Assembly (NCBI GenBank): GCA_019637155.1
Contig: JAHBWE010000007.1
Coordinates: forward strand, 1 to 64,000
Length of the DNA: 64,000 bases
Direction: 5' to 3'
Source of the DNA: Labilithrix sp.
GTDB taxonomy: Bacteria; Myxococcota_A; Polyangia; Polyangiales; Polyangiaceae
Shown: positions 1 through 64,000 of the stretch, in pieces
How positions within the stretch are numbered: the first letter of the stretch is position 1
How the letters are laid out: every line of letters begins with the position of its first letter
Notes under the pieces: generated by a model
What the model was told of the DNA's origin: nothing
The model's database searches: none
Seen by the model: only the letters and a program-made list of their open reading frames with translations
Translations under genes and position numbers: made by a program

Positions 1-1
1 C

Positions 2-751
2 TTCGTCAGCGCGGACGGCGAGCGCTGTCCGGCGCGAGAGTGGCTCGAGGTCGATCATCGCCAGCCGCGCGCGCTCGGCGGCGCCGGCACGATCGAGAAC
101 GTCCGTATCCTCTGTCGCGCACACAATCGACTCGCCGCAGAGCAAGCCTTCGGCGTCGAGCACGTCGCGCGCAAGATCGAGGAAGCACGTGCCGCGCGCG
201 CCGCCGCCGAACCCAGCGCGCCCCCGAACCTGATCGGCCGGCCAGCCAGCACGACGTCGCCGCACTCTCCGACGTCGACGCCCCCGGCAACGCAGGCGGT
301 CGCGCGCGGTCCAGTGGCTGCGAATACGGGGGTCGCCACGCTTGCCCACGACGTGGACGCGAGCGTCGGTTCGGCGGCGTCGGCGGCCGCGAATGCGGGC
401 GTCGCCAGTGCGACGGACGCGAGCGTTGTCGGGTCCGCGACGCTGGTGGCCGCGAATGCGGGCGTCGCCAGTGCGACGGACGCGAGCGTCGTCGGGTCCG
501 CGACGCTGGTGGCCGGGGGCGGGGATGGTCCGGGCGACGACAAGGTCGATCCGCGCCGTCGCGGATCGCTTGGTGCGTTCGCGCCGGTGCCGCACGACGA
601 CCGGACGCCGCGCGAGGTCGTCCGCTTCGCGCTCGTCCGCCTTGGGTTTCGCGACCGAGACGTCGGCACCGCGCTCGCGCGACTGCCCTCGACCGTGTGG
701 TCGGAGCCGCTCGACGTCGCCGTGCGCGCCGCGCTCCGCCTGCTCACGTAG
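2..751 (+). CDS. HNH endonuclease, 3' part (5' end outside window)
   Basis: The gene enters from the left edge, so its start is not visible; 249 codons remain. The first 60 residues carry an HNH nuclease core: a Cys pair, LEVDHR (catalytic His), a GG-T-EN turn, then LCRAHN with the last metal-binding His and Asn. This fits the HNH family, which cuts DNA using a divalent metal. After the nuclease comes an Ala/Val/Thr-rich linker with an almost exact 21-residue duplication. The last 45 residues contain ALVRLGFRDRDVGTAL, which looks like the three-helix C-terminal domain of RuvA. The role of that tail is inferred only from resemblance. The substrate is unknown, and no partner gene is visible on this side. 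Confidence 0.75.
   Translation, partial: FVSADGERCPAREWLEVDHRQPRALGGAGTIENVRILCRAHNRLAAEQAFGVEHVARKIEEARAARAAAEPSAPPNLIGRPASTTSPHSPTSTPPATQAVARGPVAANTGVATLAHDVDASVGSAASAAANAGVASATDASVVGSATLVAANAGVASATDASVVGSATLVAGGGDGPGDDKVDPRRRGSLGAFAPVPHDDRTPREVVRFALVRLGFRDRDVGTALARLPSTVWSEPLDVAVRAALRLLT
386..511 (+). repeat. Two tandem 63-bp in-frame repeats in the HNH linker
   Basis: Two adjacent 63-bp units (386-448 and 449-511) differ by one T/C change. They encode two copies of a 21-residue Ala/Val/Ser-rich segment (AANAGVASATDASVVGSATL, then V). A more diverged copy may precede them from about 311. The length is a multiple of three, so the frame is kept. This looks like recent slippage or unequal crossing-over in a linker. 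Confidence 0.85.
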
Positions 752-970
752 ACCATCGGTCCAGGCGAACAACAGGGACGCACGCGCGGAGCGACGTCGA
801 CGACGCGCGCTCTCGAGCGACGTGTGGAGGGGGTTGCTCGAGCGCCTGCGCGTCGGCTGGACGGTCGCGCGCGGTCCGTGCGGTGACACGAGAGGCCGAG
901 CGAGAGGAACCAAGGACGATCGCTTCGATCGCCGAGGACTCCCGCCGGTTTTCCTAATACTCTGAATGCA

Positions 971-1273
971 TCCGCCGATTCGCATCGACGGAGAGTTGTT
1001 CGCCCGCGTCACATCTGGCGCTGAACGAGCTTCAACGGAGCCGCCGATTGGTATCGGCGGAGAGGGGATCGTCATCACGTCCTGGGCACTCGACAGCGGC
1101 TTGCTTCAATGGAGCCGCCGATAGGTATCGGCGGAGAGATCCGCGAGGAGACCGCGCGCATCCGCATCGAGGCGCGACTGGAGCCGCCTATCGGCGGAGA
1201 GCGTCTCGCGCCGGGGGCCAGCGCGCTGGCTCCCGGCTCGTCCCTTCACGGAGCCGCCGATTCGGAGCGGCAG
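971..1273. repeat. Array of five palindromes spaced about 70 bp apart
   Basis: The stretch 752-1327 holds no convincing gene. Within it are five related dyads. The best copies are at 1041-1060 and 1115-1134: an 8-bp stem CCGCCGAT/ATCGGCGG around a 4-nt loop (TGGT, AGGT), each framed by GAG on the left and AGAG on the right. A mutated copy lies at 972-991, a shortened one at 1184-1197 and a decayed one at 1254-1273. Starts are 69-74 bp apart, and the sequences between them are unrelated. A separate 12-bp-stem hairpin at 1211-1236 sits in the last gap and could end transcription. The rest of 752-1327 shows nothing I recognise. Confidence 0.7.
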
Positions 1274-1327
1274 TGAGCCTGTGGCGACCGTCGTAGTTGC
1301 GCGCAGGCGCCCACGGGTCCGGGCGCG

Positions 1328-2731
1328 TTACAGCCGCGCGGGGGCGGGCTCGGCTTGGTTGCTGGCGGTGCCGTTTTGGTAGCGCTCCAGTTTGCGGTAG
1401 AGGGTGCGGCGGTCGAAGCCTAGGACTTGGGCGGCGCGGCTCTTGTTGCCGCCGACGAGCGAGAGGACGCGGAGGATGTAGCGGCGCTCCAGCTCGTCGA
1501 TCGTCACGATCTCCTCCGGCTGGTTGGCCGAGACGACGAAGCGCTCCGGACGGAAGGTCTTCACCTTCTCCGGCAGATCGTCGATCTCGATCTTCGAGCC
1601 GCGCGCGAGGGCGACCGCGCCGTCGAGGCAGTTCTCGAGCTCGCGCACGTTGCCCGGCCACGAATAGCTGATCAGCTTCTCCGCCGCCGAGGGCGAGAGA
1701 TCGACCTCCGGCTTGCCGTGACGCTCGCCGTAGATCTTGAGGAAGTGGCGCGCGAGGTGGAGCACGTCGCCGCCACGCTCGCGGAGCGGGGGCACGTCGA
1801 TCTTCACGACGTTGATGCGATAGAAGAGGTCCTCGCGGAAACGCTTCTCGTAGACCTCGTCTTCGAGGACGCGGTTCGTCGCGGCGATGAGGCGCGCGTC
1901 GAAGGGGATCTCGCGGTTCGAGCCGACCGGGCGGACCTTGCGCTCCTGCAGCGCGCGAAGGAGCTTCGGCTGGATCTCGAGCGGCAGCTCGCCGATCTCG
2001 TCGAGGAAGAGCGTGCCGCCGTCGGCCTGGAGGAAGAGACCGGTGCGCTGCATCTTCGCGTCCGTGAACGCGCCCTTCTCGTGGCCGAACAGCTCGCTCT
2101 CGATGAGCGACGCAGGGACCGCCGCGCAGTTGATCGCGACGAACGGACCCTCCTTGCGCTTGCCCTGATCGTGGATCGCGCGCGCGACGAGCTCCTTGCC
2201 CGTGCCCGTCTCGCCGTGGATGAGGACGCCCGCGTCGCTGTCCGCCACGCGCTGCACGAGCGTGAACACGCGGCGCATCGAGGCGCTCGAGCCGACGACG
2301 CTCGGGATGTTCACGTCGTCGATCGCGACCTCGGTGCGAAGACGCTTCACCTCGTCGGAGAGGCCCTTGTGCCGGAGCGCGCGGTTCGCGGCGACGGAGA
2401 GGAGCTTCGGATCGACCGGCTTCACGATGAAGTCGTACGCGCCGACGCGCATCGCGCCGATCGCCGTCTCGAGCGAGCCCTGCCCCGTGATGACGACGAC
2501 CGGGACGTTCGGGCGCGTTCCCAGCACGCGCTCGCACAGCTCGAGGCCACCCATCTCCGGCATCTGGAGATCCGTGATGACGAGGTCGAAATCGACCGCG
2601 CCCACCAGCTCCAGCGCCGCCTCCGCTGAGGTGCACGTCGTGACCGCGAAGCCCTCCCGTTCGAGGCTCAGCTTGAGGAGGTCACAGGTCTCCTGCTCGT
2701 CGTCGACGGCGAGGACTCGGCGTTCGCTCAT
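1328..2731 (-). CDS. NtrC-family sigma54-dependent response regulator
   Basis: This 467-residue protein has the full NtrC layout. The receiver spans about 5-118, with acidic residues D10/D11, phosphoacceptor D54 in VITDLQMPEMGG, T82 and K104. The AAA+ domain spans about 145-380, with Walker A GETGTGKE (173-180), loop GAFTDA (220-225), Walker B LFLDEIGELP and an arginine finger region. A Fis-type helix-turn-helix lies at about 410-455. GAFTDA replaces the usual GAFTGA that contacts sigma54; this variant occurs in working activators. The start is the ATG directly before VLAVDDE; longer readings add only low-complexity residues. No histidine kinase is adjacent, so its partner is unknown. It should activate sigma54 promoters when phosphorylated. 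Confidence 0.93.
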   Translation of the reverse strand: MSERRVLAVDDEQETCDLLKLSLEREGFAVTTCTSAEAALELVGAVDFDLVITDLQMPEMGGLELCERVLGTRPNVPVVVITGQGSLETAIGAMRVGAYDFIVKPVDPKLLSVAANRALRHKGLSDEVKRLRTEVAIDDVNIPSVVGSSASMRRVFTLVQRVADSDAGVLIHGETGTGKELVARAIHDQGKRKEGPFVAINCAAVPASLIESELFGHEKGAFTDAKMQRTGLFLQADGGTLFLDEIGELPLEIQPKLLRALQERKVRPVGSNREIPFDARLIAATNRVLEDEVYEKRFREDLFYRINVVKIDVPPLRERGGDVLHLARHFLKIYGERHGKPEVDLSPSAAEKLISYSWPGNVRELENCLDGAVALARGSKIEIDDLPEKVKTFRPERFVVSANQPEEIVTIDELERRYILRVLSLVGGNKSRAAQVLGFDRRTLYRKLERYQNGTASNQAEPAPARL

Positions 2732-2964
2732 GGTCGCGCTACCAAAGCAGGGAGCATGCCCGCCGCAGAAATGCGGGCGAAATGCTGGATTTTCGAGGCT
2801 GCGAGCGCGCGCGCGGTCCGCTCGACGCGCGTCACACTTGGCGTCTTTTGCCCCGATCCGCGGCGGACGCGCACGCCGCACGGCGCCGAGCCCTCGGGGC
2901 GAGCATGCACGAAATGTAGGACACGCTGAAAAGCGAGGGACCCCGCGAGCTTGTTTCGGCTTGG
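2732..2964. promoter_or_regulatory. Divergent intergenic region, NtrC-type regulator / Ser/Thr kinase
   Basis: These 233 bp separate two genes transcribed away from each other, so both promoters should lie here. I see no sigma54 -24/-12 motif, clear -35/-10 pair or strong dyad that I would name. Confidence 0.4.
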
Positions 2965-4437
<1,473 letters not shown>

Positions 4438-4452
4438 TCCTTCAGCCGTCCC

Positions 4453-5403
4453 GTGCGGTCCTCTTTCCTTCGCACCGTCCTCTTCGTCCTCTTCACCGTC
4501 ATCACGATGATGCCGGCGGCGGCGTGGGCGGACGCGAAGAGCGACGCGAAGACGGCGAAGTCGCGCCAGACCGAGGCCGCGAAGCTCAAGAAGGAAGCGG
4601 ACGGCCTCATGGGCCAGGACCGCTACGCCGACGCGCTCGCGCTGTACCAGAAGGCGTACGAGCTCTCGTCCGATCCCGCGTTGCTCTACAACCAGGGCCG
4701 CGCGCTCGAGGCGATGGGCGAATATCCCGAAGCCATCGACAAGCTCGAAAAATTCGAAAAAGACGCTTCGCCCTCCCTCCGCGCGAAGGTCCCCGCGCTG
4801 AAGGAGCTCATCACCGACCTGAAGAACCGCATCGCGACGCTCGTGGTGACGACGAACGCTCCCGGCGCGCGCCTCCTCGTCCGCGGCAAGGACGCGGGCA
4901 CGGTTGCGGGGGAGCTGAAGCTCCGCACGCGCGGCGGTCCGGCGACGGTGGAGGTCGCGGCCGAGGGCTACATCACGTTCAAGAAGGACGTCGAGCTCGC
5001 GGCCGGCTCCACGGTGAAGGTCGACGCGCAGCTGCAGCTCAAGAAGTCGGACGCCGTCATCTTCGTCCGCAGCCGGCCGCCCTCCGACATCAGCGTCGAC
5101 GGCAAGGCGATCGGCCGCGTGCCGCTCGAGTTCCGCCTGCCGGCCGGACGCTACACCCTCGCCGCCGACGCCCCCGGCTACGAGACCGAGACCGTCCCGA
5201 TGACGCTCTCCCTCGGCGACCGCCGCGAGCTCGACATCGAGCTCCGGAAGTCACCGAAGATCACCGGGCGCTGGTGGTTCTGGGCCTCTATTGCCGCGGT
5301 CGTCGTGACCGGCGCCGCGATCGGCGCCTACGTGGCCTTCACGACGGAGCGCGAGCCGGAGCCCGGCACGTTCGGCGGCGGCGTCCGCCCGTTCCAGCCG
5401 TAG
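4453..5403 (+). CDS. TPR and PEGA-domain envelope protein
   Basis: A 316-residue exported protein. A signal peptide covers about 1-26 (cleavage after AWA), which requires the GTG start. TPR-like helices follow at about 30-100 (DRYADALALYQKAYEL and YPEAIDKLEKF). Two PEGA-type beta repeats lie at about 130-195 and 200-265, the second with PSDISVDGKAIGRVP. A C-terminal membrane helix (WWFWASIAAVVVTGAAIGAY) ends in a short tail. PEGA domains are thought to bind surface polysaccharide or protein partners; here that is family knowledge only. Spacing suggests co-transcription with the kinase upstream, so it may be its substrate, sensor or partner. Confidence 0.85.
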   Translation: MRSSFLRTVLFVLFTVITMMPAAAWADAKSDAKTAKSRQTEAAKLKKEADGLMGQDRYADALALYQKAYELSSDPALLYNQGRALEAMGEYPEAIDKLEKFEKDASPSLRAKVPALKELITDLKNRIATLVVTTNAPGARLLVRGKDAGTVAGELKLRTRGGPATVEVAAEGYITFKKDVELAAGSTVKVDAQLQLKKSDAVIFVRSRPPSDISVDGKAIGRVPLEFRLPAGRYTLAADAPGYETETVPMTLSLGDRRELDIELRKSPKITGRWWFWASIAAVVVTGAAIGAYVAFTTEREPEPGTFGGGVRPFQP

Positions 5404-5420
5404 CCGCGCTCACGCGCCGC

Positions 5421-6584
5421 TCAATCTCCGCCGGCGTCGGGCGGATCCGGGGGCGGGGGCGGCGGGCCGCCGTCGTTCTGGCGGAAGTTGGCGCAGTTGC
5501 CCGCGTCGCACGAGCTCACCTTCCCGCAGCCCGCGTCCTTCGCGCACGTGCGCGTGCACGTGCCGCCGAAACAGTGAATGTCGTCGCACGACGGCGCGTC
5601 GTCGGCGCCGACCGCTCCGCACGCCATCGTGTTCGTGGCGCCCGCCATCGTGATGCTCAGACACGTGTTGGTCGTGTCCGCGCAGTTGAAGATACAGGTC
5701 GACGCGTCGCACGCGAGGTTCGAGCAGTGCGCACCGCCCGGCGTGAGCCCGTCGCAGTCGTAGGTGCACGTCCGGCCGCTGCCGGGGTTCAGGCAGCTGA
5801 CTTGCGCGCAGTCGCCGGGCCGCTTGCAGTTGAAGCGACAGTTGAGGCTCGGGTCGGGGCACTTCGTCTCGCTCGTGCAGCGGATCTCGGAGCAGTCGAA
5901 CAAACACGTCGTGTCGTTGTCGACGCACCGGCCCTTCGCCTCGACGCACTTGCCGCACGGTCCGGCGTCGGGTGTGCCGGTGTCCTTCTTCTCCGGCTCG
6001 CGATCGGAGACGCCGGTCGCGTCCTCGATCGCGTTCGCGTCGGGCTCGTCCGGCGTGTTCGGGATCGCGTCGACGGGCGCGCAACGCCCGCCCTTCACGC
6101 AGACGAGGTCGTCGGGGCACTGCACGCCGGCGCAGTCCGGCTCGATCATGATGGTGACGGGGACGTCCGTTCCTTCGAGGAAGCGCGCGAGCCGCTTCGT
6201 GATGATGCAGTTCTTCGCGGGGTTGTCCTCGGAGTCGCAATCGCTCGCCGAGTTGTCGCCGAGGCCGGCGACGACGCGGATCCCGATCTGCCCGTTCTTG
6301 TCCTCTCCCGGTCGAATCACGAGCGTGCCGACCGAACCGGACCGGTTGAGGCAACCCGACTGGAAGTCCCGAAGCGGGGCGCGCTCGAGGTCGTCGATGT
6401 TCTTCGGCGACGCGACGGCGATGCCCGTCTGGTTGAGGCGCAGCCCTTCGCCCTCGCAGAGGTCGGAGTACGTCCGGACCTCGATCGTGATCGTCGTGGC
6501 CGACGCGCAGTTGGTCGCGGCGAGGCTCAGCGCCGTCCCGGCCACCGCGACACCGATCAACGCCCCGAGTCGGACGGTCCGCAT
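5421..6584 (-). CDS. Cys-rich secreted protein
   Basis: A 387-residue exported protein with a hydrophobic leader (RLGALIGVAVAGTALSLAA) ending near the Cys of NCASA; the cysteine context is not a standard lipobox. The first half (about 30-180) resembles an N-terminal domain I have seen in myxobacterial surface proteins but cannot name. An acidic linker follows, and the last 170 residues hold about two dozen cysteines in short C-x-F-x-C / C-x-Y-x-C modules (CRFNC, CTYDC, CIFNC), then a Pro/Gly-rich end. This implies an oxidised extracellular domain. The start is the ATG before the leader; it is divergent from the next TPR gene. Function unknown. Confidence 0.75.
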   Translation of the reverse strand: MRTVRLGALIGVAVAGTALSLAATNCASATTITIEVRTYSDLCEGEGLRLNQTGIAVASPKNIDDLERAPLRDFQSGCLNRSGSVGTLVIRPGEDKNGQIGIRVVAGLGDNSASDCDSEDNPAKNCIITKRLARFLEGTDVPVTIMIEPDCAGVQCPDDLVCVKGGRCAPVDAIPNTPDEPDANAIEDATGVSDREPEKKDTGTPDAGPCGKCVEAKGRCVDNDTTCLFDCSEIRCTSETKCPDPSLNCRFNCKRPGDCAQVSCLNPGSGRTCTYDCDGLTPGGAHCSNLACDASTCIFNCADTTNTCLSITMAGATNTMACGAVGADDAPSCDDIHCFGGTCTRTCAKDAGCGKVSSCDAGNCANFRQNDGGPPPPPPDPPDAGGD

Positions 6585-6651
6585 CCTCTTACTATAGCCG
6601 ATCTGGCTGAGCTGGCCCGTGGTGTGCTTCAGTGGCGTTTGCTTGGGGAAA

Positions 6652-7689
6652 ATGCGCCGATCCATCGCGGCTGGGCTGGTGCTCGGGGCCGCGGTCCTCC
6701 ACCGGGGGCCTGCGTGGGCGGGCGATCCCGATCTCGAGCGCGCGCGGGCGCTCTTCGAGGAGGCGGGGGAGCTGGAGCGGCACGGCAACTGGTCGGGCGC
6801 AGAGGAGCGTCTCCGCCAGGCGCTCCGCCTCCGCGAGACGCCGCAGCTCCACTACGCGCTCGGCTGGGCGCTCGAGAACGACGACAAGCTCCTCGAAGCG
6901 AAGGCCGAGTACGAGACCGCGATGAAGCAGGGGCAGAACCGCTCGGGCGGAGAGGAGGCCACGCGCCTCGCGTCGGCGCGCCTCGCCGATCTCGAGAAGA
7001 AGATGCCCGTCATCAAGGTCCGCGTCACCGGCGCGTCGAAGGCGAGCGCGCGCGTCATCGTCGACGGCAAGGAAGTGAAGCGCGACGACGACGTCGCGAT
7101 CCTCAACGTGAACCCGGGCTCGCACGTCATTCGCGTCGAGCGCACGGGGACCGACGAGTCGATCGAGCAGATGGCGTACGTCGGCCGCGGCACGGTGCGG
7201 AGCGTCGACGTGGACACCGGCGCCGCCGTGGCAGGCCGCGACACGACGCAAGACCGCCACGCTCCGCCGCCGCTGCGGATGTCCGACGCCTCGAGCAGCG
7301 CGCCGGGAGACGACCTCCTCCCGTGGGTGTTCGTCGGCGCCGGCACCGCCCTCGTGCTGGGCGGCATCATCGTCTTCGCCGCGTCGGCGGGCGACGCGAG
7401 CACGCGCGACGAGATGCACTCGAGCTGGTGCGTCGCGACGCGCTGCAACGGAAACCGCGCGTCGGTCCCGGAGACGCCGGAAGCGGCCGCGTTCCGCCGT
7501 CGGGCCTCGGACGCCGCCGACGCAGGCAACACGAAGCAGGCGATCGGCATCGCGATGGGGAGCCTCGGCCTCGCCGCCGGCGCCCTCGGCGCGTACTTCT
7601 TCATGACCTCGAAGAAGACCGACGCCCCTCGCGCGAGCGTGAGCCCCCTCCCCGGCGGCGGCTACGCGAGCGCCGCGTTCTCGTTCTAG
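6652..7689 (+). CDS. TPR-containing membrane protein with PEGA-like domain
   Basis: A 345-residue exported protein. I chose the ATG preceded by GGGGA rather than the GTG codons 33 bp upstream, because it begins directly at a signal peptide (RRSIAAGLVLGAAVL, cleavage after AWA). TPR-like helices lie at about 25-100. A beta-rich region near 125-190 resembles a PEGA repeat (VIVDGKEV). Two hydrophobic segments follow near the C-terminus (WVFVGAGTALVLGGIIVFAA; GIAMGSLGLAAGALGAYFF) with a short cysteine-bearing loop between them. The architecture parallels the PEGA protein downstream of the first kinase. Function unknown. It ends 7 bp from the oppositely oriented coiled-coil gene. Confidence 0.75.
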   Translation: MRRSIAAGLVLGAAVLHRGPAWAGDPDLERARALFEEAGELERHGNWSGAEERLRQALRLRETPQLHYALGWALENDDKLLEAKAEYETAMKQGQNRSGGEEATRLASARLADLEKKMPVIKVRVTGASKASARVIVDGKEVKRDDDVAILNVNPGSHVIRVERTGTDESIEQMAYVGRGTVRSVDVDTGAAVAGRDTTQDRHAPPPLRMSDASSSAPGDDLLPWVFVGAGTALVLGGIIVFAASAGDASTRDEMHSSWCVATRCNGNRASVPETPEAAAFRRRASDAADAGNTKQAIGIAMGSLGLAAGALGAYFFMTSKKTDAPRASVSPLPGGGYASAAFSF

Positions 7690-7696
7690 TCCGAAG

Positions 7697-8095
7697 TTAG
7701 CGACCTTCGTTCAACCCGCGCATCTGCGCTTCGAGCGTGCCCACGCGCCCCTCGAGGGTGTCCATCCGGCTCGAACCGTCGAGCGAGACGCCGAGCGTCT
7801 CATGGCTGATGCGCGCCACGCGCATCACCGTCTGCTTGAGGTCCTTGAGCTCGGCGCGCAGCTCGGCGCCGAGGGACTCGAGTCGTTCGTTCGTCGCGTC
7901 GAGTCGTTCGTTCGTCGCGTCGAGTCGTTCGTTCGTCGCGTCGAGTCGTTCGTTCGTCGCGTCGAGACGGGCGTTCGTTGCGTCGATGCGGTAGCTGAGC
8001 TCGTTTCGGAGGCTCACGATCTCCGCCTTCGATTCGAGGACGCCGTCGCGGATCTGCTTCAAGATCTCCACGGTCAGGTCGATCGGCTCGGCCAT
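7697..8095 (-). CDS. Coiled-coil protein with perfect heptad repeats
   Basis: A 132-residue cytoplasmic protein with no signal peptide. It has a short N-terminal helix (DLTVEILKQIRDGV), then a continuous coiled coil. At its centre are four identical LDATNER heptads (about 44-71), preceded by a related ARLDATN unit. A second helical stretch and a C-terminal segment LEGRVGTLEAQM follow. Heptad hydrophobics at regular positions predict a parallel dimer or trimer. It lies 23 bp downstream of a Ser/Thr kinase on the same strand, so co-expression is likely. It may be a scaffold or substrate of that kinase; this is inference only. Confidence 0.75.
   Translation of the reverse strand: MAEPIDLTVEILKQIRDGVLESKAEIVSLRNELSYRIDATNARLDATNERLDATNERLDATNERLDATNERLESLGAELRAELKDLKQTVMRVARISHETLGVSLDGSSRMDTLEGRVGTLEAQMRGLNEGR
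7880..7984 (-). repeat. 21-bp tandem repeats coding for heptads
   Basis: Four identical 21-bp units occupy 7880-7963 and a fifth, changed at several bases, follows at 7964-7984. Each unit encodes one seven-residue turn of coiled coil. Base-perfect identity across four units suggests recent expansion by slippage; unit number may differ between strains. Confidence 0.92.
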
Positions 8096-8118
8096 AAACC
8101 CCAGCGTAGCACGCGAGC

Positions 8119-9567
<1,449 letters not shown>

Positions 9568-9804
9568 GATGGCCGCTCATTCAAGGCCCGTTCCCAGCCA
9601 CGTCGCCGCAGCGCGAGCTCGAGCGCACGAGCCAAGTGGCGCCAATTGCTCGCGTCTCGACACGAGCGACAAACGCGAAGCGCGCATGATCGCCACACAG
9701 TGGAGAGTGGCGTCACGCGCGCAGAAATGTTCGCGTTTCGGTGAGACGTTCGGCGGTCACCGCGCCGACCAGCGCAGGTGACCGCGTGACGTCCTACTCC
9801 GCCG

Positions 9805-10293
9805 TTATTTCACCTGGCAGAAGCCTTGGCCGCCGCAGCGACCCGTGAAGACGTCCGCCTGAGCCGTGCATGCTGCAACGTTGTCCGTACTGACCGGCGT
9901 GCACTCGATCGTGCAGAACGTGCCGGCCGTTCCGCCGCCACCGCCACCGCCGCCGCCGCCACCACCGCTGCCCTGCTGCCGGCAGTGACCACTCTCGCAC
10001 TCGGCGTTGCCGGTCGCGTCCTGGCTCGCGCATGCTGCGCCGTTCTTCTTCTTCGTGCTACCGCCGTCGCCGCCCGCATCAGCGCCACCCGACGAGCTGC
10101 TCGACGACGAGCTGCTGCTCGACGAGGATGACGAGCTACCCGAGCTGCTCGTGCTCGAGCTCGAGCTGGAGGTGGACGACGACGACGTGTTCGCCGGCGT
10201 ATCGTCATCGTCACCGCATGCGGCGATGCCGCAGGCCACAACGGCGATCAACCCAACCGCAACGTATCCGATGCTCTTGTTCGCAACGCGCAT
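9805..10293 (-). CDS. Small lipoprotein with poly-Ser and poly-Gly linkers
   Basis: A 162-residue predicted lipoprotein. The signal peptide ends at lipobox IAAC with the lipidated Cys at 26, followed by GDDDD. A Ser/Thr tract of more than 30 residues tethers a Cys-containing globular part (about 80-162), which is interrupted by a run of 12 Gly. Acidic residues after the Cys do not match the known Lol-avoidance Asp at +2 exactly (Gly is at +2), so outer membrane sorting is plausible. The ATG start has a strong site (GGAGGG, 10 nt upstream), which excludes the TTG further up. Function unknown; divergent from the next small lipoprotein. Confidence 0.8.
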   Translation of the reverse strand: MRVANKSIGYVAVGLIAVVACGIAACGDDDDTPANTSSSSTSSSSSSTSSSGSSSSSSSSSSSSSSSSGGADAGGDGGSTKKKNGAACASQDATGNAECESGHCRQQGSGGGGGGGGGGGGTAGTFCTIECTPVSTDNVAACTAQADVFTGRCGGQGFCQVK

Positions 10294-10380
10294 GGCTAAG
10301 GAACCCTCCAACCATCGAGCGTATCGGAGCCCGAAATTGCGGGCCGTTACACGGACGTTACATTGCGTCGCATCCCTCGC

Positions 10381-10743
10381 ATGAACGCCAACTTCTGGAG
10401 CTTCATCGCGCTCCCGACCGTCTCGTGTGGCGGGGCGCTCTTTGCCATCGTCTCGTGTTCGAGCGGGATCGACTTTGATCCGAGCGACTACGACACGACC
10501 TGCGCGACCGCGAGCGACTGCATGCTGGTCGTCCCTATGGCGGATTGCTTCCGCTGCTGCTCCGAAACGGTCGCTGTCAAGGGAACCTCGGAGGTAGCGG
10601 AAGACCAGCGGGCCGCCGAAGAGTCGTGCCGCGTGGATGGCGTCGACATCCGTGAATGCGGCATCGGCGGTTGTGAATGGCTCGTGGCTGTCTGCGAGGA
10701 AGGGCGTTGTCGTGCCACGATGGACTTTGACGCTGGAATGTGA
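10381..10743 (+). CDS. Small Cys-rich lipoprotein
   Basis: A 120-residue predicted lipoprotein: signal peptide with lipobox IVSC, then a compact domain with nine or more cysteines (CATASDCMLV, CFRCC, ECGIGGCEW, CEEGRCRA). The pattern ASDC...C resembles small Cys-rich surface proteins common in myxobacteria that carry no assigned role. The ATG is chosen because it starts the signal peptide; no strong ribosome site is visible. The stop lies 4 bp from the serpin stop on the other strand, so the two transcripts must overlap at their 3' ends. Confidence 0.75.
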   Translation: MNANFWSFIALPTVSCGGALFAIVSCSSGIDFDPSDYDTTCATASDCMLVVPMADCFRCCSETVAVKGTSEVAEDQRAAEESCRVDGVDIRECGIGGCEWLVAVCEEGRCRATMDFDAGM

Positions 10744-10747
10744 GCCC

Positions 10748-12075
10748 TCACGGCTCCGTCACGCGGCCCATGAAGAGGACGAGGGAGGACGGCTTGTCGA
10801 CGATGAAGAAGAGGAAGGGGCGATCGACGAGGAAGTCGATCGGCTTCTGCGGGACGCCGCCGGCGCGGGCCATCACGACCGCGGTCGCGCCCGCGGCTTC
10901 GGTGCCCTTCTCGTCCGTCTTCACGAAGGCCTTGTGGAAGACCTCGCCGATGTAGAGGCGATCGCGCGGGTCCGGCGGGTGCGCCATCGCGGTGAAGTCT
11001 GCCTTCTCGCGATCGAACGCGTCCGGCATGCCGAGCGCGGTGAGCTCCTTGGCGAGCGCGAGCGACGCGGCCGGGTTCACCTCGAAGCGCGGGAGCTCGA
11101 CGCGGACGTTCTCGACCTTGAGCGCGCTCCGCCACGACGCGAGCGCCGCGCTCGAGAGCGACTTCTCGACGTCGGCGAGGCCGTCGACGCGCTCGGGGAG
11201 GACGACGAGCATCGAGGTCGAGCCCTTGTACGGCAGCTCCAGCACGCTCGCGCCCGGCACCTTCGCGATCGGGAGGTGCTCGGTGCGCTTCATCGTCGGC
11301 ACGTTCTTCTTCGTCGTCGCGGTGAGGTTGAACGGCTCGTCGCGCGTACGCTCCTTTTCGAACGGCTCCTCCCACTCCGCGAGGAAGTAGATCGCGTTGA
11401 CGAGGACGAGACGCGTGTCGCCGTTGAGCGAGCGCGCGGGGAGGAGATCCTTGATCCGCTTCTCGGTCTGCTCCTCGACCCACCCGTTGATCCACGCGCG
11501 CGCGGGCTCGAACGCGGTCTTGAAGTCGACCGGCTCGAGCGGCGCACCGAACGCGTCCTTCGTCGCGGCGAGGTAGGGCGCCTCGAACGTGTACGTCTTC
11601 TCGCCGAAGAGACGGTTCGCGACGCGGAGCTTCATCGGCCGCGCGGGATCGGCGAGCGTCTTCGTCAGCCCGCCCCACGAGGTCATCGTCGCCGGTGGGT
11701 CGGCGGTGAAATGGAGCGTCTTCTTCATCTGCGCCGCGGTCTCGCCCTTCGCGCCGCCGTAGGTCATCGCGAGCGCGGCGGAGATGCTCGCCGGCGCGAA
11801 CGCGAGGTTGCCGGCGGACGCCTTCATGCGACCGTAGAGATCGAAGGCGAGGTCGTTCGAGCCCTTCGCGAGGACCGTCACCTCGTCGGTAGCGAGCGGC
11901 TTCGTCATCGGCGTGCCCTCGGAGGCAGGAGGTGCAGGTGCAGGTGGTGCAGGTGAAGGCGGCGCCGCGGCGGACTTCGGCGGATCGGCGGTGGCCTGCG
12001 GCTTCTTCTCGCAAGCGCCGAGCGACGACACGAGGACCGCGGTCACGAGCAACGTTCGGAGAGATCGCATCCCCA

Positions 12076-12076
<1 letters not shown>
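10748..12076 (-). CDS. Serpin-family protease inhibitor lipoprotein
   Basis: A 442-residue predicted lipoprotein (signal peptide with lipobox LGAC, then a Pro/Ala linker to about 60). The rest is a full-length serpin: NLAFAPASISAALAMTYGGA, NAIYFLAEW, then the reactive loop and the end VDRPFLFFI...LFMGRV. The hinge GTEAAGATA matches inhibitory serpins, which need small residues there to insert the loop after cleavage. Counting from the hinge Glu (P17) puts P1 at Ala in MARAG, or Arg if the loop is one shorter, so the target protease class is uncertain. The ATG overlaps the fumarase stop (TGATG), implying coupled translation; a second ATG lies two codons in. Confidence 0.93.
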
Positions 12077-13734
<1,658 letters not shown>

Positions 13735-13737
13735 CGG

Positions 13738-14541
13738 TCACCCAAGATAGCCGAGGACCATCTCCCGGAGCGCATCCGGTGCGTCGACGTGGACCCAGTG
13801 CCCAGCGTCGGGGATGACGTCGACGGTGCAGCGCGGCAGCGCGCGAGCACGGTCGAGGTCGGCCGCGTCGAGGACCTCGGACTTGCCGCCCGCGATGAGG
13901 TGCGTCGTCTGCGCGCCGTCCTCGATGACGTCCCAGAGGTCGACCTTGAAGTAGTCCTCCATCATCACGCGGATGCTCGGGACGTCGACGCGGAACACGA
14001 AGCGGCCCTGATCGTCGGCGCGCACGTTCATCGCGAGCCACATCGCGGTCGGGCGGCTCACCCCGCGGTCCACCGCCCACTGCGTGAACGCGTTTCGATC
14101 GGGGAAGTGCTCCGGCAGCTCGCGCAAGAGCTCGACGACGGAGCGCACGTTGGACGAGCCGCGGTAGTCGGGGCGCGCGCCGGGCGTCGAGTCGACGACG
14201 AAGAGGTGCTCGAGCGCGAGCGTCCGCGCGCACTCGATCGCGACCTTGCCGCCGAAGCTGTGACCGAGGACGGCGGTGACGCGCTTGCCGGCGCACGCCT
14301 CCACCACGTCGCGCGCGGCGGCGGCGACGGTGTGCGGCGGCGGCAAGCCGCGTGACTCGCCGTGCAGGCGGAGGTCGACGAGGAGCGCGCCGAGCTCCGG
14401 CTTCGCGGCCGTGATCTGGCGCGCGAACGTGCGCCAGTTCGCGCCGGAGCCGAGGATGCCGTGGAGGAAGACGAGCCAGCGCTCGGGCTCTCTCCCCGAA
14501 GCGTCCGGCGCGGTGACGGGATGAACGGCGAGCGTCGGCAT
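13738..14541 (-). CDS. Alpha/beta hydrolase
   Basis: A 267-residue cytoplasmic alpha/beta hydrolase. Visible elements are the oxyanion segment FLHGILGSG, a VDLRLHGES turn, the nucleophile elbow GHSFGG with the catalytic Ser, and the late His in GHWVHVDAP; an Asp before it (near DVIPDAGHW) could complete the triad. It resembles the YbfF/ABHD11-type esterases (LHGILGS and DLRLHG are typical). The substrate is unknown. The ATG overlaps the upstream stop (TGATG) and the stop lies 3 bp from the fumarase start, so it is clearly operonic. Confidence 0.88.
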   Translation of the reverse strand: MPTLAVHPVTAPDASGREPERWLVFLHGILGSGANWRTFARQITAAKPELGALLVDLRLHGESRGLPPPHTVAAAARDVVEACAGKRVTAVLGHSFGGKVAIECARTLALEHLFVVDSTPGARPDYRGSSNVRSVVELLRELPEHFPDRNAFTQWAVDRGVSRPTAMWLAMNVRADDQGRFVFRVDVPSIRVMMEDYFKVDLWDVIEDGAQTTHLIAGGKSEVLDAADLDRARALPRCTVDVIPDAGHWVHVDAPDALREMVLGYLG

Positions 14542-15650
14542 CACTCGTTCGGGACCTTGAGCGGCACGTCGAAGCGGAGCATCGCGCCACGATACCCCAT
14601 CAGCCCGACCGGGCGATCGGACAGCTCCGCGGCGTAGAAGGCGAGCGTCGTCTTGAACGGCAGGACGTGCGGATCGAACCACGCGACGCCAGCGGTGAGC
14701 TTCCGCCACACGGACATGCCTTGACGCTCGAAGTCGAGCGGCGCGATCTCGCGCGACTGCTTCCGCACCGGCCCGCCGAGGAGGAACGGCGCGAACGTGA
14801 GCTCCGCCTCGAGCGACACCTGCTGGAAGAACGTGAGCCGCGCCTCCGCGCGCGCGCCGGGGCCGGCGCCGATGTCGAGCGGGTACAGCTCCGTCCACGG
14901 CGGCGAGTAGACCTCGTGTCCGCGCTGGGTGGGATGCAGGTTGGCGTTGTGCATGCCGCCGTAGAGGCCGGGGCCGATGAAGGTGCGCAGCGCGACCGGC
15001 GCCTCGCGATCGGTCGAGAATTCACGCAAGACGGAGATCGGCGTCAGCACCCACGTCGACTCGCCGAGCGTGCGGAGCTCGTCGTTCGCGACGCGCTGCT
15101 GGAACCATCCGCCGCCCGCTTCCCACCACCAGCGCGATCCGTTCGGCCGCACCTGGAGGAACGCGAAGTCGCCGGCGCCGACGCCGCAGCCGCCCATCGC
15201 GCCGGGGCGCGGACACGCGGGCAGGTCGTAGCCGAGCATCCAGTCGATGCGATAGACCGCGTCGCCGATCCAGTCGATGCCGCGCGCCATGACGACGATG
15301 AGGCTCTCGGTGCCGAGCATCAGCGTCCACGTCGTGCCGTAGAGGAGGTGCGTCGAGTAGTGACCGATCGTTCCCCAAGGGAACGGCGGCGCCCACGTGC
15401 GGTTCACCATCTGCGTCGCCGTCTGCAGCGACAGCGACCAGATCCCGTCGAGCACCGCCGCGACCGGGATCGAGTGGACGAGCTGCGCCCCGGTGCGGAA
15501 CGCCTGCCACGGGCTCCGCGGCTTCCGCTTGGGCGCGCTCGCCGGTGGCGCCGCGTCCGCTGCCGGCGGCGCCGGCGCCGTCTCCGCGCGCGCCGAGCCG
15601 CCGGTGAAAAGGGCGCCCATCACGGCGACGAGGCACCCGAGGCGGCGCAT
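14541..15650 (-). CDS. Exported protein of unknown function
   Basis: I do not recognise this 369-residue protein. It has a signal peptide (RLGCLVAVMGALFTGGSARA), a Pro/Ala linker to about 45, and then an aromatic-rich body with alternating patterns (GSRWWWEAGGGWFQ, RTFIGPGLYGG, RAEARLTFFQQVSLEAELTF). These suggest a beta-rich, possibly outer-membrane fold. Two early hydrophobic stretches (about 65-130) may be amphipathic or membrane helices. It is the first gene of the operon continuing to hydrolase, fumarase and serpin. The ATG before the signal peptide is chosen over upstream alternatives without one. Confidence 0.7.
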   Translation of the reverse strand: MRRLGCLVAVMGALFTGGSARAETAPAPPAADAAPPASAPKRKPRSPWQAFRTGAQLVHSIPVAAVLDGIWSLSLQTATQMVNRTWAPPFPWGTIGHYSTHLLYGTTWTLMLGTESLIVVMARGIDWIGDAVYRIDWMLGYDLPACPRPGAMGGCGVGAGDFAFLQVRPNGSRWWWEAGGGWFQQRVANDELRTLGESTWVLTPISVLREFSTDREAPVALRTFIGPGLYGGMHNANLHPTQRGHEVYSPPWTELYPLDIGAGPGARAEARLTFFQQVSLEAELTFAPFLLGGPVRKQSREIAPLDFERQGMSVWRKLTAGVAWFDPHVLPFKTTLAFYAAELSDRPVGLMGYRGAMLRFDVPLKVPNE

Positions 15651-15714
15651 CCCGACTACTCTGCCCGTTGCGCGTGCTCGTGTCCCGGTTGAAAACGATG
15701 CTCGAGGTCTTCTG

Positions 15715-16524
15715 ATGTCGTTCGAAGCGCGCAGGAGGGAGCTCGAGGCCGAGCTCGGCGAGCCGATCACGGTGGACGCCCTCACCGCGTCATGGAGCAT
15801 CTTCCAGCGCAAGAACGGTCATCGTCACTCCACCGACGACCTCTTGACGGGTTGGTACGCGCTCGAGCAGTCCGCGCGCCTCGAGGGCGCGGTCGATCGC
15901 GCGCTCGACCTCGGCACCGGCATCGGCACGGTCGGCCTCCTCGTCCTCTCGGGCCTCGGGCCGGCCGCGCGCCTCACCGCGATCGAGGCGCAGGAGATCA
16001 GCTTCCGCTTCCTCGTCGAGAACGTGCGCGCGAACGGGCTCGAGGGTCGCGTCGACATGCTGCGCGGGGACCTCCGCGACGTGTTCATCGAGGCGAAGTT
16101 CCCCCTCGTCACCGGCTCGCCGCCGTACTTCCCGAAGGGCGCGGGCGTCGTCCCGGCCGACTCGCAGAAGGCGCACGCGCGCTTCGAGCTGCGCGGCGAC
16201 GTCCGCGACTACGCGCGCGTCGCCCGCGAGCGGCTCGAGCCGAACGGCCTCTTCGTCTTCTGCTTCCCGTTCGCGCAGAAGCAGCGCGCGATCGACGCCG
16301 TGCACGGCGAGCGCTTCTCGATCGCGAACGAGCGCGACGTCGTCCCGCGCGAAGGACTGCCGCCGCTCTTCACGCTGTTCGCCTGCCGCCTCGAGCCCGC
16401 GTTGATCCACCGCGAGGGCCTCATCCAGGCGCCCTTCGTCGTGCGCCACGCCAACGGCGATCACACGCCGGCGATGGACGCGGTGCGCGCGCGCTTCGGG
16501 TTCCCGCCCCAGCCGAAGACCTGA
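15715..16524 (+). CDS. TrmN6-like tRNA/RNA adenine methyltransferase
   Basis: A 269-residue class I SAM-dependent methyltransferase. It shows motif I LDLGTGIGTVGLL (about 65-77), an acidic IEAQE after beta-2, and SPPYFPKG at the NPPY position typical of N6-adenine methylases. RHSTDDLLTGWY in the N-terminus matches the TrmN6 (YfiC, COG4123) group, which methylates A37 of tRNA1Val in E. coli. SPPY instead of NPPY is a tolerated variant. The ATG was chosen because the family begins just before this point. It is divergent from the unknown exported protein, and a hairpin follows its stop. Confidence 0.85.
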   Translation: MSFEARRRELEAELGEPITVDALTASWSIFQRKNGHRHSTDDLLTGWYALEQSARLEGAVDRALDLGTGIGTVGLLVLSGLGPAARLTAIEAQEISFRFLVENVRANGLEGRVDMLRGDLRDVFIEAKFPLVTGSPPYFPKGAGVVPADSQKAHARFELRGDVRDYARVARERLEPNGLFVFCFPFAQKQRAIDAVHGERFSIANERDVVPREGLPPLFTLFACRLEPALIHREGLIQAPFVVRHANGDHTPAMDAVRARFGFPPQPKT

Positions 16525-16827
16525 CCCACGGATCGCGCGCGGACCTCCCGCGTTCCCCGAAATTGGTATTTCGGCGACCAAGATGGGCGAATATCAATTA
16601 CCGGGGCCGCTTCCGCCGCGAGCTCCGCGAAGGCGCGCTCGCGGCCGGCGCGGTGGACCGGCGCATCGACGCGCTCGCGGCCCAGATCAGGGACCGCGCG
16701 GAGCCGGAGGTCGCCTCTGGATGAAGGAGGCGATGCACCGCCGCCACGCGAAGCTCCTCGAGAAGCTCGACGGCGAGTGCAGCTGGCGTCCGTGTCCTTG
16801 AAGCGGCATCGCGCATAGTCTTGCGGC
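16525..16827 (+). other. Short region with hairpin and only tiny reading frames
   Basis: These 303 bp hold no gene I can support. Reading frames are short: one of about 46 codons beginning ANINYRGRF and ending at a TGA overlapped by an ATG, then one of 26 codons (MKEAMHRRHAKLLEKL) preceded by AAGGAGG. Either could be the remnant of a small gene. The promoter of the following lipoprotein gene must also lie here. Confidence 0.4.
16557..16574 (+). terminator. Hairpin after the TrmN6-like gene
   Basis: A perfect 7-bp stem CCGAAAT/ATTTCGG with loop TGGT lies 33 bp after the stop. There is no U-run after it, so intrinsic termination is doubtful. The ATTGGTAT core is the same as in the best palindromes near 1041. 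Confidence 0.45.
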
Positions 16828-19092
16828 ATGCGCCGCCTCTGGATCCCGCTCAGCGCCGTCGTCGCCTCGTTCGCGGCCTGCGGCGGCGACGACGACGCTC
16901 CGCCGCCGACGACGTCGTCTTCGAGCTCCACGTCTTCGTCCTCGTCGTCGGGCGGCTCGCCTTCGACGGACGGCGGACGCGAGGCGGGGCCGATCCCGAC
17001 CGCCTTCGGGCTCGACGCGCGACCGGCGAACGCGACGTGCATCGCCAAGCCGCGGCCGCCCACCGGCGGATCGATCGAGCTCACCGATCCGTTCCCGAGC
17101 CTGCCCGCGTTCACGCGGCCGGTGTTCTTCACCCAGGCCCCCGGCGACGCGACGAAGAACTACGTCGTCGAGCAGGCGTATCCCGACGGCTCGGCGAAGA
17201 TCAGGGTCTTCGCCAACGACGGCGCCGCCTCCACCGCGAGCGACTTCCTCGCGCTCCCCGCCGGCGCGGTGAAGCTCGGCGCGTTCGGCGAAGGCGGCCT
17301 CCTCGGCTTCGCGTTCCACCCGCAGTGGGCGACGAACCGCACCGCGTTCATCGCCTACACGTTCGACCCGCCGAGCGCGAGGCCGATGGCGACGCGCGTC
17401 GCGCGGCTCAAGAGCAACGACGGCGGCGTCACGCTCGATCCCGCCTCGCTCGATCCGATCCTCACGATCGAGAAGAGCTTCGAGAACCACAACGGCGGCC
17501 ACATCGCCTTCGGTCCCGACGGCGATCTCTACCTCGGCATGGGCGACGGCGGCTCGGGCAACGATCCGGAGAACAACGCGCAGGACCCGGCCTCGCTCCA
17601 GGGCAAGCTCCTCCGCATCACGGTCGGCGCGACGGGCCCGTACACGATCCCGGACGACAACCCGTTCAAGGACGGCGGCGGCGCGCCCGAGGTCTACGCG
17701 CTCGGCCTCCGCAACCCCTGGCGCTTCAGCTTCGATCGCGTGACCGGCGAGCTGTGGGCCGGCGACGTGGGGCAGGGTCAATACGAGGAGATCGACCTCA
17801 TCAAACGTGGTGGGAATTACGGCTGGAAGATCCGCGAGGGAAAACACTGCCGCCCCGGCGGACCGGCGACGTGTCCGACCGCCGGCCTCATCGATCCCGT
17901 CGTCGAATACGATCATGGCCTTGGCGTCTCGGTGACCGGCGGCTACGTCTACCGCGGCGCCGCGCTCCCGTCGCTCTCTGGCAAATACCTCTTTGCCGAT
18001 TACGGCAGCGGCCGCGTCTTCACGATCGACTACGACGCGACGACGGGCGCGCCTTCGCGGCGCGAGCTGCTCCCCTCCGGCCCGCAGATATCCTCTTTTG
18101 GAGAGGACAACGACGGCGAGCTCTACGTGGTCAATTACGGAGGCAAGATCCGTAAAGTGGCGCTCGCGGGGACGCCGCCGCCGGACACGTTCCCGAAGAA
18201 GCTCTCCGAGACCGGGTGTTTCACGCCCGCGGACGCGAAGGTGCCGGCCTCCGGCCTCGTCCCGTTCGCCCCGATCGCGGAGCTCTGGTCCGACGGCGCG
18301 GAGAAGTCGCGCTGGATCGGCCTGCCCGACGGCAAGACCGTCGCCGTCGGTGCGGACGGCGACTTCGACCTTCCGACCGGCACCGTCCTCGTTAAGGAGT
18401 TCCGGCTCGGGGGCAAGCGCGTCGAGACGCGCCTCTTCATGCGTCACGACGACGGCGAGTGGGGCGGCTACTCGTACGAGTGGAACGACGCGGAGACGGA
18501 CGCGGACCTCCTCCCCGCCGGCAAGACGAAGACGATCGGCGCGCAGTCGTGGAGCTTCCCCGACCGCGCCAGCTGCTTCTCCTGCCACACGGAGGCCGCC
18601 GGCCGCTCGCTCGGCCTCGAGCTCCGTCAGCTCGACGCGGACCTCACGTATCCGACCACGAACCGCGTCGCGAACCAGCTCACGACGCTCGAGCACATCG
18701 GCTTCTTCGGCGCGCCGCTCGGCGGTCTCACCGCGCTCCCGAAGCTCGTCGACCCCCTCGTCGCGGGCCCGAGCGTGGAGACGCGCGCGCGCTCTTACGT
18801 GCACGCGAACTGCTCGAGCTGCCATCGCCCCGGCGGCCCCGGCCGCGGCCCGGCCGACTTCCGCGTCACCGCGACCGCGCTCGGCGTCTGCGACGCCGAC
18901 CCGAGTGAGGGCGACCTCGGCATCATCGGCGCGAAGCTCTTCGCCCCGGGCGATCCGACGAAGAGCGTCCTCTCCCGCCGCGTCCGCACCCTCGACGCGA
19001 CGCGCATGCCCCCGCTCGCGAGCAACGTCGTGCACGCCGAAGGCGCCGACCTGCTCGACGCATGGATCACCGCGACGACGGCGTGCCCTTGA
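16828..19092 (+). CDS. PQQ-type sugar dehydrogenase fused to cytochrome c, lipoprotein
   Basis: A 754-residue predicted lipoprotein (lipobox FAAC, then a poly-Ser linker). Residues about 75-455 form a soluble glucose/sorbosone dehydrogenase beta-propeller: GLLGFAFHPQW, NHNGGHIAFGPDGDLYLGMGD (His and metal region), GLRNPWRFSFD, GGNYGWK and GKYLFADYGSGRV. Such enzymes oxidise aldoses with PQQ. The remaining 300 residues carry two haem-type motifs, CFSCH (near 582) and CSSCH (near 662), with a late Met in ATRMPPL as possible ligand. Oxidation and electron transfer thus sit on one polypeptide. The sugar and the electron acceptor are unknown. Confidence 0.87.
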   Translation: MRRLWIPLSAVVASFAACGGDDDAPPPTTSSSSSTSSSSSSGGSPSTDGGREAGPIPTAFGLDARPANATCIAKPRPPTGGSIELTDPFPSLPAFTRPVFFTQAPGDATKNYVVEQAYPDGSAKIRVFANDGAASTASDFLALPAGAVKLGAFGEGGLLGFAFHPQWATNRTAFIAYTFDPPSARPMATRVARLKSNDGGVTLDPASLDPILTIEKSFENHNGGHIAFGPDGDLYLGMGDGGSGNDPENNAQDPASLQGKLLRITVGATGPYTIPDDNPFKDGGGAPEVYALGLRNPWRFSFDRVTGELWAGDVGQGQYEEIDLIKRGGNYGWKIREGKHCRPGGPATCPTAGLIDPVVEYDHGLGVSVTGGYVYRGAALPSLSGKYLFADYGSGRVFTIDYDATTGAPSRRELLPSGPQISSFGEDNDGELYVVNYGGKIRKVALAGTPPPDTFPKKLSETGCFTPADAKVPASGLVPFAPIAELWSDGAEKSRWIGLPDGKTVAVGADGDFDLPTGTVLVKEFRLGGKRVETRLFMRHDDGEWGGYSYEWNDAETDADLLPAGKTKTIGAQSWSFPDRASCFSCHTEAAGRSLGLELRQLDADLTYPTTNRVANQLTTLEHIGFFGAPLGGLTALPKLVDPLVAGPSVETRARSYVHANCSSCHRPGGPGRGPADFRVTATALGVCDADPSEGDLGIIGAKLFAPGDPTKSVLSRRVRTLDATRMPPLASNVVHAEGADLLDAWITATTACP

Positions 19093-19095
19093 GGC

Positions 19096-19887
19096 TCATC
19101 GCGCCAGGTGGGCGCGCCGGCCGGCGGTCTCTTCCTCTTCTTCCTCCTCCACCTCTTCTTCGCGCTCACTCGACGCGGCGTGGGCGGCGACGCGGTATTG
19201 GATCTCCGGCGCGGGCGCGGGCTTGCGCCACGCGAGCACGAGCGGCACGACCCACAAGAGGAGCGCCGGCGCGGCGGCGAGGCCCAGCGTGACGGCGTTG
19301 GTCGGGCCGTAGAGCGGCGTGAGCGCGACGAGCGCGACCGAGACGAGCGCGCCGAGGAGGAGGCCCCACGTGCGCATCGCCAGCAACGCGCGCACCGCGA
19401 CGAGCAAGAGCACGGCGAGGCCCGCGTTGAACGCGATCATGATCGGAGACTGCGCGGCGACGCCGGCGACGGCGTAGGCGGCGGCGCCGGCCGCGGCGGC
19501 CGTCATCGTCGTCGCGCCGGCGAGGAAGGCGCCGCGAAAGCGGGCCGGCGCGAAGGCGGCCCTCGCTTCTTCCGTGTCCAGCAGCGGGCGGCCGAGCCAG
19601 AGCGCCGCGAGCGCGAGGAGGAACGACGCGAGCTCGAAGGCGCCGGGCGTCGCGCCGGTCGCGACGCGGACGACGAGCGGCGCGCAGCCGAGGAGCGCCA
19701 TGCCGCGCGACGCGACCTGCACGTGGAGCGAGCGGCGGGTGAAGCCGAAGACGGCGAGGCCGAGGCCCGCCGCGGCGGCGAGCGCGGCCGGCTCGAACAG
19801 CGTGCCCCGCCACACCGTCACGGCCTGGTACGCCGCGAGCCCCGCGAGGCCCGCGGTCAGGACTGCCGCTCTTCGTCCAGCTTTCAT
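19096..19887 (-). CDS. Multi-pass membrane protein with acidic tail
   Basis: A 263-residue inner membrane protein with about eight hydrophobic segments rich in Ala, Leu and Gly. It ends in a charged cytoplasmic tail with an almost pure Glu run (EEEVEEEEEEE). The ATG has an excellent ribosome site (GGAGGT, 7 nt upstream). I do not recognise the family, and nothing in the neighbourhood fixes a role. Its stop is 3 bp from the stop of the dehydrogenase fusion on the other strand. Confidence 0.75.
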   Translation of the reverse strand: MKAGRRAAVLTAGLAGLAAYQAVTVWRGTLFEPAALAAAAGLGLAVFGFTRRSLHVQVASRGMALLGCAPLVVRVATGATPGAFELASFLLALAALWLGRPLLDTEEARAAFAPARFRGAFLAGATTMTAAAAGAAAYAVAGVAAQSPIMIAFNAGLAVLLLVAVRALLAMRTWGLLLGALVSVALVALTPLYGPTNAVTLGLAAAPALLLWVVPLVLAWRKPAPAPEIQYRVAAHAASSEREEEVEEEEEEETAGRRAHLAR

Positions 19888-19941
19888 CGCTCGACCTCCT
19901 TCATCGAGAAATACCACGACGAGCTGTGATGTAATCGCTCC

Positions 19942-20394
19942 GTGTCGGCCGAGGCGAAGCGGGGGATGCCGTGGTGGGGGATCCTCCTCATCTGCTTCGG
20001 CGCGTTCGTCCTCGTCTGCGCCGCCGGCGTCGGCGCCGTGATCTGGTGGGTGTCCTCGAACAAGGACCGCCTCGCCGCCGACGGCAAGAAGGCGATGGAA
20101 GAGGCGCAGGCCTTCGCCGCCGAGCATGACCAGAACGAGTGCGTCGACGAAGGACTGCGCCGCGCCGACCTCTGCGACGGGCTCATGTGCGAGACGATGG
20201 CGCGCCTCTTCACCAAGTCGTGCCTCACGAGCGCGAGCAAGAGCGCGACGCTCTGCGACGACGTCCCCAAACACGGCGAGATCATGGCGACCGCCGAATG
20301 GCTCACGGCGGAGTGCAAGCGCCGCGGCCGCGACGGCAACCAGCGCTGCACCCGCGTCCTGCAGTCGGTCCCCGAGACCTGCAGCGGGCGGTGA
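19942..20394 (+). CDS. Small single-pass membrane protein with Cys-rich periplasmic domain
   Basis: A 150-residue protein. A membrane helix near 12-36 (GILLICFGAFVLVCAAGVGAV) anchors a C-terminal domain of about 110 residues with eight cysteines, likely disulfide bonded outside the cytoplasm. GTG start, divergent from the membrane protein 54 bp away; its stop is 1 bp from the pmbA stop on the other strand. No family recognised. Confidence 0.7.
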   Translation: MSAEAKRGMPWWGILLICFGAFVLVCAAGVGAVIWWVSSNKDRLAADGKKAMEEAQAFAAEHDQNECVDEGLRRADLCDGLMCETMARLFTKSCLTSASKSATLCDDVPKHGEIMATAEWLTAECKRRGRDGNQRCTRVLQSVPETCSGR

Positions 20395-20395
20395 G

Positions 20396-21745
20396 TCAGA
20401 CCGCCGCCGACGCGCTCGCCATCGTGAAGTCGTTCGTGCGGAGCGCGGGGACGTGCCAGCCACCGCCGGAGCCGGCGGCGACGCGCACCGTCTCGCGCGT
20501 CATCGCGTCCGCGTTCTTCAGGACCGTGATCGGGCTCTCGTTGTAACGGAAGTTCGCGACCGCGCCGGTGATCTTGCCGTCCTCGACGAGGTAGACGCCG
20601 TCGCGCGTCAGGCCCGTCACCGCGATGCTCTGCGGCTCGAGCATGCGGTTGTACCAGAAGCGGGTAATCAGGAGTCCCTTCTTGGTCGTCCTGACGAGCT
20701 CCTCGACGCTGTCCGCCTTTCCGCCGGAGAGGTGGAACATAGTGGGCTGTCCGGTGGGCTCGAGGTTCTTCTTCTTTGCCCAATAGCGCGAGCACGTCAC
20801 TTTGTTGACGCGGCCCTCGACGATCCACGGGTGATTGCCGAGCGGCATTCCCTCCCAGTCGTACGGCGCGCCCGGTATCGCGGTGTCGGCGGGGTCGCTG
20901 CGGAGGGAGACGAAGTCGGCGAAGAGCTTCTGCCCGACCTTGCCCGCGAAGAAGGAGCGGCCCTCGTCGATCGCGCGCTGATCGAGGGACGGGATCATGA
21001 ACGCGAGGAGCTCGTAGACCGCCTGCGGCTCGAGGATGACGGTGTACTTCCCCGGCGGCAGGACCTTCGCGTCGACGGAGCGCTCCGCCTTGTCGATCGC
21101 GCGGCCGGAGAGGATGTCGTCCTCGAGGTCGGCGAGGCGCCAGACGTCGCGCCCCGCCCAGCCCGATCCGGCGTCGTCCGCCGTGCGCGCGGTCACGGTG
21201 TAGCTCGCGTACGTGTTGCGATGGCGCGCGATGAGTCCCTCGCTGTTCTGCATCGCGTGCTCGCTCGCGTTGCGCTCGAAGAAGCCGGCGACCTTCACCT
21301 TCGACTCGTCGCCGCGCGCGATCGCGCGGGCCGCGACGGCGGCGCGATCGGCGGGCGTCATCGTCGCGACCGCGTCGTCCCAGGAGGTCGGGACGAGGCC
21401 GTACGTCTGCGGGCCGAGGACCGGCATTTTTTCGGGGTCTTCGGGGGAGAGCTTCGCCATCGTCAGCGCGCGCTGCGCCACGCCGGCGATGCTCGCCTCG
21501 TCGATCTGGTTGATCGACGTCGAGGCGTGGCGGTAGCCGAAGCCGACCCAGCACGAGACGCCGTACTCGTCGGACTCCCCCGCCGTCGTCGGCTCGTTCC
21601 GCGCGAAGCGCACGTTCGCGGTCGCGTTGCGATAGACGTCGACGCGCACGTCGGCCGCGCCGGCGCCGTTCTTCGCCATCACGCCGAGCGCGATCTCGAG
21701 CGACTTGGTCGCGAGGGCGGCGATGTCGATCTCGGGCGTGCTCAT
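20396..21745 (-). CDS. pmbA: TldD/PmbA family protein, PmbA-like
   Basis: A 449-residue member of the TldD/PmbA family. It lacks the HExxxH metal site, which is typical of the PmbA (TldE) half of the heterodimer. Family signatures include DVRVDVYRNATANVRFARNE near the N-terminus, GYRHASTS, and the C-terminal GLLITRFWYNRMLEPQ with NFRYNESP. In E. coli the TldD/TldE pair degrades unfolded peptides and matures microcin B17 and CcdA. The ATG overlaps the tldD stop (ATGA), so the two are coupled. No signal peptide is seen, unlike its partner. Confidence 0.88.
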   Translation of the reverse strand: MSTPEIDIAALATKSLEIALGVMAKNGAGAADVRVDVYRNATANVRFARNEPTTAGESDEYGVSCWVGFGYRHASTSINQIDEASIAGVAQRALTMAKLSPEDPEKMPVLGPQTYGLVPTSWDDAVATMTPADRAAVAARAIARGDESKVKVAGFFERNASEHAMQNSEGLIARHRNTYASYTVTARTADDAGSGWAGRDVWRLADLEDDILSGRAIDKAERSVDAKVLPPGKYTVILEPQAVYELLAFMIPSLDQRAIDEGRSFFAGKVGQKLFADFVSLRSDPADTAIPGAPYDWEGMPLGNHPWIVEGRVNKVTCSRYWAKKKNLEPTGQPTMFHLSGGKADSVEELVRTTKKGLLITRFWYNRMLEPQSIAVTGLTRDGVYLVEDGKITGAVANFRYNESPITVLKNADAMTRETVRVAAGSGGGWHVPALRTNDFTMASASAAV

Positions 21746-23325
21746 TTGCCCCCCACCCGCGCGCGCGCGTTCACGTTGAGGATGTCGACCTTCTTGAAGC
21801 GCGCCGGCGGACAGCCGTGGCTCACCGCGTTGCTCTGCATCGGCTCGCCTTTCCCGTCGTGGAGCGCGCCGTGGAGCTCCCACGTCTTCTCGCCGCCGAG
21901 CATGTCGCAGCTGTTCCAGAACTCGACCGAGTTGGATTGATAGGCCACGTCGCGGAGCGGGCGAACGATCTTGCCTTTCTTGATCTCGTGGAACGTCTGG
22001 CCCGAGAACTGGAAATTGTAGCGCTGATGGTCAATCGACCAGGAGCCGTTTCCGCTGATCAGGACTCCGTCCTCCGTCGCCGCGATGATGTCGTCGAGCG
22101 ACGTGTCCTTGCTGCTCGGCGCGAGGGAGACGTTCGGCATGCGCTGGAACGCGACCGAGGAGTGGTCCTGGGCATAGGACGAGCCGCGCGACTCCTTCTC
22201 GCCGATCCAGGACGCCTGATCGCGCGTCGTCTGCACGCCGACGAAGAGGCCGTCCTTCACGAGGTCCCAGCGCTGCGTCGCCACGCCGTCGTCGTCCCAT
22301 TGGCAAGTAGCGAGGCCGCCGGGGACGAGCTTGTCGGCATAGAGCGTCACGATGTCGGCCGCGTATTTGAGCTTTCCGAGCTTGTCGACGGTGGCGAAGG
22401 ACGTGCCGGCGAGGTTCGCCTCGAGGCCGAGCATGCGATCGAGCTCGGTGGGGTGGCCGACCGACTCGTGGATCGTGAGCCACAGGTTCGACGGCGCGAG
22501 GATGAGGTCCTTCTTCCCCGGCGTCACCGACGCCGCCTTCAGCTTCTTGCCCGCGTCCTCCGCGAGCGACCGCGCGGTCTTGGGGATCGAGCACATCGTG
22601 ACGTACTCCCAGCCCGCCTGCATCGGGGGGACCTCCGCCGCGCGCGACTCGAACTGCCCCGCGTCGACCGCGGTGACGGAGAGCGACGGAGACACGCGCG
22701 TGATCTCCTGCTCCACGAGCGTGCCCTCGCTCGAGGCGAAGACCTTGTGCTCCCCGATGCACTGGATGCCCGCGCTCGCGAACTTCACGAACGGGACGTC
22801 CTTCACGAGGGGCCACAGCGCGAGGAGCCACTGTGCCTTGTCCGCGAGCGGCACCTGGAACGGATCGACCTCCATCGGCGTCCGCCACACGCCCTTCGCC
22901 ACCGGCGCCGGCGCCAGCGTGACGGGGTGCTTGAGGGTGGCGCGCGACGCCTTCGCGATCGCGACCGCGCGCCGCGCGGCCTCCTCCACCGCCGGGCGCG
23001 TGACGAGCGCGGAGGAGGCGAAGCCCCAAGCGCCGTCGGCGATGACGCGAATCCCGATGCCGTACGTCTCGCCCGAACCGACGCCGGCGATGTGGTCCTC
23101 GCGTGTCCAGATGTTCTCGGTGCGGCGCCGCACGATCCGCGCGTCGGCGTACGTCGCGCCCGCCTTCTTCGCCGCCTCGAGCGCCTGCGCGAGCACGTCG
23201 TCGCGCGCGCTGCCGCTCGACTTCGGCGGCGCCGGCGGCGGCGGAGGCGGGGCGTGCTTGAGGCAGCCCGTGCCGAGCGTCACGATCGCCGACCCACCCA
23301 GGAAGGAGCGCCTCCCGACTCGCAT
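21742..23325 (-). CDS. tldD: TldD-like metallopeptidase with Tat-type lipoprotein signal
   Basis: A 527-residue TldD-type protease. The metal site is HESVGHPTELD in the middle, matching the HExxxH of TldD, with a Cys-bearing C-terminal region as in the family. The N-terminus reads MRVGRRSFLGG, a twin-arginine motif, followed by a hydrophobic stretch ending in LGTGC, a possible lipobox, and then a Pro-rich linker. This predicts a folded, exported, lipid-anchored enzyme, whereas classical TldD is cytoplasmic. PmbA follows with a 4-nt overlap but lacks a signal of its own. Divergent from the aminopeptidase gene 49 bp away. Confidence 0.88.
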   Translation of the reverse strand: MRVGRRSFLGGSAIVTLGTGCLKHAPPPPPPAPPKSSGSARDDVLAQALEAAKKAGATYADARIVRRRTENIWTREDHIAGVGSGETYGIGIRVIADGAWGFASSALVTRPAVEEAARRAVAIAKASRATLKHPVTLAPAPVAKGVWRTPMEVDPFQVPLADKAQWLLALWPLVKDVPFVKFASAGIQCIGEHKVFASSEGTLVEQEITRVSPSLSVTAVDAGQFESRAAEVPPMQAGWEYVTMCSIPKTARSLAEDAGKKLKAASVTPGKKDLILAPSNLWLTIHESVGHPTELDRMLGLEANLAGTSFATVDKLGKLKYAADIVTLYADKLVPGGLATCQWDDDGVATQRWDLVKDGLFVGVQTTRDQASWIGEKESRGSSYAQDHSSVAFQRMPNVSLAPSSKDTSLDDIIAATEDGVLISGNGSWSIDHQRYNFQFSGQTFHEIKKGKIVRPLRDVAYQSNSVEFWNSCDMLGGEKTWELHGALHDGKGEPMQSNAVSHGCPPARFKKVDILNVNARARVGGK

Positions 23326-23374
23326 CGCGGCGCAGGCTACACGAGATACGGCGAGCAGTGCTAAGAGCGCGTCG

Positions 23375-24328
23375 ATGACCGAGCTCCGCGCGCTCTACCC
23401 CGAAATCGAGCCTTATCGCACCGGCCGGCTCCAGGTCTCCGGCGGCCACGAGCTTTACTTCGAGGAGTGCGGCGACCCGAACGGCAAGCCCGCGCTGTTC
23501 CTCCACGGCGGCCCCGGCGGCGGGACCGAGCCGAAGCACCGGCGTTACTTCGATCCGAAGGCGTACCGCATCGTCCTCCTCGATCAGCGCGCGTGCGGGC
23601 GATCGACGCCGTTCGCGTCGGTCGACGAGAACACGACCTGGCACCTGGTCGAGGACATCGAGGTGCTGCGGAAGCTGCTCGAGATCCCGAAGTGGCAGGT
23701 GTTCGGCGGCTCGTGGGGCTCCACCCTAGCCCTCGCCTACGCCGAGACGCACCCCGAGCGCGTCACGGAGCTCGTGCTCCGCGGCATCTTCCTCCTGCGG
23801 AAGGAGGAGATCCGCTGGTTTTACCAGGAGGGCGCGAGCTACCTCTTCCCCGACGCGTGGGAGGAGTACCGCGAGCACATCCCGCCGGAGGAGCGGCACG
23901 ACATGCTCGCCGCGTACTACCGGCGCCTCACGAGCGACGATCCGAAGGTCCGCTCCGCCGCGGCGCGGATCTGGAGCCAGTGGGAGGGCCGCACGAGCTG
24001 CCTCCTCCCGAACGAGGAGCTCATCGCGCGCACGGGCGGCGACGAGTTCTCGCTCGCGTTCGCGCGCATCGAGTGCCACTTCTTCATGAACCACGGGTGG
24101 CTGCTCGACGGGAAAGAGCTCCTCGCGAACGTGCAGAAGATCCGCCACATCCCCGGCGTCATCGTGCAGGGTCGCTACGACGTCGTCTGCCCCGCGAAGA
24201 GCGCGTGGGACCTCCACAAGGCGTGGCCGGAGGCGGACCTCAAGATCGTCCGCGACGCGGGGCACTCCGCCGCCGAGCCCGGCATCATCCACGAGCTGGT
24301 CACCGCGACGGACCGCTTCCGGCCCTGA
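23375..24328 (+). CDS. pip: Prolyl aminopeptidase (proline iminopeptidase)
   Basis: This enzyme removes N-terminal proline from peptides in the cytoplasm. At 317 residues it has the usual length. Visible are the oxyanion HGGPGGG, the DQRACGRSTP loop typical of prolyl aminopeptidases, nucleophile elbow GGSWGSTLALAYAETHP, the EWEG-type cap (here QWEGRTSCLLP), the Asp region GRYDVVCP and the final His in DAGHSAAEP. The ATG is the first in frame near the conserved start ELRALYPEIEPY. It is a single-gene unit and may recycle peptides together with the TldD pair next door, though that is inference. Confidence 0.95.
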   Translation: MTELRALYPEIEPYRTGRLQVSGGHELYFEECGDPNGKPALFLHGGPGGGTEPKHRRYFDPKAYRIVLLDQRACGRSTPFASVDENTTWHLVEDIEVLRKLLEIPKWQVFGGSWGSTLALAYAETHPERVTELVLRGIFLLRKEEIRWFYQEGASYLFPDAWEEYREHIPPEERHDMLAAYYRRLTSDDPKVRSAAARIWSQWEGRTSCLLPNEELIARTGGDEFSLAFARIECHFFMNHGWLLDGKELLANVQKIRHIPGVIVQGRYDVVCPAKSAWDLHKAWPEADLKIVRDAGHSAAEPGIIHELVTATDRFRP

Positions 24329-24461
24329 CTAAGGAGGCGGGATCCCCGCTTTCTGCCGCATTTTCGCAGGTGCGACTTTGCCCACATGCTCGCACCTCCC
24401 TGAAATTGTTGCTCAATCGAGACGGGTGGATCGGGCATGACCGGGTAATAACCGTGCCCGC

Positions 24462-25295
24462 ATGGTCGGCCACTACCGCTCTCTGTTCGCTCTCGTCATC
24501 GCCGCCACGACGGCCGCCGTCGGGTGCGTCGGCAACGCGTCGGAGTCAGAGGAGGAGCTCACCGAGGAGTCGGAGGCGGACCTCGATTCGGTGGAGCCCG
24601 AGAAGACGAGCATCGAGAACAAGACGATCCCGTCGTACGCCGACGTCGAGGACCTCGAGGGCACGGCGCTCAGGGAAGCGCTGTTCGACAAGATCAAGTC
24701 GCACCGCTCGCTCGGCTACAACAAGGCGCGGAAGACGATGTTCGCGCGCGACGCGGCGGGCTTCCAGACCGACAACGGCAAGATCGAGTGCGTGTACACG
24801 GGCCGCCTCGCGTCGCCGAACGGCACCACCACGGTGTCGAGCTTCAACACCGAGCATTCGTGGCCGCAGAGCGACGGCGCGAACCGCGAGCCGGCGAAGA
24901 GCGACCTCCACCACCTCTTTCCGTCCGACAGCCGCGCGAACAGCTCGCGCAGCAACTTCCCGTTCGGCGAGCCCGCGTGCGCGAAGCCCGGCTCCATGGT
25001 GCGCTGCTCCTTCGATCAGGGCGGCTCGTTCATGGGCAAGGACCAGGCGGGGAAGAACACCTTCGAGGTCCGCCCGGAGAAGCGCGGAGACATCGCGCGC
25101 GCCCACTTCTACATGGCGGTGCGCTACAACCTCCGCATCCCGAACACCGAAGAGGTCGTCCTCCGCGAGTGGAACGACGAAGACCCGGTCGACGCGATCG
25201 AGCAGAAGCGCAACGCGGCGATCGAGTCGGTCCAGAACAACCGCAACCCCTTCGTCGACCGCCCCGACTTCGTCGCGAAGATCGCGGATTTCTGA
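24462..25295 (+). CDS. Endonuclease I family nuclease, lipoprotein
   Basis: A 277-residue secreted nuclease. Signal peptide with lipobox AVGC, then an acidic linker. The nuclease domain spans about 75-250 with the endonuclease I (EndA/NucM) motifs: NTEHSWPQS with the catalytic His, KSDLHHLFPSD, and NFPFGE. A final RAHFYMAVRYN matches the family's C-terminal helix. Such enzymes digest extracellular DNA. The region before it contains a weak hairpin with TTT (24337-24352) after pip and an AT-richer patch GGGTAATAACC before the start. A strong hairpin overlaps its stop. Confidence 0.92.
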   Translation: MVGHYRSLFALVIAATTAAVGCVGNASESEEELTEESEADLDSVEPEKTSIENKTIPSYADVEDLEGTALREALFDKIKSHRSLGYNKARKTMFARDAAGFQTDNGKIECVYTGRLASPNGTTTVSSFNTEHSWPQSDGANREPAKSDLHHLFPSDSRANSSRSNFPFGEPACAKPGSMVRCSFDQGGSFMGKDQAGKNTFEVRPEKRGDIARAHFYMAVRYNLRIPNTEEVVLREWNDEDPVDAIEQKRNAAIESVQNNRNPFVDRPDFVAKIADF

Positions 25296-25304
25296 TCCGC
25301 GATC
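25280..25304 (+). terminator. Hairpin overlapping the endonuclease stop codon
   Basis: A perfect 10-bp stem GATCGCGGAT/ATCCGCGATC around loop TTCTG, with the TGA stop at the loop edge and ACAAA after it. It lies between convergent genes and could end or stabilise the transcript; there is no U-run. Confidence 0.5.
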
Positions 25305-25385
25305 GACAAAGAGCGCGGGCTCGACAACGCGCGGCCGGCGCAGCCCTCTGACGGCCCGCTGTCGTTCCGCTTCTGAGCGACGTCT

Positions 25386-26240
25386 TCAGAGACAGCCCTT
25401 CCGTCCGCCCGCCGTTTCGCTCACGCACTTCGTCGGTGACGTGCACTCCTCGTCTCGAACGCACGCGCGCGCGCACACTCCGATGACGCAGATCGCGCCG
25501 GGTCGAAGGAAGCAGTCCTGATCGAGCTTGCACTCTCGCACGCATATTTGGTGCGTCGTGTCGCGCAGGGCCTCGATGCAGTACTGGACCCCGCCGACCG
25601 AGGGCATCAGCGGCCCGCACGACGCGATGCCTTGGGGACAGGGATCGCCGAAGGCCGGAAACGTGTCCGTCACCGGCAGCATCTTCGCGTCGATGTAGCC
25701 GTCGAGCACGCCGTTGTGCTCGAGCTTCCCGCCGAGAAGGACACTTCCTTCGAGCGACGTCGCGTAGCGAATGGAGTCCGTCCGTAGCTCGACCGACTCG
25801 AAGCCGAGCTCGAAGTAGGGGCCGAGGGTCACCTTCGGATTGGCGCGCGCCTTGGAGAGCGTGAGCCGCATCCACATCGAGACGGAGCGATCGGCGGGGC
25901 TGATGCCGACCGTGATCGCGTCGATCTCTTCGTTGATGGTGCACCCGATGTTCGCGAGGACGAAGCGCCCGCCCGCGGTCCGGACCGTCACCTCCGAGAA
26001 CTGACCGAGGGGGACCCCGCGCGGGTCGTCCGCGCGTCTGAGCGTGCAGGAGAACCTGCCGATCATGCGCTCCTGCGGCTCGTCGATGCACTCCTTCGTC
26101 CCGAGGTCACAGACCTTTCCGAGCGGACACTCTGCGAGCTCCCGGCACCCGACCGTGAGGGGAAGCTCGTCCGGTGTGCACCCGAGCGCCAGGAGCAGCC
26201 CGCTCGAGAGCGCCGCGACGACGGTGACGAGGCGCCTCAT
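25386..26240 (-). CDS. Cys-rich lipoprotein, last gene of coupled envelope operon
   Basis: A 284-residue predicted lipoprotein (lipobox ALGC). A short Cys motif CRELAECPLGKVCDLGTKEC resembles small disulfide modules of myxobacterial surface proteins. A central beta-rich part has no Cys pairs. The last 75 residues hold ten cysteines in C-x4-D/E-C patterns (CKLDQDCF, CVRDEECTS). Its ATG overlaps the stop of the barrel gene (ATGA), so it is translated with the three upstream genes. Function unknown. Confidence 0.75.
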   Translation of the reverse strand: MRRLVTVVAALSSGLLLALGCTPDELPLTVGCRELAECPLGKVCDLGTKECIDEPQERMIGRFSCTLRRADDPRGVPLGQFSEVTVRTAGGRFVLANIGCTINEEIDAITVGISPADRSVSMWMRLTLSKARANPKVTLGPYFELGFESVELRTDSIRYATSLEGSVLLGGKLEHNGVLDGYIDAKMLPVTDTFPAFGDPCPQGIASCGPLMPSVGGVQYCIEALRDTTHQICVRECKLDQDCFLRPGAICVIGVCARACVRDEECTSPTKCVSETAGGRKGCL

Positions 26241-27826
26241 GGCCGCACCGCCGGGGGACGCGGCTCGATCATCTCCGGCACCGCGCGCCGGACCTTCGGC
26301 GGGGGCGGCTTGGGCTCCGGCGGAAGCGGATCCGGGATCCAAGGCGCTGGCGTCCCCGTGCCTCCGATCTCGAGATCGGGAAGCGGAACCGCCACCGGCA
26401 ACGCGTCGCGGATCGCCTTCTTTGCTTCGTCGACCGTAACGGCGCCCGAGAAGACGATCATGCTCGTCGTCTCCGTCGTCGGCACGGTCGTGAAGCCGGG
26501 CGCGCCGCCCGGACCGAACTGGTCGACCGTCACGTAGCGCCCCGTCCCACGCGCGAAGACCAACCCCAACGTCGTATCGAACGAGCCGGCCTGGATGCCG
26601 AGGCCCAACGTGCCGCCGAAGCGCTGGAGCGTGAGCTGGCCGTTGTCGCGATCGCTCGCGTCGAGGGTCGCTCGTGGCGGATTGTCGGTAAAGAAGCCGA
26701 GCCGCGTCGAGAGCAGCGACGTGAAGGCGTATTCGACTCCGGCGGAGACATCGACCACGAGCTCGCGCTCGACGCTCTCGTCCGTGCCGATCACCTGGCG
26801 GCGCGAGACCTCTCCCGTCTGGCGAGCTTCGACCGCAGTCGTTCCGCGGCGTCCGAAATCGCGCGGAAGGTAGACGTGAACGTCGACCGCGGCCGAGAAC
26901 CCCTTGCGGTCCTCCCACGCGATGCCCGCGTTCAAGCGCGCGGGAGCGGGCTCGAAGTACCCGAGGTCGGACTGCGAGACGGCGCTGAGCGACCGGCCGT
27001 CGCGCGTCGACGCGATCGTACCGTTGGAGCGCTCGCGGCCCGTCACGTGGATCGCCGGCAGCGCGACACCAAGCCCGGCCCAGAGCTTCGAGAAGAGCCG
27101 GGCCTGCGCGCCGAGGATGGGCGCGATCGAGAAGGCCTCTTGCAGCGCGGCGAGCTGACCGCTGCCGTTGCCGCTCAGCGCGCCGCCGAAGCCGCTGAGC
27201 TCGAACTGCTGCGCACGCGTACGCTGATTGCGTTGATAGAGGCCGTAGAGCGAGAGGCCGAGTCGCAAGTCGGGATTCAGCGCGATCGCATAGCTCGGCC
27301 CGAGGTAATAGCTACGTTGCTGGCTCGTCGCGCTGACCTGATTGACATATCGGCCGTTGAATGCCGTGTAGCGGCCTCCGACACTACCGATCAGCTCGAC
27401 GTCACGGGCCCCGGGAATGACGAGTGAAATGCCGAGTCGATGTTGGATCTTGGCTTTCAAATCTCCGAAATGCCGGAAGTACATGACCGAGCTCGGAAGC
27501 TCTCCGATGGTCGACGTCGCGAACGATGCGGAGTCCTGCTGAAAGCCGAACGACGCCGGGACACCCGACGGGAACATGACGTTCGTGAACGATCGCCGCG
27601 TGTAGCTGTAGGCTGCCGCCGACACCGCGAAGATGTCACCCGGCACTCCTGCGAGCCCGGCCGGGTTCAGATACGGCATCGCCGAGTCGTTGCCGGCCGC
27701 CGTGCCGGCGCCCCCCATCGTCGCGGTGCGGCCGCCGATCGGCATCTCGCGGTAGTTCTGCGCGTGCGCCTCGAGCGTGGAGAGACCGAGCGCCGCGACC
27801 GCGCCGAACGCAACGACGCGCCTCAT
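26237..27826 (-). CDS. Outer-membrane beta-barrel, OmpP1/FadL-like
   Basis: A 529-residue outer membrane protein. Signal peptide (cleavage after AHA), then REMPIGGRTATMGGAGTA and SAMPYLNPAGLA, the opening pattern of OmpP1/FadL-type barrels where the N-terminus plugs the pore. Repeated amphipathic strands follow to about 450, then a Pro-rich tail (PPEPKPPPPKVRR) that would extend into the periplasm. FadL proteins carry hydrophobic substrates across the outer membrane; the substrate here is unknown. Both ends overlap neighbouring genes by ATGA. Confidence 0.8.
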   Translation of the reverse strand: MRRVVAFGAVAALGLSTLEAHAQNYREMPIGGRTATMGGAGTAAGNDSAMPYLNPAGLAGVPGDIFAVSAAAYSYTRRSFTNVMFPSGVPASFGFQQDSASFATSTIGELPSSVMYFRHFGDLKAKIQHRLGISLVIPGARDVELIGSVGGRYTAFNGRYVNQVSATSQQRSYYLGPSYAIALNPDLRLGLSLYGLYQRNQRTRAQQFELSGFGGALSGNGSGQLAALQEAFSIAPILGAQARLFSKLWAGLGVALPAIHVTGRERSNGTIASTRDGRSLSAVSQSDLGYFEPAPARLNAGIAWEDRKGFSAAVDVHVYLPRDFGRRGTTAVEARQTGEVSRRQVIGTDESVERELVVDVSAGVEYAFTSLLSTRLGFFTDNPPRATLDASDRDNGQLTLQRFGGTLGLGIQAGSFDTTLGLVFARGTGRYVTVDQFGPGGAPGFTTVPTTETTSMIVFSGAVTVDEAKKAIRDALPVAVPLPDLEIGGTGTPAPWIPDPLPPEPKPPPPKVRRAVPEMIEPRPPAVRP

Positions 27827-29046
27827 GGCCTGCAGATCCGCGATGGAGACGGCAAGGCGGCGCACTTGCCGTCGACGCACGCGTCGGGGAACGTGCAATA
27901 GGGCCCGTCGACGTCGCTGCAAGCCTCGCCTTCTACCGGCGGCGCCTGGCACACGCCCCCGACGCACGCTGCCTGGTTCACGCACAGCGCGGGGATCCCG
28001 CCGGCGCTCGGGCACGGCTCGCCCGGCGCCGAGATCACGTAGCGACGGCACGTGCCCGTCACCGTGGAGCAGAAGAGCGAGCTCGCGTCGTCGCAGGTGG
28101 CTGCGCCGTCGGCGCAAGGCGTCCCCTCCGTGCGGCTCGGCGGAATGCAGACGCCGCCGACGCACGCGCTCGACCCCTCGCACGGCCGGGTCGCGCCGCA
28201 GGCCTCGCCGTCGTGCGCCGGCACGAGGCAGGTGCCGGCGGCGCAGACGAGACCTTGCGCGCAACGGCCTCCGACGCACGTCTTGCCGGGACCGGGGGCG
28301 AGCGAGCACTGCGCGCAACCGCGATTGATCGAGGGGCAGAAGCCGCTCTCGCACATCGCGTCGTCGACGCAGTCTTCGCCGAGGATGCGCGTCCCGCGCG
28401 GCTGGCAGACGAGCGCGGCGCGGCCGGAGTTGTAGTCCTCGCACGAGAGGCCGGCGAGCTGCGCGGTGCACTGCGTGTAGAGCGTCGCCGACGCTCCCGA
28501 CGCCGGGAGGAGCGCCGTCCACGCATAGTAGACACTGGCTCGCTGGAGGCAGGTCTGCGCGGACCCGTAGAAATAGGTGAGTACGGACGGATTGCAGGCC
28601 GCGAGCCGGCTGCAATCCGCCACTGCGTAGTTGAGCGCGGCGGTCACCGTCGCCTTCGACGACAAGCACTCCTCCGGGCACTGCGCGAGCACGCACGCGT
28701 TGAACGAGAGCCCGTCCGGCGTGCGCGCCTGGCGCAGGCACTTGTCTTCGCAGGCGATGGAATCGCATCCCGTCGTGCAGCGGAGGGCGTCGACGCAGAT
28801 CTGACCGCACAGGTCGAGGTCCTCGCCGCACTTCTCGACCGCACACGCCGCGCAAGGCGCCACGATCACGGCCGCGTCGTCGGCGCCGGCGTCGATGAGG
28901 GGCGTGAGCGGCGCCGCGTCGGCTCCTCCTTCGGCCGAGGCGTCGAGCACATCCGGCTTGGTGATCTCACCGCCCGAGGTCGTCTCCTCACAGGCCACGA
29001 CGGCGACGAGCATGCCGGCGACGAGGGTGATCGCGATGGCTCTCAT
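27823..29046 (-). CDS. Large Cys-rich lipoprotein
   Basis: A 407-residue predicted lipoprotein (lipobox VVAC) with about 45 cysteines after a short acidic linker. The first part (about 60-200) has paired Cys motifs such as CAACAVEKCG and CLRQ. The second part repeats a module of the form GEPC-x(n)-C-VNG/GGVC (EACGATRPCEGSSACVGGVC and three more), like repeats in extracellular myxobacterial proteins. Likely a surface adhesin or scaffold; I cannot assign a ligand. ATGA overlaps link it to genes on both sides. Confidence 0.78.
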   Translation of the reverse strand: MRAIAITLVAGMLVAVVACEETTSGGEITKPDVLDASAEGGADAAPLTPLIDAGADDAAVIVAPCAACAVEKCGEDLDLCGQICVDALRCTTGCDSIACEDKCLRQARTPDGLSFNACVLAQCPEECLSSKATVTAALNYAVADCSRLAACNPSVLTYFYGSAQTCLQRASVYYAWTALLPASGASATLYTQCTAQLAGLSCEDYNSGRAALVCQPRGTRILGEDCVDDAMCESGFCPSINRGCAQCSLAPGPGKTCVGGRCAQGLVCAAGTCLVPAHDGEACGATRPCEGSSACVGGVCIPPSRTEGTPCADGAATCDDASSLFCSTVTGTCRRYVISAPGEPCPSAGGIPALCVNQAACVGGVCQAPPVEGEACSDVDGPYCTFPDACVDGKCAALPSPSRICRP

Positions 29047-29894
29047 GACGGTCCCTTCGCGCTGGAGACGATCTCCGGATCGAGCGAGAGCACCAGCGCG
29101 CCGCTCGCGGCGAGGAAGACGCGGAGCCGCTCGGCCGCCTTCGCCGTCACCGCCCCGGCGAGCCCGACGCACGCTGCGCCGTGCGGCCCGACGTTCTTGA
29201 GCTGCGACGTCAGCTTCGCCGACGCGACGGCGATCTGCTCGACGTTCGACACGAGCCGCCGGCCGAGCGCCATGTCGGCATAGAGCATCGGCGGCAGGTT
29301 CTCCTCGAGCGATCGGCCGAGGCGGACGACCTCGTCGGCGTTGCGCGAGCTCGCGAACGAGACCGCCGGCAACGTGCACCGCGCATACACCAGCGACTGC
29401 GACTCGCACAGGACGCCGGCCTCGGCGCCGGCCGATCCCGCGACGGAGTTGCAGCGCCCCTTCCGCGCGCCATCGTCCTCGCACCGCGGCGGGGCGATCG
29501 CGATCCGGAGCTCGACGCCCTCCTTGAGCAGCTTCTCGATCGCGGCTCGGACCGGCTCGCACTGCGTGTCGATCGGGGCGTTGACGGGCGCGTCCGGCGC
29601 GCCGATGTCCTTGCGGATGCGACGGCACGTGTCGATCGCGCGCCGCTCGATCTCCAGCGTCACGTCGGAGAGGCCGCGCGCCGCGGCGACGAACGCACGG
29701 ATCTGCGCGTTCGCCTCCGGCGTGTCTGCGTAGTTGGCCTCGAGCGGGTCGCTGTTTCCGCCGAGCTCTGGGCACAGGAGCGCCTCCGCGTCCGGGCTCG
29801 CCGCTTCGCCGCCATTCCGAGGGGCAGCGCAGGCGGCGAGCCCGGCCAAGAAGAAGCAAGGAAGCCCGAAGGCGCGTGCCAAGGACGCCACCAT
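29043..29894 (-). CDS. Lipoprotein, first gene of coupled envelope operon
   Basis: A 283-residue predicted lipoprotein (lipobox LAAC). The mature part is mostly helical with six or more cysteines and two long amphipathic helices (about 60-120 and 190-265). The N-terminal EANYADTPEANAQIRAFVAA resembles a helical region in other myxobacterial lipoproteins of unknown role. Its promoter lies in the 138 bp shared with lysS. The stop overlaps the next start by ATGA. Confidence 0.75.
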   Translation of the reverse strand: MVASLARAFGLPCFFLAGLAACAAPRNGGEAASPDAEALLCPELGGNSDPLEANYADTPEANAQIRAFVAAARGLSDVTLEIERRAIDTCRRIRKDIGAPDAPVNAPIDTQCEPVRAAIEKLLKEGVELRIAIAPPRCEDDGARKGRCNSVAGSAGAEAGVLCESQSLVYARCTLPAVSFASSRNADEVVRLGRSLEENLPPMLYADMALGRRLVSNVEQIAVASAKLTSQLKNVGPHGAACVGLAGAVTAKAAERLRVFLAASGALVLSLDPEIVSSAKGPS

Positions 29895-30032
29895 CTGCCG
29901 CGCCGCGCGTTATGCGGCGGATCGGGTCCGCGCGTATGTAGTCATTTCGCTCGCGGATCCTGCGCCGACGCCGGATCGCCGGAATTTCCATGACTTTACG
30001 TCGCATGGGCGGCGGGGTAGATCCGCGGCGCC

Positions 30033-31709
30033 ATGTCCGAACCGACGAAGCCGGAAGGCTCCTCCGCCGAGGAGTCCCTCGTCGCGGCCCGCCGCGCGAA
30101 GGCGCAGAAGCTCAAGGACCGCAAGGAGAACCCCTTCGCCAACGACGTCGTCCCGCGAAGGGGCGGCGTCACGATCGACGTCGGCGCGCTCCGCGACAAG
30201 GCCGCCGCCGCGCGCGGCGCCGACGGCAAGTACACGGAGGAGGGCGTGAAGTCCGCGACCGCGGGCGCCGTCTTCCACGTCCGCGGCCGCATCATCGCCT
30301 TTCGCTCGACCGGCGGCCTCTCGTTCCTCCGCCTCCGCGACCGCACCGGCGAGATCCAGCTCCTCGTGAGCGAGGCCGCACTTGGTGCAGAATACACGCG
30401 CCTCGAAGAGATGGACCTCGGCGACATCGTCGAGTCCGAGGGCACGCTCACCGCGAGCAAGCGCGGCGAGCTCTCGATCGAGCCGCTCCGCGTCCGCATC
30501 CTCACGAAGGCGCTGCGGCCGCCGCCCGAGAAGTGGCACGGCCTCCAGGACGTCGAGACGCGCTACCGCCAGCGCTACGTCGACCTCGTCGCCAACCCGC
30601 ACGTCGCCGACGTGTTCAAGGCGCGGAGCCACATCGTGCGCGCCACGCGGAAGGTCTTCGACGAGATGGGGTTCCTCGAGGTCGAGACGCCGACCCTGCA
30701 CACCATCATCGGCGGCGCCGTCGCGCGGCCGTTCCACACGCACCACAACGCGCTCGACATGAACCTGTTCATGCGGATCGCGCCGGAGCTGTACTTGAAG
30801 CGCCTCCTCGTCGGCGGGCTCGAGCGCGTCTACGAGATCGGGCGCTGCTACCGCAACGAGGGCATCTCCACTCGGCACAACCCCGAGTTCACGATGCTCG
30901 AGTACTACTGGGCCTACGCGACCTACGACACGCTGATGGACTTCACCGAGACGATGCTCCGCGCGATCGACGCCGAGCTCGCGAAGGCGATGCCGGAGGC
31001 GCAGCCGAAGTGGAAGGCGGAGCGGCCGTTCACGTTCGACGAGCCGTTCGCGCGCGTCCCGATGAACGTCGCCGTCGCGAACGCGGCGAAGGCGACCGGC
31101 ATCGCGGCGTGGGCGGACAAGGACGGCGGCGCCCTCGTGAAGGCGCTCGTGGAGCTCGGCGACTTCGGCGGCTCGATGAAGGAGTGGTCGAAGTCCTCGC
31201 CCCGCGCGAAGGCGATCGACTGGGGGAACCTCCGCAAGGGCTGGATGAAGTGCGAGAACGACGGCGAGCGCCTCTTCGCGCTCTACGAGTACCTCTCCGA
31301 GCCGTTCCTGACCGAGGACTACAAAGCGGAGGACGGCAAGCGCTCGCGCCCCGTCTTCGTCATCGACTACCCCTTCGAGACGTCTCCGCTCGCGCGCAGG
31401 AATGACGCGAGCCCGCATCTGGTTGACCGATTCGAGCTGTTCGTACATGGCCGCGAGCTGTGCAACGCCTTCAGCGAGCTGAACGATCCCGACGATCAGG
31501 CCGAGCGCTTCCGCGAGCAGGTGCGGAAGAAGGCGGCCGGAGCGGAAGAGACGATGGACTACGACGAGGACTACATCCGCGCGCTCGAGCAAGGCATGCC
31601 GCCCGCGGCCGGCTTCGGGATGGGCATCGACCGCCTCGTCATGATGCTGACGAACGCGCCGTCGATCCGCGACGTCATCCTCTTCCCGCTCCTGCGGAAG
31701 GAAGACTGA
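30033..31709 (+). CDS. lysS: Lysine--tRNA ligase, class II
   Basis: This cytoplasmic enzyme charges tRNA-Lys. At 558 residues it is some 50 longer than E. coli LysS; the extra length is a charged N-terminal stretch. An OB-fold anticodon domain (about 75-180, FHVRGRI and LSFLRLRDRTGEIQLLV) is followed by the catalytic core with motif 1 near RYRQRYVDL, motif 2 EIGRCYRNEGISTRHNPEFT and motif 3 GFGMGIDRLVMMLT. The ATG begins MSEPTKPEG. The permease gene follows 4 bp later, so lysS and the permease are probably co-transcribed. Confidence 0.97.
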   Translation: MSEPTKPEGSSAEESLVAARRAKAQKLKDRKENPFANDVVPRRGGVTIDVGALRDKAAAARGADGKYTEEGVKSATAGAVFHVRGRIIAFRSTGGLSFLRLRDRTGEIQLLVSEAALGAEYTRLEEMDLGDIVESEGTLTASKRGELSIEPLRVRILTKALRPPPEKWHGLQDVETRYRQRYVDLVANPHVADVFKARSHIVRATRKVFDEMGFLEVETPTLHTIIGGAVARPFHTHHNALDMNLFMRIAPELYLKRLLVGGLERVYEIGRCYRNEGISTRHNPEFTMLEYYWAYATYDTLMDFTETMLRAIDAELAKAMPEAQPKWKAERPFTFDEPFARVPMNVAVANAAKATGIAAWADKDGGALVKALVELGDFGGSMKEWSKSSPRAKAIDWGNLRKGWMKCENDGERLFALYEYLSEPFLTEDYKAEDGKRSRPVFVIDYPFETSPLARRNDASPHLVDRFELFVHGRELCNAFSELNDPDDQAERFREQVRKKAAGAEETMDYDEDYIRALEQGMPPAAGFGMGIDRLVMMLTNAPSIRDVILFPLLRKED

Positions 31710-31713
31710 CCCG

Positions 31714-34146
31714 ATGGCCGACAAGCGCTGGGCGACCGAGGACATCGATCAGCCGTGGAGCATCGGCGAGGCGATCGGCGTGTCGATGCGCGCGATCCGC
31801 GGACACCTCGTGTCGCTCGTCGTCCCGCTCTTCGTCCTCCAGCTCGTCGGCTACACGCTGATCGCGGCCCCCACCGTCGTCGCAGGCTTCGTCTTCGGGT
31901 TCGAGCGGCTCGAGAAGCTCACCCGGCCCGCGCCGGCGCTCCGCACCTTCGGCGATCCGCTCGTCGCGCCGATCCCGCCGTGGGTGCCGATCGCGATCGG
32001 CGTCGGCACCTTCGTCCTCGCGTTCTTCGTCCTCGCCTTCCAGAGCGCGCTCCTCGCCGAGTCGTCGCTCGCGGCGGTGCGCGACGACGAGCCGCGACCC
32101 GGCGCGACGGGGCGCGCGTTCCGGCGCTGGCCGGCGATGATCGGCTGGTTCTCCTTCCACGTCCTCTTCGTGCTCGTCCCTTTCGGCACGATCGAAGGCA
32201 CGCCGTGGCTCGTGCGGATCTGGCGCGACACCTCCGACCCCACCCCGTGGTGGCTCCACCTCGCCGCGATCCTCCTCTGCGCCGGGCTGAACCTCGTCTA
32301 CACGCTCGGCTTCGGGTGGACGCCGTACTTCCTCGCCGACGACGACACGAGCCTCGTCGCCGCGATGCGGAAGAGCTGGCGCGCGTCGAAGCCGTACACC
32401 GGCACGATCTGGCTCTACAACGTCGCGCTCGCGCCGATCGCGCTCCTCACCCTCCTCCCGATCGTCGGGCTCTTCGCCTACGCGTTCATCTGGAGCGGCC
32501 ACGCCTACGGCTACGCGCGCGCGACGGGGCGCAACGATCTCCCCTGGTACACGCCGGAGTTCGCGAGCACGTCGATCCGCTCCTTCCTCCGCATCCTCCT
32601 CGCGTCGCTCGGGCTCGTCGCCGGCATCCTCGTCTTCTGGGTGAAGGCGCTGCCGAACATGCGCGGCACCGCGTTCTCGATCCAGGACACCGCGATCCGC
32701 GCCGCCGCGATCGTCTCCTCCGTCGCCGTCATCGTCGTCGTCCTCGCGCTGCTCCTGCCGTACATGCTCGACCGCCTCGAGGGCCGGCGCTTCACGTCGT
32801 TCGTCGCGGCGCGCCACGTGCGCTCGCAGAAGAGCGGGTTCCTCACCGTCATCAGCGTGCTCTCGATCTGCGGCGTCGCGCTGTCGTCGTGCGCGCTCTC
32901 CTCCGTCGTCAGCGTCATGGGCGGCTTCAGCCAGGACCTGAAGCGCAAGATCCTCGGCAACAACGCGCACATCGTGATCGACACGACCGCCGCGACGCCG
33001 TGGGAGGACTACGAGGGCATCCTCGCCGCGGTGCGCAAGGTGCCGGGGGTCGTCGGCGTGACGCCGGTCGTCCACGGCGAGGTGATGTGCTCGTCGGCGT
33101 CGAACCTCGCCGGCGTCGTCGTGACCGGCATCGACACGAGCAGCATCAACGACGTCATCGACCTGAAGCACAACATCGAGGTCGGCAAGCTCGATTACCT
33201 CGAGCACCCCGACAAGCTCGTTCGCCTCCCACCGAACGAGGTCATCGGCATCGGCCCCGGCGGCGAGCAGTACTACAAAGGCTCCGAGCTCCCCGCCATC
33301 GCGGACGACATCGATCCCGACGTCCGCGCCGTCCTCGTGAACACGAAGCCGGAGCGCCCCGGCATCATCCTCGGGCGCGAGCTCGCGAAGACGCTGCACG
33401 TCTACGTCGGCGACGAGATCACGCTCGTCTCGCCGCTCGGCGACCTCGGCCCGATGGGCGTCATGCCGCGCACGCGGCGCTTCCGCGTCGCGGCGGTGTT
33501 CTACAGTGGGATGTACGAGTACGACGCGATGAGCGTCTACACGCTGAAGAAGGACGCGCAGGAGTACTTCGCGACCGGCGACAAGATCAGCGCGATCGAC
33601 GTGAAGGTCGAGGACGCGGAGAACGCCGACCTCGTGCGGCCCGCCGTCGTCACGGCGGTGAACCGGCCCGAGCTCCGCATCCGCGACTGGCGCGAGATCA
33701 ACAAGAACCTCTTCAGCGCGCTGAAGCTCGAGCGGTTCGCGACCTTCATCATCCTGTCGATCGCGATCATGGTCGCGAGCTTCTGCATCGTCTGCACGCT
33801 CCTCCTCATGGTGACGGAGAAGGGAAAGGAGATCGCCATCCTCAAGGCGATCGGGGCGAGCGACGGCGCCATCCTCCGCACCTTCATGATCGAGGGCATG
33901 ATCATCGGCGGCATCGGCACCGTCTTCGGCGTCGCGACGGGCCTCGCCACCTGCACCGGCCTGAAGTGGTTCGGCCTCCGGCTCGATCCCGACGTCTATT
34001 ACATCGACCGATTGCCGATCAGCGTAAACGGCTGGGACTTTCTCACCGTCGCCGGCGCCGCGCTCACGATCTGCACGCTCTCGACCGTCTATCCCGCTTA
34101 CGCGGCGTCGCGCCTCCGCCCGGTCGACGGCCTCCGCTACGAGTGA
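31714..34146 (+). CDS. LolC/E-type ABC permease with extra N-terminal membrane domain
   Basis: An 810-residue inner membrane protein. Residues about 370-810 are a standard LolC/LolE permease: a first membrane helix ([20 protein letters not shown]), a MacB-like periplasmic domain, and three C-terminal helices with [21 protein letters not shown], the coupling region facing the ATPase. LolCDE extracts lipoproteins from the inner membrane. Residues 1-365 are an unrelated block of about seven hydrophobic segments that resembles DUF4013-like membrane domains. No ATPase gene is adjacent; a lolD lies about 10.7 kb away. Only one permease is visible, so it may act as a homodimer. Confidence 0.9.
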
Positions 34147-34152
34147 GCCGCG

Positions 34153-34866
34153 ATGGCGTCGGTCCGGGTCGATCCCGACAAGGTCTTCGAGTTCAAGGAC
34201 GAGCGGAGCTTCGACCGCTGGCTCGGCAAGCACTGGAACAAGGAGACGGAGGTCTGGATCAAGATCCACAAGGTCCGCTCGGGCCTCGCCTCGATCACGC
34301 CGGCGGAGGCCGTCGACGTGGTGCTCTGCTGGGGCTGGATCGACGCCATCCGGAAGGGCCTCGACGACAAGAGCTTCCTCCAGCGCTACACGCCGCGCGG
34401 CAAGAAGAGCGTGTGGAGCCAGATCAACGTCGCCAACGTCGAGCGCCTGACGAAGGCCGGACGGATGAAGCCTCCGGGCCTCGCCGCCGTGGCCGCCGCG
34501 AAGGAGGACGGCCGCTGGGCCAAGGCCTACCGCGTCAGCAAGACGAAGGCGCCCGACGATCTGCTCGCGGCGATCTACGCCGAGCCGAAGGCCGTCGCGA
34601 CGTACGAAGCGCTCTCCGCCCAGAACCGCTTCGCGCTGACCTTCCGCACCCTCAGCATGAAGACCGCCGCGGGCCGCGCGAAGAAGATCGCGGCTTTCGT
34701 CGAGATGCTGAAGACGGGCAAGACGATCCATCCCAACGCCAAGCCCAAGCACGTCACCAGTTCACGGGGCACCTCGCGCTGGTCGAAGAGGCGCTCCGCG
34801 CGCGGGGGACTTCCTACCTCTACCTCGACGGCAAGACGCCCGTGTCCGAGCGCACTCGACGCGTGA
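34153..34866 (+). CDS. YdeI/OmdA-family protein with foreign C-terminus
   Basis: Residues 1 to about 200 form a YdeI/OmpD-associated family protein ([56 protein letters not shown]), a group linked to resistance against bacteriocin-like peptides in enterobacteria. The family normally stops soon after a KTIHP-like motif, which is present here. Instead the frame continues 35 residues out of register through a SNF2 helicase fragment before stopping. So the native 3' end has been lost and replaced. Spacing of 6 bp from the permease suggests co-transcription. Confidence 0.75.
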
Positions 34867-35207
34867 AGGCATTTCAGGACGGAGACGGAGACCTATTCCT
34901 CATTTCTCTCAAGGCCGGAGGCACCGGTCTCAACCTCACCGCGGCGGACACGGTCATTCACCTCGACCCGTGGTGGAACCCGGCGGTGGAGGATCAGGCC
35001 AGCGACCGCGCGCACCGCATCGGTCAGCGGCGCCCCGTCACGGTGATCCGTCTCATCGCGCGGGGGACGATCGAGGAGGCCGTCGTCGCGCTCCACGCCG
35101 ACAAACGCAAGCTCGCCGAGTCGATCCTCGAGGGCTCCGCCGCGAGCGGGAAGCTCTCCATCGCCGAGCTCGGCGCGCTGATCCGGGAGGGGTCCGCGCA
35201 GTCGTGA
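34755..35207 (+). pseudogene. SNF2-family helicase, C-terminal remnant
   Basis: About 150 codons in a different frame from the YdeI gene encode the last part of a SNF2/RapA-type helicase: [48 protein letters not shown] (motif VI) and the terminal [14 protein letters not shown]. The first helicase lobe and most of the second are absent. There is no start codon or ribosome site at the break, so the remnant is not expected to be translated alone. The break falls at about 34755, where the YdeI homology ends, which indicates a deletion or a wrong join. Confidence 0.88.
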
Positions 35208-35216
35208 ATCGAGAGG

Positions 35217-35609
35217 TCAGCCGCCGAGGTGGAGCACGCCGGTCACGGTGGCGAGGAGCTGCTCGTCTTCGAACGGCTTGACGAGGTAGCGATGGGCGCC
35301 GACGTCGAAGCTGCGCTCGTAGGATTCCTCGGCGCTCTCGGCGGTCACGAACACGATCGGGATCCCGCGATTGGCCTCGCCCGCTGCGCCTTCGCGGATC
35401 TTCTGCGCGACGTCGAAGCCGTTCTCGTTCGGCATCGATACGTCGAGCAGGACGAGGCCGGCGTCGACGGACTTGAGCTTCTCGATCCCCGCCGCTCCCG
35501 ACGGACAGGAATGAACCTCGTAGCCCGCCTCGCTCAAGGCGCGGGCGATCGTGCGGCGAATCGCGGCGTCATCATCGATCGAGACGATCGGCTTCGGCTC
35601 TCCGGGCAT
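35217..35609 (-). CDS. Single-domain response regulator
   Basis: A 130-residue receiver domain with nothing attached: acidic pair D12/D13 (IDDDA), phosphoacceptor D56 (VLLDVSMPNENG), Thr in VTAE and Lys in LVKPFED. It can relay phosphate but has no output domain. It is divergent from a GAF-histidine kinase gene 88 bp away, which is its probable partner. Confidence 0.93.
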   Translation of the reverse strand: MPGEPKPIVSIDDDAAIRRTIARALSEAGYEVHSCPSGAAGIEKLKSVDAGLVLLDVSMPNENGFDVAQKIREGAAGEANRGIPIVFVTAESAEESYERSFDVGAHRYLVKPFEDEQLLATVTGVLHLGG

Positions 35610-35696
35610 GCCGAGAGCCTATCGGCGAGCGGCGGTGACGGTCCAGGCGTATGCAGCATCCACTTCTCCGGCGCCTCCACGTAGACTTGTAGGTCC

Positions 35697-36890
35697 ATGA
35701 GCGGCGACGACGAAACCGCGCGGGTCGCGGCGCTCCACCGCCTGGCGATCCTCGACACCGAGCCCGAGCGCGCCTACGACGACGCCGTCGAGCTGGCGGC
35801 TTCGATCTGCGGGACGCCCATCGCGATGATGACGCTGCTCGACGGCCAGCGGCAGTGGTTCAAGGCGAAGGTCGGTGTCCCCTTCGACGAAACGCCACGC
35901 GAGCAGTCGTTCTGCACCCACGCCATCCTCTCCGACGACACGCTCGTCGTCCCGGACGCCCGCGCCGACGAGCGCTTCAAGGATCTCTTCGTCGTGCAGT
36001 ATCCGCCGTCGCTTCGCTTCTACGCGGGCGCTCCCATCAAGTCGCCCGACGGGTTCAAGCTCGGGACGCTCTGCGTGCTCGACCTCGAGTCGCGCGAGCT
36101 GTCGAAGACGCAACAGGACGCGCTCGAGGCGCTCCGTCGCATGATCGAGCGCCAGCTCGAGCTGCGTCGCGTCAACATGGAGCTCGTGCGCCTCGAGCGG
36201 CAGAAGCGGGAGCTCACCGAGCTCGTCGTCCATGACCTGAAGAACCCCATCGCGAGCATTCTTCCGAACGCGCGTTATCTGGCCCGCACGACCGGCCTCT
36301 CCGAGAACGCGAAGACGGCGGCGCAGGACATCACCTCGTCGACGGAGGCGATGTTGCGCCTCGTGATGAACCTGCTCGACATCAGTCGCGCCGAAGACGC
36401 CGCGCTCGTGCCCAGGTGCGAGCCGGTCGTCCTCGCCGATCTGCTCGACTCGGTGCGCGCCGGCGCGGCCGCCCGCGCGACGGAGCAAGGAGGAACCCTC
36501 GCGCTCGACGTCGCGGACGACGCCGGCACCGCATCGCTCGACGCCGATCTCGTGCGCCGCGTCCTCGATAACCTCGCCGACAACGCGCTGAAGTACGCGC
36601 CGGGCGGGACGGTGACGCTCGGCGCGCGCGCCGACGCCGCCGGCGTGCGCGTCACGGTCGCGGACGACGGACCGGGGATCCCCGCGGCCGCGCGCGCGGC
36701 GATCTTCGAGAAGTACGCGCGCGTCGACGGCTCACCCCACGCCGAGCGAAGCCGCGGCCTCGGGCTCACGTTCTGCCGCCTCGCCGTCGAGGCCCACGGC
36801 GGGCGCATCTGGGTCGAGGAGAGGACGCCTCGCGGAGCGGTGTTCTGCATGACCCTCCCGCGAGCCCGTGGCGCTGTACAAGAGGGGTAA
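35697..36890 (+). CDS. GAF-domain histidine kinase
   Basis: A 397-residue soluble sensor kinase with no membrane helix. The GAF domain spans about 12-150 (MMTLLDGQRQWFKAKVG and YAGAPIKSPDGFKLGTLCVLD, a pattern shared with many bacterial GAF sensors). The HisKA dimerisation helix follows with H179 in VVHDLKNPI, then HATPase with N-box DNALKYAP, G1 DDGPGIP and G2 RGLGLTFCR. It senses a cytoplasmic signal and likely phosphorylates the divergent single-domain receiver. It ends 5 bp from the radical SAM stop. Confidence 0.94.
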   Translation: MSGDDETARVAALHRLAILDTEPERAYDDAVELAASICGTPIAMMTLLDGQRQWFKAKVGVPFDETPREQSFCTHAILSDDTLVVPDARADERFKDLFVVQYPPSLRFYAGAPIKSPDGFKLGTLCVLDLESRELSKTQQDALEALRRMIERQLELRRVNMELVRLERQKRELTELVVHDLKNPIASILPNARYLARTTGLSENAKTAAQDITSSTEAMLRLVMNLLDISRAEDAALVPRCEPVVLADLLDSVRAGAAARATEQGGTLALDVADDAGTASLDADLVRRVLDNLADNALKYAPGGTVTLGARADAAGVRVTVADDGPGIPAAARAAIFEKYARVDGSPHAERSRGLGLTFCRLAVEAHGGRIWVEERTPRGAVFCMTLPRARGAVQEG

Positions 36891-36895
36891 GAGCG

Positions 36896-38308
36896 TCAGC
36901 CCATGTGGTGGCGCGTCGACTGGTTCTCGTCGCCGGCGCGGCGGATCTCGGCGACGCGGTGGTGCGCCAGGAGCCCCGCCGCCGCGTCGGCGTAGAACAT
37001 CCCGAGCGGCGTGAGCTCGATCGTCCGGCTGTCGCGCCGCACGAGGCCCGCTTCTTCGAGCGCCTCGAAGGGCACGGCGAAACCGGCGAGAGGGGTCTCC
37101 CCGAAGAAGGCCTCGTACTCGGCGTTGTCGATCGCGAGTCGCGCGAGGTTGCGCGTCAGGTGGAGCAGCCGGAGGTCGAGCGCCGAATAGTCGAAGGTGC
37201 CGGCTACCGCGGTCCCGAGCTCGACCATTCGTTCGACGAACACCTCGCTCGTCCCCGCGTTCATCCACTTCGTCGCGCGCTGTCGATCGCGGCTCGTGAA
37301 CGTGGAGATCGCTCCGGGCCCGAATCCGATCGCGTCGCGCCGCGCGGGGCTGAAGCTCGCTCGCTCGTAGACGAAACGCCGCGAGGTCTCGGCGACGTCG
37401 GCGCGCTCGAAGTTGGTGAGCGTCGTCTGCACGTAGCCGCCCGCGAGGAGGAACTCGCGCACCGCGAGCCAGGTCGCGGCGGCGGTCGTCGTGCTCGGCA
37501 TCGCGCGCACGAGCGCCTGATCGCGCGCCCACACCGTGTCGAGCTCCGGTCGCAGGACGAGGTTGTAGGTGCAGATCTGGTCGAACCCGAGCTCCATCGC
37601 CGTGCGCACGTCGGCGAGGGCGTGCGCGCGAGGTGCACCCGGCAGGTTGAAGAGCAGATCGGCGGACGCCGTCATCCCGCGCCGATGCGCCGCGCGCACG
37701 ACGCTCTCGACTTCGGCGCGATCGCCGAACGCGTCGCGCCCCATCCGCCGAAGCCATTCGTGGTCGAACGTCTGGATGCCCATGCTGATGCGCCGATGCC
37801 GGACGCCGGTCCGTTCGAGCACGTCGAGCAACGCCTCCTCGCGCAGCAGGAAGTAGCTCGGCACGCCCTCGAGCGTCAGCTCGCTGTCCGCGAGGTCGAA
37901 CGTCGACGCGAGGACGCGACAGAGCCGCTCGAGCTCCGCCGGTGGTGTGAGGTTCGCGGTCCCGCCGCCGAAGTAGACAGCCTCGACGCGACGTCCGCGG
38001 AGCGACGGCGCGCGCGCCGCGATCGCTTCGATCTCTCGCGCGACCTCACGGACCGTCCGTCGCATCGGCTCGTGCCCGAACTTCTCGTGCGGGAACGTGC
38101 AAAATCCACAGCCGCGGACCTTCGGGTTGCAGAAGGTGTGCGGCAGGACCCCGACGATGAGCGGGCGCGCGGGATCGAGGTCGAGGGCGGCGAGCGGATC
38201 GGTCCCACGCGCCGCCGGCTGCATCAGCGGCGCCATCGGATAGCCCTGGAGCAAGCGATGGCGCTGCGGAAGCGCCATCCGACGACGGAGCTCGTCTCGG
38301 AGAGTCAT
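36896..38308 (-). CDS. Radical SAM enzyme, HemN/HemW-like, with unusual Cys spacing
   Basis: A 470-residue radical SAM protein of the coproporphyrinogen oxidase-like class. The cluster motif reads FCNPKVRGCGFC, i.e. C-x6-C-x2-C, three residues longer between the first two Cys than the usual C-x3-C-x2-C. Downstream are YFGGGTANL, MGIQTFD and LLFNLPGA, as in HemN/HemW. The C-terminus has an HemN_C-like helical region. I chose the ATG with a strong ribosome site (GAGGTGG, 4 nt upstream) over the ATG 45 bp further up, which lacks one. The divergent TetR gene and shared operator imply inducible expression. Substrate unknown. Confidence 0.88.
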   Translation of the reverse strand: MTLRDELRRRMALPQRHRLLQGYPMAPLMQPAARGTDPLAALDLDPARPLIVGVLPHTFCNPKVRGCGFCTFPHEKFGHEPMRRTVREVAREIEAIAARAPSLRGRRVEAVYFGGGTANLTPPAELERLCRVLASTFDLADSELTLEGVPSYFLLREEALLDVLERTGVRHRRISMGIQTFDHEWLRRMGRDAFGDRAEVESVVRAAHRRGMTASADLLFNLPGAPRAHALADVRTAMELGFDQICTYNLVLRPELDTVWARDQALVRAMPSTTTAAATWLAVREFLLAGGYVQTTLTNFERADVAETSRRFVYERASFSPARRDAIGFGPGAISTFTSRDRQRATKWMNAGTSEVFVERMVELGTAVAGTFDYSALDLRLLHLTRNLARLAIDNAEYEAFFGETPLAGFAVPFEALEEAGLVRRDSRTIELTPLGMFYADAAAGLLAHHRVAEIRRAGDENQSTRHHMG

Positions 38309-38354
38309 GGCACCACCTCGCGCGCGCTCCACCACCGGCTCGTCGATCTGCATG

Positions 38355-38369
38355 ACTTACGTCGTAAGT
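38355..38369. promoter_or_regulatory. TetR-type operator (15-bp palindrome)
   Basis: ACTTACG-T-CGTAAGT, seven-base perfect arms around one base. It sits between the divergent radical SAM and tetR genes, and size and symmetry fit a TetR-family operator. Binding would block the -10 of the radical SAM promoter and lie near the tetR promoter, giving repression of both. Confidence 0.7.
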
Positions 38370-38389
38370 TTATGCTGTAAGCCTGTCAA
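38361..38389 (-). promoter_or_regulatory. Candidate promoter of the radical SAM gene
   Basis: Reading leftward: -35 TTGACA (38389-38384, perfect), 17-bp spacer, -10 TACGAC (38366-38361, three of six). Transcription would begin near 38354, giving a leader of about 46 nt before the chosen ATG. The -10 lies inside the TetR operator. Confidence 0.5.
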
Positions 38390-38398
38390 GGGATCGAC

Positions 38399-39055
38399 AT
38401 GAGCCGGCCAATCCAGCGACAACCGCTCACACGGGAGCGCATCCTGCGCGCGGCCCTCCACGTCGTCGACCGGGATGGGCTCGACGCGCTCTCGATGCGG
38501 CGCGTCGGCGAAGAGCTCTCCGTCGAGGCGATGTCTCTCTACAACCACGTCGAGAACAAGCGCGCGATGCTCGACGGCGTCTTCGAAGCGGTCCTGTCGG
38601 AGCTGCCGCCCGCGAAGCGCCACCGGTCGTGGAGCGCGGCGCTGAGGGAGCGCGGACTGGCGCTCCGCGCCGTCCTCCGCGCGCATCCGAACGCCCTTCC
38701 CCTCTTCGCGACGCGGGCCGCCGTCACGCCCGCCGCGATCGCGGACCTCGAGGCCGTGCTCGCCCTCCTCCACGACGCCGGCTTCCGCCCCGAAGACGCG
38801 CTGAGGACACTCCAGGTACTCCTCGCGTTCGTCGTCGGTCACACGATCGCGACGCACGGGACGAGGAGACCGGACGAGGAGTCACGCCCCGACTACGAGC
38901 GATTCAGCGAAGAGACGTTCCCGCGCGTCCGTGAGATGGCGCGCGTCCTCGCCACGCGCGACCTCGAGAGGGAGTTCGAGTTCGGCCTCGACGCGATGCT
39001 CGCAGGGATCGCGGGGCGACGCGCGAGCGTTCCACGTGGCGCCGTGGTGAGGTAA
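38399..39055 (+). CDS. TetR-family transcriptional repressor
   Basis: A 218-residue regulator. The N-terminal helix-turn-helix reads LTRERILRAALHVVDRDGLDALSMRRVGEEL with SLYNHVENK as the recognition helix. The rest is an all-helical ligand domain of the TetR_C type (TetR/tetracycline group). It is divergent from the radical SAM gene across a palindrome it probably binds. Ribosome site AGGG lies 6 nt before the ATG. An M20 peptidase gene follows after 11 bp and may share its transcript. The ligand is unknown. Confidence 0.93.
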   Translation: MSRPIQRQPLTRERILRAALHVVDRDGLDALSMRRVGEELSVEAMSLYNHVENKRAMLDGVFEAVLSELPPAKRHRSWSAALRERGLALRAVLRAHPNALPLFATRAAVTPAAIADLEAVLALLHDAGFRPEDALRTLQVLLAFVVGHTIATHGTRRPDEESRPDYERFSEETFPRVREMARVLATRDLEREFEFGLDAMLAGIAGRRASVPRGAVVR

Positions 39056-39066
39056 AGACTCGCATC

Positions 39067-40458
39067 ATGGCCGACGTCGACGTCTCCCGCATCGCGCTCG
39101 CCGCCGAGCGCGCGGTCGAAAGCTCCTTTGCCCGCCTCGATCGCTACCTCACCTTCGCTCCCATCTCGAGCGAGCCCGACGCCCCGAAGACGGTCGGGGC
39201 CCTCGCCGAAGCGCTCCGCGCGGACCTCGAGAAGCTCGGCCTCGAGCAGGCGCGCGTCCTCGCTCTTCCCGACGCGCTGCCTTGCGTCGCCGCGGAGTGG
39301 ACGAAGGCAGGGCCGGGCGCGCCCACCGTCCTCATTTATGGCCACTTCGACGTGCAGCCAGTGAAGAACGAGGTCTGGACGACGGAGCCCCATCGCGTCG
39401 TCCGCAAGGGCGATCGCATCTACGGACGCGGCTCCGCCGACGACATGGGCGGTTGGCTGAGCCACCTCGTCGCGATCGAGGCGTGGCTCGCGGAGACGGG
39501 CGGGCTCCCGTGCAACCTGAAGCTCCTCCTCGAAGGAGAGGAGGAGATCGGCAGTCCGAACCTCGAGCGCTTCATGGACGCCTATCCCGACGCCTTCGCC
39601 TCCGACGCGATGGTCCTCACCGACTGCGAGAACCCGAGCGTCGACATCCCGGGGCTCTCCGTCAGCCTCCGCGGCCTCCTCGAAGTCGAGGTCACGATCG
39701 AGAGCGCGAAGAGCGACGTCCACTCCGGCATCTGGGGCAACCTCGTCCCCGATCCGGCGATGGCGCTCGTCACCGTCCTCGCGCGTCTCGTCGACGAGGA
39801 CGGACGCCTCCGCTTCGGCCGTCGCGACGTCGACGCCGGCTGGCTCGAGCGCTCGCGCGACGTGCCGCTCACGCCCGACGTGATCCGCTCCGGCGCGCGC
39901 CTGCTCGACGGCGTCGCGCCGCTCCCCGATCGCTCCCTCTCCCCGGCGGCCTGGGTGTGGCGCCAGCCGGCGGTGACGATCCTGTCCACCACCTTCCCCG
40001 CGCCCGGCACGGAGAAGAACGCGATCCGCAAGTCCGCCTCCGCGAAGCTCAGCTTCCGCATCGCGCCGGGCCAGACGTCGGACGAGCTGTTCGACCTCGT
40101 CATGAAGGAGCTGACGCGCGACGTGCCGGCGGGCCTCGCGGTCACGCTCGCGAAGCAGCCCGGCTCCGCGTCGTCGTGGGACTACGTCGCGGCCGGCCCC
40201 GCCTTCGAGGCCGCCGATCGCGCGTACGAGAAGGCGTGGGGGCGCGCGCCGCTGCGGGTCGGCCTCGGCGGCTCGATCCCGTTCGTCGCGCTCTTCGGCC
40301 GCCGCTTCGCGACCTTGCCGCTCGTCCTCAACGGCGTCATCGACCCCGACACCGGCGCGCACGGCCCGAACGAGTCGATGCACGTCGGCGTGTACACGAA
40401 GACCGTCAAGGCGAACGTGCACCTCTACGCCGAGCTCGCCCGCGCCCTCACGAAGTGA
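39067..40458 (+). CDS. M20-family metallopeptidase (dipeptidase-like)
   Basis: A 463-residue cytoplasmic zinc peptidase. Metal and catalytic motifs are in order: IYGHFDVQP with His and Asp, GRGSADDMGG, the general-base LEGEEEIGS, an Asp in LTDCENP and HGPNESMHVGVYTKT near the end with the last His. The dimerisation domain between carries SDVHSGIWGN. The pattern matches M20 dipeptidases of the carnosinase/CNDP group. Substrate is unknown. It probably shares the TetR-regulated transcript. Confidence 0.93.
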   Translation: MADVDVSRIALAAERAVESSFARLDRYLTFAPISSEPDAPKTVGALAEALRADLEKLGLEQARVLALPDALPCVAAEWTKAGPGAPTVLIYGHFDVQPVKNEVWTTEPHRVVRKGDRIYGRGSADDMGGWLSHLVAIEAWLAETGGLPCNLKLLLEGEEEIGSPNLERFMDAYPDAFASDAMVLTDCENPSVDIPGLSVSLRGLLEVEVTIESAKSDVHSGIWGNLVPDPAMALVTVLARLVDEDGRLRFGRRDVDAGWLERSRDVPLTPDVIRSGARLLDGVAPLPDRSLSPAAWVWRQPAVTILSTTFPAPGTEKNAIRKSASAKLSFRIAPGQTSDELFDLVMKELTRDVPAGLAVTLAKQPGSASSWDYVAAGPAFEAADRAYEKAWGRAPLRVGLGGSIPFVALFGRRFATLPLVLNGVIDPDTGAHGPNESMHVGVYTKTVKANVHLYAELARALTK

Positions 40459-40521
40459 GGAATGAATTCGAGAGCAAGGGGCGGAGTGTCGAGGCGGGCG
40501 CGCGGACGTAGCTTGCCGCGT

Positions 40522-41574
40522 ATGGACATCACGAAAGACCCTCGCTGGACCGCGCTCGTGAACCGCGACGCGAGCGCGGACGGCTCGTTCTTCTACTCCG
40601 TCGCCACGACCGGCGTGTACTGCCGGCCTTCGTGCGGCGCGCGCACGCCGCGGCCCGAGAACGTCGCGTTCCACCGCCGCGCCGCCGACGCCGAGCGGGC
40701 GGGGTTCCGCGCGTGCAAGCGCTGCAAGCCGGACGGGCCGCCGCGCGAAGCCGAGCAGGCGCGCGTCGTCGCGGAGCTGTGCCGGCTCATCGAGACGTCC
40801 GAGGCCGCGCCGACGCTCGCGGTCCTCGCGGAGCGCGCGGGCTGGAGCCCGTTCCACCTCCATCGCGTGTTCAAGGAGGTCACCGGCCTCACGCCGCGCG
40901 CGTACGCCGCGGCCCACCGCGCGAAGGCGGTCCGCGCGCGGCTGGCGGAGGCGCCGAGCGTGACGGCGGCGATGCACGACGCGGGCTACGGCTCGTCGAG
41001 CCGCTTCTACGAGCGCGCCGACGCGATCCTCGGGATGACGCCGCGGCGCTTCCGCTCCGGCGGCGCGGGCGCGACGATCCGCTTCGCGGTGGGGGAGTGC
41101 TCGCTCGGCTCGATCCTCGTCGCCGCGAGCGAGCGCGGCGTCTGCGCGATCGCGCTCGGCGACGATCCCGAGGCGCTCACGCACGACCTCGAAGACCGCT
41201 TCCCGCGCGCGGAGCTCGCGCCGGGCGACGCCGCGTTCGAGCGCCTCGTCGCGAAGGTGATCGGCTTCGTCGACGGGCGCACCGAGCGCTTCGAGCTCCC
41301 GCTCGACGTCCGCGGCACCGCGTTCCAGGAGCGCGTCTGGCAGGCGCTCCGCGCGATCCCGCGCGGCCGCACGATCACGTACACCGAGCTCGCCGCGCGC
41401 ATCGGCGCCCCGCGCGCGGTCCGCGGCGTCGCGAGCGCGTGCGCCGCGAACCCGGTCGCGCTCGCGATCCCGTGCCACCGCGTCGTCGCCAAGGACGGCA
41501 GCCTCGCCGGCTACCGGTGGGGGATCGACCGAAAACGCGCCCTCCTCGCGCGCGAGCGGCGAAGAGCCGGTTGA
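40522..41574 (+). CDS. ada: Ada methylation-responsive activator and methyltransferase
   Basis: A 350-residue protein with all parts of Ada. The N-terminal domain has the Cys4 zinc site VYCRPSCGAR (C34, C38) and CKRCKP (C65, C68); C34 accepts methyl groups from phosphotriesters. An AraC-type helix-turn-helix follows (about 85-180). The C-terminal alkyltransferase has IPCHRVV with C318, which accepts the methyl of O6-methylguanine. When methylated at C34, Ada activates its own gene and other repair genes. The ATG with the conserved DPRW start was chosen over a longer reading. No alkB or alkA is adjacent. Confidence 0.95.
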   Translation: MDITKDPRWTALVNRDASADGSFFYSVATTGVYCRPSCGARTPRPENVAFHRRAADAERAGFRACKRCKPDGPPREAEQARVVAELCRLIETSEAAPTLAVLAERAGWSPFHLHRVFKEVTGLTPRAYAAAHRAKAVRARLAEAPSVTAAMHDAGYGSSSRFYERADAILGMTPRRFRSGGAGATIRFAVGECSLGSILVAASERGVCAIALGDDPEALTHDLEDRFPRAELAPGDAAFERLVAKVIGFVDGRTERFELPLDVRGTAFQERVWQALRAIPRGRTITYTELAARIGAPRAVRGVASACAANPVALAIPCHRVVAKDGSLAGYRWGIDRKRALLARERRRAG

Positions 41575-41582
41575 GGTCCCGC

Positions 41583-42326
41583 TTACTTGCGACGGACGTG
41601 CACCACTTGGTGCATGTGGTGGCCGTCCCAGTAGGAGAGCACCTTCGAGCCGGCGACGCCGAACGGTGGCTGCGTGATGTCGAGCTCGCGGTACGCGCCG
41701 GCCTGAATGTCCACGTTGCGAGCCGAGAACGTGCGCGGACTGACGCCGTTCGTGATCAACGCGTGCTTGAACTTCGGCAGCTGCGCGAGGAACGTCTTGA
41801 TGTCCGCGGAGGGCAGGTGCTGGAGCACGTGCTTCGAGAGGAGGAGGTCGGCCTCCGGCAGCTCCGTCTTGACGATGTCGGCGTGGAAGAACTCGATGTT
41901 CGGCTTACCGAATTGCGCCTTGTCGCGCGCGATGACGGCCGGAACGATGTCGAATCCCTTGTAGTGGATACCCGACCAGTCGATCGTCTGCGAAAATTCC
42001 CAATCGCCGCAGCCCGCGTCCACCACGGAATGGATGTCGTTGTCGCGCATGAACTGGGTGAGGAATGCGCGATAGACCGCGGTCGCCTCGACCGTCGAGC
42101 CCGACCCTGACGTGCCGAGGCCGGCGTCGTTCTCTCCCCACTCGCTGTTTTCGTAGATCCTCTCGAAGGCCGCCTGCGTGGCGACCGACGGCGTCGGCGT
42201 CGGTGCGCTCGAGGTCACCGGAAACGCGGGCGCCTCGGCGATGGGCATCCGCGCGACCCACGCCACGGCGAACCCCGCGAGCGCTCCGGCGACGACGCAG
42301 ACGAGGTACCGAGCAGGCGGGTTCAT
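41583..42326 (-). CDS. Signal-anchored SAM-dependent methyltransferase
   Basis: A 247-residue protein. A single hydrophobic segment at about 6-25 (YLVCVVAGALAGFAVAWVA) looks like an uncleaved signal anchor. The remaining domain is a class I methyltransferase: VVDAGCGDWEFSQ (motif I), YKGFDIVP (acidic end of beta-2), FFHADIVKTELP and LLLSKHVLQHLP. The sequence layout resembles small-molecule or lipid methylases. A Ser/Thr/Pro linker separates anchor and domain. If the anchor orientation is N-in, the enzyme lies outside the cytoplasm where SAM is scarce, so topology deserves a check. Substrate unknown. Confidence 0.82.
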   Translation of the reverse strand: MNPPARYLVCVVAGALAGFAVAWVARMPIAEAPAFPVTSSAPTPTPSVATQAAFERIYENSEWGENDAGLGTSGSGSTVEATAVYRAFLTQFMRDNDIHSVVDAGCGDWEFSQTIDWSGIHYKGFDIVPAVIARDKAQFGKPNIEFFHADIVKTELPEADLLLSKHVLQHLPSADIKTFLAQLPKFKHALITNGVSPRTFSARNVDIQAGAYRELDITQPPFGVAGSKVLSYWDGHHMHQVVHVRRK

Positions 42327-42342
42327 CGCGAGCGAGACTACC

Positions 42343-43797
42343 TCACTGGCACTGGATCGCGTCTGGGGTTCCGCCGGTGCACTTTGCGTTGGCCTCGCAT
42401 TGGAGGCCGCGGGCGATGACGCCGGCTTCGCAGATGATCGCGGAGTCGGGGGCGAGCTCGCTGCAGTAGAGGCCGTCGGCGCGGCCGGCGCAGCTGTCGG
42501 CGAGCGGGAGCTTGCACGTGTCGGCGCTGCCGTGGAGGTAGTGGTCGCCGTCACCGAGCGCGAAGTCGAACGAGGCGAGGTCGACGTTGTGACCCTGATC
42601 GAAGATCGGGACCTGCACGCGCGCGGCGATGTTGCCGGTGAGCCCGTGCTCCTCGCGCAGCGTGACGCCGGACGCCTTGCCGCCCTCGTTCTCGAGCGCG
42701 CAGAGCTCCGACGAGAGCTTCAGCCACGGCCCCATCCGCCCCTCCATCCCGAGCGCGTCGAAGGCGAGCACCTTCGGCAGCGCAACGATCTCGCAGCGGA
42801 CCGAGACCGTCGCCTTGCCCTCGATCGACTTGAGCACGAGGCCGCCGCTCGCGGTGGGCGCCTGGGAGAGGTTCGTCTGATCGAAGTGATCGAGCCCCAC
42901 GTCGCCCTCGAAGCCGAAGACGCCGCGCGCGCCGATGTTCGCGCCGACGGTGAAGCCGAGCGAGCCGCCCGCGCTGAGGTTGCACTTCAGCTCCGGCTTG
43001 AAGCTCACCGTGACCGGGATCGGCGCGGGGATCGGGATCGTGACCTCGGGCCCCGTCCACGCCTTGTCGATCGAGGCGTCCTTCGCGACGCTCACGACGA
43101 TGTCGGCCGAGATGGAGGGCTCGAGCGTGAGCACCGACTTGAACGCCGCGCCCTCGGGCGGGTCGAAGGGACCCCACCAGTCCGCGTGGCGGACGTCGAG
43201 GTAGCCGTCGAACGACGCCTTCACCGTGAGCGTCGCGTTCTCGAGCTTCACCGCGTCGTCGATCGCCGCGAGGAGCGAGGTCGTCTCCTCACCGCTCCCG
43301 CCGCCGCTGCCTTCCTGCTCGTTCGCCTGGAAGCGCAGCGTCCGCGTGACGACCTTGCCCTTGCCCACCGTCGCGCCGGGCCGGAGGAGCGACTTCGTGC
43401 TCGAGAAGTCGAGGCGGCCGTCGTGGATCCAGTCCGTCAGCTCCGCCTTCTCGGTCATGAGCACCGTGTCGGCGCCGTCCTTCTCGATCTTCGTGACGCG
43501 GCGGAGGAACCCGTACGGGTTCGTCTCCTTCATCCCCTTCGCGCGATCGCCTGCGACGACCGTGCCGACCTCGATCTGCGAGAGCACGTCCTCGTGCCCG
43601 GTGGAGGCGATGACCAGGCGGTCGTCCGCCACCCTCACGTCGTCGGAGAAGCTCTTGTCCGCCGTCACCGCGCCCGGAACGAGCGTCGGCGGCGGGCGTC
43701 CTTCGAGGCGAGAGCGCTCGGTGGTCGGGTCTTCGGTCGCGCACCCCGCGGCGAGGGTTGCGCAGAGGAGGAACAAGGCGGGAGAGGTTCGGTTCAT
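42343..43797 (-). CDS. Large lipoprotein of unknown function
   Basis: A 484-residue predicted lipoprotein (lipobox LAAGC). The mature protein is beta-rich with few recognisable motifs; it has a Gly-rich stretch (GSGGGSGEE) near 165 and Cys pairs concentrated in the last 80 residues (CKLPLADSCAG, CSELAP, CEAGVIARGLQCE). The early part, TDWIHDGRLDFSSTKSL, is not familiar. No function assigned. It lies between PP2C and the methyltransferase with 35-bp and 16-bp gaps on the same strand, so the three may be co-transcribed. Confidence 0.72.
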   Translation of the reverse strand: MNRTSPALFLLCATLAAGCATEDPTTERSRLEGRPPPTLVPGAVTADKSFSDDVRVADDRLVIASTGHEDVLSQIEVGTVVAGDRAKGMKETNPYGFLRRVTKIEKDGADTVLMTEKAELTDWIHDGRLDFSSTKSLLRPGATVGKGKVVTRTLRFQANEQEGSGGGSGEETTSLLAAIDDAVKLENATLTVKASFDGYLDVRHADWWGPFDPPEGAAFKSVLTLEPSISADIVVSVAKDASIDKAWTGPEVTIPIPAPIPVTVSFKPELKCNLSAGGSLGFTVGANIGARGVFGFEGDVGLDHFDQTNLSQAPTASGGLVLKSIEGKATVSVRCEIVALPKVLAFDALGMEGRMGPWLKLSSELCALENEGGKASGVTLREEHGLTGNIAARVQVPIFDQGHNVDLASFDFALGDGDHYLHGSADTCKLPLADSCAGRADGLYCSELAPDSAIICEAGVIARGLQCEANAKCTGGTPDAIQCQ

Positions 43798-43832
43798 CAC
43801 GCGCGACCACGTCGCAGCGTGCGTTCCATCGG

Positions 43833-44705
43833 TCAGGTCGGCTTCGGCTCGAACGCCTTGATGACCTCGACCGCCTTCTCGGCGCTCTCCTCCGGGGCGG
43901 GGGGCGCGAGCTCGCCGCCGATGCCGGCGACGATGATCGTGACGTTGTCCTTCCCGCCGCGCTCGAGCGCGAGGTTCAGGAGCGACTCGACCGCGGCCTC
44001 GGGGCGCTGGCCGACGACGGCCTGCTTGATCTCCTCGTCGCTGACGTGAACGGTGAGGCCGTCGGAGCAGAGGACGAGGCAGTCGCGATCGCGGAGCTCC
44101 AGCTTCCCGACCGCGATCTTGATCTCGCGCTGATGCCCCATCGCCTGGAGGATGACGTTGCGCATCGGCGAGTTGCTCGCGTCCTCCGGCTTCAGCACGC
44201 CGCTGTCGACGAGCATCTGCACCATGCTCTGGTCCTTCGTCACCTGCGCGATCGCGCCGGAGCGAACGAGGTACGCGCGCGAGTCGCCGACCTCCGCGAT
44301 GTACGCGCGCCCGGCGCGGACGAAGAGCGCGGTGAGCGTCGCGCCCATCTTGGCGTGGTCGTGCTGCCCGCGCTCGCGGACCGCCTCGTGCGCCGCCTTC
44401 ACCGCCTCGGTCAGCGTCGCGTCGCGCGGGGTCTCGAGCGGCGCGGAGCCGACCTCGCGCGTCAGCGTGTCGACGACGATCGCGCTCGCGACCTCCCCCG
44501 CCTGCGCGCCGCCCATGCCGTCGGACACCGCGAGCAAGACGCCGCGCTCGCCCACGTCGAAGCGCGCGTGGGCGCGATCCTGGAGGAGGGCGCCGCCGGT
44601 GAGGTCGGCGACGACGAAGGCGTCCTCGTTCTTCTCCCGGACTTTGCCGACGTGGGTCGTGCCGGCAACGCTGACGTAGTGAGGCGAGCTCGGGGCGTCG
44701 GACAT
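43833..44705 (-). CDS. PP2C-family Ser/Thr protein phosphatase
   Basis: A 290-residue PP2C (PPM) phosphatase. Motifs are in order: VREKNEDAF (motif 1 with metal Asp), LAVSDGMGGAQAG (motif 2), MGATLTALFVRAGRAYIAEVGDSRAYLV (motifs 4-5), LCSDGLT (motif 8) and GGKDNVTIIV (motif 11). It removes phosphate from Ser/Thr in the cytoplasm and is the natural counterpart of the Pkn kinases in this window. Start ATG; divergent from lolD over 152 bp. Confidence 0.95.
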   Translation of the reverse strand: MSDAPSSPHYVSVAGTTHVGKVREKNEDAFVVADLTGGALLQDRAHARFDVGERGVLLAVSDGMGGAQAGEVASAIVVDTLTREVGSAPLETPRDATLTEAVKAAHEAVRERGQHDHAKMGATLTALFVRAGRAYIAEVGDSRAYLVRSGAIAQVTKDQSMVQMLVDSGVLKPEDASNSPMRNVILQAMGHQREIKIAVGKLELRDRDCLVLCSDGLTVHVSDEEIKQAVVGQRPEAAVESLLNLALERGGKDNVTIIVAGIGGELAPPAPEESAEKAVEVIKAFEPKPT

Positions 44706-44845
44706 GGGACCTCTTCGTCGTCATGCTATTCGTATGCCGTCGGGCCGGGAACAGAGCCCACGGTTCGCCTGTATTTACGGGCATGGGGCAGATCGCCTCG
44801 ACCTACCCCGAGAGGGGCGTCGAGTCCTACAGGACGTGTGCTATG

Positions 44846-44851
44846 AGGAGG
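44846..44851 (+). promoter_or_regulatory. Ribosome binding site deciding the lolD start
   Basis: AGGAGG, 6 nt before the ATG at 44858. It selects that ATG over ATGs at 44723 and 44843, which would put the site inside the coding region. Confidence 0.85.
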
Positions 44852-44857
44852 CCGCTC

Positions 44858-45595
44858 ATGCCGCGCCCGGTCGTCGTCGCACGTGACGTGAAGAAGTCGT
44901 TCCAGCACATGGGGCGCACGCTCGACGTGCTGCGGGGTATCGACCTCACGATCGACGAAGGCGAGATGGTCGGCATCGTCGGCCAGTCGGGCGCGGGCAA
45001 GTCGACGCTCCTCCATTGCATCGGCACGCTCGACATCATCACGTCGGGCTCGCTCCGCATCGACGAGTCGGAGCTGACCGAGCTCTCGGGCACGCGCCTC
45101 GCCGCGCTCCGGAACCGCACGATCGGCTTCGTCTTCCAGTTCCACCACCTGCTCCCCGAGTTCAACGCGCTCGAGAACGTCATCATGCCGGGCCTCATCC
45201 AGGGCCGCTCCCGCAGCGAGATGGCGTCGAAGGCGCAGGCGCTCCTCGAGGAGGTCGGCCTCAAGGACCGCGTCCTCCATCGTCCCGGCGAGCTCTCCGG
45301 CGGCGAGCAGCAGCGCGTCGCGCTCGCCCGCGCGCTGGTGCTCGAGCCGAAGCTCCTCCTCGCCGACGAGCCGACCGGCAACCTCGACTCGCGCACGAGC
45401 GACCAGATCCATCAGCTGTTTTACAGCGTGAACCAGAGCCGCAAGACGACGATCGTGATCGTCACGCACAACGGCGCCCTCGCCGCCGGCATGCCGCGCG
45501 TCATCACGCTGAAGGACGGCCGCGTCGAACGCGACGAACGCCGCGAAGCAGGGCCTGCCCTCACCGGGATCAAGACGGGCAAGGTCGAGGTCTAA
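44858..45595 (+). CDS. lolD: LolD-like lipoprotein export ATPase
   Basis: A 245-residue ABC ATPase. Walker A is GQSGAGKST, the Q-loop region VFQFHHLLPEFNALENV, the signature LSGGEQQRVALARAL, Walker B LLLADEPTGNLD and the H-loop VTHN. FQFHHLLPEFNALENV is the LolD-specific pattern among LolD/MacB/FtsE ATPases. It energises lipoprotein release from the inner membrane with a LolC/E permease; the only candidate in this window is about 10.7 kb upstream. Start chosen by the AGGAGG site. Its end overlaps the HAD gene end by 4 bp on the other strand. Confidence 0.92.
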   Translation: MPRPVVVARDVKKSFQHMGRTLDVLRGIDLTIDEGEMVGIVGQSGAGKSTLLHCIGTLDIITSGSLRIDESELTELSGTRLAALRNRTIGFVFQFHHLLPEFNALENVIMPGLIQGRSRSEMASKAQALLEEVGLKDRVLHRPGELSGGEQQRVALARALVLEPKLLLADEPTGNLDSRTSDQIHQLFYSVNQSRKTTIVIVTHNGALAAGMPRVITLKDGRVERDERREAGPALTGIKTGKVEV

Positions 45596-46374
45596 GCGAG
45601 GACGATCTCGACCGCGCGCGCGAACGCGGTCTCGGGCGCACCGGGCTCGGTCACGTGCTTCGCCGCGCGGCGCGCGGCTTCGCGGCCGTGGGCCATCGCG
45701 ACGGAGCGGCCCGCCCAGGCGAGGAGCTCGACGTCGTTGTTGCCGTCGCCGAAGGCGAGCGTGTCGCTCGCGCCGAGCCTCGCGGCGAGGGCGGCGGCGC
45801 CGGTCGCTTTGTTCGCGCCGCGCGCGAGCAGCTCGAGGAGCTCCGGCTCCGTGATGACGGCGTGATGCCGCGCGGAGAGCTCGGCGGGGAGCGACGCGTG
45901 CAACTCCGCGATGCGCGCGGGCTCGTCGGAGAGGAGCACCTTCTGGAACCCGCGCGGATCGAGCGAGTCGAAGCGCACGACCGGCGGCGACCACCCCGTC
46001 TTCTCGGCGTACGTCTCGGTCCAGCGCGTCCGCGCCTCGATGAACGCTCCGTCGCGGTGGTACGCGATGACGCTCAGCTCCCTGTCGCGCGCGATCCGGC
46101 AGAGCGCGACGACGTCGTCGAACGCGATCCCCATCTCGAGGATCGCCTCGTCGCTCCGCGCGTGCCGCACGACGACGCCGTGCGACGAGAGGATCCATCC
46201 GTCGGCCCCGACCGCCGCGAGCGCGAGGATGTTCCGATGATGCCGCCCCGACGCGAGCACGATCTCGCATCCCGCCGCCCGCAGCCGCGCGAGCGCCCGC
46301 TCGTTCTCCGCGCTCACACGGCGGTCGGGCCCGAGCAACGTACCGTCGAGATCGACGAACGCGAGCCGCGTCAA
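45592..46374 (-). CDS. HAD-superfamily Cof-type hydrolase
   Basis: A 260-residue phosphatase. The nucleophile motif VDLDGTLLGPD (two Asp) sits at the very start; LASGRHH is motif II; KATG and GDGNNDVELL are motifs III-IV of the Cof/HAD-IIB type, with a cap domain between. The substrate is probably a sugar phosphate or cofactor phosphate but cannot be read. No ATG fits before the nucleophile; the TTG overlapping the upstream kinase stop (TTGA) gives the shortest complete protein and implies coupling. Last gene of the folP-cdaA operon. Confidence 0.88.
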   Translation of the reverse strand: MTRLAFVDLDGTLLGPDRRVSAENERALARLRAAGCEIVLASGRHHRNILALAAVGADGWILSSHGVVVRHARSDEAILEMGIAFDDVVALCRIARDRELSVIAYHRDGAFIEARTRWTETYAEKTGWSPPVVRFDSLDPRGFQKVLLSDEPARIAELHASLPAELSARHHAVITEPELLELLARGANKATGAAALAARLGASDTLAFGDGNNDVELLAWAGRSVAMAHGREAARRAAKHVTEPGAPETAFARAVEIVLA

Positions 46375-48515
46375 CGCAGGCTCTCGAGCACCTGCGCGGC
46401 GTCGGGCTTCGCGCTCGGCATCGCCGCGCCGAGGGCCGCGACGGCGACGGCCTTGAGCTGGGGCGACTTCAGCTTGCCGCGGTCCGCGAGCGCGCCGAGC
46501 TTGCGGACGGCGCGGGCGTCGACCTGGTTCGACTCGCGTAGGCCCGCGATCGCGGCGGTGAGCACCGACTCGTCGCCCATGTCGAGGAGCTTGAGCAACG
46601 TCGGGCCCGCGCGATCGGCCCAGACGCGGGGGAGCGCGCGCGCGGCGGCGCGGCACAACGTCGGGACCGGCGACGACGCGTACTGCTCGACGAGGCGGCC
46701 CGTCGCGTCGTCGAGCAGCGGCGGCACCGAGAGGAGCAAGTCCTCCGCGAGCTCCACCCCCGCGCGGTGCTCGCCGCCCACCGCCCGCGGCATGACCTTC
46801 TCGAGCGCCGCGCGCACGACCGGGAGCGCGATGTCGCCGCACGCCTTCATCGTCGTCACGAACGCGATGCGCGCGTTCGCGTCGGCGACCCTCGTGCGCG
46901 CGCCGTAGAGGGCATACACCCCCGCCGCGCCGCCGCGGACGATGAGGTCCGCCGCTGCCTCGCGGCCCTCCTCGTCCCACGCGAGCAGGCGCGCCGCGAT
47001 CGGCGCGAGGACGGCGGGCTCGGTGAAGATGCTCGCGACCGCGTTGTGCGCGGCGCGGCTGTCGTCGTCGATGTGCGCGCGATCGGCGACGCTGTCGAGG
47101 AGCTTCGCGATCGCGTGGAGGGCGAGGACGTCGGCCTCCTGCGCGAGCGGACGGATGTGGCCGCCGAGATCGACGAGGCGATGCGCGAGCGTCGCGAAGT
47201 CGGGCGCGTTCGCGACCTCGCGCGCCCACGACGGCAGCTCGCGCGCGGCGGCCCGCACCGGACGCGGCGGCGGAGCCGGGACCGGCGGCGGCGGAGCCGC
47301 GCGGGGGAGCGGCGGAGGAGCCGGAGCCGGCACGCGCGGCGCCTCCTTCACGAGGAGCTGCCGGAGCTCCGCGCGCAGCTCCGACATCGACGCGAAGCGG
47401 TCCTCGCGGCGCTTCGCGAGCGCCTTCGCGACGATGCGGTCGTAGCGCGGATCGATGTCGGTGCGGTACTGCGAGACGGCGGGGGCCGGCGTCTTTATGT
47501 GCATGCGCCGGATCGTCTCCGCGTCGCGCGCGAGGAACGGGACGGTGCCGGTCGCCATCTCGAAGAGCATGATGCCGCACGCGTAGACGTCGCTCCGTCC
47601 GTCGAGCTCGTGGCCGAGGCACTGCTCCGGGCTCATGTAGACCGGCGTGCCCGCGAGGCGCTGCGCGACCTCGCCCGAGACCTTGCCCGTGACCGCGAAG
47701 CCGAAGTCGAGGACCTTCACCACCTCGGTCTTGTTGCCGTCGTCGTCCTCGCGCGTGAGGACCATCATGTTGTCGGGCTTCACGTCGCGATGGATGAGCC
47801 CGCGCTCGTGCGCGTGACCGAGGCCGGCGCACGCCTGCGCCATCAGGTTCACGATCCGGGGGAGCGCGAAGATCTTGTTCTCCTTCTTCTGGATCCCGCG
47901 CAAGGTCTCGCCTTCGACGAACGCCATCGAGATGTAGAGGAGCTGCTCGTCGGGGTCCTCGCCGAAGTCCTGGATGTGGATCAGGTTCGGGTGATCGAGC
48001 TGCGAGAGCGCGAGCGCCTCGGCGTGGAAGCGGCGGCCGAACTCCGCGTCGTGCTGGAACGCCTCGTGGAGGACCTTGAGCGCGACGATGATGCCGAGGC
48101 CCGTGTGCCGCGCGCGATAGACCGCGCCGATGCTGCCTTCGCCGAGGGGCGAGATGATCTCGAAGCGCCCGCGCGCGAACGGCCGGCCGACGAAGCGGTC
48201 CTGCGGCACCTCCGGCACCTCGACCTCGGGCATAGAGGCCGCGACCGGCGCGGACTCCTCCTCTTCTTCCCACGGGTAGACGCGGAGCGGGACCACGCCC
48301 TCTTCGCCGTCACCGACCTCGAGCGGCTCGGCGAGGAAGTTGAGCGGCATCGGCGAGGTCGGGAGATAGACCTCGAGGAGGTGGGGACCCGCCTCGATCG
48401 GCGACCACTTCAGGTTGAGGCGCACGTCACGTCCGACGCGCGCGGCCTCCTCGAGCTGGCGCGCCTCGTCCTTCGAGAGCGACGCGATGAGGACAGGGAG
48501 GTCTTCAGCCGCCAT
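46371..48515 (-). CDS. Soluble Ser/Thr kinase with N-terminal unknown domain and HEAT-like tail
   Basis: A 714-residue kinase with no membrane helix. Residues 1-85 form a small beta-rich domain that I do not recognise. The kinase spans about 117-390: LGEGSIGAVY (124-133), K147, HRDVKPDN (242-249), DFG (270-272), YMSPEQC. A Pro-rich hinge (about 395-430) follows, then about 280 residues of repeated helical pairs resembling HEAT repeats. The glycine loop has SIGA where GGMG is usual. As the fourth gene of folP-cdaA-ybbR-kinase-HAD it may phosphorylate or respond to cyclic di-AMP machinery; that is inference from position. Confidence 0.92.
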   Translation of the reverse strand: MAAEDLPVLIASLSKDEARQLEEAARVGRDVRLNLKWSPIEAGPHLLEVYLPTSPMPLNFLAEPLEVGDGEEGVVPLRVYPWEEEEESAPVAASMPEVEVPEVPQDRFVGRPFARGRFEIISPLGEGSIGAVYRARHTGLGIIVALKVLHEAFQHDAEFGRRFHAEALALSQLDHPNLIHIQDFGEDPDEQLLYISMAFVEGETLRGIQKKENKIFALPRIVNLMAQACAGLGHAHERGLIHRDVKPDNMMVLTREDDDGNKTEVVKVLDFGFAVTGKVSGEVAQRLAGTPVYMSPEQCLGHELDGRSDVYACGIMLFEMATGTVPFLARDAETIRRMHIKTPAPAVSQYRTDIDPRYDRIVAKALAKRREDRFASMSELRAELRQLLVKEAPRVPAPAPPPLPRAAPPPPVPAPPPRPVRAAARELPSWAREVANAPDFATLAHRLVDLGGHIRPLAQEADVLALHAIAKLLDSVADRAHIDDDSRAAHNAVASIFTEPAVLAPIAARLLAWDEEGREAAADLIVRGGAAGVYALYGARTRVADANARIAFVTTMKACGDIALPVVRAALEKVMPRAVGGEHRAGVELAEDLLLSVPPLLDDATGRLVEQYASSPVPTLCRAAARALPRVWADRAGPTLLKLLDMGDESVLTAAIAGLRESNQVDARAVRKLGALADRGKLKSPQLKAVAVAALGAAMPSAKPDAAQVLESLR

Positions 48516-48524
48516 CCGAGCCGT

Positions 48525-49442
48525 TCACCACTTGACGATGACGTTCGGAGGCGTGAAGTGCGCCTCGCACCGCTCGATGTGGAGCCCGACGGGCAGGCTC
48601 TCGCTCCCGGTCGGCTCCTTCGACGTGACGTCGACTTGCGGGACGATCTGGTCCTGATGGAGGCTCTTCACGATCTCGGGCGGACAGACGAGGCGGACGT
48701 TCACCTCGGCCGGCGTGGTCTTCGCCTTCGGTTGGCCGACGACGGCGACGGCGAGCTTCTTGAACTCCGTCTCGCTCACCTCGCGCGCGATCTCGGCCGT
48801 CACGACGACGCTCGTCGGATCGATGCGGAGGCGCGGGCTCGGCTTCTCGACCGCGAGCGGCCGCGGATAGAGCCCGTCCGCCGTGATCGTGCGGACGTCG
48901 AACGCCTCCGCGCGCACGAACTGGAGCACCATGACGTCGCTCTGCGGGCCGCGGACCTTCACCGTCTTCGGCTCGGACGTGAGCGGTCCCTTGACGACGA
49001 AGCCCTCCGCCGGCGAGCCGACGACGGAGACCTGGACCGGCACGTCGCGCGTGACGCGTTGCTCCCACTTGAGCTCGATGTTCGGCGGCTCGAACTGCTC
49101 GACCTCGACGCGCACGCCGTCGGGCAGGCGCACCATCTTTTGGTTGAAGATGACGTGCTCTGGCGCCTCCGTCAGGTCGACGAGCATGTGCACCGAGCCG
49201 CCGCGCAGGTTGTCGATCGTCTGCGTCGACCCGCGGACGAAGATGCGCACGTCGCGCGGGATCGTCCCGACGAGGACCTTGTCGCCGCTCTCGGCGGGGA
49301 GGTTCACCTCGAGGTCGACGGAGAGCGATCCGCGCGCGTCCTGCCCGCCGTGGACGAGCGAATAGAGGACGAGCGCGAACGCGAAGCTCAGAAGCTTGAG
49401 GTTCAGGTTCTCGGTGAGGGCCGCCTTGATCCGCTCCCACAT
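48525..49442 (-). CDS. ybbR: YbbR-domain protein, CdaR-like regulator of cyclic di-AMP synthesis
   Basis: A 305-residue protein with one N-terminal membrane helix (LLSFAFALVLYSLVHG, about 17-32) and about three extracytoplasmic YbbR repeats of some 85 residues, each carrying a P-x-x-V-x-V-x-G pattern (VLVGTIPRDVRIFVRG, PKTVKVRGPQSDV). In Firmicutes this protein (CdaR) binds and modulates CdaA. It follows cdaA by 6 bp, as in those bacteria. The start ATG precedes the anchor directly. Confidence 0.9.
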   Translation of the reverse strand: MWERIKAALTENLNLKLLSFAFALVLYSLVHGGQDARGSLSVDLEVNLPAESGDKVLVGTIPRDVRIFVRGSTQTIDNLRGGSVHMLVDLTEAPEHVIFNQKMVRLPDGVRVEVEQFEPPNIELKWEQRVTRDVPVQVSVVGSPAEGFVVKGPLTSEPKTVKVRGPQSDVMVLQFVRAEAFDVRTITADGLYPRPLAVEKPSPRLRIDPTSVVVTAEIAREVSETEFKKLAVAVVGQPKAKTTPAEVNVRLVCPPEIVKSLHQDQIVPQVDVTSKEPTGSESLPVGLHIERCEAHFTPPNVIVKW

Positions 49443-49448
49443 GGCGAC

Positions 49449-50534
49449 TTACTCCCCATCGTCCTTCGGCGGCGGCGGGACGGTCGAGGGCCGGAGCGTG
49501 TTCGAGATCGGGAGCGGGGTCGGCAGCGGCGTCGCGAGCGTCGGCGCCGGCTGCATCGGCCGCGTCGCGGTCGGATCCGTCACCCGCTGCGCCGGCACGG
49601 AGTCCTCCGGGATGATCGAGGAGCGGCGCGTGACCGGCGCGATGACCTCCGCCGGCGGCAACGTCACGCGGACGGGGCCCGACGAGGGCACGAGCGTGCT
49701 CCGCCCCTTCTGCGCCGCGGCCGCGCCGCCCTTCTTCTTCGCGCGCGCGCGCTGCCCGAAGAGGCCGAGGAGCGCCTGCTTGAGCGACGCGCCGTCGAGG
49801 TTCGGGACGATGTTGCCGTTGAAGCAGAAGCTGATCGTGCCGCGCTCCTCCGAGACGACGACGACGACGGCGTCCGTCTCCTCCGTGATGCCGAGCGCCG
49901 CGCGGTGACGCGAGCCGAGCGACTTGTCGAGGACCTTCACGTCCGGCATCGGGAAGAAGACGCCGGCCTTCGCGATGCGGAGGTTGCGGATGACGACCGC
50001 GCCGTCGTGCAGCTTGTTGAGCCCCTCCGGGATGAACATGCTGACGAGGAGCTCGCGCTGGACCTGCGCGTCCACGGTCGTGCCCTGACCGACGACGAAC
50101 TCCTCGAGGTTCGCGTCCTGCTCGAAGCAGATGAGCGCGCCCATGCGATGGCGCGCGAGCTCGGTCGCCGCCGCGACGACCTCGTCGATGACGCGCGTCT
50201 CCTGCTGCCGCGACATCCCGGTGAAGAAGGCGCGCGATCCGACGCGCATGAGGCCGCGGCGGATGTCGTTCTGGAACACGACGACGACGATGAGGATGAC
50301 GCTCGAGAGGAGCGACGAGAGCAGGTTGAAGAGGGTGAGGAAGCCGGCCCACTTCGCGACGACGTAGACGAGGAAGATGACGCCGAGGCCGGTGCCCATC
50401 TGCATCGCGCGCGTGCCGCGGAGGACGAGCAGCGCGCGGTAGACGACGTACGCGACGATGAGGAGGTCGGCGACGTCGATCGCCGCTTGCGTCAGCGACC
50501 TTGCAGCGAAGAGATGCCGGAGGCCGTCCAGCAT
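49449..50534 (-). CDS. cdaA: Diadenylate cyclase CdaA (cyclic di-AMP synthase)
   Basis: A 361-residue membrane enzyme that joins two ATP into cyclic di-AMP. Three N-terminal membrane helices (about 18-37, 47-66, 70-88) precede the DAC domain (about 105-245) with catalytic DGAVVIR (DGA 177-179) and SRHRAALG (RHR 209-211). After it comes a Pro/Thr-rich tail of about 100 residues (KKKGGAAAAQ to the end) not found in Firmicutes CdaA. The ATG overlaps the folP stop (TGATG). It is third-to-last before the kinase and HAD genes. Confidence 0.95.
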   Translation of the reverse strand: MLDGLRHLFAARSLTQAAIDVADLLIVAYVVYRALLVLRGTRAMQMGTGLGVIFLVYVVAKWAGFLTLFNLLSSLLSSVILIVVVVFQNDIRRGLMRVGSRAFFTGMSRQQETRVIDEVVAAATELARHRMGALICFEQDANLEEFVVGQGTTVDAQVQRELLVSMFIPEGLNKLHDGAVVIRNLRIAKAGVFFPMPDVKVLDKSLGSRHRAALGITEETDAVVVVVSEERGTISFCFNGNIVPNLDGASLKQALLGLFGQRARAKKKGGAAAAQKGRSTLVPSSGPVRVTLPPAEVIAPVTRRSSIIPEDSVPAQRVTDPTATRPMQPAPTLATPLPTPLPISNTLRPSTVPPPPKDDGE

Positions 50535-51397
50535 CAGATCTTCCTCCGCGGGGTGCCGAGGACGTTGTCGAGATCGATCGCCTGGCGCGTCGCGCGCACG
50601 GCGTGGACGCGGAGGACACGGACGCCGGCGTGAACGGCGTGGATCGCGGCGGCGATGGACGCGCCGTCGCGATCGGCGGCCGCGGCGTCGCGATCGATGA
50701 GGGTGAGGAACGACTTGCGGCTCGCGCCGACGAGGACCGGCACGCCGTCGAGCTTCTCGACGAGGACGCGCGCGCGGCGGAGCAGCTCGAGGCTGTGGCG
50801 CGCCGTCTTCGAGAAGCCGAGGCCGGGATCCATGACGAGCGCCGAGCGCGGGACCCCTCGCGCGATCGCGCGCTCCGCCGCGCGCTCCCAGTCGACGAGG
50901 ACGTCCTTCACGACGTCGCCGTACTCCTGGAGCGACGCGCGCATTCCGACCGCGGGCCGGTAATGCGAGAGGATGAGCGCCGCGCCGCTGCCGCCCGCGA
51001 CGTCCGCGAGCCCCTCGTCCGTGAGGAGCGACACGTCGTTGATCGCGTGCGCGCCGCAGTCGAGCGCGGCCGCGGCGACCTTCGGGCTCGCCGTGTCGAT
51101 CGAGACGCACGCGCCGCGCGCGGCGGCGTGACGGATCGCGGGGAGCACGCGCTCGAGCTGCTCCTCCGCCGGCACCGGCTTGCTGCCCGGCCGCGTCGAC
51201 TCGCCGCCGACGTCGATGATGTCCGCGCCCTCGGCGATGAGCTCGTCGATACGCGCCGCGGCGTCCGACGCCGCGAGGTAGCGACCGCCGTCGGAGAAGG
51301 AGTCCGGCGTGACGTTGCAGATCCCCATCAGGGCTGCACCGCGGCGTGCCACGGCCCCTCGGATCACGTCGGCGAATTTCTCGCTCCGTGCCGCCAT
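50534..51397 (-). CDS. folP: Dihydropteroate synthase
   Basis: This cytoplasmic TIM-barrel enzyme of folate synthesis joins pterin pyrophosphate to p-aminobenzoate. At 287 residues it has family length. Motifs: MGICNVTPDSFSDGG, DIIDVGGESTRPG, AHAINDVS, MDPGLGFSKT, VLVGASRKSF and a C-terminal RVHAVRATRQA for RVHDV. ASRKSF and the loop 2 residues are typical and lack obvious sulfonamide-resistance inserts. The ATG is preceded directly by AAGGAG, closer than ideal. It heads the operon leading to cdaA; the element with inverted repeats lies 49 bp upstream. Confidence 0.95.
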   Translation of the reverse strand: MAARSEKFADVIRGAVARRGAALMGICNVTPDSFSDGGRYLAASDAAARIDELIAEGADIIDVGGESTRPGSKPVPAEEQLERVLPAIRHAAARGACVSIDTASPKVAAAALDCGAHAINDVSLLTDEGLADVAGGSGAALILSHYRPAVGMRASLQEYGDVVKDVLVDWERAAERAIARGVPRSALVMDPGLGFSKTARHSLELLRRARVLVEKLDGVPVLVGASRKSFLTLIDRDAAAADRDGASIAAAIHAVHAGVRVLRVHAVRATRQAIDLDNVLGTPRRKI

Positions 51398-51446
51398 CTC
51401 CTTAGGAAAGGCGTAGCAAGATGCACGCCCCCAAACAAGGTTCTCT

Positions 51447-51848
51447 CTCAACGTCAGGGGCTTCGCCCCCGACACCCCCACCCCGCGAACACGACCCGCC
51501 GCGCTTTGCGCGGCGGGTTGCTTTGCAACCGCTGTGGCGGTCGCGTTCGCGGGGCCCCTCGAAGGGGCCGCCACTTTGCTGCCGCTTGCTGCCAGCGCTT
51601 CGTGCCTCTTGCTGCCGGCGCTTGGTGCCGCTTTGCTGCCAGCGCTTGGTGCCGCTTTGCTGCCAGCGCTTGGTGCCGCCGCTCGAAGCCAATGCTCGCT
51701 CTTCGTGCTTGGGGCGCGGCGGGCTGTTAGTGCGGGCGCCTCGACGGGGCCCCAGAAGCGGCCGCGAAAGCGGGCGCGAAGCGCCCCGAGCGCGCAGCGC
51801 GAGGGCCGTGTCTGGGGTGGGGTGTCGGGGCGAAGCCCCGACGTTGAG
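51447..51848. repeat. 402-bp palindrome-rich element with terminal inverted repeats
   Basis: The arms 51447-51485 and 51814-51848 are inverted copies that match over about 35 bases with three single-base insertions. Each arm holds its own hairpin, GGGGC-TTC-GCCCC (51457-51469) and TCGGGGC-GAA-GCCCCGA (51825-51841). Between them are more stems with three-base loops: 51495-51517 (10 bp), 51516-51530, 51553-51569 and 51772-51786, plus a 24-bp tandem array. There is no transposase or other convincing gene. The right arm lies inside the end of the marR gene. Size and ends fit a non-autonomous mobile element; target duplications were not evident. Confidence 0.75.
51588..51680. repeat. 24-bp tandem repeats inside the palindrome-rich element
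   Basis: About four units of 23-24 bp (cores GCTGCCAGCGCTTGGTGCCG) run head to tail at 51588-51680, with a partial unit before. The two central units differ at one base. The unit length is a multiple of three, but no supported gene reads through them. Confidence 0.85.
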
Positions 51849-52317
51849 TAAGAGCTATGCGCGTTAGTTTGTGTAGCAACTTTAGGTGGCGGGTGAGGTC
51901 GTCGTTGAGGGCGGTGGCGATGGCGGCCTGGGCTTTTTTCCAGATCGGGTAGCCGCGGGTGAGGGTGGCGCGGCCGGAGCGCGTGAGGCGGACGAGGCGT
52001 TCGCGGCGGTCGGAGGGGCTGGGCTCGAGCTTGAGGAGGCCGAGGCGCTCGAGCACGGCGAGGTTGCGTGAGAGCGAGGACTGATCGAGCACGAGCATCT
52101 CGGCGAGCTCGCCGATCGGCATCGGACGATCGGCCGACCATGCGAGCGCTGCGAGGACGGTGAACTGCGTCGCCTTCAGGCCGATCTCGTCGAAGTGGGC
52201 GTCGAAGAGCTGCGTCATCGCGCGGGAGGCACGGCGGAGGTTGTGACACGCGCACTGGAGGCTCATCTCCGCGCAGTCGTCGACGCTCGGCGGCAGCTCC
52301 TTCGGCATGCGTGACAC
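51727..52317 (-). CDS. MarR-family regulator with element-derived C-terminus
   Basis: A 196-residue winged-helix regulator. Residues about 20-150 are a MarR domain: LKATQFTVLAALAW, GELAEMLVLDQSSLSRNLAVLERLGLL (recognition helix) and SDRRERLVRLT (wing). The last 40 residues (from about 157) are Pro/Arg-rich and come from inside the inverted-repeat element, so the native end was probably replaced. MarR proteins normally end near residue 150-160, so function may be kept. Start: GTG with GAGG 6 nt upstream; an ATG lies three codons in. Divergent from the acyl-CoA dehydrogenase across 56 bp. Confidence 0.85.
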   Translation of the reverse strand: MSRMPKELPPSVDDCAEMSLQCACHNLRRASRAMTQLFDAHFDEIGLKATQFTVLAALAWSADRPMPIGELAEMLVLDQSSLSRNLAVLERLGLLKLEPSPSDRRERLVRLTRSGRATLTRGYPIWKKAQAAIATALNDDLTRHLKLLHKLTRIALTQRRGFAPTPHPRHGPRAARSGRFAPAFAAASGAPSRRPH

Positions 52318-52373
52318 CTAGCACCTCGCACGCGCGAATGCAGCGCAGCGACAAAACGTGCGACTCTATCGGG

Positions 52374-54143
52374 ATGGCGCACTTGCCTTCGTCTCCGCCG
52401 TCGGGACACATCCCGGCCCCCGCCACGAGCGCCTCGAGCGACGAGTCCTTCGCGAAGAGCCTCTTCGTCGGCTCCCCGGCCGAGGGCCTCGTGTTCCCGT
52501 TCCCGGAGCCGACGCGGAGCGAGGTCGACGAGATCCATCGCGTGCTCGAGTCGGTGCGGAAGCTCGCGCCGAAGATCGAGCCGGCGCGCATCGACCGCGA
52601 AGGCGCGATCCCGCTCGAGGTCATCTCCGCGCTGCGCGACGCGGGCCTCTTCGGCCTCGTCGTCCCGCGGACGCTCGGCGGCGCGGGCTTCGGCCTCACC
52701 GCGTACGCCCGCGTCGTCCAGGAGCTCGCCGCGCTCGACGCGTCGGTCGCGCTCACGGTGAGCGCGCACCAGAGCCTCGGCCTCTCCGCGCTCCTCTACT
52801 TCGGGAGCGAGGAGCTGAAGGCCAAGTACCTCCCGCGCTGCGCGCGCGGCGAGACGCTCGCGGCGTTCGCGCTCGCGGAGGTCGGCGCAGGCAGCGACGC
52901 CGGCGCGATCCAGACGCGCGCCGATCGCGACGGCGACGCGTTCGTGATCAAGGGCGAGAAGGCGTGGGTGACGAACGGCGGCGTCGCCGACGTCCTCGTC
53001 GTGTTCGCGCGCACCTCGCCGGCGGAGGACGGCGCGAAGCCGCGCCTCACCGCGTTCGTGGTCGAGCGCGGCGCGGGGGTCACGAACGGACCGAACGATC
53101 CGAAGCTCGGCGTCCGCGGCGCCTCCACGACGACGCTCTCGTTCGACGGCGTGCGCGTCTCGCCCGAGCACGTCCTCGGCGAGGTCGGCCGTGGCTTCAA
53201 GGTCGCGATGGAGGTCCTCACCACCGCCCGCCTCGCGCTCGCGTCGAGCTGCATCGGCGCGTCGAAGCGCCTCCTCAAGATGGCGGTCGACCGCGCGACG
53301 GAGCGGAAGACGTACGGCCGGCACATCGCCGAGTTCCCGATGATCAAGGACAAGATCGCGTCGATGACGGCGGAGATCTTCGCGCTCGAGTGCACGACGT
53401 ACCTCACGACCGGCATCGTCGACGCGGGGCGCACCGATTTTTCGGTCGAGAGCGCGATGTGCAAGGTCTTCGGCTCGGAGGTGCTCTGGCGCGTCGCGAA
53501 CGAGTCGGCGCAGATCGCGGGCGGCCTCGGCTACTCCGCGAACGAGCCGTGGGAGCGGATGGTCCGCGACGCGCGCGCGATGATGGTGTTCGAGGGCACG
53601 AACGAGATCCTCCGCTGCTTCGTCGCCCTCTCCGGCATGCAGGGCGCGAGCCTCCAGATCGAGGACGTGTCGCGCGCGATGCGCGAGCCGATCAAGGGCT
53701 TCGGCCTCCTCAGCGAGCTCGCGATGAAGAAGGCGCGCTCGGTCCTCAACCGCGATCGCCTCGCGCGCGCGCACCCGTCGCTCGCAGCGCAGAGCCAGCT
53801 CGTGATCGACTACTCGCAGCACCTCGCGAAGAGCGTCGACAAGGTGCTCCGCCGTCACGGCAAGAACATCGCCGAGATGCAGTACACCCAGAAGCGCGTC
53901 GCCGACGTCGCGATCGACCTCTACGCCCTCACCGCCTGCATCGCGCGGACGACGCGCTCGATCGAGAAGCGCGGCGAGGAGGGCAGCCGCCGCGAGATCG
54001 ACCTCCTCACGATGTTCGCGCGCGCGGCCAAAGCGCGCCTCGCCGAAAACGTCGTCTCCTTCGACGACAACGACGACGAACACCGCAAGGCGATCGCAGC
54101 CAAAACCTGCTCCGACGGCGGCTACCCCCTCGACATCCTTTGA
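52374..54143 (+). CDS. Acyl-CoA dehydrogenase, very-long-chain (VLCAD/ACAD9) type
   Basis: A 589-residue flavoenzyme of fatty acid beta-oxidation. The acyl-CoA dehydrogenase core (about 45-430) has AEVGAGSDAG, KAWVTNGGVADV, the arginine-rich FAD helix and the catalytic Glu in MVFEGTNEILR. An extra C-terminal helical domain of about 150 residues marks the VLCAD/ACAD9 group. The start follows a low-complexity stretch (residues 1-25) which might be non-native; the next in-frame ATGs are far inside. The divergent MarR regulator is its likely repressor, probably responsive to an acyl ligand. Confidence 0.93.
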   Translation: MAHLPSSPPSGHIPAPATSASSDESFAKSLFVGSPAEGLVFPFPEPTRSEVDEIHRVLESVRKLAPKIEPARIDREGAIPLEVISALRDAGLFGLVVPRTLGGAGFGLTAYARVVQELAALDASVALTVSAHQSLGLSALLYFGSEELKAKYLPRCARGETLAAFALAEVGAGSDAGAIQTRADRDGDAFVIKGEKAWVTNGGVADVLVVFARTSPAEDGAKPRLTAFVVERGAGVTNGPNDPKLGVRGASTTTLSFDGVRVSPEHVLGEVGRGFKVAMEVLTTARLALASSCIGASKRLLKMAVDRATERKTYGRHIAEFPMIKDKIASMTAEIFALECTTYLTTGIVDAGRTDFSVESAMCKVFGSEVLWRVANESAQIAGGLGYSANEPWERMVRDARAMMVFEGTNEILRCFVALSGMQGASLQIEDVSRAMREPIKGFGLLSELAMKKARSVLNRDRLARAHPSLAAQSQLVIDYSQHLAKSVDKVLRRHGKNIAEMQYTQKRVADVAIDLYALTACIARTTRSIEKRGEEGSRREIDLLTMFARAAKARLAENVVSFDDNDDEHRKAIAAKTCSDGGYPLDIL

Positions 54144-54171
54144 AGCAGCCGTGAAGCCGCTGAAGCGGTGA

Positions 54172-54259
54172 GCGCTCTCTCGGGGAGCCCGGGGGCGCGG
54201 AGCGCGTCCCCGCGCGACGGCCCCCGGCGGGAGAGCTCGAGAGGGCAGAGCCCTCTCGA
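54172..54259. terminator. Palindrome-rich convergent terminator region
   Basis: Between two convergent genes. A long imperfect hairpin (54172-54236; core CCGGGGGC/GCCCCCGG) is followed by a perfect 10-bp stem TCGAGAGGGC/GCCCTCTCGA with loop AGA (54237-54259). It could stop transcription from both sides. Confidence 0.6.
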
Positions 54260-54261
54260 AA

Positions 54262-54852
54262 CTAGAGAACGCACATGTCGCGCGGCCACACCCGCGCGAT
54301 CTTGTCGTCGACGAAGACGATACACGCGGTGGCGAAGCGGGCCTTCGTCGTGCGTGGGGATGGGAGCGCGTGCTCGACCTCGACGCGGCCGAGGCGGCGG
54401 AGCGCCTCCTTGCGTGTCATCCCCGCCTTCACGCCGTTCGCGCCGCCGATCTCGTAGTCGCGCACCACGTCGGTGACGCCGAGCGCGCGCTCCGCCTCGG
54501 GGGTGCGCTTCACGCGGAGGCGGCGCTGCGCGACGTAGCGCGGAGGGTGGGCGTCGTTCGGCTCGTAGCGCGCGACGATGAAGTCGAGGTTCTGGCGATC
54601 GAACGCGTGGAAGAACCAGCGCGGATGCCCCGGCGTGCCGTAGGCCTTGCCGAACTCGCTCTCGACCGCCTCGCGCGTCTGGACCGCGGTGTGGAGGTCG
54701 ACGTCGACGAACGAGACCACGTCGAAGTCGAGGAGCGCGATCGGCGTCAGCGTGCTCGGGACGAAGTGGCGAGACTCCGCCGTTGGGACGCTCCCCGCGC
54801 ATCCGGAGAGTCCGAGGAGCGCCAATACGACAACGCTCACGGTGGCTCGCAC
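54262..54852 (-). CDS. Lipoprotein of unknown function
   Basis: A 196-residue predicted lipoprotein (GTG start, lipobox LSGC). The mature part is a compact mixed fold; the end has a run of charged residues and finishes RDMCVL. I do not recognise the family. It is the last gene of the leftward group that begins with the TonB receptor, but a 64-bp gap separates it from the ankyrin gene, so it may have its own promoter. Confidence 0.7.
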   Translation of the reverse strand: MRATVSVVVLALLGLSGCAGSVPTAESRHFVPSTLTPIALLDFDVVSFVDVDLHTAVQTREAVESEFGKAYGTPGHPRWFFHAFDRQNLDFIVARYEPNDAHPPRYVAQRRLRVKRTPEAERALGVTDVVRDYEIGGANGVKAGMTRKEALRRLGRVEVEHALPSPRTTKARFATACIVFVDDKIARVWPRDMCVL

Positions 54853-54916
54853 GATCGTCTCATTAACCCTGGATCGCGGACGGCGATCCGTCGAGGCGAT
54901 TTACGTTCGCGATCGA

Positions 54917-55975
54917 CTACTTCACGCGGAACGAGGCGACGCTCTCCCCCGCCTGCCGGCCGCGCGTCTCGTCGCTGAGGTTGGGGCGGTAGTCGCGGTA
55001 CGAGAGGCTCACGAAACGCGTCGGGAGCGCGTAGATCGCGTTCGCGACGAAGAGGTTTCCGCCCATCGACGTCGCCGTCCAGCGCGCCTGCATGCTCTCC
55101 GGCGTCTCGTGGAAGCGCACCTCCGTGAAGCGCACCTCCGCGCCCTCCGCCTCCGCCCGCGTCTGGGCGTTGTGGGCGGCCACGTTCCGCGCGATCGCGT
55201 CCTGGCGCTCGTCCGGATCGAGCTCCTCCGGGAGGTTCACGATCGAGACCACGATCTGCCGCTCGCCCGTGACCTCGAGGTACTCGTAGCTCCCCTCCCC
55301 CTCGGTCTCGTTCCACGACCCGAGGAGCTTGATCTTGAACTCGGGCCGGTCGAACCGCGACGCGCTGTGGGAGAGCTCGAGCGAGCCGAGATCGCTCGGC
55401 GCGAGGAGGATCGACAGCTCCGGCGGCGGCGGTCCCACCTCGTAGGCGTAGCGCGAGGCGTTGAGGCCGTTCTCGTCGAGGAGCGCGCGGTCGGCGCCGG
55501 CGCGTAGGAGGACGCGCACCGTCTCGACGAGGTGACCGCGCGCCGCCTGCATGAGCGCGGTGCTGCCGTGGCGGTTCGCACGGTTCGGCTTCGCCCCCGC
55601 CTTCACGAGCGCGACGACCCCTTCGACGAGGCCGTGCCGCGCGCACAGCATCAGCGCGTCGTTCCCCTCGGTGTTTCCGAGGTTCGGATCGGCGCCGCGC
55701 GCGAGGAGGAGCTCGACCCCGGCGATGTCGCGCGTCGTTCGCGCGTAGGCGCACGCGGCGAGGAGCGCGGTCGTCCCGTCCGGGGCCTGGAGATCGATCG
55801 TCGCCCCGCAGTCGATGAGCGAGCTCATGACCTCGAGCCGCCCCGTCATCGCCGCCATCATCAGCGTCGTGACGCCATCCTCGCGCCGCCAGTCCGGATC
55901 GACGCCGCCGGCGACGAGCCGCGCGATGCGGTCGGCGCGCCCGAGCTGTGCGTAGAGGAGGAGATCCTCGGACAC
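54917..55975 (-). CDS. Ankyrin-repeat protein
   Basis: A 352-residue protein without signal peptide. Residues 1 to about 175 contain five ankyrin repeats (e.g. GVTTLMMAAMTGRLEVMSSLI, GTTALLAACAYA, GNDALMLCARHGLVEGVVALV). The second half (about 190-352) is a beta-rich domain with no match that I know. Ankyrin repeats mediate protein contacts. GTG start. It follows the TPR protein with a 4-bp gap and may act as an adaptor for it. Confidence 0.85.
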   Translation of the reverse strand: MSEDLLLYAQLGRADRIARLVAGGVDPDWRREDGVTTLMMAAMTGRLEVMSSLIDCGATIDLQAPDGTTALLAACAYARTTRDIAGVELLLARGADPNLGNTEGNDALMLCARHGLVEGVVALVKAGAKPNRANRHGSTALMQAARGHLVETVRVLLRAGADRALLDENGLNASRYAYEVGPPPPELSILLAPSDLGSLELSHSASRFDRPEFKIKLLGSWNETEGEGSYEYLEVTGERQIVVSIVNLPEELDPDERQDAIARNVAAHNAQTRAEAEGAEVRFTEVRFHETPESMQARWTATSMGGNLFVANAIYALPTRFVSLSYRDYRPNLSDETRGRQAGESVASFRVK

Positions 55976-55979
55976 GGCG

Positions 55980-56954
55980 TCAACCCGCTACGATTTGCGC
56001 CGCGCGCTCCGCCGCCGCGCGGACGATCGCGTCGTCGAGGAGGCTCGGCTCGCTCGCGTCGAAGGTCCAGTGCCGGAGGGTGCTGCCGGGCCCGAGCTCG
56101 AGCGCAGGGGAGTGCGCGACGGGGACGAACTCGCCGGCGGGGACGAACCCGATCGCGATGCGCACCACCGCGTCGGCGGGGAGGTCACGGAGGACGAGCT
56201 CGCCCGCGCGCGGATCCGCGGCGAGGTCTCGCGTCTCGACGCGCGGACCTTCCCACGACGGCGCGATCGTGACGATCCGGAGGAAGAAGAACGACTCCTC
56301 GGCGAGCTGCTGCGACGCGGCCGAGAGGCTCCACCAGACGTAGTGCGCGCCGCCGGCGGGGACCGCGACGCAGCGATCGGCGATCGGCGCTCGCTCCGAT
56401 GGCGGCGCCACGGTCAGGACCTCGGCCTCCGGATCGGGCTCGGGCTCGGGCTCGGGATCGGGCTGGACGGGCTCGACCTCCGGCTCGGGGGGGAGCGGCT
56501 CCGTCGGCGGGACGTAGTCCTTCGCCTCGAGCTTCTCGAGGAGGGCGCGCGCGGCGAGGTGGTCGGGCTCCTCCGCGAGGACGCGGCGGAGCGTGTCGAT
56601 CGCGCGGTCCTTGTGTCCTTGCGCGGCGTAGATCTCCGCGAGCGTGACGGTCGGGATCGCCTGCGCCTCGGGCCGCGGGACCTCGCGGACCGGATCGACG
56701 AGCGCCGCGCGGAAGCGCTCCGCCGCGTCGGGCAAGTGGAGGCCGCGCTCGACGACGCGCGAGAGCAGGTCGCGCGCGAGGCCGAAGAAGCCGCGCGATC
56801 GCTTGAGCTGCGCCTCGTCGATCCTCACGTCGAGGCGGAGGAGCTCGTCGACGAGCTCGGGCCGCGTGAGGACGCGCGCGCGCCGGATGCCGGCCGCCTG
56901 CGCGCGGAGGACGAGGCTCTCGCGATCGAGCCGCTCGAGATCGACGCGGTCCAT
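55980..56954 (-). CDS. TPR protein with SAP-like N-terminus
   Basis: A 324-residue soluble protein. The N-terminal 40 residues (LERLDRESLVLRAQAAGIRR to LLRLD) have the helix-turn-helix spacing of SAP/Rho-N-like motifs. TPR-like helices follow near 100-145 (AEIYAAQGHKDRAIDTLRRV), then an acidic Pro/Glu linker (EPEPEPDPEAE). The C-terminal domain (about 190-324) contains VWWSLSAASQQ and beta strands and resembles DUF4912-type domains, with low certainty. Operonic between ribF and the ankyrin gene. Confidence 0.75.
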   Translation of the reverse strand: MDRVDLERLDRESLVLRAQAAGIRRARVLTRPELVDELLRLDVRIDEAQLKRSRGFFGLARDLLSRVVERGLHLPDAAERFRAALVDPVREVPRPEAQAIPTVTLAEIYAAQGHKDRAIDTLRRVLAEEPDHLAARALLEKLEAKDYVPPTEPLPPEPEVEPVQPDPEPEPEPDPEAEVLTVAPPSERAPIADRCVAVPAGGAHYVWWSLSAASQQLAEESFFFLRIVTIAPSWEGPRVETRDLAADPRAGELVLRDLPADAVVRIAIGFVPAGEFVPVAHSPALELGPGSTLRHWTFDASEPSLLDDAIVRAAAERAAQIVAG

Positions 56955-56969
56955 TCGGATCGGGTCGTA

Positions 56970-57857
56970 TCAGCGGGCGGCTTTGGGAGGCAAGCCGGCG
57001 AGGAGCCCGCGCGCGGAGGCGGCGTCGGCGGCGATCTGCGCCTTCAGCTCGTCGAGCCCGGAGAAGCGCTTCTCGTCCCGGATCTTCGCGATGAAGTGGA
57101 CCCGGAGCGCCTGACCGTAGAGGTCGCCGTCGAAGTCGAAGAGGTGCACCTCGAGGCGGAGGTTCTGCCCGTCCACGGTCGGGCGCACGCCGAGGTTCAT
57201 CACCGCGGGCCGCTCGTCCGCGAGCACGGCGTACACACCATGCGGCGGCAGCATCTCGGTGACGCCGCCGAGGTTCGCGGTCGGGAACCCGATCGTGCGC
57301 CCGCGGTGATCGCCGTGCTCGACGGTCCCCGAGATCGAGTGCGGGCGTCCGAGGATCGCGGCCGCCTCCGCGAGATCGCCCGCGTCGATCGCCGCGCGGA
57401 CACGCGTGCTCGAGTACTTGCCCTTCGCGTCGCCCGCGATCTCGGCGGCGGCGACGTCGAAGCCGAGGTCCTTGCCGTGCGCGCGCAGCGTCTCGAGATC
57501 GCCGGCGCGCTGGGCGCCGAAGCGGAAGTTCGCGCCGACGACGACGACCTTCGCGCGGAGCCGCTCGGCGAGGAGCTCCTTCGCGAAGTCGGCCGGCGTC
57601 ATCGCGGCGAGGGCGGCGGTGAAGGGCTCCACCACCACGTCGTCCGCGCCGTGATGACGGAGGAGCTCGACGCGCCGCGCGATCGTGGTGAGGAGCGGCG
57701 GGCCCGAGCCGCGGAGGACGAGCGTGGGATGGGGATCGAACGTCAGGACCCCGACCGTGAGGCCGCGCTCGTCGGCGATCGCGCGCGCCTGGCGCAGCAC
57801 CGCCTGATGGCCACGGTGCACGCCGTCGAGGTTTCCGATGACGATGACGCTGCTCAC
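56970..57857 (-). CDS. ribF: Riboflavin kinase / FAD synthetase
   Basis: This bifunctional enzyme turns riboflavin into FMN and FAD. N-terminal FAD synthetase: GNLDGVHRGHQAV (HxGH-type), TFDPHP, and SSTRVRAAI near the middle. C-terminal riboflavin kinase: GTVEHGDHRGRTIGFPTANL and GVYAVL with LEVHLFDFDGDLYG. At 295 residues it is slightly short because the N-terminus begins at the GTG overlapping the previous stop (GTGA). A GTG 12 bp upstream is an alternative. It sits unexpectedly inside an envelope operon and probably uses its promoter. Confidence 0.95.
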   Translation of the reverse strand: MSSVIVIGNLDGVHRGHQAVLRQARAIADERGLTVGVLTFDPHPTLVLRGSGPPLLTTIARRVELLRHHGADDVVVEPFTAALAAMTPADFAKELLAERLRAKVVVVGANFRFGAQRAGDLETLRAHGKDLGFDVAAAEIAGDAKGKYSSTRVRAAIDAGDLAEAAAILGRPHSISGTVEHGDHRGRTIGFPTANLGGVTEMLPPHGVYAVLADERPAVMNLGVRPTVDGQNLRLEVHLFDFDGDLYGQALRVHFIAKIRDEKRFSGLDELKAQIAADAASARGLLAGLPPKAAR

Positions 57858-59554
57858 GGGGGCAGACACTCCGGCGGAACAGGGTTGTCCGAGCAGACGC
57901 CGCTGTCGAGACCTTCTTGGCTCGGGCCCACGATCTCGACGACCGCGCGCGCGCCTTGCGAGAGGAGCACCGTGCGCGGCTTCGTCGAGCACGTCGACTT
58001 CTCCGCGAGGCGGATCGATCCCTCCGCCTCGGAGCACCCGCCGCTCTCGTTCGGGACCGTCCACGCCTGCCCGCTCGGATAGACGAGGCTGATCGCGTAC
58101 CGGCCGAGCGGGAGACAGCCGCGGCGCACCTCGCGCACGAGCGGCTGCCGCTCGAGCGCCCGCCGGTCGAAGAGCGGGAGCTCACCCGTCTCCGCGGCGT
58201 CGGCGCTGATGCCGGTGAAGTGCGGCGCGACGAGGACGCCGCCGAGATCGACGCGGCGCGGGTCGAAGCACAGCGCCGCGGGCCGCACGAGCGCGGTGAA
58301 GTGGCTGCGGAGCGCGGCGGTGGACGGCGACGCCGAGATCGGTCCTGCGACCGTCTTCGCGAGCGAGTCGCGATCGAGCGTGATCGCCTGGATGACGACG
58401 AGCGGACCCGGCGGCTTCCCGGTGACGTTGCTCTCCTCGAGCGAGCCCTGCACGACGAGCGACTGCAGGTCGGTCCTGCGCTGCGGATCGTCGGCGAGCT
58501 TCACGAGCGCCACCTGCGGCCAGAGCGCGGGCACGGCCGGGTTCTCCGGGATCGTACCGCCGCGCGAGAACACGAGGAGGCCGCCCTTTCCGCGCGGCGG
58601 CAGCGACGGGAGCTGGAAGCCGAACGGCTGGCGCGGGTCGACCGCGTCGGCGACCTCCTGCTCCGGCAATCCCCACGAGATGCGGAGGCTCTGGAACCCA
58701 CGCTGGAACGCGTCGAGCGACTCCGCGGTCGGGTTCGTCGGCGGCGCGAGGATGTGCACGTCCTGCGTCATCGCGAGGATCGGGACCGCGAACGGATCGG
58801 CGCGCTCGTTCGCCGTCGAGCGCACCGCCGTGCCGATGACGTCGCTGCTGTCCTCTCTCCCCTCTCGCTCGACGCGCCGCGGGTGGAAATACGGCCGCGT
58901 GAACGGGACGACGGAGCCGAGCGTAACTGGGATATTGTCGGCGACGAATCCCTTGTCCGGGATCGTGAAGTTGGGAATCTCGCCGGCGGGCGCCTGCTGC
59001 GCGATACCGACGTCGATGGGACGATAAATGGGAGTGTAAGCGAGATTGCCGGCGTTCTTCCGCGCGTCCTCGACGTCGATGAACCCGCCCGCGATGTCGC
59101 CGGCCTCGGGGAGGTTTCGAAACTTGAACGTGGGCCAGAAGCGGCCGCGCCGATCGTAGAACGCGGAGATGACGTAGGAGCCGCCCTGGAGCGGCGCGAC
59201 CGCGAACGGGGCGGAGGCCTCCACCGTTGCGCCGTCGTCGGGGCAATAGAGCTCGCCCGAGGTCGAGCGCGGCTCGTTCGCGAAGAGCACGTTGCCGGGG
59301 ACGGCGACGAAGTTGACCGCCGACGTCGCGAGCCCGGTCGGCGGCGGCGGGTTCCGGCGATCGAAGACGAGGATGACGGCGTTGCCCACGATGTCGCCCG
59401 CGCGCGAGCACGGGCGCGGACCTACGTACGTCACGGTCCCGCGGATGAGCCCGCGCGGCGGGAAGAGACGGCGGTCGTTGCGCTGGTCGTCGATCGGCAC
59501 GTCGCCGCACGCGGCGAGGAGAACGAGACAGAAGAGGAGGAGGCGCGCGAGCAT
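57854..59554 (-). CDS. Large lipoprotein partner of the TonB receptor
   Basis: A 566-residue predicted lipoprotein (lipobox LAAC). It has no clear family match. The body is beta-rich with Pro/Arg turns and a few cysteines, and a segment DRRGRFWPTFKF with tandem carboxypeptidase-like or immunoglobulin-like strands is possible but unproven. It begins 5 bp after the TonB receptor stop, so it is likely a surface lipoprotein or substrate-binding partner of that receptor, similar in position to SusD-like lipoproteins but without their sequence. Confidence 0.78.
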   Translation of the reverse strand: MLARLLLFCLVLLAACGDVPIDDQRNDRRLFPPRGLIRGTVTYVGPRPCSRAGDIVGNAVILVFDRRNPPPPTGLATSAVNFVAVPGNVLFANEPRSTSGELYCPDDGATVEASAPFAVAPLQGGSYVISAFYDRRGRFWPTFKFRNLPEAGDIAGGFIDVEDARKNAGNLAYTPIYRPIDVGIAQQAPAGEIPNFTIPDKGFVADNIPVTLGSVVPFTRPYFHPRRVEREGREDSSDVIGTAVRSTANERADPFAVPILAMTQDVHILAPPTNPTAESLDAFQRGFQSLRISWGLPEQEVADAVDPRQPFGFQLPSLPPRGKGGLLVFSRGGTIPENPAVPALWPQVALVKLADDPQRRTDLQSLVVQGSLEESNVTGKPPGPLVVIQAITLDRDSLAKTVAGPISASPSTAALRSHFTALVRPAALCFDPRRVDLGGVLVAPHFTGISADAAETGELPLFDRRALERQPLVREVRRGCLPLGRYAISLVYPSGQAWTVPNESGGCSEAEGSIRLAEKSTCSTKPRTVLLSQGARAVVEIVGPSQEGLDSGVCSDNPVPPECLPP

Positions 59555-59559
59555 CGGAG

Positions 59560-61977
59560 TCAGAACTTGTACGTAGCGAGGAGCATCAAGCGGCGGTCGA
59601 GGAGCTGACCGAACGGATGCTCGCGGTGCTGGACGCCGAAGAGGTTGAACGCCATGACGGACACGTCGGCGTGATCGCCGAGGAAACGATAGCCGACGCG
59701 CGCGTTGAGGAGCGCATACCCGGCGACGCGGAAGCGCTGCTGCTCGATCTGTTGCCGCACGAAGTTCGTCACCTGCTCCGCCCACGACTGGACGCTGACG
59801 AAGTGGAAGTCGAGCGAGCCGTCGAACCCCGGCTTCGTGCGGAGCTGCACGCCGGCGTTCACCTTGTGCTGGCTCGTGCGCTGGTCCGGCACGACGCGCG
59901 AGAGCTGCGCCGGCGTGCAATCGGAGTTGTCCTGCTGGAGGAGGTTCAGCGTGTAGTTGCCATAGACGTCGAGCCCCTCCATCGGGAACGTGCGGACGCC
60001 CGCCTCGCCGCCGTAGACGTTGTAGGCCTGGCACTGGTTCTCGAACCCGGTGAACCCGGCGGGGAAGAACCCGGTCGAGAGGTCCTGCCGCCCCGCGACC
60101 GGGAAGTCCGCGACGGTGAGCGGCCGGTTGCTCGCGAGCTGGATGAGGCTCGAGACGCGGTTGAAGTACGCCGCCGCCTCCACCGTGAAGCGGTCGCTCT
60201 CCTGGTTCAGATACCCCACCTCGGCGCTGAAGATCCGCTCGACGTTCACGCGAAAATTCGGATCGTCGCGCCGCACGCCGTCGGCGTACGAGGCGGTGCC
60301 GGTGATGGGGAGTTGGGTCGGCAATCGCAAATACGACTCGAGGAACGTCGGCTTGCGGTACGCGGTCGCGACCGAGGCGCGCATCGTCGACTGGCTCGAC
60401 GGGTGGACGAGCACGGCGCCGCGCGGCGACTGCTGGAAGCTGGCGAGATACGGCACCCAGTCGACGCGATAATCGGCAATGAAGGCGAGCCGCTCTCCCG
60501 CGTTCAGCTCGTCGTGGAGGAAGAGCGAATAGTGGTGCTCGAAGCGATCGTGATCGAGATAGCTCCACTCGACGTTCTTGTAGCGATAAGCCCCTCCGAC
60601 GCGGAGGTCGTTCTTGACCGACTCCGAGAACGAGAAGCGCGTCTTGTAGACCGTCTCGCCGTCGACGACGTTCTGCTGAATGCGCGACGGGAGCAGCGAC
60701 TGCCCGACGTAATTGACGTTGAGGGTGGAGTTGGCGCGGAGGCGGTTCCAGAAGACGCGCGCGTCGAAGTGCTCCGACGTCCACGAGGTGGTGAGGTCCG
60801 TCTGGGTGAAGGTCGGGAGCACGATGTCCTGGAGCGAGCCGATGCCGAGGATCTCGACCGAGCCCTGCGCGAGGCCGCCGCCAAAATTCAGCGTGCCGGC
60901 GCGCCCGAAGGTGCGGGAGCCGCGCGCGTCGAGGCGGATCGTGCGCGCGCTCTCGACCTGGTCGCCGACGCCGGTGCGCACGTCGGCGCGCCCGTTCGGG
61001 ACCTCGCGCGACCAGCGCGGGAGGTAGTCGTAGCCGGCCGCCGTGCGCCAGCCGAGCTCGCCTTCGCGGCCGGAGGCCCAGAGCGAGCCGTGGGTCGTGG
61101 CCTGCGAGCCGTACCCGCCCGCGATCCCGTTCTTCCCCTCGCCCGGACGCTTGGTGATGATGTTGATGACCCCGTTGAACGCGTCGGAGCCGTAGAGCGA
61201 GGAGCCGGGCCCGCGCACGATCTCGATCCGCTCGATGTCCTCGACCCCGATCGACAAGGTCTGCCAGATCGTGGCGCCGAGGATGTCGGCGTAGACGGAG
61301 CGCCCGTCGACGAGGACGAGCGTCTTGTTCGAGAGCCGCTGGTTGAAGCCGCGGATCGACACCTCGGTCTGCGCGCCGGTGACCTCCATGATGTCGACGC
61401 CGGCGAGGCGGCGGAGCAGCTCCGGGATCTTGGTGATGCCGGAGAGCCGGATGTCCTGCTCGGTGATGACGGCGGTCGACGCCGAAGCCTCGAGCGGGCT
61501 CTGCGACCCCTTCGAGGCGGTGACGATCTTCTCGGCGAAGACGTCCTCCGGCGGCGGCGCCGGCTCGCCGGTGGGGGGCGGCGGCGGCGGGGGAGGCGGC
61601 ACGACGGGCTCCGAAGGCTTCGTCGGCTCCGGCTTCTTGTTCGCCGCCTCGAGCCGCTCGATCGTCGCGAGCACCTCCTCCTTGTCGGGCGGGTTCTCGG
61701 CCGCGTAGCGCTTGTAGTACTCGAGCGCCTTCTCGGCGTTCCCGGCGTCCGCGTACGCCCGCGCGATGTTGAAGAGGACGTTGGGGTGCGGGAGGATCTT
61801 GTACGCGACCTCGAGCTCGGCGATCCCCTCGGCGTACTTCTTCGCCGCGATCGCATCCATGCCCGCCTTGAAGTGCGTCCGCGCCTCCGCCCGCGCATCG
61901 GCCAACGCCGTGCGCGCGCTCGCCCCGAGAAGGACGAGACAAACCCCAAAGGCGACACTGCGAGCACGCAGAGACAC
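59560..61977 (-). CDS. TonB-dependent receptor with N-terminal TPR domain
   Basis: An 805-residue outer membrane receptor. Signal peptide (GTG start, cleavage after ALA near 26), then TPR-like helices (about 30-105, KKYAEGIAELEVAYK, GNAEKALEYYKRY), then a Pro-rich linker (about 117-145). A TonB-box-like EKIVTASKG lies near 149-157, then a plug (about 160-270: GVDIMEVTGAQTEVSIRGF, RIEIVRGPGSSLYGSDAFNGVINIIT) and a 22-strand-type barrel ending in LLATYKF (terminal Phe). The TPR domain before the TonB box is unusual. The ligand is unknown. First gene of the leftward operon; a 33-bp gap separates it from the gene in front. Confidence 0.9.
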   Translation of the reverse strand: MSLRARSVAFGVCLVLLGASARTALADARAEARTHFKAGMDAIAAKKYAEGIAELEVAYKILPHPNVLFNIARAYADAGNAEKALEYYKRYAAENPPDKEEVLATIERLEAANKKPEPTKPSEPVVPPPPPPPPPTGEPAPPPEDVFAEKIVTASKGSQSPLEASASTAVITEQDIRLSGITKIPELLRRLAGVDIMEVTGAQTEVSIRGFNQRLSNKTLVLVDGRSVYADILGATIWQTLSIGVEDIERIEIVRGPGSSLYGSDAFNGVINIITKRPGEGKNGIAGGYGSQATTHGSLWASGREGELGWRTAAGYDYLPRWSREVPNGRADVRTGVGDQVESARTIRLDARGSRTFGRAGTLNFGGGLAQGSVEILGIGSLQDIVLPTFTQTDLTTSWTSEHFDARVFWNRLRANSTLNVNYVGQSLLPSRIQQNVVDGETVYKTRFSFSESVKNDLRVGGAYRYKNVEWSYLDHDRFEHHYSLFLHDELNAGERLAFIADYRVDWVPYLASFQQSPRGAVLVHPSSQSTMRASVATAYRKPTFLESYLRLPTQLPITGTASYADGVRRDDPNFRVNVERIFSAEVGYLNQESDRFTVEAAAYFNRVSSLIQLASNRPLTVADFPVAGRQDLSTGFFPAGFTGFENQCQAYNVYGGEAGVRTFPMEGLDVYGNYTLNLLQQDNSDCTPAQLSRVVPDQRTSQHKVNAGVQLRTKPGFDGSLDFHFVSVQSWAEQVTNFVRQQIEQQRFRVAGYALLNARVGYRFLGDHADVSVMAFNLFGVQHREHPFGQLLDRRLMLLATYKF

Positions 61978-62010
61978 GGACCCGCCAGCGTATCGCGCTA
62001 CTCTCGTCCC

Positions 62011-62367
62011 GTGGACCTCTTCGCCGAGCTCCGAGCCCTCACCGCCGCCCTCGACGCAGCCGGCGTCGACTATGCGCTCTGCGGCGCCGTCGCGCTCGCG
62101 ATTCACGGCGTTCCGCGAGCGACGAAGGACATCGACGTGCTCGTGCGTGAGGAAGACCTGGACACATTTTCGCTCCGTAGTGAAAGCGCGCGAGACGCTC
62201 ATGCTCGATGCGCTCATCGCATCCGGTCCGCTCGGAGCCGTCTTCGCGACGCGGCAGCGGCTCCCGCACGAGGACGGAACGCTCTCGGTCGTGTCGCGCG
62301 ACGGCTCATCACGCTGAAGCTCGCCGCGGCGCGGCCGCAAGACCTCGTCGACGTCCAACGACTCTAA
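62011..62367 (+). pseudogene. Decayed nucleotidyltransferase-like gene
   Basis: The first 50 codons (GTG) read like minimal nucleotidyltransferases: FAELRALTAALDAAGVDYAL, CGAVALAIHG, PRATKDIDVLVREEDL with the catalytic-type Asp pair. The next homologous part (ETLMLDALIASGPLGAVF, DGTLSVVSRDG) is in another frame, and the ending (LITLKLAAARPQDLVDVQRL) returns to the first. The second shift can be explained by one lost C near 62301. About 100 residues expected between are missing. This indicates an internal deletion plus frameshifts, so the product is not functional. The small gene after it is intact. Confidence 0.8.
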
Positions 62368-62378
62368 GGAGGCGACCG

Positions 62379-62579
62379 ATGCCGGCGATGACGGCTGAGG
62401 CGATCACCGCGCGCCTCCGCGAGCTCGCGCGGCTCAGCGCGGCGGGGCCGTCGCCGATGCAGCGCGGCGTGGACATGTCCGCGGCGGCGATCGCCGCGCG
62501 CCTCCGCGAGCTCTCCGACGTAAGCGCGCTGTGCGCGAAGCTCGAGGCGATCGGCGCGGCGGCGCGGCGTCGGCGTTAG
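62379..62579 (+). CDS. Small protein with duplicated helix, partner of the nucleotidyltransferase
   Basis: A 66-residue basic, helical protein. It consists of two copies of one unit: TAEAITARLRELARLSA and SAAAIAARLRELSDVSA, linked by GPSPMQRGVDM. A strong ribosome site (AAGGAGG, 62366-62372) overlaps the pseudogene stop and lies 6 nt before the ATG. It follows the nucleotidyltransferase as small partners do in toxin-antitoxin pairs, so it may once have been its antitoxin. That is inference. It ends 2 bp from the CNNM stop. Confidence 0.72.
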   Translation: MPAMTAEAITARLRELARLSAAGPSPMQRGVDMSAAAIAARLRELSDVSALCAKLEAIGAAARRRR

Positions 62580-62581
62580 CG

Positions 62582-63883
62582 TCACGTCGCCGCGCGGACG
62601 CGGAGGCGGCGGATGCGGCGGCGGGCGATCGAGACGACCTCGGCGACGACGCCGTCGGCGAGGACCGCGACGTCGCCGACGCGCGGGACGTGCGCGAGGC
62701 GGTCGAGGACGATCTTGCCGACCGACTCCATCGGGCCGACGTGCTCGAGCGGCACGCCCGCGTCGCGGAGGTCGTCGATGCTCACGCGCGGGTCGACGGA
62801 CCAGTCGTTGTCCGCGCGGCGGACGATCTTCGCGTGCTCGGCGTCGAGCTCGTCGCGGATCTCGCCGAAGACCTCCTCCACCAGCTCCTCGATCGTCAGG
62901 ATGCCGCTCGTGCCACCGTACTCGTCGACGACGAACGCCATCGGCGTGCGCGCGCGCTGCAGATCGCGGAGCGCGTCGAGGCCGTCACGCGTCTCGGGGA
63001 TGAAGAGCGTGTGGCGCTCGAGGCCGCGCAGGTTCGGGCGCGACCGCGCGCCGTCGTCGAGGAGGAACTCCTTCGCGTAGAGGTACCCCACGATGTCGTC
63101 GAGCGTGCCGTCGTAGAGCGGGATGCGCGAGTACTCGTGCTTCTGGAGCTGCGCGAACGCCTCCGCGCCGGTCGTGTCGATCGAGAGCGCGAAGACGTCG
63201 ACGCGCGGGACCATGATCTGCCGCACCGGCCGCACCGCGAAGCGAAGGACCCGCTCCAGCGTGTGCCGCTTGTCGATCGCCTCCGGCGAGCGGCCCGCGT
63301 TGGCGGTGAGGATGCCGACGATCTCCTCCTCGCTCAGCGAGCCCTCCGTCATCTCGGGGTCGACGCCGATGAGCCGCAGCACGGCGCGCTGCGCGTGGTC
63401 GAGGACCCAGAGGATCGGCCAGAGCACGACGTTCGCGACGCGCAGCGCCGGCGCGGTCGCGAGCGTCGTCGCGACGGAGTGACGGATCGCGATCGCCTTC
63501 GGGACGAGCTCGCCGACGAGGACGTGGAGGAACGTGAGCGTGCCGAGGCCGACGACGTCGACGACGAGGTGACCGGTGCGGCCGAGCGCGCTGCCGGTCA
63601 CCGCGACCGCGGCGCGATCGGCGACGGCGGCGATCGCCGGCTCCGCCACCCAGCCGAGGCCGAGGCTCGCGATCGTGATGCCGACCTGCGTGACGGAGAG
63701 GTAGCGGTCCAGCTTCTCGAGCACGCCCGCCGCCCGCGCCGCGCGGCGATCGCCATGACGCGCCAAGAGCTCGAGCTCGCTGAGCCGCACCTTCACGACC
63801 GCGAACTCGGCCGCGACGAAGAACGCGTTCAGCGCGAGGCAGAGCACCGAAACGACGAGCGCCGCCATACACGCATCCAACAT
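62582..63883 (-). CDS. CNNM/CBS-domain transporter-like membrane protein (HlyC/CorC family)
   Basis: A 433-residue inner membrane protein. The CNNM/DUF21 membrane domain (about 1-190) has three to four hydrophobic segments and LNAFFVAAEFAVVKVR, then two CBS domains (about 205-335: IMVPRVDVFALS, FAQLQKHEYSRIPLYDGTLDDIVGYLY, and VDEYGGTSGILTIEELVEEVFGEI) and a CorC_HlyC domain (about 340-425: SIDDL). The family is tied to Mg2+ or other cation handling. Start ATG before LDACMAALVV; a nearer ATG lies five codons in, and neither has a strong site. Transcription comes from the right edge. Confidence 0.92.
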   Translation of the reverse strand: MLDACMAALVVSVLCLALNAFFVAAEFAVVKVRLSELELLARHGDRRAARAAGVLEKLDRYLSVTQVGITIASLGLGWVAEPAIAAVADRAAVAVTGSALGRTGHLVVDVVGLGTLTFLHVLVGELVPKAIAIRHSVATTLATAPALRVANVVLWPILWVLDHAQRAVLRLIGVDPEMTEGSLSEEEIVGILTANAGRSPEAIDKRHTLERVLRFAVRPVRQIMVPRVDVFALSIDTTGAEAFAQLQKHEYSRIPLYDGTLDDIVGYLYAKEFLLDDGARSRPNLRGLERHTLFIPETRDGLDALRDLQRARTPMAFVVDEYGGTSGILTIEELVEEVFGEIRDELDAEHAKIVRRADNDWSVDPRVSIDDLRDAGVPLEHVGPMESVGKIVLDRLAHVPRVGDVAVLADGVVAEVVSIARRRIRRLRVRAAT

Positions 63884-64000
63884 GCGAACGCCGCGCCATG
63901 CCCCGACGGTGTCGGACACGTAGCGAATTCGACGGGAGGCGGTATGGCGCTTGACGCCACGGCGGCACATCGCCACGGTGCCGCCGCTTCGGATGCGTCT

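What the first reader, a model, noticed from the sequence alone, without database searches (positions are those of the whole stretch)
51447..51848. 402-bp palindrome-rich element with inverted ends and a 24-bp tandem core
Inverted ends of about 35 bp, each with its own hairpin, bound a region with at least six stems that all have three-base loops (TTC, TTT, TTT, CGA, GAA, GAA) and a 24-bp tandem array. There is no transposase. This is unlike a simple MITE and might be a mobilised structured RNA or hairpin cassette.
Basis: seen in the sequence. Interest (0 to 1): 0.65.

Follow-up and report, generated by a model that had tools for sequence, protein, structure and literature searches.

The report
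Mobile cloverleaf-shaped hairpin repeat family
The 402-bp element is really two facing copies of a 100-letter DNA repeat that folds like a cloverleaf, has spread to roughly 250 places in this one species, and is placed just past the ends of genes or even in-frame inside genes.

Summary
The palindromes are real, but the 402-bp block is a composite. Its left arm (51448-51554, minus strand) and right arm (51750-51847, plus strand) are copies of subfamilies B and A of one ~100-nt repeat; the 24-bp array between them was found nowhere else sampled. Each unit folds as an outer stem holding three hairpins, plus a 3'-terminal hairpin. Thirteen pairs covary, loops vary about five times more than stems, and mismatches are G.T rather than A.C on the plus strand. 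The genome holds about 250 copies; none were found in 37 relatives or in the GTDB pattern scan. The site is empty in six congeners (MarR-folP); a copy read as 35 in-frame codons of error-prone DNA polymerase is absent from all nine relatives readable there. No target duplication. The 3' end sits 0-15 nt past a stop codon in 34 of 60 copies facing one. All seven close inverted pairs are A/B heterodimers with 3' hairpins outward. Hairpin variants reassort almost freely between copies. Best reading: a new species-restricted, non-autonomous mobile palindromic repeat, behaving like REP and Rickettsia palindromic elements but with a cloverleaf architecture. No mobilising enzyme was identified.

The parts
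51746..51848 (+). Right arm: full copy of subfamily A of the ~100-nt cloverleaf repeat (model match 51750-51847), GGGGCCCCAGA...GACGTTGA(G)
   Evidence: CM match 114.6 bits; 99-100% identical dispersed copies
51447..51554 (-). Left arm: full copy of subfamily B, opposite orientation (3' hairpin outward)
   Evidence: CM match 79.4 bits; 94-97% identical copies at C12, C7 and C4
51555..51571 (-).
   Evidence: sequence; similar GGGGCCCCCGAAGGGGCCCC in another B copy, L005
51576..51679 (.). 24-bp tandem array, 4.4 copies, spacer between the two units; not part of the repeat family
   Evidence: TRF; no second copy in about 600 kb of own-genome loci
51750..51817 (+). Cloverleaf part of the A unit: outer stem CCCCAGA..TCTGGGG and CGGCC..GGCCG enclosing three hairpins
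   Evidence: fold; covariation
51764..51771 (+). Hairpin 1, GC-GAAA-GC; loop highly variable among copies
51772..51786 (+). Hairpin 2, GGGCGC-GAA-GCGCCC; stem covaries (GGGCGC/GGTCGC/GGTTGC), loop nearly always GNA
51787..51803 (+). Hairpin 3, CGAGCGC-GCA-GCGCGAG (CTCGCGC..GCGCGAG in other copies); loop highly variable
51824..51842 (+). 3'-terminal hairpin GTCGGGGC-GAA-GCCCCGAC, followed by the end motif GTTGA
51850..52317 (-). MarR-type regulator whose reading frame now runs on into the A copy (ORF 51727-52317)
   Evidence: orthologues in congeners end before folP without the element
50534..51400 (-). folP (dihydropteroate synthase), the other flanking gene; gene name from sequence inspection, synteny tested

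Best explanation
The finding is an A/B inverted pair of a new, species-restricted family of non-autonomous mobile palindromic repeats. SHOWN: about 250 dispersed units of ~100 nt; a conserved cloverleaf plus 3' hairpin with compensatory changes; plus-strand bias of the wobble pairs; empty sites in congeners at two loci; no target-site duplication; the 3' end placed 0-15 nt past stop codons or, in about 18 cases, read in-frame inside genes; head-to-tail tandems; inverted pairs only as A/B heterodimers. INFERRED: the plus strand is recognised as a folded single strand by a trans-acting nuclease/transposase that joins the element to new sites without duplicating target bases, most plausibly an HUH (Y1)-type enzyme. 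Survivors are found where damage is least: just past stop codons, or in-frame in protein loops, which the repeat tolerates because it is about 35 codons long and has almost no stop codons. A/A inverted pairs would form near-perfect 200-bp palindromes and are probably removed, leaving only A/B pairs such as this one. Copies exchange hairpin modules by short-tract conversion or template switching.
For: Copy number: CM search gave 149 full-length matches plus one truncated copy, capped at 150; core-pattern count 267 against 14 for the reversed control. Species restriction: 0 CM matches in 37 relatives; only one chance pattern match in other GTDB genomes. Structure: 13 pairs with changes on both sides against 3.3 expected, 99.3% of cells paired, slid controls 32-56%. 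Minor mismatches G.T 18 vs A.C 2; mean minor-allele frequency 0.025 in stems vs 0.118 unpaired. Mobility: empty MarR-folP site in six congeners; 35-aa insert in DnaE2 absent from all nine relatives readable across the site, eight congeners and one other-family genome. No TSD in 114 isolated copies. Docking: 34/60 within 15 nt of a stop at the 3' end vs 5/67 at the 5' end, Fisher p = 1.4e-9. Pairing: 7/7 close opposite pairs are head-head A/B heterodimers; 17 tandems all A/A.
Against: No enzyme was linked to the family: none of six HUH/Y1 genes in the genome is flanked by full copies; the nearest match is a partial one about 3.8 kb away. Docking past stop codons could reflect a host function or target choice rather than survival. 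The head-head count (7) is small. Gene calls come from my own codon-usage script, not an annotation. DNA-level relatives in unsampled sister strains cannot be excluded.
Confidence: 0.8

Rival explanations
1. It is a REP/REPIN family in the strict sense, mobilised by a resident RAYT (TnpA_REP, HUH-Y1) transposase.
For: High copy number, palindromes, extragenic placement <20 bp from ORF 3' ends, head-head heterodimers and in-frame intragenic copies are all reported for REPs (PMC3733652). Six Y1-type genes are in the genome; the one read in full shows an HxH motif (HLH) and a downstream tyrosine.
Against: No GTAG foot; a CGTC is present but its GTC is base-paired. The unit is ~100 nt and multi-branched, not a 20-40 bp single hairpin. 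No Y1 gene is flanked by full copies. The Y1 hit was below the Pfam cut-off and reads Y-ILF-NA rather than the class signature Y---NP (PMC6006769). Diverged Y1 genes occur in congeners that lack the repeat.
Confidence: 0.25
2. It is a functional 3'-UTR RNA element (transcription terminator, RNA stabiliser or processing site) kept by selection at gene ends and spread as a useful module.
For: 34 of 60 copies that face a stop codon start 0-15 nt after it; strong covariation.
Against: The docked gene transcribes the minus strand, whereas the conserved wobble pairs are on the plus strand. No U-tract follows the hairpin. Many copies lie away from stop codons or inside ORFs. The family is absent from close relatives with the same genes. 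No Rfam family matches.
Confidence: 0.2
3. The units spread through an RNA intermediate (reverse transcription of a discrete ~100-nt structured RNA, SINE-like).
For: A discrete structured unit, no TSD, and some 5'-truncated copies with intact 3' ends next to full copies.
Against: Truncated copies sit in tandem with full copies and look like slippage; 3'-truncated ones also occur (L141). No reverse transcriptase link was sought.
Confidence: 0.06

Closest known systems
REP / BIME / REPIN elements (GTAG- and CGTC-tagged; PMC3733652, PMC3116915)
   Same: Hundreds of palindromic copies, species-restricted subfamilies, placed close to ORF 3' ends, head-head heterodimers and tandems, occasional in-frame intragenic copies, stem covariation
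   Different: ~100-nt cloverleaf plus terminal hairpin instead of one 20-40 bp hairpin; no unpaired GTAG/CGTC tag; no linked RAYT
Rickettsia palindromic elements (RPE; as described in PMC3733652)
   Same: Palindromic mobile repeats inserted in-frame inside functional protein genes
   Different: Different sequence and host; mostly intergenic here; multi-branched cloverleaf
MITEs such as ERIC, NEMIS, RUP
   Same: Non-autonomous ~100-nt structured repeats next to genes
   Different: No terminal inverted repeats within a unit and no target-site duplication
IS200/IS605 family ends (HUH-Y1, single-strand transposition)
   Same: Hairpins on one strand, no target duplication expected
   Different: No tnpA in the unit, no fixed tetranucleotide target seen; mobilising enzyme not identified

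Membership tests
REP (GTAG or CGTC super-families) | 20-40 bp single palindrome | tested here: not met
   ~100-nt unit with five stem regions
REP (GTAG or CGTC super-families) | Unpaired GTAG or CGTC tag at one end | tested here: not met
   End reads TCAACGTC on the minus strand, but the GTC pairs with GAC in the terminal hairpin
REP (GTAG or CGTC super-families) | High copy number, extragenic, close to ORF 3' ends | tested here: met
REP / REPIN mobilised by RAYT | RAYT gene flanked by the repeats | tested here: not met
   Six Y1 genes examined, no full copy in their windows
Palindromic elements inserted in protein genes (RPE-like behaviour) | In-frame insertion inside conserved genes, absent from orthologues | tested here: met
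   DnaE2: 35-aa insert absent from all nine readable relatives; about 17 further in-frame cases, orthologues not checked
MITE | Terminal inverted repeats | tested here: not met
   Unit ends GGGGCCCCAGA / GACGTTGA are not inverted copies
MITE | Target-site duplication | tested here: not met
   114 isolated copies, no convincing excess of matches between flanks
Known structured RNA family | Rfam match | tested here: not met
   Two matches with E below 1, both outside the element and below the gathering score
HUH-mediated single-strand element | Strand-specific recognition and cleavage by an HUH enzyme | not testable with these tools
   Only indirect: G.T vs A.C bias on the plus strand

The most novel reading that the evidence does not exclude
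A new class of non-autonomous element whose unit of recognition is a four-way-junction cloverleaf of single-stranded DNA, and whose copies behave as a recombining population: individual hairpin modules only 10-30 nt apart are near linkage equilibrium (76 distinct combinations in 92 copies), implying hairpin-by-hairpin conversion or template switching between copies genome-wide.
Probability: 0.25. Interest if true: 0.75.

Novelty: new variant of a known kind. Interest (0 to 1): 0.57.

Why it matters
It adds a cloverleaf-shaped element to a field in which small bacterial repeats are mostly single hairpins or terminal-inverted-repeat MITEs. About 250 copies, two empty sites, intragenic insertions with intact frames and near-free reassortment of hairpin modules make open questions testable in one genome: how enzyme-less repeats move, why they sit just past stop codons, and how repeat copies exchange sequence.

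Tried and rejected
402-bp block as one mobile unit: rejected, only this locus has that arrangement and the arms are independent copies. Composite transposon with cargo between inverted copies (C9 1.1 kb, C14 2 kb): the intervals hold ordinary host-type genes (an OmpA-like gene at C9). Target-site duplication: no convincing signal. RAYT flanked by repeats: not found. Rfam: nothing. Relatives by DNA or covariance model: only short chance matches in GC-rich coding DNA. Viral contigs: none. Replication-strand bias: neighbouring copies on a contig agree in orientation no more than chance (57/103 vs 53 expected). Integron attC-like end motifs: considered, no such core-site architecture seen (not formally tested). 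First attempt at counting wobble pairs by regex parsed too few copies and was replaced by the model alignment. Papers on similar repeats in myxobacteria or Myxococcus: none in the library.

Full report
WHAT IS THERE. The sequence at 51447-51848 contains the inverted ends, the hairpins and the 24-bp array described. A whole-genome comparison (window = contig C7 of a 10.1-Mb, 46-contig genome) shows that the two ends are members of one dispersed repeat family. The right arm matches about 45 places at 94-100% identity. The left arm belongs to a second subfamily (B), about 76% identical to A, with its own copies at 94-97%. The 24-bp array has no second occurrence in the roughly 600 kb of own-genome loci compared.

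THE UNIT. Aligning 49 copies with flanks shows where similarity stops: GGGGCCCCAGA at one end and GACGTTGA at the other. The plus strand folds as CCCCAGA/TCTGGGG and CGGCC/GGCCG stems enclosing three hairpins, then a fourth hairpin GTCGGGGC-GAA-GCCCCGAC and the tail GTTGA. On 122 model-aligned copies, 99.3% of pair cells are standard pairs, 13 pairs have changes on both sides (3.3 expected from shuffles), and slid controls pair only 32-56%. Such alignments lean towards the model, but the compensatory sets are plain in the raw list (GGGCGC/GCGCCC, GGTCGC/GCGACC, GGTTGC/GCAACC). Minor variants are about five times commoner in unpaired than in paired columns. Minor mismatches are G.T 18 times and A.C twice on the plus strand, besides one pair that is G.T in nearly all copies. 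The structure is therefore conserved on the plus strand.

COPY NUMBER AND RANGE. The core pattern occurs 267 times against 14 for its reversed control, so about 250 copies. None is found in 37 relatives, 11 of them congeners. The pattern scan of GTDB r220 gives one isolated Streptomyces match and of viral contigs none; records of the window's own genome are left out of those scans.

MOBILITY. The MarR-folP neighbourhood is kept in six congeners (with the acyl-CoA-dehydrogenase-like gene also present in five of them), and none has the element between MarR and folP. In a second case (L126, error-prone DNA polymerase) the unit is a clean 35-residue in-frame insert in a loop of variable length, absent from all nine relatives that could be read across the site: eight congeners and one genome of another family. 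No duplication of target bases is detectable.

PLACEMENT. With genes called by a codon-usage script trained on this genome, 60 copies have a gene stop facing their 3' end, and 34 of these lie 0-15 nt beyond the stop (30 within 10 nt). At the 5' end only 5 of 67 do (Fisher p = 1.4e-9). The spacer is pyrimidine-rich before TCAACGTCGGGG. About 18 copies are read in-frame inside genes or extend them: protein kinase (between DFG and the SPE-like motif), LpxB, ComEC, an ArsB/citrate-type transporter, a HAD hydrolase, and C-terminal extensions of a carbonic anhydrase and of the window's MarR. The minus-strand frames of the unit are all open. I could not test whether frame-breaking intragenic copies are under-represented, because the gene caller favours in-frame cases.

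ARRANGEMENT. Within 750 bp, 17 same-direction neighbours are all A/A, mostly at 104-114-nt spacing. The 7 opposite neighbours are all head-head (3' hairpins outward) and all A/B, although B is only 15 of 113 classified units (p about 3e-5). The window element is one of these. A likely reason is that near-identical inverted pairs are unstable palindromes; the same argument is made for REP heterodimers (PMC3733652).

MODULE SHUFFLING. Among 92 parsed copies there are 76 different combinations of loop and stem variants. Mutual information between modules is close to the shuffled value for most pairs, with clear exceptions (h2-h3, h3-l3) and a few borderline ones; four-gamete violations are common. 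Recurrent mutation of 3-4-nt loops may contribute, so conversion between copies is an inference.

ENZYME. PF01797 gives one sub-threshold hit. Searching with that protein reveals six diverged family members in this genome, and related genes in several congeners. None is flanked by full copies of the repeat; the nearest match is a partial one about 3.8 kb away. The mobilising activity is therefore unknown. An HUH enzyme is my preferred guess only because of strand-specific structure and lack of target duplication.

COMPARISON. In behaviour the family is closest to REPs and Rickettsia palindromic elements (PMC3733652): abundance, position near ORF ends, head-head heterodimers, intragenic in-frame copies. 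It fails the REP definitions of size, single hairpin and unpaired tag, and the MITE definitions of terminal inverted repeats and target duplication. I file it as a new variant of the bacterial palindromic-repeat kind, not as a member of either family.

Noticed in passing
L168 (C20:165710), L200, L201, L202, L203, L204: Six diverged HUH/Y1 (RAYT-like) genes share an upstream motif like TAAATAATGCTATGCTGA; several are flanked by their own unrelated tandem repeats.
   Followed up: partly
L126 1-2340 (+), residues about 498-533: 35-residue repeat-encoded insert inside error-prone DNA polymerase DnaE2, absent from all nine relatives readable across the site.
   Followed up: yes
L136 676-2298 (-), residues about 232-267: Repeat inserted in-frame in the activation segment of a Ser/Thr protein kinase, between DFG and the SPE-like motif; the kinase may be inactive or altered.
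   Followed up: partly
L016 1182-2516 (+): Repeat read in-frame near the start of an OmpA-like lipoprotein, upstream of the hydrophobic part of its signal peptide.
   Followed up: no
L178 (congener G003), MarR-folP gap: The otherwise empty site holds a different decayed tandem repeat (AATACCTGCCAAAATACCTGC...).
   Followed up: no
window about 51411-51426 and the same place in L177-L182: Conserved leader motif CTTGCTACG just upstream of folP in the congeners.
   Followed up: no
A3 alignment of 92 parsed copies: Hairpin-loop variants of the repeat are close to linkage equilibrium between copies.
   Followed up: partly
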